64,000 bases of DNA from the NCBI GenBank assembly GCA_019096195.1, contig JAGTXK010000052.1, positions 124,001 through 188,000 on the forward strand, written 5' to 3'. Below are positions 1-64,000 of the stretch, piece after piece. Each line of letters opens with the position of its first letter. The first letter of the stretch is position 1. This DNA is from Boletus sp. NGJ. Its lineage: Eukaryota > Basidiomycota > Agaricomycetes > Boletales > Boletaceae. Made by a program: the position numbers and the translations under genes. The notes beneath the pieces are model-generated. The model was not told the DNA's origin and searched no databases. It saw nothing but the letters and a program-made list of their open reading frames with translations.

Positions 1-3000
1 ATCTCGCGAGGGCTTTCGTTGATGTTCGCGTTCGTAGTGCAGCTATGTCGTCAGGAGGTCGCTGTGGTGGAGGCACTTGCTCCGAGTCGACGTATGAGGT
101 TCTTCTTCGTCGATGCTTTTTGGGCTAACTCGTATGCGTAGTCTGTCTCCGGCGATCGTGTATTTCCCTCAAGGGTAAATTCGTCGAATTGGATTAGCGT
201 GTGCGCCGCGCTGACCCCATGATTAGCATTTATTTAGTTACGGCACCTATTGATACCTATTACTATACCCAAATGATCGGAGATGCCAAGAATCCTCCAA
301 CTCTTCTCGCAGGCTCGTCATTCATCGGATTCGCTGTCATAGGTCAGTCCCGTCGGATCTCGTCGTGGAACTGGATCTAAAAGTGAAATAGACACCGACC
401 CTTACATTCCTAATGGTTACGGCGCTGAGTGGTTCACCAATCAGGATAACTTGTACGGATTATCGAATACCTTTCGTCTTTCATGTGCTGAGATTCGTCT
501 CGATGTAGCTTCCGCTCTGTGCGGAACTTGATCATCGACTTGAGGCAGATTCCCTCCGGGAACCAGGCATTCGGTTTACACTGGCAGGTGGCTCAGGGGA
601 CTTCGTTGTTTAATATCGTGGTCGAGATGTCCACTGCCTCTGGCACGCAGCATCAAGGTAAGAAAGGAGCTGCATCTCTTGGGATGAACCTAATTTTTTG
701 TGACAGGGATATTCATGGAGAACGGAAGGTTGGCATTCATTATTTTTTTTCGGTAATATATGCTTGGTTTATACTGACACGCCTCGATCTCTCTAGCGGT
801 GGTGTCATAACAGGTAAGTAGCCATAAACGATGTACAACATGGACGCTTACATCTCGTCAGATCTTGTTTTCAATGGAGGTAATCAACGATCTTCAGTGA
901 ACGGAACAGAATAATAGACTCTCATTCAGGACACATTGGTATTGAGGTTGGAAACCAACAGCTCACGGTTCGCAACCTTACAATCAATAATGCTAACATT
1001 GGTGAGTGGAAGGGGTGATGTATGTAAACGGACACTCATCAGGTACTTCCCAGCTGTATCGAATATCTGGGACTGGGGTCCGTTGTTCCACTGTGGATCA
1101 AAGAGACGTTTCCCTGACATCTCCATCAGGGTTCACATTCCAAGGTGTTACTATCAACAACTGCCAGGTAAGTGGATTTGAGTTGCTTGCGCTTTGAAAG
1201 TGGAGCATGCCCGATCCTTTTGTACAGGTTGGCTTTGCCATAGGAGTTGGTGGAGAGACGATAGCGACTCAGGTGAAGTATTTCACCATGGACACCTTTT
1301 TTTTTTCCATTAGTAACCAGACGTATTCAGGGTGTTGGTTCGGATGTCATCGTCGATGCAGTCGTTACCAACACACCCATCTTCATTCAAGCATCTGTCG
1401 CCAGTAACGGCACCCTTCCGTACTCCTTGATTCTCAACAATATCCAGCTGTCGGGCGTTCCAACGGCAGTCGGCGATGCCAATGGAACTACTATCCTCGC
1501 AGGAGGTACTACTACTATCGCCTCGTGGGCTCAAGGAAACGAGTACTCCGGAACTAGCGGCCAGAAGACCTGGGTACAGGGCAACATTGCCTCGCCCAAC
1601 AAGCCCTCAGTGCTCCTTGACAGCTCGGGCCGAATCTTTGGAAAAGCACATCCTCAATACGCAAGCTACGCAGTGGACCAGTTCATTAGCGTCAAGAGCC
1701 AAGGTGCCAAGGGTGATGGCCAGACGGATGACACTAGTGCTATCCAGAACGTCTTCAACCAGGTATACCCCTGGATTTGTGTTGGCATTGGAATCGCCAT
1801 TTTAACATGTTTGTCTCACAGTACGCAGGGTGCAAGATCATTTTCTTCGATGCGGGTGTGTACTATGTCACAGACACGATCTCCATTCCTGCGGGAACTC
1901 GGATTACCGGGGAGGCATGGTCCGTCATCCTCGCAGGAGGCAGCAATTTCCAATCTCAGGGCAACCCGCGCGTCGTTGTACAAGCAGGCACTTCTGGCTC
2001 CCAGGATGTCCTGGAGATCAGTGACATGGTGTTCTCCACGGCTGGTCCTAGTGAGTGAAATACTACCTGTTCACGGGTGATCTCAACATATTCCAGCTCC
2101 TGGGGCAATCGTGCTTGAATGGAATGTCCACGATCCCTCTGGCCAGCAAGGCGCTGCTGGTCTCTGGGATACTCACATCCGGTAAGTCATCTATTACCAC
2201 TGCGAGAATTTCGCTCATCCTTTTGATCGACAGGCTCGGAGGAGGTCTGTACGGTACTCCTTTGGTATACAGCACCAACTAATAGAGTGCATCTAGCTGT
2301 GGGTACCAACATGGAATATTCGAACTGCCGAAATGGCACTGTGAACACGGCATGCCAGGCTGCGTTCTTGGGTATCCATCTGACCTCTGGATCTAGCGCA
2401 TACTTTGAGGTTCGTGGTATTGATACGTTTATCCCCACGTTGTCGCATTCATCGAATGATCAGGGGACCTGGGTATGGACCGCAGACCACGATCTAGATG
2501 CATCCTCCATCACGGACCAAATTTCGGTCTTCACTGGGCGTGGTATCCTTTCAGAATCAGCGGGACCTGTTTGGTTGATTGGAACTTGTAAGTCGATAGC
2601 ATCTTTTTTTTTTTTTTTTTTTTTTTTTGATCTTGACGACGCTCATGCCCACAGCTTGTGAGTCTCTTCGAGTCTATTGGTTCTATAGATGCCCGATGGA
2701 TGACATGCCATTCCAGCGGAACACGCTGCTCTCTACCAGTATAACTTGGTGAACGCTCAGAATCACTACATCGGGTTTGCTCAGACAGAAACTGTAGGCG
2801 ATCATTCATTTGATATTTCTCTTTTCCGAGATGCACAAGTTGACGTTATATCCGCTCCTCCAGCCTTACTATCAACCTGTCCCCGTCGTCCCAGCGCCAT
2901 ATAGTATCGATTCCACTTATCATGACCCCAGTTATCCCAGTGGTCTCGGCTCAGCTTGGTCGATGTACATACAATCTTCGTCCAACATTTTGGTCTTTGG

Positions 3001-3374
3001 TGAGTAGCGTCACGATCCCTACGTCGTCTCTTTCAAAATTTTTATTTTTATTTTTATTTTTTATAAACGACTGGTAGGCGCTGGTTTTTATAGCTTTTAC
3101 CAAGTGAGTGTCTATTCAAGCTCTATCCGAATCATCCGACACCACCCCCCTTTTTTAAAAAAAATTATCTTTGTAGAACTACGTCCAGACCTGCCTCACC
3201 CCCAGCTCGTGTCAATCACAAATCTTCAACGTCGACTCGGCGTCGAGCGTGACTGTCTGGAGCGTGTCTACGGTCGGTACGACGTACCAGCTCAGCGTGA
3301 ACGGAAACGGGGTCATCAATCAGGCCAACAATTTGGATGGGTTCCAAAGCACGTTTACCACCTGGACTCCGTGA
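1..3374 (+). CDS. GH55-type exo-beta-1,3-glucanase, 5' end cut by window
   Basis: Secreted glycoside hydrolase of family GH55 (tandem pectate-lyase-like beta-helices), expected to release glucose or gentiobiose from beta-1,3-glucans of fungal cell walls. The gene is split into many short exons. Readable family blocks are GGRCGGGTCSEST near 52-93, APIDTYYYTQMIGDA near 247-290, FRSVRNLIIDLRQIPSGNQAF near 511-570, the second-helix entry SVKSQGAKGDGQTDDTSAI near 1690-1745, and EHAALYQYNLVNAQNHYIGF near 2717-2780. The last exon ends FQSTFTTWTP at about 3371, with a TGA at 3372-3374. That same site also reads as a GTGAGT donor, so a short extra exon after 3490 is possible. The N-terminus and signal peptide lie before the window. 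One intron carries a 25-T run (2604-2628). Family call is firm; exact exon borders are by eye. Confidence 0.88.
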
Positions 3375-3868
3375 GTTATGTTTTGCCCCTTTGTGGAAAG
3401 GCGTGGCAGGTGTGGTATTCGGTGAATGTTGTTGCTTGTACAACTCGATTCTTTCTTTTTTTTTCTTTTTTTTCTTTTGGGTGACTGTAGTCACCCACGA
3501 TGGTTCGTCCGGCGTATGTTAAAGTTGAAGTGTATTGTTGAGTTCGCGTGTAATTGTCAAATGATAAGTAGGCCCTGTATCGGAATGAGATTATTTCAAA
3601 AATCGCGTCGTGGCGTCGTTCCTGCTATCCATCAACCGCGACGATAACGGTCCTAATTTCGACGCGGCCATGTCCTAACCTGGACCTGCAATGGCCCATT
3701 GGTTTGCTGGTACCAGCAATGATATCCTCGGACGAAACTCTGCCACTTTACCGGGATCACAAAGCGCACGACTACGAGATACAGCAAACGAAAAAGAAAG
3801 ACAATACGTTCCGGACGACGGGAATCTCCATACAGTACATACAGAGAAGAGCAGACCGTCCGTTACCA
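3375..3868. other. Intergenic, convergent 3' regions
   Basis: About 0.5 kb between the GH55 stop and the stop of the convergent CNNM-like gene. It contains a T-rich tract near 3450-3480, which may be an intron if GH55 splices once more. No other coding signal is recognised. Confidence 0.5.
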
Positions 3869-6105
3869 TCAGCTCTTGGGCGAGTCATTCACAGCACCAT
3901 ATTGCAACGGCGTCTGATGGTGTAACATCCCTGTATCCCTCGCATGTGCGTGACCGACGGAGTGGTATTGCAGCTGATGTTGCTGTATTTGTTGTTGTAT
4001 TTGTTGGGGCGTATGTGGAGCAAGTGGCGAAAACAACGCATGTTCGCTCGGGAGGGGAGGGGAGGCTAGCAGGGGTGTACACTCGGCGGAGACGATGCGG
4101 GTAAAGGTGCGTTCGCGTTCGACGATTCTGTCAATGGAGGTGGGAACGAGTTGGGGATGGAAAACCAATACGCACCCGCGCATCAGAGCTGCATTCGTAA
4201 GCCGTTTCGCGTGTCGCTTACTCTGATTGTCTTCAAACTGATCCGTCTCGTCGACAATCTCTTCTGAAATGATCTCCTATACAACCGTTGCGTCGCGACC
4301 GGACGTGAATGCAAATGGCAAAAAGCGCGCGATGATATCAGTCACAGGCGACAAGGCGAATCTCACGCTTACCTCGATGATATCTACGGTCGGTCAGCGA
4401 CGACCGACTTGAAAGGCAACGCGAAGACGTACCTTCGAGGGTGATCACGCCGATACCACCACCAGCAAGGCCGGGCGTGCGGCTCACTAGCAATAAATGC
4501 GCACGTCCAGTTTGACTTTTGAATAGGGGTGAGACAAAACGACTCGAGATGGCTGCCCACGTACAAATAATCCAATGCGTGGAAACAATTGATGGATGGA
4601 TGCGCTTCCGGCAAAATCGAGAGTTTAAAATGAGACACGGGGAGCGCTTTTGCGGGGTCGTACGCGAGGAGCTATACGGGTGCGACGCATTAACCTTGGG
4701 GGATGCGACAAAGAAGAGGGGGACCTTTTTGACAAGGAGAAGCCCCCGAAAGGCGAGTGGCTCGCCTGGTTCGTGTATAGGTATGCGCGAATAGCCACTG
4801 TTGAGTCTGTTAAGCGATTGGACAATCAGAACAAGCATGATGTCGGTGAGGATGAACGTGCATGGCGTCCACGGTGGCATGATCCATAACTGTATCCACA
4901 CAGAGGGTGACGACATCCTGATGTGGGACGTTCTTGTGAGGTGGTGTGGGTGGGTAGCAAGTGCGCGCCGCACCTTGATGGGGGTCATGATGGTCTCTAC
5001 GTTTTTCGTGTTGAGTTCCAAGACGCCGTTGAGGATGCTGATTTCGTCATCGCGGAGGGGCTCCTCGCCGGTGCGATGGAACTGTAGGAACGACTTGAGC
5101 TCCGCCTTCTTGTACGTATGCGCCTCGTTTACGCCGAGGACATGGTCTAAAAGCTTGGCAATGGGCCAAGCAATCGGGGCTAGAGCGGGCTAGAGGACAT
5201 ACTTTTTGGAAAAGGAAAGCGACATACCAAACACATACATGAGAGAGAGCACAAAGGGAGCGCAACGAGCGCCGACTGCGAGGCCGTATCTTACGCTGAC
5301 TGCTTGTGGGATGATCCTAGACAAGGGTCTAGAGTGTGTGCTAGGTGTTGCACAAGAGGAAAAGACGTACTCTCTGTAAAGGAAAAAGTGAGATGAGAGC
5401 AAGGAAAGCGGCGGCCACACGTACCCAAAGATGACTGACGGGGATCTGGGGGTGAGGAAGCGAGACGACAAAGAGATATGCAAGTCGTACCAATCGCGGT
5501 CGTGGAGATGGCGACGGCTGCAATACCACCGCCAATCTGGGGAAACAGTTTGGTAATGTCCGAGGCAAGCATGGGATGATGCGTACGGCACCGTCCAAAA
5601 AGATGGGTAAACTCTCGTTGACGATCTGGGGAGGCGTGAAAAAGGGGGGGTGCCGACGAGACAAACGTTTACGTACGACGTTGGCTAGGAGAAGGACCTG
5701 GAGGGGTGTGTGAGCAAAGGCGGTTGAGGGAAAGAGATGGGTGTGCTGACGACGAGGACCCAATGGCGGCCTTTGTGCATGAGCCGCAGGACTGGGAGGA
5801 TGAGAAGAGAGGCGGGCGAGAGATGGGGGCGAGAGCACCTTTTTGCGCGTTTTTGCGTTCGACCACGTCTTCTGAAGAGGTTGCTAGGACGCGAAGGTGA
5901 AGTTCGTCGAGGCCCATGAGACCGAGAGTAAGGCTGGGACCGGGTGTTAGGTGGTCGGCTGTGAGAGGATACTGAGCATTACCCCGCAAATACGCCGCCT
6001 GCGAGGACGAGGACGGCGCTGATGGCTATTTTACCCCAGAATTCGGGAGAGCCGACTTGTTCTTCGCTTGTTGTGGGAGGGACATGGAGGAGGGAAAGGA
6101 GCATT
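3869..6105 (-). CDS. MAM3: CNNM/Mam3-like membrane protein (DUF21 + CBS pair)
   Basis: Fungal member of the CNNM/CorC family: a DUF21 transmembrane domain followed by a CBS-pair domain, linked to divalent-cation (Mg/Mn) homeostasis at vacuolar or other membranes. Read on the minus strand, the start MLLSLLHVPPTTSEEQ leads into a first membrane segment KIAISAVLVLAGGVFAG and the hallmark LTLGLMGLDELHLRVLATS. Further exons give VLLLANVV, VNESLPIFLDGAV, IGGGIAAVAISTTAI, IIPQAVSVRYGLAVGARCAP, then EAHTYKKAELKSFLQFHRTG and VLELNTKNVETIMTPIK. The CBS part shows SGYSRIPIHEPGEPLAFRG and GGIGVITLEDVIEEII-like text. A Gln/His-rich tail ends at LQYGAVNDSPKS. At least eight short introns are needed. The start faces the Trm2 start with only about 75 bp between. 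Confidence 0.85.
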
Positions 6106-6180
6106 GGCGTTGCGATGGGAGGGGACCCGACCCCTTTTATACGCGGCGCTTGTTTTGAAATGGGGCCGACTCGTTCGATC
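6106..6180. promoter_or_regulatory. Compact bidirectional promoter region
   Basis: The predicted start codons of the CNNM-like gene (minus) and the Trm2-like gene (plus) are about 75 bp apart, so both 5' regions must share this segment or overlap each other's first exon. It contains a TTTTATA-like stretch near 6136-6142 on the plus strand. The reading frame on the plus side is open further upstream, so the Trm2 start could lie earlier. Confidence 0.45.
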
Positions 6181-7834
6181 ATGGCCTCGATCCGACCCCG
6201 CCGCGCGATCGAGGACGACGTTCTCTGGCACGATGTCCGCGCACTCCTCGGCCGTGTCGACGCCGTCCAGCGCGAGTCGCCGTTTCGCTTTCGCCAAGAG
6301 ATCGAAGTCACCGTCGACCGTCTCTCCGCCACCGGAAATGCGCTCGCACTGCACTCGTCCTGGGTCGTCGTCGCGCCCTTTGCGCTCCCCGGAGAACGCA
6401 TTCGCGTGCGCGTGTACCGCAGCGCACATCTCCACTCCTTTGCCGACCTCGTCGCCGTCGTCGCGCCCAACCCCGAGCTGAGAGACGACCGCAGGGTGCA
6501 GTGCAGGTACTTTGGCAGGTGCTCTGGCTGCCAGTACCAGGTGCGCCCATCCAACCTCGATCGACCGACCGCGCGCGCTCACCTCCGCCCCAGATGCTCT
6601 CCTACGAAAGCCAGCTCGAGATCAAGCGCGACGTCGTCGTCAACGCATACCAGAACTTTTCAAGCAAGTCGTCGAGTCGAGAGCGTCTCTCGTCCTCGCT
6701 AACACGTCTCCAGACCTGCCCCCATCCGCGCTGCCGACCGTCCTCCCCACCATCGGCTCTCCGAAACAGTACCACTATCGCACAAAGATCACCCCCCACT
6801 ACGAGGCACCTCCCAAAAAAGCGCGCGCAGATCGTTCCATCAAACCAGACTGGCTCAAGATCGGCTTCAACGAAGTCGGAAAAAAGTCCGTCATTGACAT
6901 CGAGGTCCGTCGTTCGTCTTCCTCCCCCGCTTTTTCTCTCTTCACATCTCGCCAGGAGTGTCCCATCGCCACCCCAGTACTCAACAAAGCCCTCGGTCCG
7001 ATTCGCGAAAACATCATCCAGTAAGCCCCACCTACCCCGCCTCCCTCCTCCTCGCCGCTCACTCGGAACAGAAACATTTGGTCCCGCAAAAAAGGCGTCT
7101 CCCTCCTCCTCCGCGACTCCCTCGACCGATCCACCCCCATCGACACCACCGACACCGCCCCAGACGACCCCGCCCAACACATCTGCATCACCGACCACAA
7201 AGAGACCGTGCGCGAACGCGTCGGAAACACCTACTTTGAGTTCCCCGGTCACGCATTTTTCCAAAACAACAACGCCATTCTCGTCCCGCTCACCGACTAC
7301 GTCCGGGACGCCATATTCCCCGTCGACCCAGGTGCAACCACACCACCGACCCATCTCGTCGACGCCTACTGCGGCAGCGGCCTCTTCTCCATCCTCCTCT
7401 CCCCCCACTTCAACACCGTCGCCGGCATCGAACTCGCCACAGACGCCATCCGCGCCGCCAACGCCAACGCCCAACTAAACCACCTCCCCCCCGACAAATG
7501 CACCTTTCTCGCCGGGGATGCATCCCACATCTTTGCCACAGTACACGCCTTTCCGCGCGACACAACGGCCGTGATCGTCGATCCCCCGCGCAAGGGGTGT
7601 GATGCGAAATTCCTCGAACAGCTGTTGGCGTTTGGCGCGGGGAACGATCGTCTACGTGAGCTGCAACGTGCATACGCAGGCGAGGGACGTCGGGATGATA
7701 GTGAGCAGGTCCGAGGCGGAGCAAGGCACACAGCCGCGGAAAAAGTACGTGCTCGAGAGTCTGAGGGGTTTCGATTTATTCCCGCAGACGGCGCACGTCG
7801 AGAGTGTTGCAGTGTTGAGGTTGGAAAAGGTTGA
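6181..7834 (+). CDS. TRM2: tRNA (uracil-5-)-methyltransferase, Trm2/TrmA family
   Basis: SAM-dependent enzyme expected to make m5U54 (T-loop ribothymidine) in tRNA. N-terminal TRAM-like stretch FRFRQEIEVTVDRLSATGNALA (about residues 35-56), an iron-sulfur-type Cys cluster CRYFGRCSGCQYQ, then LSYESQLEIKRDVV. After short introns come YHYRTKITPHYEAP, FFQNNNAILVPLTDYV, the SAM motif LVDAYCGSGLFSILLS, VIVDPPRKGC and the catalytic-loop text YVSCNVHTQARDVGMI. The C-terminus LFPQTAHVESVAVLRLEKVD carries the family's HVE signature. The start at 6181 is chosen because it opens the conserved N-terminus; an upstream in-frame ATG exists. Roughly five introns, one of them near 40 bp. Order and motifs make the family firm. 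Confidence 0.88.
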
Positions 7835-7902
7835 CTAGGACTGATGGGCTTCTCCGGATGCGGCGCCGATAAAGTTACACGTAAACACCAGAATATGACT
7901 CG

Positions 7903-9360
7903 ATGCAACCAGATAAAAAGGTCCCCATTCCTACAACCCAAGACATGACCGTCGAGATGAACGAGCACGACGAACCGGCGCAGCTTGATGTGCGTGCGCG
8001 CGTTACTCTCCCCGCTCGATCTAAGACATTTCAGATCGCCAAACTGACAATCAAGCTGACCGAGACGCCGAAACCCCTGCTAGATGTCAACAAGCTCCAG
8101 TTCGGCGCGGTGAGTGTTCCAAACCTCGTCGGATCGTCCGTCGATCTGACCGGCCCGCCTGTAACAGAACTTTAGCGACCACATGGCCATCACCTCGTTC
8201 CATCCCGCCTCTGGATGGTCCCCTCCAGAAATCAAACCGTACGCACCGCTCACCCTCGACCCTTCCTCGTCCTGCTTCCAATACGGCGGCAACGTATTCG
8301 AGGGCTTAAAGGTAGCGTCGTGGGTGCTCGATCGACCTGGCTGACCGCGCGTGACTTGTTACTAGGCTTACCTGGGTCCCGACGGTAAAGCGCGCTTGTT
8401 CCGCCCCGATATGAACATGCGCCGCTTGGAACGCTCCGTGGCGCGTTTAGCGCTTCCCGTGAGTAGGCACTTCTCCCTCCCCGTCCCCGTCCCCGTCCCC
8501 CGCTGAGTCATCCACGACTGCAGCCCATCGACGGCGACGCCGTCCTCGCCCTCATCAAACGCCTCGTCCAGACCGAAAAACGCTGGATCCCCACCGTATC
8601 GGGCTACAGTCTCTACATCCGACCCACCATCATCGCTACGCGCCCAGCACTCGGCATCACCGCCTCCGACCACGCCATCCTCTACATCCTCGCATCCCCC
8701 AGCGCACCCTTCTTCCAACGCCCCATCTCCCTCCTCGCAGTAACCAACGCCGTACGCGCTTGGCCAGGCGGCACAGGCGGCGATAAATTCAGCGGTAACT
8801 ATTCCCCCGGGTTCTTACCCCAACGCGAGGCGGTCGCGCGGGGGTACGATCAGGTGTTGTGGCTCTTTGGAGAGAAAAATGGGTCACCGAGGGGGGGGCG
8901 ATGAATGTCTTTGTCGTGCTCCGACGCGCGGATACCGGTGCGTCTCTCTTTATGGGCCCAAATTGAATTGACAGTGTGTGCAGGGTTGGACGTGATCACT
9001 CCCCCGCTGGACGGGACGATTCTCCCCGGCGTCACTCGCGCCTCGTGTCTCGCCCTCGTCTCCGATCCTTCTTTCTACCCCGACACCACTCTTTTCCCCA
9101 TCGAACGCGGTTTCACGATCGCAGACCTAAAACGCTGGTCTGCCGACGACACCCTCCTCGAAGTCCTCTGCGTCGGAACGGCCGTGATCGTCGGCGCCGT
9201 ACACCGCATCGGGTTCGAAGGACGGGATATCGAGGTGCCCACGTACGCGTCCGAGGACCCGAACGGGTTGGGGCCTGTCGGGAGGGCGCTTAGAGGGAGG
9301 ATATTGGCGGTGCAGGAGGGGAGGGAGACGTATAAAGGGTGGGGGGTCGTGTGTGAGTAG
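7903..9360 (+). CDS. Branched-chain amino acid aminotransferase with apparent frameshift
   Basis: Class IV PLP aminotransferase interconverting Leu/Ile/Val and their 2-keto acids with 2-oxoglutarate. Exons, joined at four short introns, read FGA|NFSDHMAI, FQYGGNVFEGLK|AYLG, LALP|PIDGDAV and ADTG|LDVITPPLD. The PLP lysine motif GGTGGDKFSGNYSPG is intact near 8770-8810, followed by YDQVLWLFGE. Directly after this, near 8872-8882, the frame changes: an A5 run is followed in another frame by WVTEGGAMNVFVVLRRADT, the expected continuation. One base appears to be missing. The rest, DGTILPGVTRASC to ETYKGWGVV, is intact. This may be a base-calling error in the A/G-rich run or a true loss of function. 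The gene otherwise looks fully conserved, ending convergent with the first ChaC copy. Confidence 0.85.
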
Positions 9361-9570
9361 CTCGTACGCGCTGTGGTTGTATCGCGATTCGGGTATATTT
9401 CCAGACGTAACACGTCGTCTATCATGGTACAAGTATCTAACGCTCTCCCAATCATATATAGAGCCACGAACGCACCCCCCCCCCCCGGTTTGCTAGATAA
9501 AATGAATTGTCCAAACAGCGCGGCGCACCGCGCTTGGTCATGCAATACAGACCTGGCCTGGTCACGGTCG

Positions 9571-10880
9571 TCAATAGCACAGGACCTTCTCCCCGCGTTC
9601 CTTGTCGAGCTGCCTGATCTTGTTCTGTACAGCCAAAAAGTGTGTCAATCCGCGGAGATCGTGAACCAGTGCGTGGGATCAAAGGAGCCAAAAAAAAAAA
9701 AAAAAAGGGCGACCCACCTCGAGGGCAAACAAGTGTGCGTCATACGACGCCGGTGCGAGCGCACGCATGCTCTCTGCAAGCTGGTAGAGATAGTCCTGTG
9801 TGTATATCAGCGCACATGCCATCATGTATCTCCGTTTACGAGGACATGCCTTGTTCCGACCCGACAAACCAACCGAGCGCCAGATATGCGCTGCGAGCGC
9901 ATCCAGCGGTTCAGAGCGGACTATGGACGCGTCGGCAACGACTCGACTTTACACGCTTTAAAGTGGATCTCGGACGTACCGAAAGAGGGATTGTCCGGTC
10001 GGCTGATATAGCACTGCATGCAGAGGTCGTCGTCATCGCGTCGAGTTCATGAATCCAAACCACGCACACATGCATCGCGTATGATCACCCTCTCCTTCCC
10101 GCCGTCCATCGTATATACGTCCAGCGTTTCTACCGTGTAGTCCTTCCGCCACGCGCGTCACGTGAGGTCATGATGTGTGAAGAGAGAAAAAAACACACCG
10201 TCTCTCGATTGTCTACGACACGTCGTTGGGTTTCCGAGTCGGAAAGACGAACGTGGGACGCACCGAGGTTATCACGGACTTTGGCGACGTGCGCCGGGTC
10301 AATGGTAAACGCTACGCCTATTCACCCGCCATCATCAGCGTGTCCGACACCATGATTAGGGGGGTGGGAGTACTCACCCCACACGATATCCTCGTCCGGA
10401 TGTGCATCCTGATCGATGCCAGGACCATGGTAAAAAAAAAAAAAGCGGATACGTGAGTCTCTTCCGCGCATGAGAAATAAGAGTGAGACACGCACAGTTG
10501 TACAAATTTGGTCCCAGTCTTGTTTGTGAATGATCGTCACCACGCGTCCGGGGTTCTTGGGGTGTGAACGTCGTTATCAAAAGGTTCCGAAGCCGCGGGT
10601 GTGAGTAGACCTACCTCTGGCGTCCCCCGGTGGTCGTACGATTTCAAGGCAAAACGGCGGACAAACCCTTTCAAGAAGCCGGGGACTAATATGGTGTTGG
10701 GGTGCGGGGGTACCACAGAGGCGAAATGCAGGGCTTACCCTGCGATATCACGTGTGGGGGAGGCTATCAATGACCACCGAGTACTCGGTTCAGCTCGTTC
10801 GACTCCCAACGAACCCAGGAAAGACCCACCTTGAAAATGAGAGATCCATATCCGAATACGACGAACGGAGAGGGAGCCAT
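9571..10880 (-). CDS. GCG1: ChaC-type gamma-glutamylcyclotransferase, copy A
   Basis: ChaC/Gcg1 family, which cleaves glutathione to 5-oxoproline and Cys-Gly in the cytosol. The first exon reads MAPSPFVVFGYGSLIFK with the family's YGSL substrate loop. Later exons give PGFLKGFVRRFALKSYDHRG followed by TPE, GRVVTIIHKQDWDQI, a GVAFTIDPAHVAKVRD block, YTVETLDVYTMDG, PSFVG/PLDALAAHIW-like text, DYLYQLAESMRALAPASYDAH and the tail DLRGLTHFLAVQNKIRQLDK ending EKVLCY. About seven short introns are needed, one carrying poly-A/T runs. It faces the BCAT gene tail to tail. A paralogue (copy B) lies about 3.5 kb downstream on the same strand. Confidence 0.82.
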
Positions 10881-12404
10881 CGTTCTTGTCAAGTTACCAA
10901 AGGCCGGTTCGACTCCCTCCCACTATATATGTGCCCCCTTTGCTGGACGTGGACGTAATAACATGACGGCGCCCGAAGTTTGAGAATCAGCCAATGCTCG
11001 CGTGTTCGGATACCAGCTCGGTCTCGTATGTGCGTTACGGCAAGGGTGATTTCAAAAACAGGAGCTTAATGAAGGCTTTTGCGCCATCCTTCCTCCGAGG
11101 CGCCCGGTTAAACCAACGCCGGCGAGGTTTCCCTATTCATTAATGGTTCTGCAGCGAAGTTGCTGCTAGTACCTAGAACATGGCACACATAACCGTCTTC
11201 GAGTTCGAGTTCTGCCGAACGCTGCATTCTTCAAGGGCGTTGTTCATTTTTATGTAAACGCACACGATGATCGGCAGTCCTAGGCGAACATGCACGAAAG
11301 AGCGTCATGATACCTACGAGCGCTGATTGGCTGTGTGTTCTGCATTGTGTTTCCCCTTCACCGCTGTATACCGTGTCGATGATGCTATACACACCGGCGG
11401 AGGTGAGTGAGGAGGACAGCTTATCTGAAAGGAAGGTCATCGGAAACACGCCCAAGTTATTATTTAATTATGCGAATGAGCACGTACTGCGTGGCTTCCA
11501 TTCCTTCGAATAGTACTACCCTCATTGTTCCGGGATACGGTACGTTGCACTTCCGTGTAACTGCTGCAAGAGATCTGGCTTGGCACGTCACAACTGCATT
11601 TGATTGTGCCTTCCTCGTCCCAACTCGGACTTCATGACGGGTGTTCTGTTCTGCACAGCCAAACCATATCTCGCCACCATAGTAATGATCCAAGACTCTC
11701 TGTGCGGTTGAGTGAAACTTTAAGCATTCCACACCGTCGCGGCAGTTGCCGAGGCGGATTCAGTACAGTTGCAGCATCCAGAGTCTGAGTCCTTGTCAGC
11801 GTCGTCCTTCACTCTAGCCTGTCCAGCGAAAACTTTTGAGTTTCTGGCCTCGTTGAGTTCTCCTTACTAAACACCTCAAATGGGGGCCACGGTCCGACAT
11901 CACTCTTATCGCAAGGGTTCATCAAGTCACCGAGTTCACTGTCCATTCCTCACTACCGTCACCATAATGGCGTGGTAAGATTCCCCTGCCTCGGACATAG
12001 TCTATTTGAACAACTATAGATAGGCGGGAATATTGCTCCCTTCGCAACTACCGCTGGCAAAGTCTTATCTGATTCGCGTCCGCCACACCTTCTCTTCATT
12101 GGCCGCCAAAGTTCTTCAGTCATCGCTCTTAATGCTTAAGGCCCAGGGCTGTGTTACATCGTCAAGTGATGACGTTTCACATTCCTGATGTCGGACTGTC
12201 AAACCGTCAGCCCAGCACTTCTCCTATTCGACAGGAAATTTTCATCTGACACATTACCTGATGTTGCTTATTACCCGGTTCGAGGGCCATTTAAAGTCGT
12301 TCCTCACGATGGCGTACTTTATTTCACCCGTTATCCTCGTTCGGCTATATCCATCTTAATTCATCTGCGCTCGTAGTCTTTGTCATCGATCACCCACAAC
12401 AGTC
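10881..12404. other. Intergenic, about 1.5 kb
   Basis: Upstream of both ChaC copy A (minus) and the alpha/beta hydrolase (plus). Open frames here are short and I recognise none as a protein. The first hundred bases must contain the ChaC-A promoter and the last few hundred the hydrolase promoter. Nothing else is supported. Confidence 0.5.
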
Positions 12405-13367
12405 ATGTCTGAAACCACGGGGAAAATAGACTTTCGTCGAGGCAACGCAACGTACCAGACTTGGTACAGGATCTTTGGTAACCTCCACTCTGGTATTCAA
12501 CCATTAGTAGTGCTGCACGGCGGTCCCGGCCTCTCGCATCATTATGTCCTCCCTTTCAGAGAACTCCACACTCGCTTCAACATCCCAGTCATCTTCTATG
12601 ACCAGATCGGTATCGGCGAATCCTCTCATCCCAAAGACGTCCCGAAAGAGTTCTGGACAGTCGACCTCTTCGTGGACGAGCTCGACAATGTTCTCCGACA
12701 GCTCGGTATCAGCGCCAACTTTGATCTCGCCGGTCATTCGTGGGGTGGAATGCTGGCGGCGCACTATGTCAGCTACAGACACCCACCTGGGCTACGACGC
12801 TTAATCCTCGCGAGCGCGGCGCCATCCATGTCTCTGTGGGTGGAGAGCACTCGTCAACTTTTAGCGAAGCTGCCACGGGAGCTGAGAGAAATGACAGAGA
12901 AGCATGAAAGGGACGGAACGACGAATGACCCGGAATATCAGGAAGGGATGAAGGTCTTTTACACGAAACACGTTTGCCAGCTCACTCCCTGGCCTGAAGA
13001 GCTGGATGCCTCGTTTGCTGCTATGGAGGCTGACCCCGTTGTTTATACGACGATGTGAGTACTTTTCGTGCCCCTACTCTTTTCTGCAACACCGCCGACG
13101 TCTCGGTGTAGGTGGGGTCCGTCAGAGTTCACCGTCGTCGGGACGTTGAAGGATTGGTCTTGCTTGGACCAGATACACACTATCGACCGTCCGACGCTTT
13201 TAACGAATGGCGTAGATGACGAGGCGCAAGTTGTGTGTATGAACCCGTTCTTCGCCAAGATCCCGAATGTGCACTGGGTGACGTTCGCAAAGAGCAGTCA
13301 CATGGCCTTTTTCGAGGAACCCGATCGTTACTTCGACATCGTTGGGAGGTTCTTGACGGAGGCATGA
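12405..13367 (+). CDS. Alpha/beta hydrolase, proline iminopeptidase-like (S33)
   Basis: Cytosolic-type alpha/beta hydrolase resembling proline iminopeptidases and L-amino acid amidases of peptidase family S33. Seen: oxyanion motif LVVLHGGPGLSHHY (residues about 31-44), FYDQIGIGESS, the nucleophile elbow GHSWGGMLAAHY (Ser near residue 111), and in exon 2 the acid/base end RPTLLTNGVDDEAQ and FAKSSHMAFFEEPDRY with the catalytic His. One 55-bp intron starts near 13058 (GTGAGT) and restores MWGPSEFTVVGTL in frame. The total is about 300 residues, normal for the family. No signal peptide is visible. It lies between the two ChaC genes, on the opposite strand; a functional link is not shown. Confidence 0.87.
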
Positions 13368-13725
13368 AAAGACGCAGAGTGGTAGGGAGATGGAAGTGAG
13401 CACACTGTGATTGCACCGCTGTACTATAATTAAGAGTAAGCTATTGTACTTTTATCGGCCAACGGTTTTTCCACCACTGAAACCAAGATCGCGCGCGATG
13501 GAGACGTACAACCATTGAAATAAAATGTTTGTGACACGCACGATATATGTCCAAGCTACTGCCTTTTGTAAGTGCTTCCGTTCTAGGTGGTCACCGGTCA
13601 ACGACATCTACCTTGCGAACAGCGAAATAAGCCTGAAAATACAAAAATCCTGCCCGATCCAATGTTCATATAGCAAAATCGCCGGGTCTTGAGGTCCACC
13701 TGACTTTCTGATATGGAGGGGAGAA
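13368..13725. other. Intergenic, nothing recognised
   Basis: 3' flank of the hydrolase and of the partial gene copy on the minus strand. No coding or RNA signal seen. Confidence 0.45.
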
Positions 13726-14033
13726 CTATACAACTATGGCTCTGCCAGAAAGGAGTTTGGCATCCAACATATCACAGTACTCTTCAGAGTCAATGAAGAG
13801 ACCATAGCATCCATCGTCATCCGCTTGGTCCTTCCACTGCAAGATTATATCAGCAGCATCACTCATCTTCATAACCCGAGCAACAGCCAGCTGAAGGGTA
13901 CAGAGTATCGGATTGGGTCCATTGTTGAGCTTCTTGCCTTCGGGTCCTGAATTTCATCGCCCTCCTTCAGAGTGATGATCCCGAGGGTGTCAATATCAGG
14001 ATCAACGGGAACCATTCGAAAGAAGTATTTGAC
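13726..14033 (-). pseudogene. Last-exon copy of the 60.4-61.9 kb gene
   Basis: On the minus strand this segment reads VKYFFRMVPVDPDIDTLGII, then further on MSDAADIILQWKDQADDDGC, LFIDSEEYCDMLDAKLLSG and RAIVV-stop. It matches the final exon of the plus-strand gene at 60398-61863 from the exact base where that exon begins. Relative to that gene about 11 bases are missing after KEGDEIQ, which shifts the frame, so it is a broken copy. Preceding exons are not present next to it. Confidence 0.75.
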
Positions 14034-14420
14034 CGAAACGTCATCGCGCCGTCGACCCAAGATGGTGGAACTCACGGACCGAGCGCACAGACCCACGACA
14101 TGACCTGGGAGACGAAACGGTTGCGGCGGGCGACCCCTACAGTGACCCAGAACGGCATAGAGGCGAGACGAACGACAAGGACAGTACGACGAACGCAGAG
14201 TGGAAATACGTTGAACGTTGACGTTGAGCTGTCGACACGGCACTTGATCACACGCAAAAGGGACGCCTACCAGCCTCCTTGGCACATCTGTCGTGTGGGT
14301 CGTGTTCAAGCTCGGTCTCGACGGCGTGCATATGGATGATGATCGTTGAAGGAATTATCTACAGCACCTGCTTCGAGGCCTCGCTGGCACTCCACCTCGT
14401 TCACGCCCTCCCAGTCTTGC
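14034..14420. other. Intergenic with a segment shared with 59331-59445
   Basis: About 115 bases at 14098-14211 repeat, in inverse orientation, the segment at 59331-59445 with few differences. No gene is recognised. The remainder is the 3' flank of ChaC copy B. Confidence 0.6.
14098..14211 (-). repeat. Dispersed repeat copy 1 (pair at 59331-59445)
   Basis: Near-identical to 59331-59445 on the other strand, about 115 bases. Both copies lie next to sequence of the same hypothetical gene family, but at different distances, so the pair marks a rearranged duplication or a small dispersed repeat. Confidence 0.75.
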
Positions 14421-15959
14421 TCACTGCTCCTTCGATTCTTCCCTTTCTTCCCTGTCGAGCCGTCTGATTCGCGTCTGTGATACAATGGTAAAAAGCAATG
14501 ACGTTGGTCGATCAGTCTGTTGCGGAACGGACGTGCACAACCAGATGAATAAACGAAAACCCACCTCGAGCGCAAACAGGTGGGAATCGTAGGACGCCGG
14601 TGCGAGCGCGCGGACGCTCTCTGCAAGTTGATAAAGATAGTCCTGTGTGTCATGCGACCGTACATTTGGGTCGCGCGATCGTGATTTAGGAATGAGTCGG
14701 GAAGAAACGGGAGACGAGATGCACCTTGTTCCTACCCGAGGGGCCGACAGAGAGCCAGATGTGTGCTGCGAGGGTATCGAGAGGTTCAGAGCCGACTATT
14801 GTGTGGTAGTTATGAAGGCACGACTCTGAAAGGGGAAAAACTTGGTCATACTGAAGGAAGGGTTGTCGGGTCGGCCGACGTAGCACTGCGGAATACAGGA
14901 AAATGTCACCTGGTCCTCACATTGTGCGGGAAGTGAAGCTTGAGGGTGGGTACGTACATATGCCTGGCGGGAGAAAGGTCGGGTCATTGAAGCGTCGTGA
15001 CACGAGAGGGATGGGGAAGCGGACGCACGTTATGTATGATGACTTTTTCTACGTCATCGTCTATTGTATGTACATCAAGCGTTTCCATCGTGTATCCGTC
15101 CTGCCATCATCAAACCGAAAGGAAAATCTCGCGTGAGCTGGGATGCAGGCGAGCGAGCGATGAAGGTTCGGCCTCCATTGAAGGTGACGGACGCACCTTT
15201 TCCCGATAGTCTGCGATTCCGATATGTCATCCATTGTTGTACCATTCCAAAGACTACGACCGGGAGATCGCGGTGTCTGGCTGCCCGAAGACGAAGATGG
15301 AGACTCACCTAAATAATCACGCACTTCCGCGACGTACGCCGGGTCTATGGTATACGCTACGCCTGTTCGCCCACCGTCGTGAGGTCATCAATGAATACAA
15401 TTATCGTCAAATAAAAGCGGGAGTACTCGCCCCATACAACATCTTCATGCGGAAACGCATCCTGTCCGACGCTGGGAACGGCAAGAATGGTGAGAAGTGG
15501 ACACAACACGCACGGACGCGGAAAATTTGTCCCAGTCTTCTTTATGAACAAGTGTCACCACGCGGCCAGGGTTCTTGGGATGATGGGAGACATGTACGAA
15601 AATCGCGGCGTGTCAGCAGACGTTTTCGAATCCCAAGCGAGTGGAGGACGGGAAGGTGAAGGTGGCGAGGCAAACTACTACTCACCTCTGGCGTCCCCCG
15701 ATGGTCGTGCGACTGTTGCGCGAATCGTCGGACGTAGCCTTTCAGGAAACCAGGGACTAGCGGGGTGTGGGAGGACGAGCTGAGCGTGTATCTAGATGGC
15801 AAGGCGAACCTTGGGATATAACGTGTGGGGGAGGCTGTTGATCAACCGGTTGCGCACGGCAGTTCAGCTGCAAGTGCAAGTTACATCGGTCAGATGATGA
15901 CGACGTACTTTGAAAAGGAGTGATCCATATCCGAATACAACGAATGGTGGGGTAGCCAT
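14421..15959 (-). CDS. ChaC-type gamma-glutamylcyclotransferase, copy B
   Basis: Paralogue of the gene at 9571-10880 with the same exon plan. Exon 1 reads MATPPFVVFGYGSLLFK. Later exons give LVPGFLKGYVRRFAQQSHDH followed by RGTPE, a VTLVHKEDWDKF-like block, PDEDVVWGEYSR in the intron-flanked stretch, YVGRPDNPSF, EPLDTLAAHIW, SVGPSGRNK and DYLYQLAESVRALAPASYDS. The final exon, if spliced after HLFALE, reads TDRPTSLLFTIVSQTRIRRL then DREEREESKEQ-stop. It thus keeps the QxxIRxLD pattern of copy A but has a different, acidic tail. Same predicted reaction (glutathione degradation). Some splice sites are inferred only by alignment to copy A, so it could be a decaying duplicate. Confidence 0.75.
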
Positions 15960-16738
15960 TGAATTCTTGGTCATTTCCGAGTCGCTATGTCGCGGAATAT
16001 CTAATCAAGTTATACTTCAGCTTCAGTCAGACTCATCAGTGCTGGCCAAGCTGGTTTTGGGGGTGCGATGCGACGTGGCGTGCCCACGTGGCTTGCTGAT
16101 TACAGTACACTTTCTCACACACGGGGAATTCCAACATTTTGAAGGTCTCAAAATATATCTGAAAATAGAATTCCAGAATAAAATATTTTGAATATGTCTA
16201 TAACCAGGTCTAAAATGTTTTACAATAACACCGCCATAATCCATTAGCACAAGATAATATAGCATTGCCCTCCGGGCACCCCTGGCCCCAAGGATGGAGA
16301 GTAATTCAACAACGAAGTACAAGGGGGAATAGCATAAATTTTACGTCGTATTTACTGTGTTGAGGAATGTTGTAAGGATGAGAGAACAAATGTCAGTTCA
16401 TACCATTTAGCTCGAAGATGACAGCCGAGTGTGATAGGATGGAGAGAGCTCTCCGCGCGGTGTCAATGGAGGTGAAATATATGCGATGTATGTTAGTGAT
16501 TGCTGTACTACGTGAGAAAACAATGAACATAAATCGTGTTGGAGACTAACCCAACAGGTCGAATAAAGAAGGGACATTTTCTGCATCATTCGTGATAATG
16601 TTCGTACCAACAAGGTGATATTCCATAGCAGTGCATATTGGCAAAAGTAGTAAGTGAGGTGGTTCGTCCGGCCAACGGTTGACTGTAGGGCAATGATGTA
16701 CTCGGAGTAGTTGAATCCTATCCTGGTGAGTAGCAGTA

Positions 16739-16873
16739 CAGTAGACTTTCTCATAATGTATCGAAAAATTCTCATAATGTATATTAGCATTTCCTACACT
16801 CCGGGAAAAAACAACTACCAAACACTAGTATACATTATGAGAATTTTTCAATACGTTATGAGAAAGTCTACTG
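16739..16873. mobile_element. Pogo-like MITE, 135 bp
   Basis: Near-perfect inverted arms of about 54 bases (16739-16791 and 16823-16873) flanked by TA on both sides. Ends read CAGTAGACTTTCTCATAATG. It has no coding capacity of its own and supplies the last codons of the adjacent ORF. Confidence 0.75.
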
Positions 16874-17543
16874 TACTCGCGCATGCAACCGAATGAGCAC
16901 TCATTAAAAAATCGGTGTCCTGGGATGTCAGCGTATACATCGACAGTATGAAAGGTAACGGTACGTCTACGAGAAGAGACGACAGCCCATCATCATCAGG
17001 CGCTATCCGATATTGTGTTTTAAGAAGATGTGACGAGACATAATGAATCCCATCGCGCGACCACATCGTGCATTCTTGGGACTGCACAAATTCATGCACA
17101 ATGCGTGCATCATTCTCGTTCGCGTGCCTGCGTCGACTGACCCTTCTACTTTTGCGATGTTGCTCGAAGACGAACACGAGATCAGACTCGCAAGGTGCAT
17201 TACATTCATGACGGCGCAGTTCTTCCATGAGCCGATTCTTAGGCCAGCGTCGACTAAAAGGAACATGATGAATCGAAGCGACACTCTCCAATGCAGCGAC
17301 AGTGAGGTACGGAAAGGAATGAACCAGTTGCGTCAGCGACTGAAACTGAACGAGTACACAAGGGCCCGCTGGCCACAAACGCACTGTCGGGAGCGGCATG
17401 TGACGAACACCCACAAAGTCGAACGCATCGCCAAGTCTGCGCGAACTGACAACGCCGTTCGCTACGTCCACATCACACTCAACGTCCTCTGAAACGGCCA
17501 AAACGACCTGCACGTCCGATTCGTTTAAGACCAAGCTCGACAT
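16848..17543 (-). CDS. Unrecognised 231-residue ORF inside the insertion
   Basis: A single open frame starting MSSLVLNESDVQVVLAVSED. It includes FPYLTVAALESVASIHHVPF followed by SRRWPKNRLMEELRRHECNA, a pattern of a short helical block followed by Cys residues, and RKSRRVSRRRHANENDARIV, an Arg-rich stretch. I do not recognise a catalytic domain. The frame ends within the MITE at 16739-16873. It may be the N-terminal part of a mobile-element protein, judged only by its position. Confidence 0.4.
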   Translation of the reverse strand: MSSLVLNESDVQVVLAVSEDVECDVDVANGVVSSRRLGDAFDFVGVRHMPLPTVRLWPAGPCVLVQFQSLTQLVHSFPYLTVAALESVASIHHVPFSRRWPKNRLMEELRRHECNAPCESDLVFVFEQHRKSRRVSRRRHANENDARIVHEFVQSQECTMWSRDGIHYVSSHLLKTQYRIAPDDDGLSSLLVDVPLPFILSMYTLTSQDTDFLMSAHSVACASTVDFLITY

Positions 17544-17782
17544 GATAAAATCGTAGTACTGTTGTTGTAGATAATGGAGTGTTCAGATGATGGAGTATTG
17601 TGATGACCGCCAGCCCTCTGCCCTGGGCGACACGAGCCCCAACACTGAGGTTAAGGTTAGGTTCCCGTTAAGTCAAGCCAAGACTTCCCACGGGCGTCGA
17701 CTTTTGGCACTTCCCACGCATTCTTGGATCGCAAACCTGTCCCCTCCGGGTCCAGGAATAGGTAACATAAATACTTTTGTGG

Positions 17783-18522
17783 TGTAGATAAAATATGAAC
17801 TAAGATTATCTTTTGTGACAAGCTAATGTTGTTGAAATAATATAACATTTAGATAAACTTTTTATATTTACTATAGTACTTGTAATACTTTAGGCAATCC
17901 ACAATTGAATACAATATTGGGCATAAAAGAGAATACCAAAAGTAAATATTTTAAGAAGCTTATAATTTATAGGATAACAATGTGGGCAATAAGTGGGCAT
18001 GGTGTGGGCATGGCATAGGCCCACATTGCCCACTTGCCCAGCAAACTGGGGGAGGAATATCCTCTGGTGGAGTCAAGGGGTCTGCATCAGTAATCCATGA
18101 GCAAGGGGGACAGAGGACAGAGAACAGACAATGTACTTAGAGTTGATGATCCTTCTACATTCCAAGGTGGGTTACAACAAGGTTTGCTCTGGAGAGGTAG
18201 AGCTGAATGAAATGAGGATGGATGTAATATATGATGGCTCAAGGATATATGGGTAAAAATGTCGTCATTGTCTTCACATAGATCTGCTATCAAGTATGGG
18301 CTTGGATTTGTACAGACTTACTGTATTGCCTGCATTGTTATCCTATAAATTATGAGCTTCTTAAAATATTTACTTTTGGTATTCTCTTTTATGCCTGATA
18401 TTATATTTAATTGTGGATTGCCAAAAGTATTAGTACTATAGTAAATACAAAAAGTTTATCTAAATGTTATATTATTTCAACAACATTAGCTTATCACAAA
18501 AGATAATCTTAGTTTGTATCTT
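17783..18522. repeat. Inner inverted repeat, arms about 190 bp
   Basis: 17791-17982 and 18336-18519 are inverted copies with a 350-base loop. The loop holds a run of GGGCA/TGCCC-type short repeats near 17985-18050. It belongs to the palindromic element at 16103-20101. Confidence 0.75.
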
Positions 18523-18524
18523 AT

Positions 18525-19902
18525 TGAAACGTTTACCCATGATACCTACTATTTATCACTACCCTCACTACCCTCTCACACCACCTATAGATGATACATT
18601 CACCTACCATCAACCAAGCTCCATCCTTGCCTTACTTTGCATACACCTAGGGTAGCCACTTATTGTATCCTTTCTCATACGATACATCACACTATCACCC
18701 ACACCCATGTACACTTTCATTAGTAGTACTCTTATCATATCTACTACACCTATGACACCAAGTAGCCTCATGGCTAACCTGGCATTCACCGCCACAAGCA
18801 TAGGTCCATACACCTCTAAACTACAAACACCCTGTGGACATATCTAATGCAGTGCTTGGTATCCACACAAGACCCATAGACCATACCTGATGCAGTGCTC
18901 AGTACCCTACACAAGTACTAATCAAGCAATGCTAGATTAACCCTGTAGATATTGACAAGATCTGATCTATCCCCCAATATGATCTCATCTCAATACCAGA
19001 TCCAACGATCACCCTATGCAACGCCTTAAGTGCTATTCTTTCATTTCTCCTTCATTCCATCTCTCTGTTCCTATCTACTGTATTAGTTCCTTCTGATATA
19101 TTACAATATAGCCATGCCTAGAGCATCATGGACTATATTTCTCTTACATGCATGTATCATATGCATCTCATTCCACCATTTCTTCCTTTTGCTATTGGAT
19201 GCTAACATTCTTCGTTCCTGTGATGTCATACCCAGTATCTATGACATCATAGCATAGCATGGTCTGTGCACCACTATCAGTAGTATATAAAGTAGCCAGT
19301 AGAGTACCATGTTTTGCTTAGCCTTGAAATTGTTATGAATCTTTTGGAACAAACACAAGGCTTGATGCTCGCAGGTTACACTGGCCCTGGCTCAACGAAT
19401 GAGGTGGGGAGTCATGTCTGTACTATGCCAACCCTACAATGACCAGAGTGGTCAAGGCAATGAGTTGTTGGAGCAGAATACAAATGGATTAGACTAGGGA
19501 TTCCAGTTGTCAAAGTGCTACTTTATATACAGTATGTACAGGGATGGTGCACAGACCAAGCTGTGTGTGTGATAAATAACTACATATAGTAAGATGGAGA
19601 TTAAATGGGCTGTGTGAGAAGAGCAGAAATTAAAAGGTTGTGGATCACATGAGGTATGATGTCATCTGACGTCATAGGTTCTAGACCATGTTATGTGATT
19701 GTTTCCATGGTCATGTGCACAGTCATGTGACTTGAGAAGAAAAGAGTTGATGAAATAAAAAGTAAGTATCAAAGTGAAAAGTTTGAAAATGTTCAATATC
19801 ATAACAGAAATTGCCTTTCTCTCTCTCATATATTGCTCTAGTCAGCAATGCTTGAGATATTAGGTCTAGGTTTCATCTTCTGTCTGTTGTTTGTTCCTTT
19901 TA
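18525..19902 (+). repeat. Solo LTR, family 2, holding a second solo LTR
   Basis: Begins TGAAACGTTTAC and ends GTTCCTTTTA, flanked by the 5-bp duplication CTTAT (18520-18524 and 19903-19907). A TATATAAAG box near 19277 resembles that of the Ty3/Gypsy LTR at 29207. A related copy lies at 40971-41992 in the opposite orientation. It is interrupted by the solo LTR at 19331-19806. No internal region remains. Confidence 0.75.
19331..19806 (-). repeat. Solo LTR, family 1 (same family as 42574-48918)
   Basis: Starts TGTTATGAA and ends TCATAACA, with 5-bp duplications GAAAT at 19326-19330 and 19807-19811. It matches the LTRs of the Ty3/Gypsy element at 42574-48918 along its length and has the same orientation on the plus strand. 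It is nested inside the family-2 solo LTR, so it is younger than that one. Confidence 0.88.
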
Positions 19903-20316
19903 CTTATCTACACCACAAAAGTATTTATGTTACCTATATTATCTTGTGCTAATGAATTATGGCAGTGTTATTGTACAATATTTTAGACCTGGTTATAGAC
20001 ATATTCAATATTTTATTCTGGAATTCTATTTTCAGATATATTTTGAGGCCTTCAAAATGTTGAAATTTCCTATGTGTCATAATGTATACTGTTAGGAGCT
20101 GCTTGATTTTAATACATTTTGAGATACATACAATAGCAAAAGTTCCCACAAGAATAGGGGTAAAGCTAATTAGGAAAAGCTTACATAAATGCACCATGTG
20201 CTGCACTAAGTAACTATGGTATACACCTCTAAATCAAATTGACATTTGGTGGACATCAAAATTGGTTTATGTCAGGTTGATGTTAGCTGGTGGTGTGGCT
20301 GACAATTTCCATTGAC

Positions 20317-20341
20317 TGTTTGGTGAGTCACTCACCAAACA
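20317..20341. repeat. Perfect 25-bp palindrome
   Basis: Arms of 12 bases (TGTTTGGTGAGT and its complement) around one central base, just outside the Tc1-like element. Related TTTGGT/ACCAAA text recurs within 100 bases. Function unknown; probably a remnant terminal repeat. Confidence 0.5.
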
Positions 20342-20728
20342 TGGACACCACCACTTGCTACACATATAGTGGCTCAAAAAACTATTAGCATGTTTGGTTA
20401 TTTTTTACTAAACATGATAACCACTGATAACCTCTAATTCTTGCCCTACACTATTAGTGTAGGAAATGAAGTACATACTCTTGGCTTTCTATCCATTCAA
20501 GATTTAAGAGATCTGAATAAGATTTGATGAATTGGCAGCCATTTCAAAACAATAACTTATTCAGACAGTTTTTTGACTTTAAGTTTTGATTACATATATT
20601 GGACCCTAGCATGCCATAATATGATTACATAAATTTAGTAATGGATCTATTATATCACCATTATATAAGTAAATATCAGACAACATATACAAATTCCACC
20701 ATTCCATGTTTATTTTTCCACCATCACT

Positions 20729-22100
20729 ATGAAACCCATTTCCATCTCTCAAAGAAATAATATCATCTCTTTCTCCTCTCATGGGCTTTCCTCTAGGAAA
20801 TTTTCTACCCAAACTGGCCTAGGAAAGTTTACAGTATGCCAGGTTCTTCAGGAACTCCAGCCAGAGAAGACTAGGCTTCGTGGTGGTTGTCCTTCCAAGC
20901 TTACCTCTACCAACAAGAAATCATTATTGGCAAGGCCAAGAATGCTGTTCAGGCTGCTCACTATATCAATATCATCATTGATACTCCTGTCTATTCTCAG
21001 ACTGTCAGAAATACTCTTAAGGAAGCCTCTTTAAAGGCTATGGTAAAGAAGAAAAAGCCACTGCTTTCCAGTGGTCACAAGAGAAAGAGATTAGTCATTG
21101 CTCTCAAGTATTAACATTGGATTATGGAGGACTGGAAGAGAGTTATATGGTCAGATGAGACTAAGATCAATAGAGTTGGGTCAGATGGGCAATGTTATGA
21201 ACCTTTTGGAACAAAACCACAAGGCTTGAATGATGCTTGCAGACTACACTAATCCTGGCTCAATGGATGAGGTGGGGAGTTGTAGTCCATACTATGCCAA
21301 CCCTACAATGACCAGAATGGTCAAGGCAATGAGTTGTTGGAGCAGAATACAAATGGATTAAACTGGGGATTCCAGTTGTCAAAGTGCTACTTTATATATG
21401 TACAAGGATGGTGCACAGACCAAGCTGTGCATGTGATAAATTACTACATATAGTAAAACAGAGATTAATGGGGCTATGTGAGAAGAGTGGAAATTAAAAG
21501 ATTGTGGATCACATGAGGTATGATGTCATCTGATGTCATAAGTTCTAGACCGTATCATGTGATTGTTCCCATGGTTATATGACTTGATAAGAAAGAATTG
21601 ATGAAATGAAAAAGTAAGCATTGAGATGAAAAGTTTGAAAATATTCAATATCATAACAGGCAAGAGTATATGTGGAAAAAGAAGGGAGAAGGGCTGATTG
21701 CTAAAGAGGTCCAAGATACAATCAAGTTTGGAGGAGGCTCACTGATGGTATAGGGCTGCATAGGGTGGAATGGAGTGGGAATTTTGAGTGGATGGAGGGG
21801 AGAATGAATGCTAAACAATATGTGGCCATTTTGGAGCAGGGATTGCTTTAGAGCATGAAGGAATTTGGAATTCCTAAAGATGATATTATTTTTCAATAAG
21901 ATAATGACCCCAAGCATACATTTAAAAGAGCTCAAAGATGGTTTGAAGAGCAAGAGATCAAGCTTCTGAACTGGCCTGCATAATCTTCAAACCTCAGTCC
22001 CATTGAACATACTTGGAATCACCTCAAGAGATGCCTCTTAGGTTATAAGAATGCTCCTGCAGAAGTTCATCAATTGTGGGAAATAGTTTATTGTGTTTAG
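20729..22100 (+). pseudogene. Tc1/mariner transposase (DDE), broken
   Basis: N-terminal helix-turn-helix text ISISQRNNIISFSSHGLSSR and GLGKFTVCQVLQELQPEKTR. Catalytic parts are VIWSDETKINRVGSDG (first D), IIFQ-DNDPKHTFKRAQRWF (second D) and NLSPIEHTWNHLKR (E), giving a DD34E-like triad. Stops lie at 21112-21114 (TAA in place of the Gln of KYQHW) and 21751-21753 (TAG in place of the Trp of LMVWGC), and a frame change follows near 21790. A 466-bp LTR splits the frame after SDGQ. Both stops are C-to-T or G-to-A changes. Confidence 0.85.
21193..21658 (-). repeat. Solo LTR, family 1, inserted in the transposase
   Basis: 466 bases, TGTTATGAAC...TCATAACA, with 5-bp duplication GGCAA at 21188-21192 and 21659-21663. 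Same family and plus-strand orientation as the LTRs at 19331, 42574 and 48454. Confidence 0.9.
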
Positions 22101-22138
22101 TGGAAAAATGATCAAACATGTAGTTTTTTGAGCCACTG

Positions 22139-23340
22139 TATCTGCTGACCTCCTTAGGTGAGAGCAGTTTGACCTGATTAAATGGTGTGAAAACCACATC
22201 ATAGTGCAGACACTTTTCCATAAATTGAATTTACTAGTGAATGGCCCATCAATTTACAATGACATGCCACCCCAGTCCATAGAAGGGGATAGTGTCACCA
22301 CATGCCAAATAGTGTGCAAGGAGGATGTGGACTCATCCATCCAGGTGAATTGATTAGTGTAAATTCACCCTAACAAAATTCCCAGAGCACTAGTGTGGAG
22401 CAAGTGTAGGAACTTGCTGGTTGGAAAGATGTCATGGACCAAGTCATAATGGTGACCTGACTCAAGTCATGAGAACAGTGCCTGGTTGCCAAGGTTGACT
22501 CTAGAGTAGAACATATGCTGACTAATGCCATCTGCCTCTCAATGTTCAACTCCCTTATCTTACATCCTTAGTTTCTACAACTGCAGACTTAGGTATATAA
22601 TGAGCCTGTAAGCCAGCATATAGGAAGTCTTTTGTGAATTGAGACTTTCATACAAGTCCAGTTACCCATCTGAGGCACAATAGCATATGAATGACTCAGA
22701 GGGCTGCCAAGATTACATTAGTATGAGCCTGAGCTGCAGGAACTAGAAATCCCATTGCTAGCACAGCTAGTACCAGAGGATGCATTAAAGAGGCAGCTCC
22801 ACTGCTCTGAACTCCTATCCATCATCACATTTCCACCATGTAGTTTTGATGAATCTGGCTGATTTGATGCCCTATCAGATTGAAGGACACCTGGCTTTCT
22901 TCTAACTCATCTTGCATGATGGTCCTCATTATCTACAATTTCTGCATATAGACGTGCTGGTATTGAATCTTTGCAGTGTAGACATCCTGGCTCTTTTAAG
23001 CAAGATGGAGCATTTGAGTGGTCATGTACATACTCTCTCACTTTACAAGTTTGATCAGTGTTAAACTTAGAATAGGTTTAAAAATGAGTATAGTGACTAG
23101 AAAGTATTTGATTCAGAACACCTACTAATGTCTTTCACACTTTCTGTCTTTTGGAGAGGTGAGTGTTGGCCTCTGAGTTTCTGCTGGATATGGGCTTGAT
23201 TCATTCAAGAACTCAGCATCATTTTCTATCAAAACTGACAGGAGTTGAAGGACCACTACTAGTAGTATACACTCAGTTTGATATGGTGAATGACGAGTTG
23301 ATGGTTGGTGGTGGTGGTGGCAGATGCATAACAGAGACAT
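22139..23340. other. AT-rich, no gene recognised
   Basis: About 1.2 kb between the Tc1-like element and the LINE. Only short frames, none recognised. It was continuous with 36881 onward before the LINE inserted. Confidence 0.5.
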
Positions 23341-23352
23341 AAGAGGTCATGG
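23341..23352. repeat. Target-site duplication of the LINE, left copy
   Basis: AAGAGGTCATGG. The same 12 bases end at 36880 after the A-rich tail, marking both ends of one LINE insertion. Confidence 0.85.
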
Positions 23353-23693
23353 CCAAAAAGCTTCTCTCCCTCGTACCACGTGGCACTGCTACTAAGACCC
23401 CAAAGAATCCTTGGTGAAGGAAGGAAGAACACACATCAAGAACTATGTACAGAACATCAAACAGCTCTCAGCCGCAAACCAGAAATGCGAAAACCAAAGG
23501 AGACTATGGATACATCTTCTTCAACAGGTTGAAACCAGACATCCTAACATCCTTGGGAACCCAACCCCCCAAAACACCGGAAGCGCATTGACTTCTCACT
23601 CAATATGGCCTAAAGATCCCAAGTGACGGGATAACTCTTCAAACCATCTCCACAGCACTCTTAGAATTCATCACCACCGCCCCTGCTCTCACC

Positions 23694-24834
23694 ATGCTCC
23701 ATACCAACATCCTCAGAGCCATTTTCATCATCCTTGACAACATGACCCAGACCCAGGCACAACACGAAGGACCCCAGACAGACTCCACAGATCACATGTC
23801 CAAACTAGAGGACATCATTGAGCGACAGGAATCCCAAGTTGCCAAACTCACACAGGTCACAGATGAGATCAAAGCCTCAATAGAGCTCTCCACGGAAGCC
23901 CTCGACAAAGCTATAGAGCAAGTATATGTCATGCTCCAGGAAATCACCGCCATACCCATCCCCCCACCAACTACCACTGCCACTGCCACCCCACCCGCAG
24001 CACCCCCAACAATCATCACCTATGCTGACACCCTACGGAATGGTACCCCAGCACACCATGCAGTCGCCCTTGCCCAAAGTGAAGCCCAAACCCGACAAAT
24101 CACCATCAAATGCGAGACCGAGGAACTATACTCCCTATCGGAGAAAGAACTTGTCACCAAGGCCAACCTTGCTCTGAATGGCCTGATGAACCAAGGAGTA
24201 GAGACTTCTGAAGAACCCTGCTTCCTTAGCACGAGAAAACTCAAAGGACTCAAGATCTGCCTTGAGGCCAACACCCAACAATGCGTAGACTGGCTAAAGG
24301 AAAAGGACAACCAGGGAAAGTTCCTCCACCATTTCGGCACTAATGCATCTTTTGTTCTCAAGACATTCAAGGCAGTAATCAAGTTCGTCCCAATCTCCCT
24401 TGACCCAGAGGCCCTGACATCCATCTGCGCTATAGAAAAGGCATCAGGAATCCATGACGAGGCACTCAAAACTATCAAATGGATCAAACCACCGAGGTTC
24501 CACAGAGTGAATTAAAAGTCACACACACCATAGCCACTTTCTCCACATGAGAGGAAGCCAACAAAGCCCTGTGTGCTGGCCTTAGCATAGAGGGCTGAAA
24601 GGTGTGCACCCACAACAACTCCCTGAACCCAACAGATGCTACAGATGCCAGTCATGGGACCAAATGCACCTTGCCAAAGACTGCCCCAAACCAACAACCT
24701 GCGGCACGTGCGGCTCAAATCACCCCACAGATGTTTGCTCAATCAACAATCCACAAAAGTTCTTCTGCATCAACTGCAATACTGAAGGCCATACAGCTTG
24801 GGACCACAACTGCAAATCCTTCTTAGAGGCCTGA
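23694..24834 (+). pseudogene. LINE ORF1, gag-like with three CCHC knuckles
   Basis: Coiled-coil-prone start (KLEDIIERQESQVAKLTQVT near residues 39-58), a Pro/Thr-rich linker, then a globular part with KANLALNGLMNQGVE and LKGLKICLEANTQQCVDWLK. The frame changes by one base near 24492 (IKWIKP to TEVPQSELK). TGA stops at 24548 and 24596 precede the zinc knuckles CYRCQSWDQMHLAKDC, CGTCGSNHPTDVC and CINCNTEGHTAWDHNC, which are intact. A further TGA lies at 24832. An open frame at 23411-23626 may be an upstream part. RNA-binding role by family. Confidence 0.8.
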
Positions 24835-25283
24835 CACAAGCTCTGGGCCACCAACAACGAAATCAAATACAAGTACTTTCCCACACCGAGCAATCCATCC
24901 TTATGGGAAATAGTGGACAGCGACCTCACAAATCCCGCTCACCCATCCAATGCCCCACTCTTCCCCCTTCCCATGCCCCCTCCTTTCCCTCCCCCCCACT
25001 GCAACCAAAACTACAACCACCAAAACCCTCCCTCACGCTGCCGACCACAAAATGCACCTGCACTCCACAGCACCCAATGCTCCCAGGAACGACCATGAAA
25101 TGGAAACCCACCTCTAGGCTCACAAAATGTGGGCTGGCCAAACCACTGCAACCAAGCCTGCATCGACAGCTACTTCACCCAACACCACCCCAATGACATG
25201 GTTGACACCACAGGTCAATACTCCCCTAGCCAACCCCTTGACAACCCTTCAGAGACAGATGACCATGACAACAACCTTTACCA

Positions 25284-26264
25284 ATGAATGGACACGCCCC
25301 TACACCACCCATGCAACCCAAAAAGCTAAGCATCTGGCAACAAAACATGAACAAGTTCTGGAACGCCCAACAATACATGCTAAGAAACCTCAACCCAGCA
25401 AAATACGACATCGCACTAATACAAGAACTGGTAATCAATATAGTAAACCTTACCACAGCTAACCTAAGATGGAACATAATTTACCCCTCCTCCCACCACC
25501 AGGACCAAGCCATGCGCACAAGATCAGTCATACTCATCAACAAGAACATATCAAAATGCATCATACCCATGGACAACCCCGACATCACTGCTATTGAACT
25601 ACGTGGCCAGTTTGGAAAAATATCCATCTACAATGTGTACAATGACATCAACCACAATGACACCTTAGACGCTTTGGAACACCACTTCGTAACCATGAGC
25701 TCCCACGATGAAGAAAATGTAGATGGTGTTCTTCTTATGGGGGACTTCAACCACCACCACCTCGTGTGGGATGAAGCCAGGAACCAACACCTGTTCACTG
25801 CCGCCAACCTCAAAGCCATGCAACCACTCCTAGAAATCCTAGCCTCCTATGACCTACTCATGGCCCTACCAGAAAACCTACCCACCCTAGAGGCCAACGC
25901 AACTGGAAATCACACCCGACCAGATAACATCTTCTGCACCTCACACCTCCTAGAGTCCATCACCATCTGCAACGTCAAATCAGAACTTCGACCAATGGGA
26001 ACCAACCACTTTCCCATTATCACCGAACTCAACTTATTGCTGGACCACATCAGCCCCCCACCGAAAAGGAACTTCAAATCAACAAATTGGGAAAAGTTCG
26101 AAAAATGCTTATCAGAGAAACTAAATGTGCTTTCCCCCCCTAGAGAAATTGGCTCTGTCCACCACCTCGAAGATCGCCTAGATACACTCATGCAGGCCAT
26201 CCTCGACACCATCAACACATGCGTCCAACTTAGCAAACCATCCCCATACATGAAAGGATGGTAG
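25284..26264 (+). pseudogene. LINE ORF2, APE-type endonuclease
   Basis: Apurinic-endonuclease-like domain that nicks target DNA. Seen: LSIWQQNMNKFWNAQQYMLR, DIALIQE with the metal-binding Glu, ISIYNVYNDINHND, VLLMGDFNHHHLVWD with the GDFN box, and MGTNHFPIITELNL, equivalent to the SDH box but with Asn in place of Asp. It ends at a TAG (26262-26264) where a Trp is expected (KGWW). Confidence 0.8.
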
Positions 26265-26291
26265 ACACTGGAACTTGACCAACAATGCAAA

Positions 26292-27480
26292 ATGGTCCAG
26301 CACCTAGAATGCACTGCATACGCAAAACACCAACAACGCACTCACCCGATCCACGCAGAAGCCAAGGAAGCCTGTAACAAACTGCGCACCAGCATCGGCC
26401 AAGCAAAGGAAGAGCACTGGATTGATTACCTCGAAAATGTCAAGAGTAGCAACATCTGGGACATACACAAGTACCTGACAAATGAACCCACAGATTCTTT
26501 CATCTCCTGCATACCTAACCTCAGAACTAACAACTCCAACCCAGCGCCCACAGAACAGATGAATAAAGAAAAAAGCGAACTCCTCTACAAAACCTTCTTC
26601 AAGGTGGCCACCAACCAAGACTTTGACATGCCCCTAGACGGATACCCAGAACCAGCCAGGCAATTCACAAATGTCACAAATGCACAAATCGAGCGCACCA
26701 TCACCTGGCTTTCCCCGTACAAAGCCCCAGGACCAAATGGGGTCTGCAATGTAGTCTTCACAAAAAATGCTAACCTCCTCGTCCCCCACCTAGGGCCTAT
26801 CTACCAAGCAACATTCACACAGGAGTACTACCCAGAAAAATGGAAAAACTCCTCCACCGTCATACTCCGGAAACCTGGCCAACCAGACTACACAATAACA
26901 AAAACATATTGCCCCATAGTGCTTCTAGACACAATGGCTAAGATTCTTTCATCATGCATAGCTGACGAAATCTCCTATCTGGCAGAATCCCAAGGACTCC
27001 TCCCACCCACACACTTCGGAGGCCGCCCTGGCCAAATGACAGTGGACTCTGTCCACCTCCTATCCAAATTCACATATGACGCTTGGGCACAACCCAAAGA
27101 AAAGTATGTATCTGCTCTTTTCCTCGACATAAAAGCGGCATTCCCAAGCATCATATCCAACAAACTATTTCATAACATGAAAATGAAGGGCCTACCCCAC
27201 GAATACGTCGAGTGGTACAAACAATGCCTGACGGGCTGACATACCACTCTGACCTTTGATGATTTCACTTCAGATCCATTCCTGATCCCTATAGGACTCA
27301 ACCAAGGGTGTCTGCTATCCCCTATTGCATACCTATTCTACAATGCAGACCTGATAAGCCTAGCCGAAAGAAGGAAAGACATGCTAGGCTTGGGCTTCAT
27401 CAACAATACTGCATTCACTGCAAGAGGCAGAAGTTTTGAGGAGGCAAATAAAAAACTAAAAAAGTTAATAGAAGAAGAGA
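26292..27480 (+). pseudogene. LINE ORF2, reverse transcriptase
   Basis: RT blocks in order: WLSPYKAPGPNGVCNVVFTK, KNSSTVILRKPGQPDYT, FGGRPGQMTVDSVHLLSKF, YVSALFLDIKAAFPSI (first catalytic Asp present), and PIGLNQGCLLSPIAYLFYNA. The catalytic box, normally an xxDD, reads FINNTAF at 27396-27416: both Asp codons are Asn (AAC AAT), each explained by one G-to-A change. A TGA at 27237 stands at a Trp position. Confidence 0.82.
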
Positions 27481-28244
27481 AAGGGGCAATATGATGGGGG
27501 GAAAGATATGAGGCAGAATTTGAATGGGAAAAGATGGCTCTACTATGCATCACCCATGGGAGGAACCTGGACCCCAACAATAGGGGAAAGTCAATTCTGG
27601 TAACTTGACCTGGTCTTACCATCCAAGGCCACCGCGTTGAGCCCCAACATTCATGCAAATTCCTGGAAATAATCATAGATGAAGAACTACGTTTCAAAGA
27701 CCATGCGGCATACGTGATAGCAAAAGGAACAAAGTATGTACTAGCTTGTGGGAGAATGATGAGGACTACAAAGGGGATAAGAGGAAAGCTGATGAAAAAA
27801 CTATACAAGACAGTCACAATACTGAAGATGCTCTATGTGATAGACATCTGGGGAACAGAGTTGTTGAGAAAAGGGAGGGGAAAAAGAGAAAAAGGATGGG
27901 GCACCCGGGGTTTTGCGAAGCAAATCGACAAGGTGCAGTGGCTAGTGGCAATTCTCATCACAGGGGGCATGCACACCACGGCCACAGACACTATGATGGC
28001 CCACACAGACCTACTCCAAACAACACTGCTAATACAACAACACTGCCACAGAGTGGCCCTACGAATGGCGACACTACCTCAAACTCACCCCCTAGCATCC
28101 CACATCAAAGCCGCCCTATGAAACTGAAAACACCACAAATTCCTGCTACACCAACTATACAATACCTTCAATATCGACATAGGCAACATAGAAACCATAC
28201 TCCCAATACGCCAAAAGCCATAATGGACACCTAAGGTAAAAATC

Positions 28245-29206
28245 GAAATCAACGACAACCCACTGGTCGCTGCCCTAGATGATATACACACAGAATTGGA
28301 AGATGATATATGCATCTACTCGAATGGATCAGGAGTCGAGGAAAAGATTGGAGGGGCAGTGGTCCTGATGAGAGGAGGAGTACGAAAGAAAATACTGAAA
28401 TTCCACCTAGGAACAGAAAAAGACCACACAGTTTACGAAGGGGAACTGGTAGGAATGATCTTGGCAGTGGAGTTACTATGCAGGGAATAAAGGGCACGTC
28501 GGGTTTCACTGGAGGTGGACAGCAAGGCGGCGATCTACGCATCACAATCAACAACACCGGGACTGGGCCACCACCTCATGGACCTCTTCCACGAGACACT
28601 TGCATCCACTCTGGAAACGATAGAAGCAGACAAGGTAACCATCAGGTGGACACCAGGCCACACCAGCATCTTGGGAAATGAGGAGGCAGACACAGCCGCA
28701 AAAGCAGCCGCACAAGGAGACATGAGCCCCCCCAACCTACTTCCTCAAGCACTAAAATGAGGGGGAACAGCCACCCAGCTCCCCAAGAGCAAGTCAGCGA
28801 CAGCCAGAGCATTTATGGAGCACTTAAAAATCACACGAAAAAGAATATTTGACTCCTCTTCCCGCGCCCACGCTGCAAAGAAAGTCAACCCGACCCTACC
28901 ATCTAAGCATTTTCTAAAACTAGTCGACAACTTTCCCAGACGCCACGCAGCAATCATCTTCCAGCTACACACTGGACATGCTCCACTCAATAAACACCTA
29001 CACTGCATTGTGAAATCGGAGACACCCAAGTGCCCACACTGCCCACAAAGGGAAGAAACAGTCCTCCATTTTCTCCTCAAATGCCCACACTATGCCGAAG
29101 CTCAATGACAACTCCACTACAAACTACACTGTAAAGCTCATAACATCCCATCACTACTCGCCAACCTCAAATGTATAAAACACACACTCACCTTCATCTA
29201 CTCCAC
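28245..29206 (+). pseudogene. LINE ORF2, RNase H and Cys/His C-terminus
   Basis: RNase H text: ICIYSNGSGVEEKIGGAVVL, VYEGELVGMILAVELL, LEVDSKAAIYASQS and IRWTPGHTSILGNEEADTAA. The first Asp position reads SNGS instead of the usual SDGS. Then comes a C-terminal block with CPHCPQREETVLHFLLKCPH, the conserved Cys/His motif of this LINE group. TGA stops at 28758 and 29106 lie at Trp positions. The frame continues after the nested element at 36464 onward and ends QDKM-stop near 36520. Confidence 0.78.
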
Positions 29207-29570
29207 TGAAACAAACTCGGATATTTTCACATTATTTACGTAGCTAGCTAACACTTAGACGATCCCACGAACGCCTTACGTAGTTACCATTATACCTAGA
29301 CCTTACGTCTAGACCATACGTCACACATTAGTCAGCCTACGTCACAACCCTATACCCATAGAACAGGCTAGACCCCACTACGTCACTGTACGTCATACGA
29401 GAACATTCTAGTAGGTTCCACGACCGGCCCTAAGCTGGTCCGTGCCCCCGAGGTAGGTAGTATATAAAGTAGCGTCACAACGCTTGTAGTAGCTAGTCTT
29501 GGAATTCCTCTTCTCTCGCTCGGATTACGCCCTTCGCGTCCCGTGTGATATTGAGGTCTTTCTCCTTTCA
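29207..29570 (+). repeat. 5' LTR of the GC-rich Ty3/Gypsy element
   Basis: Begins TGAAA and ends TTTCA. TATA box at 29461-29469. The predicted transcript start region 29496-29506 is complementary to the primer-binding site directly after the LTR. Confidence 0.9.
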
Positions 29571-29581
29571 AATTCCAAGAC
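29571..29581 (+). promoter_or_regulatory. Self-priming primer-binding site
   Basis: AATTCCAAGAC, directly after the LTR, is the exact complement of GTCTTGGAATT at 29496-29506, which lies about 30 bases after the TATA box. This is the layout of Tf1/sushi-type self-primed elements and not a tRNA-primed site. Confidence 0.75.
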
Positions 29582-32500
29582 TATTCCTCGTCCCCGGGCT
29601 CTTCGCCTCCGGACACTTTCCTACCCCCCCCACTCCTACTGTTTTTGCCTAGTCGAGCAAACTTATTGCCCCCTAGTACCGCTCCCCTTTTCCGACCTCG
29701 ACGCCCCCCGCATCAGACGCTCCAGAGGAACCGCGGGACCTCGTTAGCGATAACGCGTAATCCCGGACCTATTACGGCGGTTGCAAGCGCGAGGTTTAAG
29801 TCCCCTGCAGCTGCAGGCGAACGAATAAGGGGTTAGAGGTCACGCTTACTCACTCCCTCCATCCACTTCCGAACGTGTGGGCTCGTCGCCGCCGTTCACC
29901 CCTATACCGGACCTCAGGTTTGAGGGACCCGCTCGTACACGTGACGTACGCGAGTAAAGCACTCGGCGAAACGCTTGCACATACGCTCGTCCGGCGTCAC
30001 AAATAAGGATAAAGTTGCTGTCGGGCATAGTGCACTAGCCCCACTTCTCTGGTGGTTGCCGACCAGAGCGTACGCTGGTGCTACGATAGTGGACCCGGGT
30101 TCGCGTGATTACCCGTAACGTCACGTAGGTGCGACAACCCCATTTACCTCGACTTTGGGGCGTGCACCACCTCTCCGTAGTAAGAGAGTTATCCTCCGGC
30201 TCCTATCGCTCGACTCTCCCATTTCCTGACGGTGCGCGGTCTTTCCCGCCGTTATTCTTTGCAGCTCTGCCTTCAGACACCCCCCGCACGTACAACGTAT
30301 TCAGACGCCGCTACGTCTGGGTACACCCCGACTACTCCTTCGTAATCCACACAGTCCTCACCACCTACTCCACGCACGACCACCGCCACCGAACAATCAC
30401 CCGACTTGCCCAGCTCGCCGGACTAAGACGAGATGAGCCACGTACCCCTCCCAACCGCCGTACTCGCGCCCCGCGTCCGTCGCCCCGGCCCCGGGCAGCT
30501 TCAGGGACCTGGCCAACCGGGCGGCAGCCCAGGGCCTGCCTACCCTCCAGTTGGTCCAGCCTACCCCACCAGCAATGCCCGATCCCCCCTGCCGCAGGCC
30601 CCTCCGTCCCCTACCCGCCAAGAGGACACAGCGCAGTACCTCCTGCACCAATCCGTCCTGCGCTACAACCTGTGGCGCCAAGCGTTCGCGGCCGACGCCG
30701 CAGCGGCTGGACCGCCCCCTCCAATCGAGCTGCCGAGAGTGGACCCTCCCGCAGCCGCACACGCAGTCCCCTCCCCGAGCTCACGGTATCCGAGTCCAGC
30801 ATCCCTTCTCCAGGGAGGACTCCCCGACTGGTCCCACCGCAGGGCCCAGCTCCCTCGCGCCCGCTCCCCTCGCCCCCGCAGCCGAGCTCGCCCTCCCACT
30901 CGAGTTCACCTGGGATCCCGCGGCCCGCCGCACGTGGCTTTCCCCCCGACCTCCCCGAGGATAGGGAAGAGCCTGGCCGCTAAACCCGAGCACTACGACG
31001 GGAACAAGGAGAAAGTTCGTGCAATGGTGGAGGACCGTCACCCTCTACCTGAACGGCTTCGAGAGCATGCCGACCGACCGGCAGAAAAATCCTCATCACC
31101 CTGTCGTACATGCGAGGTGACAATGCCGCTGGGCGGTTCTCAGACCTTCTGGTGGAAGGTGACGCATACGCAGCCGTCAACTTCGAGTTTTTCGTGGAAA
31201 AGCTCAAGAAGACGTTCCAACCCGCCGGTCTCGTTCGACTGGCTGAACAGAAAGCTGTTCTCCCTTCGCCAAGGGAAGGACACCGTGGAGGACTACTTCA
31301 CGCGACTTGTATCCAGCTGGCCATCGAGGCCAAGTTCGACGTGAGGATTAACGGGCGGACGATCGTCAACCAGATTCGACACCAAGCCCGGAACGAGCTG
31401 GTTGAGTACGTCGAGAGGTACAAGCCAGACCTCATCGACTCCACCGACGTCCGTGAGTGGGAGACCGCCTCTGGTGCGGGCAGAGGAGGTACTCGGCGCC
31501 ATCGCGGAGCGCAAGAGAACCTCCAACGTCTACGCCACCGGCCCCACCTATAACCCCCGTTTCATCCCGCGTCCCCGCTCCTACGCACCGCCCGCCGCTC
31601 CCCCTGCCTACTCGCCCGCCCCCCTCGGCGCCCGCTACGCGCCCGCACCCTCAGCAAACCGGGACCTTCCCCGGACAAGGCGCTCCTATGGAGCTAGACA
31701 AGGCACGCGCAGCTGGACTGTGCCGAAAATGCAGGAAACCCTGGCCCTGCGCCGACCACCCGCCCCGCCCTCGCCCTCAAGCGAGGAGCATAACGGTAAA
31801 CGGCCAGGAGGTTTCCCCCGAGATGTTTGCGACAATCAGGAGCATGATGGACTCCGCAGAGGCTCCCCAGGAGGAGCAAGTAGTATACGCGCCCGATGTA
31901 CAAAGTGACTCGGGTTTTCAGTCTGTACAGTAGATACCAGTCGACCTGCTGTACCACCACCTAAGTCATTGCGCAATAACATGTTCTCTGTTTTAAGCAT
32001 TGACGAGACTGAAGACGAAAGTAAGGAGCGCGTGAACCTACCGGGCACTCCGCCCGTAAAACAAGTAACCATCATGCCGCGAAAGGTAAAATTCGCGCCG
32101 TCCGTAAAGCGAGACGACGGCCCGAATGATGCGGACACCATCCCTCGCAAACATCCCAAGGAGGCACGAAAGGAAGAGATGTCCTCTCGTTCCTGGCTGA
32201 ACACGTTGGACCCCTGGTCTATACGTTGGATGAAGGCACAAGTGGAGAACACGGATGTTGAGCGTAGCATCCACCACTTGAAGTCCTTCGTCCACGACAG
32301 CAGGACGATCGAAGTATCTCGGGACCTCGTGCAGGATCTCCGAAGACTTTCCGACGAAGATGCGTACTGGGTCCTCCACGACCTACAGCACGCTCCCGAA
32401 ATTCCGGAAAGCATCCCCCCGATCCACGAAGCGAAACTCGCTGGAAATCCCCGTCAAAGTGACCTTCGCGAACCGACAGACCGCCAACGTCAAGGCACTG

Positions 32501-35500
32501 ATCGACTCGGGTTGCACCGGGTCATCCATCCACGAGAACTTCGTAGCCGAAAAGGGGCTAAAAACACACTCCCTCCCCCGTCCCCTCACCGTCTACAACG
32601 CCGACGGCACGCCAAATGCCGGAGGCAAGGTAGAAAAATTCGTGATCCTAGAACTCCAGGTGAACGACCACAAGGAACAATTGGCCCTCGCAGTAACCAA
32701 CCTCGGGCCTAACACCATATTCCTTGGACACGACTGGCTGAAGTCACACAACCCAGCCATCAACTGGAAGACAGGGAGAATCTCCTTCCGATGTAAAGGG
32801 GATCACGTACCGAAGCAACGTAGACGAGGAGGAGGACGAGATGGACGTAGATTACCATGCCTTCCCAAGGCGACCGACTTGTTCAAACTCGATGTCGTAG
32901 ACTACCTGCGCAATCGAAACGTCGCCACCGAGGTGGCTATTAAAGACTACGTCCAGAAAAAGAAAAAGACCTTCGAGGAAGCCGCCCCGAAGTACGTCCA
33001 CGAATATCAAGGACGTCTTCGACAAAGAAAGCTTCGATGCGCTGCCCCCGAGACGCCCTTGGGACCACGCCATCGAGCTCCTCCCGGGAATCCACGAGGT
33101 GGACTGCAAGGTCTACCCCCTCAACCCCGGCGAGCAAAAAGAACTCGACTCCTTCCTCGAGGAGAACCTTAAATCCGGGAGGATACGACCCTCCAAATCA
33201 CCCTTCGCGTCGGCCTTCTTCTTCATCAAGAAGAAAGATGGACGCCTCCGCCCTGTACAAGATTACCACAAGCTAAACGCGGTAACAAAACGAAACGCTA
33301 CCCGCTCCCGCTCATAAGCGAACTGGTCGACAAACTCAAGTCGGCCAAATACTACACAAAGTTCGACGTGAGATGGGGGTACAACAATGTACGAATGGCA
33401 GAAGGAGACGAATGGAAGGCCGCCTTCCGAACAAACCGCGGGCTATTCGAGCCCCTCGTGATGTTCTTCGGACTCACCAACTCCCCAGCGACGTTCCAAA
33501 CGATGATGAACGCGCTGTTTAGACAGCTGGTGGACCGAGGCGTAGTGGTCGTCTACATAGACGATATCATGATATTCACGAGACGCTCGAAGAACACCGC
33601 AAGGTAGTACGAGAAGTGCTACAAATCCTCCGGGACGCCCACCTCTACCTGCGCCACGACAAATGCGACTTCGAAGTCCAAGAAACCGAATTCCTCGGGC
33701 TCATCGTCGCACAAGACAAGGTGAAGATGGACGAGAAGAAAGGTGGAAGCCATCAAGAGCTGGCCACGTCCCCACCTCGAAGAAAACACTCGAGGTTTCC
33801 TCGGATTCCTCAACTTCTACCGACGGTTCGTCAAGAACTTCGCAATGATAGCGCGCCCCCTCAACGCGCTCACGTCGGTAAAGAAAGACTTCGAGTGGAC
33901 GACGGCCTGCCAAGAGGCCTTCCAAACCCTCAAGGACACCATCTCCTCCGCCCCGGCGCTCGCCATGCCCACCGACACCGACCCCTACCGCATCGAAACC
34001 GACGGCTCGGGCATCGGCATCGGCGCCATCCTCTCCCAAAGACACGACGGCATATGGCACCCCGTCGCATTCATCTCCCGTTCCCTCAACGACGCCGAGA
34101 GGAACTACCACGCCGCCGACCTCGAGATGCTAGCCATCATGTTCGCCCTCAACGAAGTGGCGACAATACCTCCTCGAGGCAGCCCACCCAATCGAGATCT
34201 GGACGGATCACAAGAACCTCGAGTTCTTCCGCAAACCCCAGGATCTCACCCGCCGCCAGGCCAGGTGGCAACAAGTCCTACAAGAATACCATGTAGTAAT
34301 CAGCCACCGACCTGGCAAAACCAACCCCGCGGATCCTCTGTCCCGGAGGCCAGACTTTGAAAAGGGGGTGACATCCGACAACACCGCACAAACCTTACTC
34401 CCCGACGCCCTTTTTTCGCCCCCACCATCACCCACCTCCACGACAGTCTCACTCAAAGCCGTCGCACCAGCGAGCACGCTCTCAAGAATCACGAAACTGC
34501 AATACAAACTTGAGCAGTTCGCCAAAGAAGGCCTAGAGAAAGAAAGACTCCCCCTGGACCCGCAAGGACGGACTCGTCCACTGGAAATCGCTCGTTTACG
34601 TGCCAAACGACGCGAAACTCCGAGAGGACATCCTCATCGCCAACCATGATCATCCGATCGCCGGCCACCCCGGCATCCGGCGCACTCGCGATCTGATCAT
34701 GAGCGAATACTACTGGCCCTCGCTTCGACGCGACGTGGAGTCATACGTCAAAGGGTGTGACACATGCCAAAAGGTTAAAGCCAAAACCTCGGCAATCAAC
34801 ACACCACTCCACCCGAATGAGATCCCATCATCCCCCTGGGAAATCATCTCCGTCGACCTGATCGGCCCCCTCCCCAATCAGATGGCAAGAACGCCATTCT
34901 GGTTATCGTCGACTCGTTTCTCGAAAATGATCCACCTAGCCCCGGTGATGGACACCATCACGTCACAAGGAGTCGCGACAATCTTCCGCGACCAAGTCTT
35001 CAAACTCCACGGTGTCCCCCGCAAAGGTGATCTCCGATCGAGGAACCCAATTCGTGTCGTCGTTCATGCGCGACCTCTACTCGCTTCTCAACATCGAAGC
35101 AACCCGTCTACCGCTTACCACCCCCAGACCGACGGCCAGACGGAACGCGTCAACCGAGAAGTCGAGAAGTACCTGCGCATCTACGTAAACCATCGCCAAA
35201 CCGACTGGGCCGAATGGCTACCCCTAGCCGAGTTCGCCCACAACTCGCAAACCACCAGCGCAACCGGCGTCTCACCCTTCCTGCTCAACTACGGGCAACA
35301 ACCACTCATACCCAACAAACGAGTGGAAGTAAGGAACGAGTCCGCCGCCGCCTTCGCCGAAACAATGAAAACCCACCACAACTCGGCCAAGGACGCGCTA
35401 GAGAAAGCGGCAGAGGCGATGAAGAAGGCGCACGACAAGCGCGCATCCCCCGCCGTCGAATACACCGTCGGACAACAGGTTCTACTCGAAGGAACTCACA

Positions 35501-36100
35501 TCCGAACCGACCGACCCGACCAAGAAATTCGACGACAAACGACACGGCCCGTTCAAGGTGAAGCGTAAGGTAGGCGAGGCCTCCTACGAAGCTAGACCTC
35601 CCGCGAACGTGGAAAGGGATCCACCCCGTCTTCCACGAAGTCGCTCCTTACGCCCTACCACCCGGGCACCTCCCCCTCCCAGACGAAACCGAAACCACCC
35701 CCCCCGGTTATCGTCCAACAACAAGAAGAGTACGAAGTGGAGCACGTCGCCGACTCACGTAAGCGACGCGGCAAAACCGAGTACCTCGTACAGTGGAAAG
35801 GGTACCCCCGCGAAGAACGCACTTGGGAACCAAAACGGAACGTCTCAAACGCCCCACAGGCGATCGAGAAGTTCCACCGCAGAAAACCCCACCGCCATCC
35901 GCACGCTCGCCGACAACGAGTGCGACTGCCCAACGTGCGCCTTCCCCGGAACCCCCCTATTCGACGACCCATCCTTCCGCTCGTACGCGGCCTCCTCAAC
36001 CGCCTCCCCGACCACCTCTTCGAGATCCCCGACCCCACAGCGACGTCAAGCTCACCGGTATCATCATCGACCGGGAGTTCGATGGCTAAAAAGGGGGTAA

Positions 36101-36463
36101 TGAAACGAACTCGGACGTTTTTCTCCTTTATTTACGTAGTTAGCTAACACTTAGACGATCCCACGAACGCCTTACGTAGTTACCATTATACCTAGACCTT
36201 ACGTCTAGACCTACGTCACTACATTAGTCAGCCTACGTCACAACCCTATACCCATAGAACAGGCTAGACCCCACTACGTCACTCTACGTCATAGAGAACA
36301 TTCTAGTAGGTTCCACGACCGGCCCTAAGCTGGTCCATGCTCGCAGTAGTTAGTATATAAGGTAGCGCTACAACGCCTGTATTCGCTAATCTTGGAATTC
36401 CTCTTCTCTCTCTCGGACTACGCTCTTCGCGTCCCTTGAGATATTGAGGTTTGTTTCCTTTCA
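36101..36463 (+). repeat. 3' LTR of the GC-rich Ty3/Gypsy element
   Basis: Pairs with 29207-29570. Preceded by the polypurine tract 36088-36100 and followed by the TCCAC duplication and the remaining 3' end of the LINE. Confidence 0.9.
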
Positions 36464-36880
36464 TCCACCCAACACTTCCAAGCCACCCACGGGAACCTGA
36501 CCCCCCCACAAGACAAAATGTGAATACCCATGAAAGCCCAGAAAACCGCCTGCCCCACGACGAAGCACCAAACTCTTTCCCCCCCACAGCAGCCACAGCA
36601 TGCCAAGAACTCCCAAACCAGTACCCCAACACAATAGATCCAACACCTACATAGCTTACTATTTACTTTTTGCACACAAGGTCGCTCTCACAATCTCTTT
36701 AGGAACCACACAATCCACCCGCTCCCCCCTCCACAGTCCAGGAGCAAATACCATAGATATCACACAATAGATACACTACTACACAAGCACAGCACATATA
36801 TGGTCCACCATGGGGCAACACCCCAAAGGACTATAAACGAGGATTAAAAATAAATAAAAAATAAAAAAAGAGGTCATGGT

Positions 36881-39800
36881 TATGAAGGCAAATAATCATA
36901 ATGTGGTCAACATGTAGTATTGAATAATTATGGCACCCATGTCAGAATAATCCTAATAATTTAAAGAGGCTTGAACAGACCAAATATTATCACTGCATGA
37001 TGCTGACAGCTTCTCATTTGTATGCAACTTGAACATTATGCTCTGATTTCATTCTAGCCTGTCAGACTGCTCTCCACAAAAATGCCATATTATAGTTCTG
37101 AGCTTACATTGATTTCACTCCTGTTTGTTTTCACCTCCTTGAACTCATGCCCTTTGGCAGTCAACCAGAGCCTGCAAAGATGATCACTTCACATGTGAGC
37201 ATTGATTGGACAGGATTTAAGGGCCCCTTCTGCTGTAAGTAGAATAAACTGTGCATTTCACAGCCTCATTCCGGAAACAGAACTTTACCACTCTAGTCAA
37301 GTTGTCTGCCATTTTGATTATCTGAGTCTGCCTGTCTGCCCACTCTATTCAAGTCCATTCCACCCCATCCACCCTATCTGTCTACCTGCTCTCTTCCTTT
37401 GCCTTCCATCCAACTTCTCATGCAATCATGAGCAGGTAAACAATGATGTTTATTTTAGAGTCTGAGTCTAGGAATAATTTCTTCATTGTATCACTTACAA
37501 TGTACATGGCAGTCCTTTGCTTTTGTGATAATTCTGCCTCATCAGTAATTGAGATGGGCCCCATGGTTTAACAACACAAAGGGAGCTTCCAAGTTAGTAT
37601 TTGTATATGACTTGAATACAATCTGGGACTTGAAAGATGCAAACTTTGACTCAGGCTTGGCTGCATCTCTAGCATAGGCTAAAGGATAGTACTGAATGCT
37701 GGCATTAGTATGGTGACTGACCTCCCTGTTGATTATACACATACACAAGTATGTATTAGCATCTGCAAACTTCACAAGTAATGTTATTGCTTTACCAACT
37801 CTTTCACTAAGAGCAAGCCCTCTTATTGGCTGACAAGCATTTAACTGATCCCCAAAAGTGTCTTATAGCACGATTTATACACTACCCCCTTTATATTTTG
37901 TTACACAATAGTTTATGCAACATTTTCAGATTCCTGATGTATCAACCAACTCCCAACAACTTCTCAAATGCTTCACTTGAAGTGTAGACTGTGTTAAAAG
38001 GTCATATGCCAGAAGTGGGATGCAAACAATATAGAACAGATTGGCAGATGTTATTTATAATAGTGGACAAAGTACAGTAGGACAAATAGCTACAAGATAA
38101 GCTACTGTATTGGATAAGCAGTGTTGCAGTATTGTAGTAGCATCCAACAGACTGATCAGCTGGCATATTTGTTAAATATTTATATGAGTGCAGTAGTATA
38201 GCCACTACTTACATAGTCATGGAGTAATAGTGACTACACACAGGTAGTGTACAAATTGTTTCAAACATGTTGTACATACATGCAAATGATATCCTACCTA
38301 CATATTACTGATAATTTCTGTCAATCATTAACTCTTTGTAAACCTCATTTGGGCATGTACATGAAACTGTGGCTAGCCAATGTTGTCTGCTTTGTGTTTT
38401 TCACCTGGTCATGACAAAGCCTGAAGTGCACAAAGATGATGGAGAAAGTCAGGTGAAGAATCCACACCTACTTGTGATACATATCTAGCCTTGAGCTTCT
38501 CAGCCAGTGCAAGCAGCTCAGATATCACCATTACTGGCACCTTATGAAAATCATCCTCATTGTCTGAATCCACCTCAATAGCATCAATGACCTTCAGAAA
38601 TAATTTTGGCATTATCCTTAAACATCTTTGCCTCTATATTAAGATCTTCTCACTCCTCATGAGAATCAAGAAGTTCATTGATGGAAAGTGGGGTTCCAAA
38701 AATATGATTATTGTTTTTGAGAATTGTTATGGAGTCTGTCAAGTCTTGTTCAAGCACTTTGAGCTAGGGAGGCTTTGAAATGGAGAGTTTAAGCATGAGA
38801 CCTGATTGCTAACATGCTGCTGACACAAGCTCTTCAATAGCTGCACTAGTTTACACAGTGTCACCCTTCACATCCATAATGGCTTTGAGGGCAGGTGCCC
38901 AGTTGGATGTGACATAGTGACTGCTGAGATATTGTTATAATGTGATCTCAGCAAGTGGGAGTGGGATTTCACTTGTTGCAAATTCACAAATGATGGCCCA
39001 TGCACCAGGATTGGCATGAGCTGGGTGTGATGACAGAGCAGTTGTTATGGTTATGGAAGGGGGTACATCTTTTTCTCTTCCTTCTCCTCCTCCCAGACTA
39101 TGGGATGACCTCTTCCTAGACTCTGACCAGGGATTCCTCTGCAACACCAACACAAGTATCACCTTATTCAGAACTCCCTTTCTAGGCAATATATCACTAT
39201 GGCTGTAACACAGCCTGTTCTGTTTCCTTTTACATGCATTTCCTCTTTTGATCAGAACATAGACATTGCCTCCTTGGCTGTATTCTCTCGCACACAGCCC
39301 AGTATTCCATTTTCCTCATTTGACTGATGATATGATCTTTTATGGTAATATCCTAGTATTACCATATACAATACAAAGCCTGCCCTGAATGGAGAAGGTC
39401 TATTTATACAGGCGTCCGCCCTTCATGTAAATCCCAATCTAGATCTACACAACTTTCTGTGTAATCTACCAGCTCTTCCAGCTCTCGGTTCCACTTCACC
39501 TCAGAAGCCTGCTTCTGCTCTGGAGGTGATCACCACAGTGCTTGTGATCATCCTTCTCATCACTTCACACCTGTGTGGCCTCGTTGCCATCCACCAGTGT
39601 CTCTAGCTGTTGGCAACTCCAACATCAACAGAGGTTGGCCTGTGTAAGCCCAGGACTTCGCCACTAACAGCACAGTAAATCCAGAACTCTGCCACTAGTA
39701 CCATATTGGTCAGAACTCCACCACTGACACCATATAGGATAGGTCTGCCCTTCCATCAGATCACACCACCATCCTCAAAGTCTGAGACTCCACCATCGGT

Positions 39801-40970
39801 CATAGAGTAGGCTCCAACCCCAAGGGAGGCTCTATGTGAAAGCTAGCCATTGGTCCCCAGTCTGAGGAACATTGGGGCTTAGGAGGTATTTTCCCCTCAA
39901 GTCTGGCTAGTCCAGTAATCACACAGGGTTGATTACTCAGGAATGTGTCACTTGTTACATGGCATAACAGCAGTGGCCATTTGAATCCCAGTGTGATTCC
40001 AGCAATGCTGGATAGTTGTAGATGTCACAGCAGTCCAAGTTTGGACTGCCATCATCATCACCTCATAAAAAGTGATCTTCTAGATGTTGTTGCTGCCACT
40101 TAGCCTACCAGCCTCATCAAGTTCAATTGCACAAAGACAAAATTAGCAACAATTACAAGCTTTGAAGCATCAAATGATGATGACATCAAGGGGCTGGATA
40201 AACAAGATGAGATTTCATTTGAAATTTTTTTTTTGAATGTTGCAGGGTGTAAATAAAATCTTATGATCCAAGAAATTATCTACAAGAAGGCAAATATATC
40301 ACCACTTGATGCTCATTGTGATATTGAGTGCTTTGACCCATCTGTGTGCTTTGTAGATCAAATTCAATGTAAAAAAGAGTTATGGCATCCTTACTTCTCA
40401 AACAGCTCACTGTTATGAATGGACAACTCCAATGCAACTCCAATGAACCGGAGTTACTTGAGGGTATCAGGACTTGGCTTTACCTTATGTGGTGCACCCT
40501 TGCTCAAGTCCAATGTCCTGGATTTCAAGGATGTAGGAGAATTAGAGGTATAGACTCAATATGGTCAAACATCAAGTCAAGCAGAGGTCAGAGTGAGTCA
40601 TTGAGACTCAGATGAAGGATAGGAGTGATGTTCAGAGTTGATATTCTATAGGAGTAGTACTGAGAATTTATATATGATCAGAATTGAGATTACTAATGGA
40701 GTTTATAAGGTATAATGAGTGAGTAGCTGAGTAAAGAGAATGGAAATAGAACCTGGCTGAAGCAGTGCTCCTAAGCAAGATAGACACTGGGTCGGAGACA
40801 GCTATGAAGTGGGACTAGGACAGATAAGGAAGTATAGATTTATGTATGAATGAAGAAGTATAAATACTACACAGAGGGAGTCACAAGTTCAAGAGTATGA
40901 GAATGTGCTCCAGGGGAGAACATGCCAGAGTTATGGACAGAGTTCCAGAGTTGGACTTGTTGAGTTACAC
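36881..40970. other. AT-rich 4-kb stretch, old repeats, no recognised gene
   Basis: Frames are short. On the minus strand 39200-38400 reads as disconnected pieces (SHYVTSNWAPALKAIMD; KLFLKVIDAIEVDSDNEDDF), which look like a decayed protein of about 250 residues that I cannot name. A 26-base hairpin lies near 39340-39365. A TGTTATGAA start at 40412 may begin another LTR, not confirmed. Nothing else is supported. Confidence 0.45.
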
Positions 40971-41992
40971 TGAAAGGAACTTGCAATGAACAGAAGAAAG
41001 AAACCTAAATCTGATATCTCAAGCATTGCCAACTGAGGCAATATGTAAGAGAGAGAAAGGCAATTTCAAAGCTAAGTGAAACAAGGTACTCTACCAGCTA
41101 CTTATATACTACCAATAGTGGCACATGGACCATGCTATGCTATGATGTCATGGATACTGGATATGACATCACAAGAATGAGGAGTGTTAGCATCCAATAG
41201 CAAAAAAGAGAAATGTGGGAATGAGATGCATGTGGTGTATGCATGTATGTGGAATGTAGTCGTCCATGATGCTCTAGGCATGGCTACATTGTGATATATC
41301 AGAAGGAACTAATAGATCAGAATGGAGAGATGAAATGAAAGGAGAAATCTAAGTGTAGGGCTTCCAGAGGGTTCTGGGGATGTTCCAGTCAGAATGCTCA
41401 GAATACTCGGAATGCTCAGGATGGTTCTGGTTGGGAACTTAGGATGGTTGGAGCACTTGGAATGTGTACCCTATAAATAACTTGTTGATCTAGTGTTGCT
41501 TGATTAGTATTTGTGGCAGTATGATAGATGATCTACAGTGTGAGCCAAGGATGGGGGGTTAAGCAGGGGAGTTGAGGATCTGGAGGTGAACTCTTGATTA
41601 GTACTTGTGTAGAGTACTGAGCGCTGTGTCAGATACATCTATGGGCCTTGTGTGGATACCGAGCACTGCATCAGGTATATCCATGGGGTGTTGTAGTTTA
41701 GAGGCATGCAGGCCTGTGCTTGTGGCAGTGAATGGCAGGGTTAGCTGTGGAGCTACTTGGTGTCGTAGGTGTAATAGATACAATGAGGATACAACTAGTG
41801 AAAGCATATGCAGGTATAGTCAGTGGTGTGGTGTGTCATATAGGGAAGGATACAATGAGTGACTACTCTAGGTGTATACAAGGTGAGGTGAGGATGGAGT
41901 TTGGTGAATGATAGGCGAGTGTATCGTCTATAGATAGTGTGGGAGTGTAGAGGGGTAGCAATAAATAGTGGGTATCACAAGTAAACATTTCA
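40971..41992 (-). repeat. LTR-like repeat, family 2, second copy
   Basis: Inverted relative of 18525-19902 (without its nested LTR), bounded by TGAAA and TTTCA, 1022 bases. No convincing 5-bp duplication: flanks read TACAC and TATAT. It is a solo or truncated remnant. Confidence 0.65.
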
Positions 41993-42391
41993 TATATGGG
42001 ATATGACACTCACTCATCATCCAAGCCTTTTTGTTGCTTTGATAGTTAAAGCCTACACTCTGTGAAGTCTTGCTATCAAGGCAGCATGGCTTTCATGCAT
42101 AGTCAATGAAAAATGGTGGAAGCTTCTTGCTTCTGTTAGTATTCATGGCAAATCCAAGTGCTAAATAAAAATTTTCTTTTTTCTTTCCATTCATTTGTTT
42201 CAATCCAAGTCCTTGATCAGGTGGCACTCTAGATTAACAGATAAGTTTTTTTTTTTCTAATGGATTAATGTGTTTCTTACATTATGAAAAGGCTAGTTTC
42301 ATCAAAATTGAATCTGTCCTTTATTAGAAATATTGACAAGATCTTTGCTGTCTGTTTTTGTTCTGTCAACATTGCCTTAGGATTCACTCAT
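41993..42391. other. AT-rich, nothing recognised
   Basis: About 0.4 kb of low-complexity AT-rich sequence without a recognised gene or repeat family. Confidence 0.45.
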
Positions 42392-42573
42392 TAGTAAAAC
42401 AGGACTAACTGTTCAGTGCTAAACAGTACTGGACAGTAACATAGTGCTCATAGTGAGGGTCCAACTGGATAGTGGTTTGATAGTACTATGACAGTATCTC
42501 ATAGTCTGTTTATAGTGTGGCCATAGTCTGTCATAGTATTCTCATAGTACTTCCATAGTGGTCATAGTGATGC

Positions 42574-43030
42574 TGTTATGAACTGTAAGGTGCACACCAC
42601 AAGGCTCGACTACTCATAGGCTACACAAGTCCTGACTCAATGGATGAGGTGGGGAGTTGTTGTCTGTACTATTCCCAACCCTACAATAACCAGAGTGATC
42701 AAGGCAATGGGTTGTTGAAGGAAGAATACAAATGGATTAGACTAGGGATTCCAGTTGTCAAAGTGCTACTTTATATATGTACAAGAATGGTGCACAGACC
42801 AAGCTGTGCATGTGATAAATTACTATATATAGTAAGATGGAAATTAATAGGGCTGTGTGGGAAAGATGGAGATTAAAGAGTCATGGATCATATAAGATAT
42901 GATGTTATATGATGTCATAGGTTCTAGACTATATCATGTGATTGTTTCCATAGTCATGTGACTTGATGAGAAAAGAGTTCAAAAAAATGAAAAGTAAGTG
43001 TCATTGTGGAAAATATTTAATATCATAACA
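42574..43030 (-). repeat. 3' LTR of the family-1 element
   Basis: 457 bases bounded by TGTTATGA and TCATAACA. Adjacent polypurine tract at 43031-43044 (minus strand). Confidence 0.9.
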
Positions 43031-46000
43031 CTACCCCCTTTTTAGGACTTGAATTCCAGGCGAGTTGTGGTTTTTGTGGTTTCTATGAAGTTTTTATAAG
43101 GAGTGAATAGAGAAGCAAATGATGCTATGAATAAACTACAAAGTTTCCATGGTGTGGAAGGATGTTGTTGATGGAAATGTGCAACTGCATCCAGTGCAGT
43201 ATTAATTATGTCACTAGATTCCCATATATGATCTGTTTCATTATATCCCTTCCAATGCACTGAATATTCTAATTTCTGATTCTTCATTCAGGAAGCGGCT
43301 ATGAAGTCTACTTCAAATTGCTCTTTGCCTTCTTCATCAATCTCAATGGCTTCAGGATGAGATTTTGGCTGACCAGGCAGCGTTTTTCAGTATAGTTTAA
43401 TGTGTGAAATATTCACAGTTGGATGTATATAAATAGAATTAGGCATTTTGAGCATAACAGCATTTGGTAGGACTTGAGTGATTTTGTAAGGTCCTATCCA
43501 TTTTTGTGTTAACTTCTTTGCCATGTATAGAAGTTTTAATTTATCAGTGGAAAGCCAGACTTGCTGACCAATAGAATATTCTGGAGCTTTGGATTGTTTT
43601 TTATCAGAAGAGGTGATCATCCTCTCACATGACACTTCTAGCGCTTCTTCTATCTCCTTATGGTTTTGGCCAACTTCTCCCACAAAGCCAATGAGATTTC
43701 CTTTGAAACCCATGCAAGGTGCATAGTTTTGTGTAACCTTGAAGGGTATCTCTCCAGTGGCTGTAGTAACAGTGTTGTTGTAAGAGAATTGAGCTAGCTT
43801 CAACCATCTAGCCCATTCGTCTTGTTTCTTTCCAGCATAAGTGCAGAGATATTGTTCAAGATCTCTGTTTATGCACTCTGTATGTATGTCTGTTTGCAGA
43901 TGGTATGCTGTAGAGATTTTTTGTTTAACACCAAGTAACTTGCAAAATTCTTGTGTAAATGCTGAGACAAATTGAGGTCCTTAATCTGAAATGAGAGTGG
44001 AAGGGAGTCCATGTGTACACCAGACATGGTCTCAGAATAGAATAGCTAAATCTTTGGAAGAGCATGTATCGTAAGTGGGAATAAATACAACTTCTTTAGA
44101 AAATCAATTGATGATTACATAGATAGCCATAAATGATTGTGAAGGTGGTAAACCAGTTATAAAGTCTACTGAAAGATCTTTCCATGGTCTTTTTGCCACA
44201 GGGAGTGGAATAATTTTACCTGCCAGTGCCTTTTGCTTACCCTTCGTGAGGGTGCACACTTGATAGTAATCTACATACTGTATGTTTTTACATTCTTTGT
44301 GACTCCTGGCCACAAGAAATAACGAGAGAGAGTATGTATTGTTTTTGAATGTCCTCCATGACCAGCAATGGGAGAGTCATGGCATAGAGTTAAAAGTTCT
44401 GTACATAATAATTTGGGTATGAAGATTTTGTCATTTTCATTTTTGAAAATATTTAAATCAGAAGAGAAGAGGAAATTGTTTATTGCATTGATGTTTTGTT
44501 TTTTAGATTCATTTTGTAGTTTTGTAAAGAAATCCAAATAAAGAAAAACATTGTTGATAAAAATAGAAGGAGGAAGAATGGTAACATTTTAATTGTGGTC
44601 AACCACTACATTGCCATGATCAGGTCGTCAAGATAAAGCATCCACTCTACCATTTGAAGAACCTAGTTTGTAGACAAAGAAATAATTAAATTCTTGAAGA
44701 ATAGCATGCCAGCATGCTTGATGACCACTAAGGGTCTGTGGCTTCTTCCAATATTCCAAGTTTTTGTGATTGGTTCAGATTTCAAATCTTTCACAACCTA
44801 TTAGATAATGGCGCCATTCTTCCAATGCTTGAATCACTGCAAGCAATTCTTTGTCATAAATAGGATAGTTGCATTCTGCACTATCGAAAGAATGTGAAAT
44901 GAAGACAATTAGATGCCAATTACCATCTTTGCATAGGGTTGAGAGCACTGTTCCCATTGTGATGTCTGAGGCATTGGTTTCCACACACACTTCTTGATCA
45001 CAATTAGGATAGGTGAGAAGTGGTGCTTTTGTAAATTTTCTTTCTAAGGTTTTGAAAGCTTGTTGTTGATTTGGTCCCCATTTGAATGAAATGTCTTTCT
45101 TGGTAAGATCGTTCAGGGAACACACTATTTCCATGAAGCCTTTGATGAAACATCTATAATATTTACATTACCTGAGGAATCCTTGGAGTTGCTTTAGTCA
45201 GGTGGAAACTGGCCAATCCATGACTCCTGCCACTTTCTTCAATTGCATCTCTACCCCCTTTTTAGATACTACCATACCTAGAAAGTCCACTTTGTCTATA
45301 GAGAAGGTGCACTTTTCTGATTTTATGTATAGATTGTTCTCACACAAGCAACAGAGAACTTCCTTGACAACCTCCTTGTGCTCTTTTTTGAACTTCCCAG
45401 ATGTGAATATCATACAATCATTGATATAGATAACCACCACTGCATACATGTCGTTAAATATGTCATTTATCATAGTTTGGAATGTGGGGGGAGAATTCAT
45501 TAAGCTGAAATACATTACCATTGGTTCATAAGCACCTATAGGCGTTACAAATGCCACCTTCCATTCATCTCCTTCTTTAATATGGACATTGTTGTATCCC
45601 CATCAGAGATCCATTGCTGTAAACATATCCATGTTCTTGAGCCTGTCAATTAGTTATGAAATAAGAGGGAAAGAATAGGAATTCTTAATGGTGCCTTCAT
45701 TTAAATATCTGTAGTCTATGACCATACATTTTTTACCGTCCTTTTTTGGAATAAAGAAGACTGGAGATGTTTGTGGAGATTTCGAAGGTTTGATATATCC
45801 CTTCTTTACTTTTTTTTCTATGAATGCCCTGACTTCTTCCATTTCAATGTCAGAAAGGGGAATGATGTGTCCTTTCTTGGAAGAGAAGTCTTCTTTGAGA
45901 TCTATGGCATGATTCCAATGTTTCCTTACAGATATTCTTACTCTGAGAAAACATCTAAAAATTCATAATAAGTTGGCGGAACCTTTTCTTTGAGTCCTTC

Positions 46001-48440
46001 TTCAATAGTACATAGATTGACTGGCATATATGAAGAAGAAGGTCTGAGTCCCATAACTTTATAGTAGGAGGTACAGCGAGGAAAGGAAATTGTTTGTTTA
46101 ACCCAATCGATATTGGGGTTATGGTGGTAAAGCCAGTTATACCCAATAATTATATGATGGGTTCTGAGTTTAGATATGTAAGCATCAATCACTTCATAAT
46201 GTCCTCACACTTCCACAATCAGTGTTATCACATGACAGATAGGTCTGATAGCTCCTTCCATACCATCTGTGTTATGTATCTTAATCAGTTGTGTGATATT
46301 ATAATATGGAATGTCATGATGAGTAACATAGTCCTGATCAATAAATGTATGTGACACTCCCGAATTCAAGAGGGATTTGAATCAGTAACATGACCACTAT
46401 TTGTTGACTTTGCATGATATAACCATCTCAAGCAAGAATCCTCTGCCGAATGACAAGGTTGATGCTTGGTTCAATGTAACTTTTGTGGGTTTATAGATAG
46501 AAAAGACTCTCTGTTGTTTCACAAGAGAATTAAGCACACTTATTTCTGATGTCACGCTTGATAGAGACACCCTTTCAGATTGCAGAGATAAATTACGTAA
46601 AATGGAAAACATATTGATAATGGGGAAATCTGACTCTGTATAGTCTATAAGAGAAGAAGAAGGAAATTGTTCTGGCCACTGAGTTCCCTTGACACTCATT
46701 GGTGTTGTCCATTTAAAGCTTCAGTTGCTCTTGCCTTAGCTTCTACCTCAAACTTGTCTCTATAATATGCTTTTGCCCCTTCAGAAACATATGCCCTTTG
46801 TGTTACACTTGGTACCACTGTAGCTGTGGGAGGAGTAGGAAGCGGTTGTCTGGTGTAATGCTCTTGTCTGGTCTGGGATTGGTTAAAAAATGCGGGATAC
46901 TCATTTTCTCCCATTGGTTGCTCTACGTACTGTAAGAGCCTTGGTTCTAGTCCCGGATCATTTGCCTTTGCTGAGGCAGACATGTAGTGCGACAGTAGGG
47001 GTTTGTTGGGCAATTGGGCTTTATATGCCCAGGTTTCCCACAGTAGAAACAGGTCCTTGTGTCTTTCAACAGTCCAGCCTGCTAGACATCTATCTCCATG
47101 GGGGCATCTCAGCCCAGTTGTGTACCAACCAACATGAATTGTGGATGATATTGTTGTGGGGGTTGCCCACAAGGAGGGGGGTAGAATGAACAGGGAGGAA
47201 AACATGATGGAGCAGTAGGAGAGCCCCGTTCTACCTGCATTTGTTTGAATGCCCTCCCAATGGTTCAATATGAGATTACTAGGTCCTCATAATCATACAT
47301 TCTCACAGGGTTGTTTAAGCAAGATTTTTCATAAATTCTAAAATCTATTACCTTTTTAATGAGGACCGCTGCATGGTTATCGTCAATCATTGATTCCTTA
47401 TGTAGAACCTTGAACCTTTGCAGGAACTGGTCTACTGGGTGTCTGTTTTGCTTGCGAGCCTCCAATTTCTTTAGTGACTCATGTGATAGGGTATTGATGC
47501 AGAAGTGGGCATGAATTTGCTTCTGCATTTTTTTCCATGTGGGTCATGCTGCTTCGCCTTTGGTCAAAAGAAGATTGCCATTGGCATCTATTGTGAGTTC
47601 ATCTTCTTGTTCAAGATAATACTCTAGTATTAATTGGCCAAATCCTTCTGCCTTTCCTTCTAGGTGTGAGAGTACAGCGACCACAAGGATTTTATCATTT
47701 TTCTATTTTTGTGTAGCGACCTACAGACACAGTTTGACCCACCAACTCCTGAAGGTGGTGCAATTGCCATTCCATTTTCCAGGGTCAATGATTTTCTTGG
47801 TAATGTTTTCCTTGTCATGCTCAAGCATGAGGTCTATGAGCTTTTGGACAAGTTTATTAACATCCATGCAAGACATACTTTATAACAGGTTTAAGGAGGG
47901 AGGTTGGTCGGAGGTAAGAGCAATGGATTGCGATGCAATATAAGGTGAAGGCAGAGGAAGGACAAAGAGGTCTCTGCCTATTGGGATTTGCTTGATAAAT
48001 TTTCCTAGGTCGGGCTTCTTTCAGCACCTTACTACCCAGTATCTTACAACTAGGTTCTGGGGTGCCTATGAATGAATCGAAATATAGATCATTGAAAATG
48101 ATGGGTGAATTGGAGGGGGGATCCAGATCCACCTGGCTTTGGCATAAGAGAATACTACCCTCGTTAGTCATGACATTACAGTTAATCACAAGAACCTGGG
48201 TTCACTATCATAATAACCAGCGTATACTCAAGTCAGCACCCACTTGAGAAAGGGGACTACTGCACTATGTCCAGCAGTAACTTTATCCATATTTATGATG
48301 CCGGACAAGCGTATATAACTAGTGTTTCGTCAAGTGCTATACTCATCACCATCAAGTGGTGAAGACTTCAGATGTCCCTTAAACACTGGGCCTGCATATA
48401 TGATGTCTTCTTAGCTCTGGAGTCCAAGTGTTGCATATAA

Positions 48441-48450
48441 AGTCTAATCC
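48441..48450 (-). promoter_or_regulatory. Self-priming primer-binding site
   Basis: On the minus strand GGATTAGACT, three bases inside the 5' LTR, is the exact complement of AGTCTAATCC near the predicted transcript start (48623-48614), about 35 bases after the TATA box. Same layout as at 29571-29581 in the other element. Confidence 0.65.
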
Positions 48451-48453
48451 AAG

Positions 48454-48918
48454 TGTTATGAACCATAAGGCACATACCACAAGGCTCAACTACTCACAGG
48501 CTATACAAGTCCTGGCTCAATGGATGAGGTGGGAAGTCATTGTCCATACTATTCCCAACCCTATAATGACCAGAGTGATCAAGGCAATAGGTTGTTGAAG
48601 CAAGAATACAAATGGATTAGACTAGGGATTCCAGTTGTCAAAGTGCTACTTTATATATGTACAAGGATGGTGCATAGACCAAGCTGTGCATGTGATAAAT
48701 TACTATGTATAGTAAGACAGAAATTAATAGGGCTGTGTGAGAAAGATGGAGATTAAAGAGTCGTGGATCACATGAGGTATGATGTCATATGACATCATAG
48801 GTTCTAGACCATATCATGTGATTGTTTCCACAGTCACATGACTTGATGAGAAAAGAGTTCAAAGAAATAAAAAGTAAGTGTCATTGTAAAAAGTTTGAAA
48901 ATATTTAATATCATAACA
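48454..48918 (-). repeat. 5' LTR of the family-1 element
   Basis: 465 bases. TATA-type box near 48650-48660 on the minus strand. The segment 48614-48623 is complementary to the primer-binding site just inside the LTR. Confidence 0.9.
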
Positions 48919-48960
48919 GATGCCATAGTATACATAGTGCTTCCATAGTGGCTTAGCAAT

Positions 48961-49026
48961 CCTAATCCTAATCCTAATCCTAATCCCAGTCCCAATTCCA
49001 ATCCCAATCCCAATCCTAATCCTAAT
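48961..49026. repeat. Telomere-like CCTAAT tract
   Basis: About ten units of CCTAAT and variants, matched by an inverted tract at 49457-49491. It is one arm of the foldback element and not a chromosome end. Confidence 0.7.
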
Positions 49027-49229
49027 TTTAATGATTTACAAAATGAAGTGTTAACTTTATGTAATAAGTAGAGAAGGATAAATTTGAGAAACAAGAGAGT
49101 GTGGGAAAGTTTTTGAAGTCTGGCTTGTTTATATAAGCATGGTGGCACAAACATTGGCAAACAATGTCCGCTTTTTGAACACTGAGCGTGGGAAAATGGA
49201 CTTGGATATTTTTGTTTGGAGTGTAGGTC

Positions 49230-49450
49230 TACACTTTTGGTACACTTTGTGACTACACTTTTACTACACTTTGGTGCGCATTTTTGGTACACTTTTGGTA
49301 CACTTTGTTTGCTACACGGTACTACACTCTGCTACACTTTTGTTTGGTTTTTTTTACTACACTTTGTTTGCTACACACTGTATTACACACTTTTTGTACA
49401 ACATTTGACTACACCTTTTGTACACTTTTTGACTACACTTTTTGTATACT
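49230..49450. repeat. Degenerate TACACTTTTG tandem repeats
   Basis: Over fifteen imperfect units of about 10-14 bases (CTACACTTTTG, GTACACTTTG). Loop of the foldback element. Confidence 0.65.
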
Positions 49451-49496
49451 TTTGATTTAGGATTAGGAAATAGGATTAGGGTTAGGATTAGCTTAA

Positions 49497-49690
49497 GATC
49501 ACTACTATGACTATGACTACTATGAATGTACTATGAATGCTATGGTACTATGATACTATGATACTATGAACACTATGAAGATGCTATGGATACTATGAAC
49601 TTTCAATACTATGACACTATGAACACTACTGTATAAACACTATGAGTTATCTATGAAACTACTATGGCACTATGAGCACTATGATGAAAT
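49497..49690. repeat. Degenerate ACTATG tandem repeats
   Basis: Many ACTATGA/ACTATGG units. Inverted counterpart of the CATAGT tract at 42440-42573. Confidence 0.65.
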
Positions 49691-49987
49691 CCTGTATTTA
49701 CTGATGTTCTACACAGTACTCACCAACTAATTAATATGTCATGGTGGAAGTTACAGTATCAGACATGTCTAGGGTCACTCCATTCCCTGCTGGTACAGAT
49801 CTGACTAAGCCTCACCCCTGCAAAAATGCAATCATAGTGTATATTCAGCCCATCCAACCTATACATTATGACATTGACTGTATATTGTTATATTCTCCTG
49901 CATCCCATGATGGGAGCCACTCAAAGTCCATAGGTTATGAGATTTATACACTACTACCATATACATTATGAGGAAGTGTACTATATA

Positions 49988-50130
49988 CAGTCAACTCTCT
50001 CATAACACATACCCCCTCAGGAAGATGTGTGTTATAATGGAATATGGGTTAACAAGGCAAATTGACTTGGGAAATTTCAAAACCTATGTGTTATGAGGGA
50101 GCATGTGTTATACTAGATAGGTGTTAACTG
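49988..50130. mobile_element. Pogo/Fot1-like MITE, 143 bp
   Basis: Ends CAGTCAACTCTCTCATAACA and (inverted) CAGTTAACACC, with ATAACACAT blocks mirrored in both arms and TA on both sides. No coding capacity. Confidence 0.75.
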
Positions 50131-50239
50131 TACAAAGGCTGGCAATAATTGCAAAACCAGTCGGACTCGAGTACACAACTATCGACCGCTTCCATAGAGA
50201 TCCATCGAGGCCACAAGAGTAAGTAGTAGATTGCAGACC

Positions 50240-51370
50240 TCACCTGAAGTTGTATTTGATTCTTGCCCTCCACTCGACGAACGCCGGCCACGTCCAGTAC
50301 AAAAGATGTCCTACTCTGAAATATAACGGTGTAAACACTGCCTTTTCACCTATGTCAATGGCACGAATGCATCGATCCCCTACGAAGTCGCGTTTCAAGC
50401 CGTGTTTGTTTGGGTCGGATTCGTGAATAATGGGTCCGGAAGTGCCGGGAGGATTGTCGACTGCAGAAGCGCGGAAAGCGCCCTCGATGGTTCCTGGGAG
50501 GAAGAACGTAAAGGCGATCGAAGGATGCTCGATGGATAGCGCTTGGTAGAGAAGCAGCGACGCGGACTTGGTGGCCGCATACAACGAGCGCGTCGGCGCG
50601 GGAATCACCGCTGCTACGGTCGACAGCAAAAGTACTGACGGCGACGATGAAGTATACGAGAGTAGGGGAATCTGCCCACATGTAGCGTCAAAACGTTTCT
50701 GAGTACAATGTAGGAGGACTTACAAACGAGATGGCAGCGATGTAGGGACCAATGAAGTTACCGTTCACTGCAGCCCTGGCTGCGTTCACGGCATGTTGGA
50801 TACCCTCCGGACTAGCTTGAGAACCGACGATGTCTGGTGCAGACATGTCTACACCTGCAACGGACATGAGTGGCTGGAGAGCGGAAACGCCCGCAGTGAG
50901 GATGAGAGTGTCGAGTCCACGCCATTCTATGTAAAGGCATGCATGAGCACCGTACATTGCGATATCTCAAATGACTACTGACCTTTATGAAGTATCTCGC
51001 GCAACTGAGTCATGTCTTGCACATCCCCACAATCCCCTCTAACACCCAACACGCGATCTTTGAATCCCCTTTGTTCGGAGAGCTCCTTGCATTCCTGTAC
51101 CACCTCGTCTAGCTTGGGTTGTCGCCTGCCTACTATGCACACGAAAGCACCGCGAGAAGCGTATTTGTGGGCCAACGTTTGCCCCACACCACTCGTTGCA
51201 CCGAGGATCAGCACACGCTCGCGATCTGGAGAAATTTTGGACGTCCGTCGCGATCGGCGGGATTGAAAGAGGTAGAGGGTCGAAAGACCGACTGCAAGGA
51301 CACCAGCTGCTGTGTATAGTGGTGAGTCTTGGGCGGTTCGAAGAACTTGACTGAGTGTCTTTGACAACAT
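50240..51370 (-). CDS. Short-chain dehydrogenase/reductase, membrane-anchored
   Basis: NAD(P)-dependent SDR. An N-terminal hydrophobic anchor (LYTAAGVLAVGLSTLYLF, residues about 18-35) is followed by the Rossmann motif VLILGATSGVGQTLA, then DTLILTAGVSALQPL (NAG-like motif), and catalytic VLLLSTVAAVIPAPTRSLYA followed by ATKSA (Ser, YxxxK). The C-terminus HLLYWTWPAFVEWRARIKYN is aromatic and may touch the membrane. Two short introns, near 50940-50980 and 50650-50710. The anchor recalls ER-associated SDRs such as 3-ketosphinganine reductase or 11-beta-HSD-like enzymes; the substrate cannot be told. Divergent from the amylase-like gene. Confidence 0.85.
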
Positions 51371-52019
51371 GATAGCTTAGCTTTTCCGATGTTCGTAGAT
51401 TCACCACGACTTACAAGCGTGTCGCATGGCTTACGTAAAGACGAGACTTTGCTATCGCTTCCATTGACTATGACAGTACTATGCAAATGTTTACTCGTCT
51501 TCGGCCTTTTTTTTCCACTGACAGACAAGCTGCAAGATCGAGTTCCAGTTCCACTAGGAAATGGAGTAGGATATGCAACTTGGACCAACTGCAAGTCAAT
51601 GTCAATGTCAATGCCTTTCTCTATGCGAATCCGGTAGACAGACCTTTGCCAGAGCGCTTTTTATAGAGTATCATATCTACCTGATCAAGCTGAGGCCCTA
51701 GAACGACTTGCAAAGGTGTTGCCGTACGGGTCGTCACTGAAGCTTTCAAGCTGCAAGAGGTCCTAAAGGATGAGCGGTAAGTGATTTTCGTAACACGTGA
51801 CGACGACGCGTTACTGACTTGGGGTGCTCCACAAATATTATTATGTGGCTAATTGCCGACAAAGGTCAACGGCATTTGTGGAATGCAGCCACAGAGGTTC
51901 GTCCGAACACATATCTCTCCCGGCTGCGGTCGGCCATCTCTGCGCATGCCATCCCTCCTCTAGAACTCGCACCCGTATATCTAGGCTCGGTCGGGAACGA
52001 CATTCAATCTTCCTCACAA
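51371..52019. promoter_or_regulatory. Divergent intergenic region, SDR and amylase-like gene
   Basis: About 650 bases hold both 5' regions. A TTTTTATAGAG box lies near 51657-51667. No other feature is recognised. Confidence 0.4.
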
Positions 52020-54180
52020 ATGTTCTCTTCTGTGCTTTTTTTACTGACTTTTACTGGTTTCTTGTCCCTGCAATCATCGGCTGCCGACGCGCAGCAATGG
52101 AGATCTCGCTCGATTTACCAGGTGCATACGATGCCCTCTTCCATTGGCGGTGGATACTCAACGGCGTTGTAGGTCATGACAGATAGGTTTGCTCTCCAAG
52201 ATGTTAGCAACGGTACTGCGTACAACGTTCCTTGCAATACCTCTGCCCTTCAGTACTGTGGTGGTACTTGGAAAGGTATCATCGATCATCTCGATTACAT
52301 CCAGGGCATGGGTTTTGATGCCATTTGGATCTCACCACCCTTTGCCAATGTCGAAGGCCAGACGCTGATGGGCGAGGCTTATCACGGGTGCGCTCGCGGC
52401 ATCGCTCATCCCCTCGACGTCGATGTTGACAGATCTCAATCCAGTTATTGGCCCCAGGATCTGACCAGACTCAATCCGCATTTTGGCACAGTCAATGACC
52501 TGAGGAACCTTAGCGACGTCCTCCATGCGCGGGGGATGTACCTTATGCTTGACATCGTCGTCAATCATATGGTGTCTCCCCGCCCTTTCAACATCACCGC
52601 TGTGCAATTTGCGACCACTAATGCAACCACGCTGGCCACAAACACCACCGCCCTCTACCCTTTCACCGATCTCTCGGATTTCCACTCGGTTTGCTGGATC
52701 ACAGATTACAGCAACCAGACCGAGGTGGAGCAATGCTGGCTCGGGAACGAGAACATGCCATGGGCGGATGTGAACACAGAAAACCCAGAGGTCATTGAGA
52801 CGCTGAACAACTGGATTGAGGACGTGATTGAGGACTTCAAAGTAGATGGGCTGAGGTTGAGTACAGTCAAGTTTGTTTCGAGGGATTTTTGGACCAGCTT
52901 CACGACCCATGCGGGGGTCTTCACTCTAGGAGAGGTATGTAATGTGTAGAATGAAAGGCAGGCAACTGACATTTTGGTTAGGTGTATTCGGTCGACGTCA
53001 ATTATACCAGTCCCTATACGGGTGAGTCGGAGGGCTTCGCTCTCGGAAAACAACCCATTGATGTCATAAAAGGTGTCATGGATGCTGTGCTGGATTATCC
53101 TACCTGGTTCGAACTCGTACCTGCCTTCACGTCACCGGAAGGCGACCTCAAGGCATTGAAAAACATTGTTCAGCGATCGCAGGGCGAGTACACTAGTGGA
53201 GCCTTCATGACGGGGTCGTTCCTGGAAAACCATGATCAACCCCGTTTCGGCTCGCTGACGAGCGATCCCGCGGTATGAGCGGTCTGCAGCATAGTCCAGG
53301 ACGTCAACTAAAATGCTGAGCATAGCTTCGAGCGAATGCCATCGTCTGGCCATTTATTCACGACGGTATCCCCACGATCTATTACGGTAAGCTACAGCCT
53401 TGTTACAAGGCAAGGTACCTCTGTTCACGGGGTGTCAGGACAGGAACAAGGACTGTCTGGAGGCCAAACTCCGAGCAATCATGAAGCGTAAATTTCCGGT
53501 TGTACGCCACCATGGTAATACTCACCTCAATCATAGACTCTGGCATACCCGATATGATTCCGAGCACCCTCTCTATATGATGGTTGCAGCGCTAAACCAA
53601 GCTCGGAAAGCAGCAATCGTCTCCAAAAAATATTTCTTGACGACACCAGTCAGTTATCCACTTACTCAAGTCCGAACGAGGACAGATGTAGTTAACTTGA
53701 TTCGATTAGATGCAGTTCCTGGATGCCAATTCATCAAACACGCTCGTGGTATCAAAGCCCCCCTTGCTCGCGCTCCTGACCAATATTGGTAGCCAGCAGA
53801 CGAGCTCCGTACGATGGAATGTAACGCATCCGGTGTTCAAGGCTAGGCAACAACTCATAGATGTACTGACCTGTCGTACCTTTACTGCGGGAGAGGACGG
53901 TGGTGTATCGATCCAATCGGATGAAGGGATGCCGAAGGTACGATCAAGTTGCTTATAGTGACGAGCAACTTTGACGCTGATTTTGAACCATCGCATCGTT
54001 GCTTCTCTCTCATAACTACTGTTTTGACAGGTACTCATGCCAGTGACATCGCTCGAAGGCACAAGCTTGTGTCCCCAAAGTGCGGACGTCGGGAGTGGCA
54101 GGCACAGTATCGGCGTTACGGTGTCGTGGACGACTGTTGTCTCGTCGATAGTTGTCCTGACAGTGGTCAACTTTGTTTGA
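52020..54180 (+). CDS. GH13 alpha-amylase-like, nucleophile missing, C-terminal anchor
   Basis: Fungal alpha-amylase of GH13 with a signal peptide (MFSSVLFLLTFTGFLSLQSS). Conserved parts: RSIYQ|VMTDRFAL, FDAIWISPPFANVEG, YHG|YWPQDL, region I MLDIVVNHM, region III FTLGEVYS (acid/base Glu), region IV SFLENHDQPRF (transition-state Asp) and IPTIYYG|QEQGLSGG. Region II reads GLRLSTVKFV where active enzymes have GxRxDxxKH: the nucleophile Asp is Ser and the His is Phe, so starch hydrolysis is unlikely. Exon borders were placed at short GT...AG introns (about eight). The last exon adds a Ser/Gly-rich stretch and a hydrophobic end (VTVSWTTVVSSIVVLTVVNF), like a GPI signal. The intact frame argues for a non-catalytic role. 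Confidence 0.83.
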
Positions 54181-54816
54181 GATTTTGAGATGTGGATACT
54201 TCGGCCCGTGTGTGGGCCTACTTGCTCTTTTTCCGTGCCAGTCACTGCTTGCGCTCTTTAATAACCCCCCTAGACCCAAAGCTACCTTCATGAATTATAC
54301 ATCGACTCCTTCGCGCGCGAAGCTAACTACATTACTATGCTATCGGTGGGCAATGTTGACAGTCACTCTGTCGCGAGCGCTTGTTCTCACTTAGATTGCT
54401 ACATAGCTTTGTCTTTTGCAATTTGAGACGATCGATCGGATGATTTCATTTGTTGACGACACAAGTTCATGTACTTAACATGGCTTGCAGTCTATCTCAA
54501 AACGTTGTAGCGCTCTCAATTAGACTCGGACGTTAGGAGTATAAATCTGGGAAGGTCTCAGGATGAGGTTGTCTCGTAACCCTCTTAGGGTTAGGGTTAG
54601 GGTTAGAGTCGGAGAAGGTCGGAGATTAATATTCAAAGTCCACTTGTACGTCAAAAAATTCCGGACAGCTACAACGTCCTGAAATGGGATGTGATCAGAT
54701 TGTCATACTCCTACTTACTAACCGAGTTACCAAGCATTATTACTTGAGCGTCACAGCATCCCTAAACCACCCTTTAAGCTCTTTTCATCAGTGGGAGGTC
54801 AAGAACTCAAACCACC
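54181..54816. other. Intergenic with a short telomere-like tract
   Basis: About 0.6 kb. A run of (TTAGGG)3-4 lies at 54585-54606. Nothing else recognised; promoter of the next gene at the right end. Confidence 0.5.
54585..54606. repeat. Interstitial TTAGGG repeat
   Basis: Three and a half uninterrupted TTAGGG units, the standard fungal telomere motif, in an internal position. Confidence 0.75.
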
Positions 54817-56379
54817 ATGGCTGTCAGATCACCACAGGACATTTACGCAAGACATGTATCATCTTCGCGTGGCTACCCCATGTGGACCCCCGAGCCAAGC
54901 AGCCAGCTCTTATCTTACCGACCCGAAGGACTCAGGATTGGGGACGTTGGCGTTGTCGCTCCCGAGAATGGCAACTTTGACGTCTTTTTCAACCTCTGCT
55001 TATCCAAGGACCATCATTTCCACCGGGCTACTGGCGTTCCCGACGGCTTCACCCCTGTCGAACTAAGTGATGTGGACATCAAGACCGTTTCAAACGTAGA
55101 GAGCGCTGGTCAGGTTATAACGACCTCTTCTGTGACGAGAATGGGCAGCGATGAGGTGCTACCGAGGTGCGTTCGTCGTCTCAGCAATACGAACGAACGG
55201 TGGGGAAATTAACTCCTTCATATCAACTGAACATTGGATAGGATTGGCCAGTCAGGCGCCACAGATTACACCTTCAACCTGTCGTCGAGCGAAGGTGCAC
55301 TCCTCATCCTTCCTGAAGGCGCAGAACGCCACGACGTTCGAGACCCTCGACCTTTCTTCGAGCAGGCGTCTCGCCATGCAGCGACTTGGTATCGTTTTGC
55401 AGAGCAGAATCTCGGCCGGATCATTAGTCACGACTCCATCTACGTCATCACGGGTTTTCACAAGGCCCGTTCCTGGGGCCTCGCCGGATACCAAAACGAA
55501 CAAGGAAACAGCGACTTTTCTGCTCGATTCACTGTCGGGGTGCGCGAGGGTGGGAATTTGGCGGCAGGTTATAGTTGGGAGACGACGCGGAGTATGGACT
55601 GGCGTGTCGGTCCCGTTGATGGTCTCGGGATCCCGAACCAGTCTGTTTTCATACGCGGGTTCAAGATCGCACTCAGGAGTTCGGTGCAAGGTGTACCTCA
55701 GAGATGGGTCAGCTTCGAGCCGAGTCGCTCTAGTGTTCGATCCAATGATGGAACTTCCTCTGGCGAGTCGTGGCTAGCCAATGCTTGGAAAGGCATTTCC
55801 AAGACTATAGGCATGTCGAGTGAAGGTGACGACCGAGGCGTGGGGGGTGACTCACGGGAAAACATGGGGATGCGTATCGAAATCCAGCGCATACCAGAAA
55901 TATTGCCGGTAGGGGCTCGATCACTTGTGTTTGCGATATGGTAGGTTTGAAACCATCCGCTAGGTTTTCCATCCCTCGGACGTCATCAATCAATACATAC
56001 TCCAAAAGGTATGTATACATAGGAACGAAGCAGGGATGTGCCAAAGGTTACATATGCTTCACAGGAACCATCCGCAAAGGTGGCAATTACACACGACAGT
56101 GACTGGGGTTCGATTCTCGACAACGTAAGTTGGTGGGTAAGAATTCTCATGTTAAGCGTTAACCTGCCTTTACGTTTCAGAATCTGCTCAAGCCCGAACA
56201 GCTCGCACAGCACGAACTTCTGACGAAAGCGGTATCTGAAAGGTACACTATATTCTCCCGAGAGGGTAAGCGTTCTTTTATGCATTATAGTATCCATTAA
56301 CATTTATCTAGGTGTGGCATATTTGCAAAGCCAAAGGTCTGTTTTGGTTCGGTATTCGAGTGTGACGGCCCTGATCTGA
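54817..56379 (+). CDS. Hypothetical protein, Agaricomycete-type, no known function
   Basis: Multi-exon gene. Start MAVRSPQDIYARHVSSSRGY, then PMWTPEP and GLRIGDVGVVAPENGNFDVF, a pattern I recall from many uncharacterised Agaricomycete proteins that begin with a YPLWxPEP/RIGDVG block. Exon 2 gives EGALLILPEGAERHDVRDPR, HDSIYVITGFHKARSWGLAG and PNQSVFIRGFKIALRS. A further exon, reached by splicing near 55928, reads EPSAKVAITHDSDWGSILDN. The end NLLKPEQLAQHELLTKAV...SVLVRYSSVTALI-stop is an inferred splice. No catalytic motif seen. The VAITHDxDW element is also typical of this group. The exact 3' exons are uncertain. Confidence 0.65.
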
Positions 56380-56429
56380 ACGTTGTTCGTAGTGGTTCGG
56401 ATACTTCCATCGACGCGACTACAGATGCC

Positions 56430-57745
56430 ATGCCAACAGCAGAGGCTGCTAACCTGGCTCTGATAGACGAAGTTGATGAACCGATCGAAATGGAGGGAGA
56501 AGATAAAGTTGTGCAGCCTCTCCATCCTGAGTCTCTCAGTGTAGTATCTGAGAGCAATTATCGTTGTGTTGATGAACACGCCTCGAGATCAATAACTTCA
56601 GAGAGGTATGTGATCAGATATTTGTTCGGGTCGTCTCATCATGTTTTTTTTTTCGATCAAACTACACTACCACCCAGTCGCCCTGCGGATTTACAGAGGT
56701 CGGTACACCAGCCAAAGTTCATCTACATTTCCATTGATCCCTGTGATCAATAGTATTCCTTCTAAATTCGGGGCTACTTCTGGGGTCAATGCTTCCACAT
56801 CGCCAGAATCTCTCCGTCCCATCAAGATCATCGTGATATCTGATTTTGTAAGTTGTCTTGTTTCTTGCCTGATTGTACCCAACAATCACCTTCCTTTACG
56901 TAGCTTTGCGGATTTTGTTACATATGCGACAAAGTTCTCCACGAGGCAATCGAAACCTGCCGGGATCTACCCATCCGATTTGATGTGGAATTCCGACCAT
57001 TTACACTCATGAATCTACCAGCTCTTCCTATTGCGGCTCAGAATCAGGTCATTTATCGCAATGCTTATGTTCGGAAAAAGCTTGGAAGGGAACAAGCAGA
57101 GATAAAATTAAAGGCAGTCAACGAGCTCGGGCAGCAAGCAGGTCTGAAATTGTCGGTCTCTCAGGCGATCACCGTTATGTCTTCTAATGTCTTGGTTTTT
57201 CAGCGCGGAGGATGTTATCATATGTCCAACCATTCAGGCACATCGGTTGTCCGCGAAAGCATATCAGGATGGTGGTCAGCGCCTGCAGAATAAATTCAAC
57301 ACACTCATTTTCGATGCGTGTCTTGCAAAAGGGGCGCAAATCAGTGACGAAGATGTGTTGATCGACGCCGCCGTCGACATCGGTCTCATGACCAAGGAGG
57401 AGGTAAGTCATCATAGTCCAACGCTGATGTCTGATTGATTCACGGTACCCCCAAGGCAACGGAGTTTTTGCATTCCACTGAATGTTCCGATTGTGTGGAA
57501 AAGATGGTTGAAGCTGCCAGGGCTCAAGGTATCAATGGCGTACCGTTCGTCATCATCGACGGCAAGTGGGCCGTGAATGGTCTTCAGCCGGTAGAATGCT
57601 TCATTCAGGTAAGCTACCACTCTCTTTACGCCAAGCTCACACGCGAGCTTGTTCAATTTAGATCTTCCGTAAACTTGCTCATTTCCCGGCTTCTCCGACC
57701 GTTTCATTGAAAACGACGTCAGAACGCGAATGCGAAGTGCGCTGA
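56430..57745 (+). CDS. DsbA/FrnE-like thioredoxin-fold protein with CGFC motif
   Basis: DSBA-family thioredoxin-fold protein (FrnE/2-hydroxychromene-2-carboxylate isomerase-like). After a loose N-terminal part the core starts LRPIKIIVISDF, and after an intron LCGFCYICDKVLHEAIETCR: the family's CPWCYIG site reads CGFCYIC, keeping both Cys. Then FDVEFRPFTLMNLPALP, NKFNTLIFDACLAKGAQISD, DEDVLIDAAVDIGLMTKEE, ECSDCVEKMVEAARAQGI and the cis-Pro loop GVPFVIIDGKWAVNGLQPVE. The last exon ends KTTSERECEVR-stop. The start is uncertain: 56430 (spliced over a pyrimidine-rich intron) or 56641. Likely a redox or isomerase enzyme; substrate unknown. Confidence 0.75.
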
Positions 57746-58706
57746 AATATAGAAATCGCATGTGGGCTGACGTTGTTGCTTTTGTTCTCTCCCATTTTCA
57801 GGCTAATGACGAGTTTTCGAGCATTCGACTGTCACACAAGTTGTTATGTACGTGTCGCGGTAGTATACTTTAAATTGTAAATTAGCATGTGCCAGTTCTC
57901 CATGCGATTTCGTGACTGGAGGACATGACGTGAGCCGACTTGTCTGTTCTATGCTCGGACGGTGGGGCATTTACATCCAAGGGTAAATTAAAGTTTCTGC
58001 TTGGCGTATCTTATCCTAGTGTGCGGGTTTTGTGCCGAGTACTCTCGTTTTCGGCCAAGTTGGCCACTGTGTGAAAAATTGTCAGAAATCACACAACACC
58101 TTCGGCCCACCTATATCACCTCAACATCCGCTCGGAATTCATCGGAGATGATGCCATTCGACTTGGATGACTTGGGGGAACATTTTCCGAGTTGACCGAA
58201 TGCAACAAAGATGATATTTTGAAAAATTGAATTTGATTTTTTATTTTTTTATTTCTTCACCGGCCATGCCGGAATGTAGTCTACTGGCTTGTCCGAGTCG
58301 AATGGTATCACTCTCCGATAATAAGGAGATAATCTTTTGAAGATTATTCAAAGAGACTTTCAAAATTGCAAATTGTCTTCACCGGTCAAGCTCGGAAAAT
58401 GTATCCTCCTGGCAAGTCATCCGGGTCGAGGTGGCATCATCTCCGATGAATTCCGAGCGGATGTTGAGGTGATATAGGTGGGCCGAAGGTGTTGTGTGTT
58501 TTTCTGACAATTTTTCACACAGTGGCCAACTTGGCTGAAAAAGAGAGTAATAAATGATCATGGTTGCTGCTGCGGAAAAATCATGTGTCACAATTTCCAC
58601 AACTTATCAATATTGTTATTGTTGCCATCGCTCGACGTTGTTATTGTCACTGGTAGGAACAAGGCGTTGATCCGAGTATGAAATTTCCTTGTGAAAATCG
58701 GTCTCC
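57746..58706. other. Intergenic with a 0.5-kb inverted repeat
   Basis: No gene recognised. The inverted repeat at 58040-58550 fills most of it. Confidence 0.5.
58040..58550. repeat. Inverted repeat, arms about 160 bp, loop about 185 bp
   Basis: 58040-58198 and 58383-58550 are inverted copies with few differences. Transcribed, it would form a long hairpin. No TA or other duplication is evident, and no ORF of note is inside. A foldback transposon remnant or a natural antisense/hairpin source. Confidence 0.75.
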
Positions 58707-58970
58707 ATGCGGAAAACGGTCCCTAGGTGTGCTGACGCGTGCATGAGCACACATCCTCCTAAAAATGATAGTTACATCAGATTTAGTGTATGCTCTGATG
58801 CATTGCCCAGAAACGACTACATTGGACATACGGTATTATCTAGGGGTAGTTCGGCTGGGCAACCGGGACCTGAAACAGCTGTAGAACAATGGATCAAATG
58901 GCAGCGGGAAGCGGACGAGGGAAACTGGTGGAAGCAAGGGAAACTTAAAGTGAATGAACGCCTGATGTAG
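58707..58970 (+). CDS. Possible small or partial gene, unrecognised
   Basis: An 87-codon frame ending VEQWIKWQREADEGNWWKQG then KLKVNERLM. The Trp-rich end looks protein-like, but no domain is recognised. It may be the remnant of a larger gene. Confidence 0.25.
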   Translation: MRKTVPRCADACMSTHPPKNDSYIRFSVCSDALPRNDYIGHTVLSRGSSAGQPGPETAVEQWIKWQREADEGNWWKQGKLKVNERLM

Positions 58971-59519
58971 GGTGCAGGTCTAATATTTTCCCTGTGTATT
59001 CTTTGTAACCTATGGACAATAAATCAGTGGAGTACTTGAAGGAATAGTGAAACCTACGGCTGAATGAGCCTCGGCCTCATAGCATCGCTGCGTTTCCCCA
59101 CTCGTTGTAGGTGGTGTGGATGACCTACGTACGCCTGCCATCTTGCCGCTTGCGTTGGTAGTGTTCGTGGCGACGCATTTTGTCTCCCGCTAGCGGCCTT
59201 CTATCGTATTGTTTTTGTTTCAACTGGCCGCTCACGCCAGTTTAACCACCTCTATTGTCGCTGTTGCCATCACATTAACGCTCCTGACCATCCTCAACAC
59301 CTCCCAGCTCGTCTCGCTTGCCCTTCGCCTGATATTTCCATTCTGCGTTCGTCGTACTGTCATTGTCGTTCGTCTCGCCTCTATGTCGTTCTGAGTCACT
59401 GTAAGGGTCGCCCCCCGCAACCGTTTCGTCTCCCAGGTCATGTCGCGAGTCGACGCGCCTCAATCCCGCGCGATGATGTTTCTGAAGACCGTCAAGAATG
59501 AAAAAGAGAAAACTCACCC
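58971..59519. other. Intergenic with the shared 115-bp segment
   Basis: Contains 59331-59445, the counterpart of 14098-14211. Otherwise no supported feature. Confidence 0.45.
59331..59445 (+). repeat. Dispersed repeat copy 2 (pair at 14098-14211)
   Basis: Inverse counterpart of 14098-14211. It lies about 1 kb before the hypothetical gene whose last exon is also copied next to the other member of the pair. Confidence 0.75.
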
Positions 59520-59885
59520 AATGCCCCATATAAGCCTCGCTCCATACCGCCTTGCTCCAAGGAGCAACCCAGGAGGTCTGTGCCACCCTTGCTTCGTGCG
59601 TCGCCATCGATGGGAGAATGATAGAAGCATTGAATGCTGGCATGAGACCGAAATCCGCTATACGCAGCGATCCGGTATTGGAGATAAGCAGGTTGGCAGC
59701 TTTCATGTCGTGGTGAAGGATGTGATTCTGCGTGTATGCGTACGTTCATTCCAGGATCCGAGGTGAACCAAAGTCATGCATATACTCCGTCCACTCCAAG
59801 AGTTGTTTCGTGTAGAGCTTGATTTGACTGGGCAGTAGCTTTGCTCTCTCGTTCTCCAACAACCTTGCGAGGTTGTGGCACATCT
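59520..59885 (-). pseudogene. CDK-like protein kinase fragment (Bur1/Cdk9-like)
   Basis: Minus strand reads HNLARLLENERAKLLPSQIK then LYTKQLLEWTEYMH, a remnant intron, then NHILHHDMKAANLLISNTGS and LRIADFGLMPAFNASI. This is the hinge-to-activation-segment part of a Bur1/Cdk9-type kinase. The catalytic HRD reads HHD and the C-lobe after the activation loop is not readable. There is no N-lobe or C-lobe nearby, so it is a broken gene fragment. Confidence 0.75.
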
Positions 59886-60397
59886 CCTCGCGCGTATCCG
59901 ACTGCCAGTGACTCGTCTAGGTTGTGTTATGGGTCGTCCACAACGACGTGTCGGGTTCAGGTTGTCTGTGCGTTGTCCGGGATTGGTGGTTTGGATGACC
60001 TAGGTACGTCCAACGTCGTGCGCTCGCGTCGCCTGTGCTGATCGAGCTGATCCGTCCTCTCTTCAGCTAGCAACCTTGCTGCAACTCGTTTCGAGTCGTC
60101 GCCTGCCCTATCCATCTCACCTCGTCTTCCACCTTTCCCGTCGCCGGCCGCTCGATGTACGAGTCCACTACCGCCAGTGTCCCGATAATGTACACACTGA
60201 CTCGAGTCAGTTGATTTTCGGTTACCAACGATGCAGTACCCCAGCCCGAAAGCATGGGTTCACGGGGTACGCCTTCCACATGTTACCGCCCGTGAGGTCC
60301 ATGAGTTCCTCGGCAATGGTCGTCAACTACTTTTTGAACAGGTCGATCGTCGACGTCCTCCTGTCCGAGAGCGTGTGAAGATCAGACATTAGATGGC
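59886..60397. other. Intergenic, nothing recognised
   Basis: Short frames only on both strands. A minus-strand stretch (LTTIAEELMDLTGGNMWKAY) looks protein-like but I cannot name it; it may extend the decayed kinase copy's neighbourhood. Confidence 0.4.
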
Positions 60398-61863
60398 ATG
60401 TACCACTTACTACATATGGAGGGCGGTCGTTCGGCCCCTAAACAACTTGGACTGCACCGGACTAGTGCGACATCGTCTACAGTGACGATGGGGGAACACG
60501 CTCTGGCAATCCTCGAACTGGACGATCTATGGAACTGCCGTGATACGAAACGGACCCAAGCATCAGGGGAACAAGACGGCAAATTCCATGTCGCCATTCC
60601 TAAACTTTTATACTTCTTAATTGTGGAATCGCAAAGATTCGGTGGTGAGGTGCTGGATAAATTCTGGAAACAACTCGGGACCTGTGATGAAAAACGGAAG
60701 GAAAATAGTGAGTCAAAAGACTTTAGTAACTTGACTGTAAGGACTCACTTTCGTTTGTCGCAGTCGAAAGTCTGAAGGACGAGGTTTTCGTGTCGGCGCA
60801 GAAGTCTTTCGAGCTGTTGTTTCAGGGATTAGATCCCGAAAACGTCAACTTCAAGCCTGTGTCAGACATGGCAGCGGAGTTCTTGGTGTCGCATAAAGTA
60901 AAAATGCCCAATCACTTTTAGACGTTTGACGATCATCAATGCGGCAGTCATCCGTTTGACTCCAGGAGGGCTCCACTCCAAGTCCAGGACAAGTATTCCG
61001 TTATCCGTCAGTGAAGTCGTCAGCGAGGAGACGGACAAGCACCTTCAGCAAGTCAATGCAAAAGGGGAATTTGGACAGCGAAAGCAAGAGTGCTTAAAGG
61101 CATTGGTGCGCATATATTCATCTCCGAGCCATACCATCCTCTTTATCGCCGTGCCGAGCAGTCATTTAAACGTGATGCGGAATGCTGTCTGTTGACTGGC
61201 AAGAAATTTAGGCCTTTTGATAGTGCTGGAATTTTCCTGCTCTCGTGCACATCATTTCAGATTCTGTACGCGAAAAGGTTTGCATCGAACTATTGGAATC
61301 ACCGCTTGTTTCCTCAAAACTTTCATTTAGCTAGACACTCTGAAGTGTATAGCTATCTTTGCCGGTGGCTCTGCAAGAGATACTGTTGTGAGCCATCTGA
61401 ATAACATTGGCAATGCCATGAATATGCAGCTGGATGTTCATACCTCACATGATAACTTGGAGTGGGGAATTGAGGCAAAGGAAGAGGGTGGAGAGGTGTG
61501 ATTTCATTGATACCTCATCATGATTACTGATTCATTGATCAGGTCAAATACTTCTTTCGAGTGGTTCTCACCAATCCTAATATTCGCGTCCCGGTGTTCA
61601 TCGCTTTGAAGGAGGGCGATGAGATTCAGTTCGGAAAAGGATCCGAAGGCAAGAAGCTCAACAATGGACCCAATCCGATCCTGTGTAACCTTCAGCTGGC
61701 TGCTGCTCGAGTTCTGAAGATGAGTGGTGCTGCTGATATAATCTTGCAGTGGAAGGACCATGCAGATGACGATGGATGTTATCCTCTCTTCATTGACTCC
61801 GAAGAGTACTGTGATATGTTTGATGCCAAACTCCTTCTCTCTGGCAGAGCCGTGGTTGCATAA
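60398..61863 (+). CDS. Hypothetical multi-exon protein
   Basis: Start MYHLLHMEGGRSAPKQLGLH; an alternative start is MGEHALAILELDD at 60488. Exon 1 continues FHVAIPKLLYFLIVESQRFG then GEVLDKFWKQLG. Spliced exons give ESLKDEVFVSAQKSFELLFQ, TDKHLQQVNAKGEFGQRKQE, GGSARDTVVSHLNNIGNAMN, and the last exon VKYFFRVVLTNPNIRVPVFI to LFIDSEEYCDMFDAKLLLSG then RAVVA-stop. No catalytic motif is recognised. The last exon has a broken copy at 13726-14033 in inverse orientation. Middle exons are uncertain; the two ends are well supported by the copy and by long open frames. Confidence 0.6.
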
Positions 61864-62009
61864 TTCTCTCCTCCGTATCAGAAAGTCAGATGAGCCTCAC
61901 GATTTTTCTGTACGAACGTCAGTCCTCTAATCCTTGGCCTTGATGTCGCAATTGTCACAGTTTATCACTTTCTACTCAGGCATCTGCTATCCAGTTCTTT
62001 GGTTTTTAC

Positions 62010-62334
62010 ATGTTTTCTTTTCCAAGTGTCGATGGCATCATATGCAGAACTCATCAGGTAAGATGTCCGCCGTCATAAATCATGCGAGGTCGCGTCTTCG
62101 TGGCCACTCTCCGTCTCGCAGTTCACCCAGTCTTTGCGAAACGAACTGAAATTACCAGAATGGTTGTGGGATACTACCAGCATATCTATCGAGGGTATAG
62201 GATTTTTTTACAATGCCTACATAAAGTCGCCCCAGTTCCTACGAGTGAAGCAGAACGACCAATTCTTGCTTACATGGTGTCAGGAACCCAAGAGAGGATG
62301 CACTGACGGTCTTACAATTCTAATTTATGTATAA
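62010..62334 (+). CDS. Small hypothetical protein, two exons
   Basis: If spliced at 62061 (GTAAGA) to the acceptor before 62119, the product is about 86 residues: MFSFPSVDGIICRTHQ followed by FTQSLRNELKLPEWLWDTTS, GIGFFYNAYIKSPQFLRVK and TWCQEPKRGCTDGLTILIYV. Not recognised. It ends only 45 bases before the GT25-like gene. The second exon looks genuinely coding; the start is a guess. Confidence 0.4.
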
Positions 62335-62379
62335 TTATGAAGATATGATATACTCAGGCTTAAGCCTTGGCCTCCTTGT

Positions 62380-63688
62380 TTGAACTTGTTGTTGCGTAGT
62401 ACAAAGTTGACTCTACCGTTGCTGCACGTAGCCATGACCATAGCGTTGTTAAGGAGGGCTACGTCTACCAGATACATATTCCTCTTATCAGGGATCACAT
62501 TCATCCTGTGGTCATTGGCGACTTCCATGGTTCCCAAATCATTCACCCTCTCCGCACTCCTCCAAATGGATCTGGATCCAAGTGCGACTCAAAACATGGT
62601 CACCAACGCGACCGTGACGAACGCGAGCTTGAACGACGCGTCCATTCGCCCTCATCTTGGTATCGGGATCGCTCATACGCACATCTACGTTATTTCGCTC
62701 GCCGATCGACAAGATAGACGCGAACAGATGGAGTTTCTGCGAACAATCCAGGACCTGACGTGGACCGTCATCGACGCCGTCCCTGGCAACGCCACGCTCG
62801 TCAACCGCATCCTCGACTGGGTAGCCCGCCATCGCACCGAGAGTAAGAAAATGGGTATGTTGGGCTTTCACTGGCCTGAGGAGATCGAGGCGCTCTCGGT
62901 TTCGCCTGGACCATTGAAGCAGTCTGGCTCTGATACGTGGGCCGAAACGTCGCCTTCCAGCAAGCCCAAGTCCAGCAAGGTCGACCCTTTGACGTACTCG
63001 ACCCTTCCGTGTGCGATTGAAGACAACGCGATACCAAAGTTCACGAATGACACACCAGAGTGGATGGTACTTTCTCCTGCAAAGGTCGCTTGCTGGCACT
63101 CGCATATTTCGGCTATCCGTCGGTTCGTCGAGGGACAAGACTCGCATGATCACCGCCGCGGGGACGATGTGGCTGTCATCCTCGAAGACGATATTGACAT
63201 GGAAAAAGACATTTCTACCCGGCTGTCTCAGGTCTGGGCCTTCCTGCCTGCAGGATGGGACATTGTTTTCCTAGGTACGTGGGACGATGTCATCATGCCT
63301 ATGTTGTCCGACGCAAGCGAGCCACTGCGTGCTGAACTATTCCACGACCTGTCAAGGTCATTGTTGGTCCGACGAATCATACTACCCGTCGCTCACGGAA
63401 TTCGCGGATACAAACCTTCATCCATCACGCTACCCGAAATGCACGCACGCATACGCACTCTCGCTCCCCGGAGCTCGACGGCTCCTGCAGCACCTACGTT
63501 ACCCACCGTTTGCATATTCTCGGGCACTCGACCAGGCGTATGCGTGGCTCATCCGGAGTGGTCGTTTGAGGGGCTACTCGATCGTTCCGAGCCTTATCGT
63601 GCAAAGGAAGAGCGGAAGCAGCGATATTTTACCTGGTTCTGGGAGTGAATGGAGGGAAGGTTTGCGGGATGGCGTGTTTAAGGCTTAG
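62380..63688 (+). CDS. Glycosyltransferase family 25-like membrane protein
   Basis: Type II membrane protein: a hydrophobic segment (YIFLLSGITFILWSLA, residues about 32-47) followed by a luminal GT25 (LPS/collagen galactosyltransferase-like) domain. Seen: IYVISLADRQDRREQMEFLR, VACWHSHISAIRRFVEG, the metal-binding DxD box VILEDDIDME and WDIVFLG. An 83-bp intron (about 63274-63356) joins VFLG to HCWSDESYYPSL, as in the family. Then come YPKCTHAYALSLPGARRLLQ, FAYSRALDQAYAWLIRSGRL and IVPSLIVQRKSGSSDILPGS. Without splicing the frame runs on to 63648 in non-family sequence. Probably a Golgi or ER glycosyltransferase; acceptor unknown. Confidence 0.83.
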
Positions 63689-64000
63689 ACTTGAATGACG
63701 CTTTTCTGGATGATATTGTCACTTTCACCCCTCTCCCCATACAACGACCACTCCGAGTTCATTGTTGTCGCAAAGGATGTTCGTCTTTGGATGTAGTGGC
63801 GTTGCTCTCTTCTCAGCCATTATTTGTGGCCTTCTGGGAATGAACAGATTTTTTCAGACTTATTCGAACCTTTTTGCGTAGCTGCTCGACGGATCTAGTA
63901 TTGATTTCTTGGACATGGACGGGCTTATTGGGACTCATACTGATGCTGCGAGATACGAATTGAAAGGAATGCAGGCCTGGCCAATGTCCATATGATGATG
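63689..64000. other. 3' flank of the GT25-like gene
   Basis: About 0.3 kb to the window end. No further gene recognised. Confidence 0.45.

Follow-up and report, generated by a model that had tools for sequence, protein, structure and literature searches.

Architecture of the element

The window analysed here, a 64,000-nucleotide stretch of the Boletus sp. NGJ genome, carries an LTR retrotransposon at positions 29207–36463, the features of which all lie on the forward strand. The element is flanked by a target-site duplication, TCCAC, at 29202–29206 on the left and 36464–36468 on the right. Alignment of the two LTRs places the 5′ LTR, which opens with TG and closes with CA, at 29207–29570 and the 3′ LTR at 36101–36463, and these boundaries recur in sibling copies. 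The R start of the 3′ LTR, AATCTTGGAATT, differs from that of the 5′ LTR. The sequence further reveals a TATA box (TATATAA) at 29461–29467 and a polypurine tract, AAAAAGGGGG, at 36088–36097, three bases 5′ of the 3′ LTR; in the sibling copies inspected, a G-rich tract and then TAA directly precede the 3′ LTR.

The coding frames of the window copy are in pieces, so that this copy itself need not be active. Pfam scans of these pieces identify, in order, an aspartyl protease (32360–33172, gag-asp_proteas, E 1.8e-07), an RNase H (33743–34360, RT_RNaseH_2, E 1.1e-29), an integrase zinc-binding domain (34600–35568, Integrase_H2C2, E 3.8e-22) and a chromodomain (35713–35904, Chromo PF00385, E 2.4e-18), the last of these lying at the integrase end, where the initial annotation had placed it. 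Four of the seven window pieces in the first scan gave no match, and gag and reverse transcriptase were unmatched in the window pieces scanned. In the five pieces of a sibling copy, L061, matches were obtained to gag, reverse transcriptase, RNase H, the integrase zinc-binding domain, SH3_Tf2-1 and chromo, with one piece unmatched. The domain order in this sibling is gag, reverse transcriptase, RNase H, integrase zinc-binding domain and chromodomain, and the window pieces and L061 together display the gene order of Ty3/Gypsy elements (Metaviridae) between the LTRs. The closest match to the L061 reverse transcriptase among solved structures is that of Ty3 (4ol8, E 2.3e-51).

The element appears to lie in or beside a non-LTR retrotransposon, of which endonuclease and reverse-transcriptase pieces are found at 25284–27239. 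Elsewhere in the window there is a second LTR-like pair (42574–42873 and 48454–48753), 5,880 bases apart, 92% alike and situated in an AT-rich stretch, as well as two related repeat copies at 19480–19730 and 21344–21594. The genome also holds 21 hydrophobin-family matches, nine of which are clustered at G000:C119:100155-119014. No such match occurs in any of 14 prokaryotes taken as controls, a contrast pointing to a fungal host, probably a mushroom-type one.

The 12-base complement and its variation among copies

The segment AGTCTTGGAATT at 29495–29506 is a perfect complement, over 12 base pairs, of AATTCCAAGACT at 29571–29582, or over 13 if T29494:A29583 is counted. The latter segment, the putative primer-binding site, begins at the first base past the 5′ LTR, which ends with CA at 29570. 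The former, the putative self-primer, opens with an A in an initiator-like setting, 34 nucleotides past the first T of TATATAA, and would represent the first 12 nucleotides of the transcript. The initial annotation had described a complement of 11 bases between the sequence right after the 5′ LTR and a segment about 30 bases after the TATA box; both the complement and its placement are real, although one base had been missed, so that the match spans 12 bases and its first base is 29495 rather than 29496. A chance match is rejected. Of 20,000 12-mers drawn with replacement from 29600–36000, none had a perfect antisense match in the 5′ LTR and six had a match with one mismatch. Beyond this figure, the observed match abuts the LTR edge exactly and lies close to where the transcript is predicted to begin. 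The shuffling of related copies described below, in which none of 500 shuffles reached the observed covariation score, likewise argues against chance.

A DNA search of the same genome gave 190 first-look candidates, of which 40 copies, all running past the site into the leader, were scored. Both 12-mers are present in all 40 of these 5′ ends and are perfect complements in 38, the exceptions being L016, with one G·U pair, and L046, with one A·A mismatch at the inner end. Besides these two imperfect copies, there are four fully complementary versions, carried by 18, 16, 3 and 1 copies. The 12-mers were located by a pattern that leaves the variable positions partly open, and an alignment made without the pattern gives the same picture. 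Across the 40 copies, the distance from the first T of the TATA box (TATATA, with at most one mismatch allowed) to the primer start is 32–35 nucleotides, primer and site start 75–77 nucleotides apart, and the first base of the primer is invariably A, preceded by T in 38 copies and by C in two. Two 5′ ends of another subfamily, L126 and L127, have the same primer and site. Genome-wide, a pattern of TATATA, spacer and R start yields 101 matches, 5′ and 3′ LTRs taken together, versus none for the reversed pattern.

For the covariation test, the 40 copies were collapsed to 32 distinct rows and compared with 500 shuffles. Within the primer:site helix, 99.7% of cells pair, compared with 96.5% in the shuffles, and two-sided changes occur at helix pairs 2, 3, 4 and 8. 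No shuffle reached the observed number of pairs with two-sided change, the number of such cells or the covariation score, while the count of further pair types in the helix does not rise above the shuffles (equalled or exceeded in 498 of 500). When the partner segment was slid by one to three columns as a control, no two-sided change was left. Co-variation of both segments in other genome copies, for which the initial annotation had proposed to look, is thereby observed.

The matched changes could in principle mirror no more than common ancestry and sequence exchange among the copies, with the pairing itself unconstrained. The copies do exchange sequence and the segments start just 75–77 nucleotides apart; being related and exchanging copies, they also represent fewer matched changes than their number suggests. 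On a tree from which the helix columns had been left out, we count at least five changes on each side of pair 2, at least three on each side of pair 4, and one on each side of pairs 3 and 8. Independent contrasts on well-supported branches are too few for significance: all three agree for pair 2 (sign test, median p 0.25), and on average 1.7 of two agree for pair 4 (median p 0.5). Against this explanation, the changes arise several times on the tree, many of the intervening U5 columns vary while the pairs remain matched, and the slid controls retain no two-sided change. Moreover, an exchange ending between the two segments would break pairs, yet the 40 copies contain a single one-sided change and a single end mismatch. 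We therefore consider it very improbable that ancestry and exchange account for the pattern, and constrained pairing remains the preferred reading.

Priming by a tRNA is common among LTR elements, indeed their usual mode, and ordinary priming by a full or half tRNA at the post-LTR site, with a merely coincidental match to R, must be weighed accordingly. The window contains no tRNA gene. A family search of the genome gave at least 61 tRNA matches, 56 of which were compared with the window's site; five were omitted, each having the same score as one that was taken, and their letters were left uncompared. Among the 56 loci, the best-fitting tRNA 3′ end, with CCA added, mismatches the site at 6 of 12 positions, the lowest count being 4 when offsets of 0–30 are allowed; the best internal tRNA stretch differs from the 12-mer primer at 3 positions. 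A match at 9 of 12 bases within the tRNA of locus L098 speaks for a tRNA, as does the coverage of 56 of at least 61 loci. Conversely, the site begins with AAT rather than TGG, and within the first 40 nucleotides past the LTR a TGG is found in just 6 of the 40 copies, at offset 24–25 at the earliest. The site also changes in step with the R start, which speaks against coincidence. A better match of the site to a tRNA 3′ end, named in the initial annotation as grounds for abandoning self-priming, is thus absent among the 56 of at least 61 loci, and we regard tRNA priming of this element as highly unlikely.

The conserved structure is predicted to extend beyond the primer into U5. Directly adjoining the primer, CCUC (29507–29510) pairs with GAGG (29553–29556), and these arms enclose an inner hairpin at 29516–29548, in which 29516–29523 pairs with 29541–29548. 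The stem beside the primer reads CCUC:GAGG in 30 of the 40 copies and CCUU:AAGG in the other 10, and L126 and L127 have CCTT opposite AAGG and, as judged by eye, TCCT opposite AGGA further in. In the inner hairpin, 99.0% of cells are paired and two of six pairs show two-sided changes. The covariation score of the U5 structure was matched by none of 500 shuffles, although the test leans towards this structure, which was derived as the consensus of the very alignment examined, and the count of its pairs with two-sided change is unexceptional (95 of 500 shuffles as high). In minimum-energy folds, the primer:site helix, with at least 11 of its 12 pairs, forms in 42 of 42 copies and the stem adjoining the primer is fully formed in 33 of 42; the fold of the window RNA has a z score of −4.93, with none of 200 shuffles as good. 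Duplex prediction in the 42 copies allows U5 to pair with sequence 3′ of the site, but the best pairings, as seen among the eight commonest, vary from copy to copy. Pairing of the U5 GAGG with a CCTC after the site, instead of with the CCTC beside the primer, is disfavoured because the 10 copies with AAGG have CCTT beside the primer yet CCTC after the site. Of a pretzel of three duplexes around primer and site, as described for Tf1, the central duplex is supported, along with a U5 stem; a third duplex is at most a candidate.

Leader structures can serve packaging, and the extension of the structure past the primer into U5 might be taken to indicate that this RNA helix has been conserved for some other job, be it packaging, translation control or dimerisation, while something else primes reverse transcription. 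The helix, however, ends exactly at the CA edge of the LTR and at the expected transcript start, an arrangement predicted by priming and not by these other jobs, and no tRNA-type site was found in the first 40 nucleotides of the leader. We judge this explanation improbable, if somewhat less so than priming by a tRNA, and continue with the helix as a primer bound to its site.

A model of self-priming and the history of the LTRs

The element is very probably a chromodomain-bearing Ty3/Gypsy LTR retrotransposon in which reverse transcription starts from the element's own RNA 5′ end. We propose the following sequence of events. Transcription would begin at or beside A29495, as the TATA spacing and the initiator-like context suggest, and the predicted start in the family copies is the A of AGTCTTGG or AATCTTGG. 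The first 12 nucleotides of the RNA would then fold back onto the site just past the 5′ LTR, a step supported by the matched changes, and the U5 stem, which is likewise supported, would continue the primer:site helix. By analogy with Tf1, the RNase H of the element would cut after nucleotide 12, and the freed 12-mer would prime minus-strand DNA at the LTR edge.

In tRNA-primed elements, plus-strand synthesis copies the primer. An analogous step here would rewrite the site from the RNA 5′ end in every cycle. The lasting match between primer and site may thus be due in part to this copying by the plus strand, and we propose that half-changed copies are almost absent because plus-strand synthesis rewrites the site. 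Primer and site could then constitute a single templated unit, in which the site takes up a change at the transcript start in the course of one cycle, and the primer drifts yet remains matched; we offer this idea tentatively, as somewhat less probable than not. Only one of the 40 copies, L016, which is the same element as L055, has changed on the primer side alone and kept the pair, as G·U. It has the new base in both LTRs and keeps the old base in the site, a pattern such as a lag of one cycle would leave, although one case proves nothing alone. In 16 of 17 elements the 5′ R start is exactly complementary to the site, whereas this holds for the 3′ R start in 11. This difference is expected if the RNA 5′ end matters, but the 5′ R start also lies close to the site, and this proximity would favour the same pattern.

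The LTRs themselves have a complex history. Their comparison covered 21 copies (20 and the window), of which 16 have two full LTRs; L057, L058, L059, L063 and L064 were dropped. Nine of these 16 copies carry LTRs that both resemble an LTR of another element more closely than they resemble each other, the other seven falling outside this pattern. The nearest foreign LTR lies on the same side for 25 of 32 LTRs (permutation mean 15.9, p about 0.006). Eight of the nine copies have perfect 5-bp target duplications, and the two copies of the L060 duplication differ at two bases; the duplication of L050 is off by one base, and none is visible for L064, the 3′ LTR end of which is damaged. The window element, L048 and L049 have bodies that are 0.2–0.4% apart and identical 3′ LTRs, but differ by 10–12% between their own 5′ and 3′ LTRs and have three different duplications. 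More generally, the own LTRs of L048, L049, L060, L062, L065, L066 and the window element differ by 5–12%, compared with 0.2–0.9% for sibling bodies. Two further copies, L124 (C133) and L125 (C107), combine the 3′ LTR type of the window, over its R-U5 part, with two further 5′ LTR types and, by eye, have matching duplications (GGAGG and TAGGG).

Age or an effect of reverse transcription is rejected as the main cause of these differences, since siblings only 0.2–0.9% apart in the body show 5–12% LTR differences and different duplications, and since stretches of LTR sequence that vary in their outer copy are conserved in their inner copy. Within the group of L060, L062, L065 and L066, divergence is 15.0% over the 30 bp that open the 5′ LTR and 14.2% over the 50 bp that close the 3′ LTR, with 0.6% in the body. 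The corresponding values for the window group are 27.8%, 0.0% (0/150) and 0.3%, so that edge divergence is confined to the left edge in that group, and the unchanged last 50 bp of its 3′ LTR speak against an edge effect that acts uniformly. An assembly or polishing artefact may lie behind the mixed LTR pairs, although the stretches of edge divergence, 30 bp at the start and 50 bp at the end, seem in our judgement rather short for one. The data suggest instead that sequence spreads between old insertions by recombination, which fails near unmatched flanks. The recombined LTR pairs also mean that LTR–LTR divergence does not date these insertions. There is precedent for such exchange, as Tf2 is described as entering existing copies by recombination (PMC4981269), and 7 of 150 full copies of crapaud in Podospora are reported to have LTRs of different subfamilies (PMC10787394). 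The mixed crapaud LTRs, to which the mixed pairs found here are comparable, have been read as gene conversion or ectopic recombination (PMC10787394). In contrast to the account of crapaud, mixed pairs make up 9 of 16 copies here, by a different measure, and the divergence is concentrated at the outer ends.

Relation to known self-priming elements

The element displays the features of the Tf1/sushi type, namely a predicted RNA 5′ end complementary to the site, no fitting tRNA among those compared and a chromodomain at the integrase C-terminus. The conclusion that it would work like a self-priming Tf1/sushi element, by these mechanism features rather than by its position in a tree, is well supported, and the covariation, the poor tRNA fits and the chromodomain uphold the initial proposal of this type of self-priming. 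Self-priming has mostly been inferred from the sequences of single elements, Tf1 being the worked-out case. In the present family, the natural variation of 40 copies from a single genome puts the pairing of the putative self-primer to the test base by base, suggests where the primer ends (at 12 nucleotides) and extends the conserved fold by a U5 stem.

A close parallel is with Tf1 and Tf2 of Schizosaccharomyces pombe, in which the start of the RNA is the complement of the site beside the 5′ LTR, with further duplexes around it (PMC7175516, PMC10085805). These elements belong to the chromovirus lineage and their RNase H is described as freeing the primer (PMC7175516, PMC10085805); the present element has both a chromodomain and an RNase H domain, and a corresponding cleavage would be expected. 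The Tf1 mechanism uses 11 bases (PMC7175516), unlike the present primer, which appears to comprise 12 nucleotides. A pretzel fold and a self-priming group have been described (PMC10085805), and in comparison with the Tf1 pretzel, which includes a duplex with sequence after the site, the flanking stem supported here lies within U5.

Among basidiomycetes, self-priming of the Tf1/sushi type has been proposed for Tcn1 of the yeast Cryptococcus neoformans (PMC7175516). The element described here resembles it in being a likely self-priming element of a basidiomycete, a likeness drawn from the description of Tcn1 and not from its sequence. For the plant Tcn1 clade, self-priming is predicted for most elements (PMC6317226), while no evidence of a primer was found for SM-Tcn1, a relative from a non-seed plant (PMC2864245); the same source lists basidiomycete clades. 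A survey of fungal LTR elements (PMC3248453) makes no mention of self-priming, primer binding, PBS or tRNA, and among the titles and abstract openings listed, mostly outside subscription journals, we noticed no report of self-priming in a mushroom-type fungus. The self-priming mode is already known from Tf1/sushi elements, of which the present element is very probably a further case. In other fission yeasts, self-priming has been proposed from sequence for Tj1, Tosmo1-3 and Tcry1 (PMC4600332, PMC10085805), for which a possible pretzel fold has also been argued (PMC10085805), and Tj1 is reported to transpose (PMC4600332, PMC10085805). Unlike these accounts, the present one draws on 40 copies of one family, in which the pairing is tested by matched changes.
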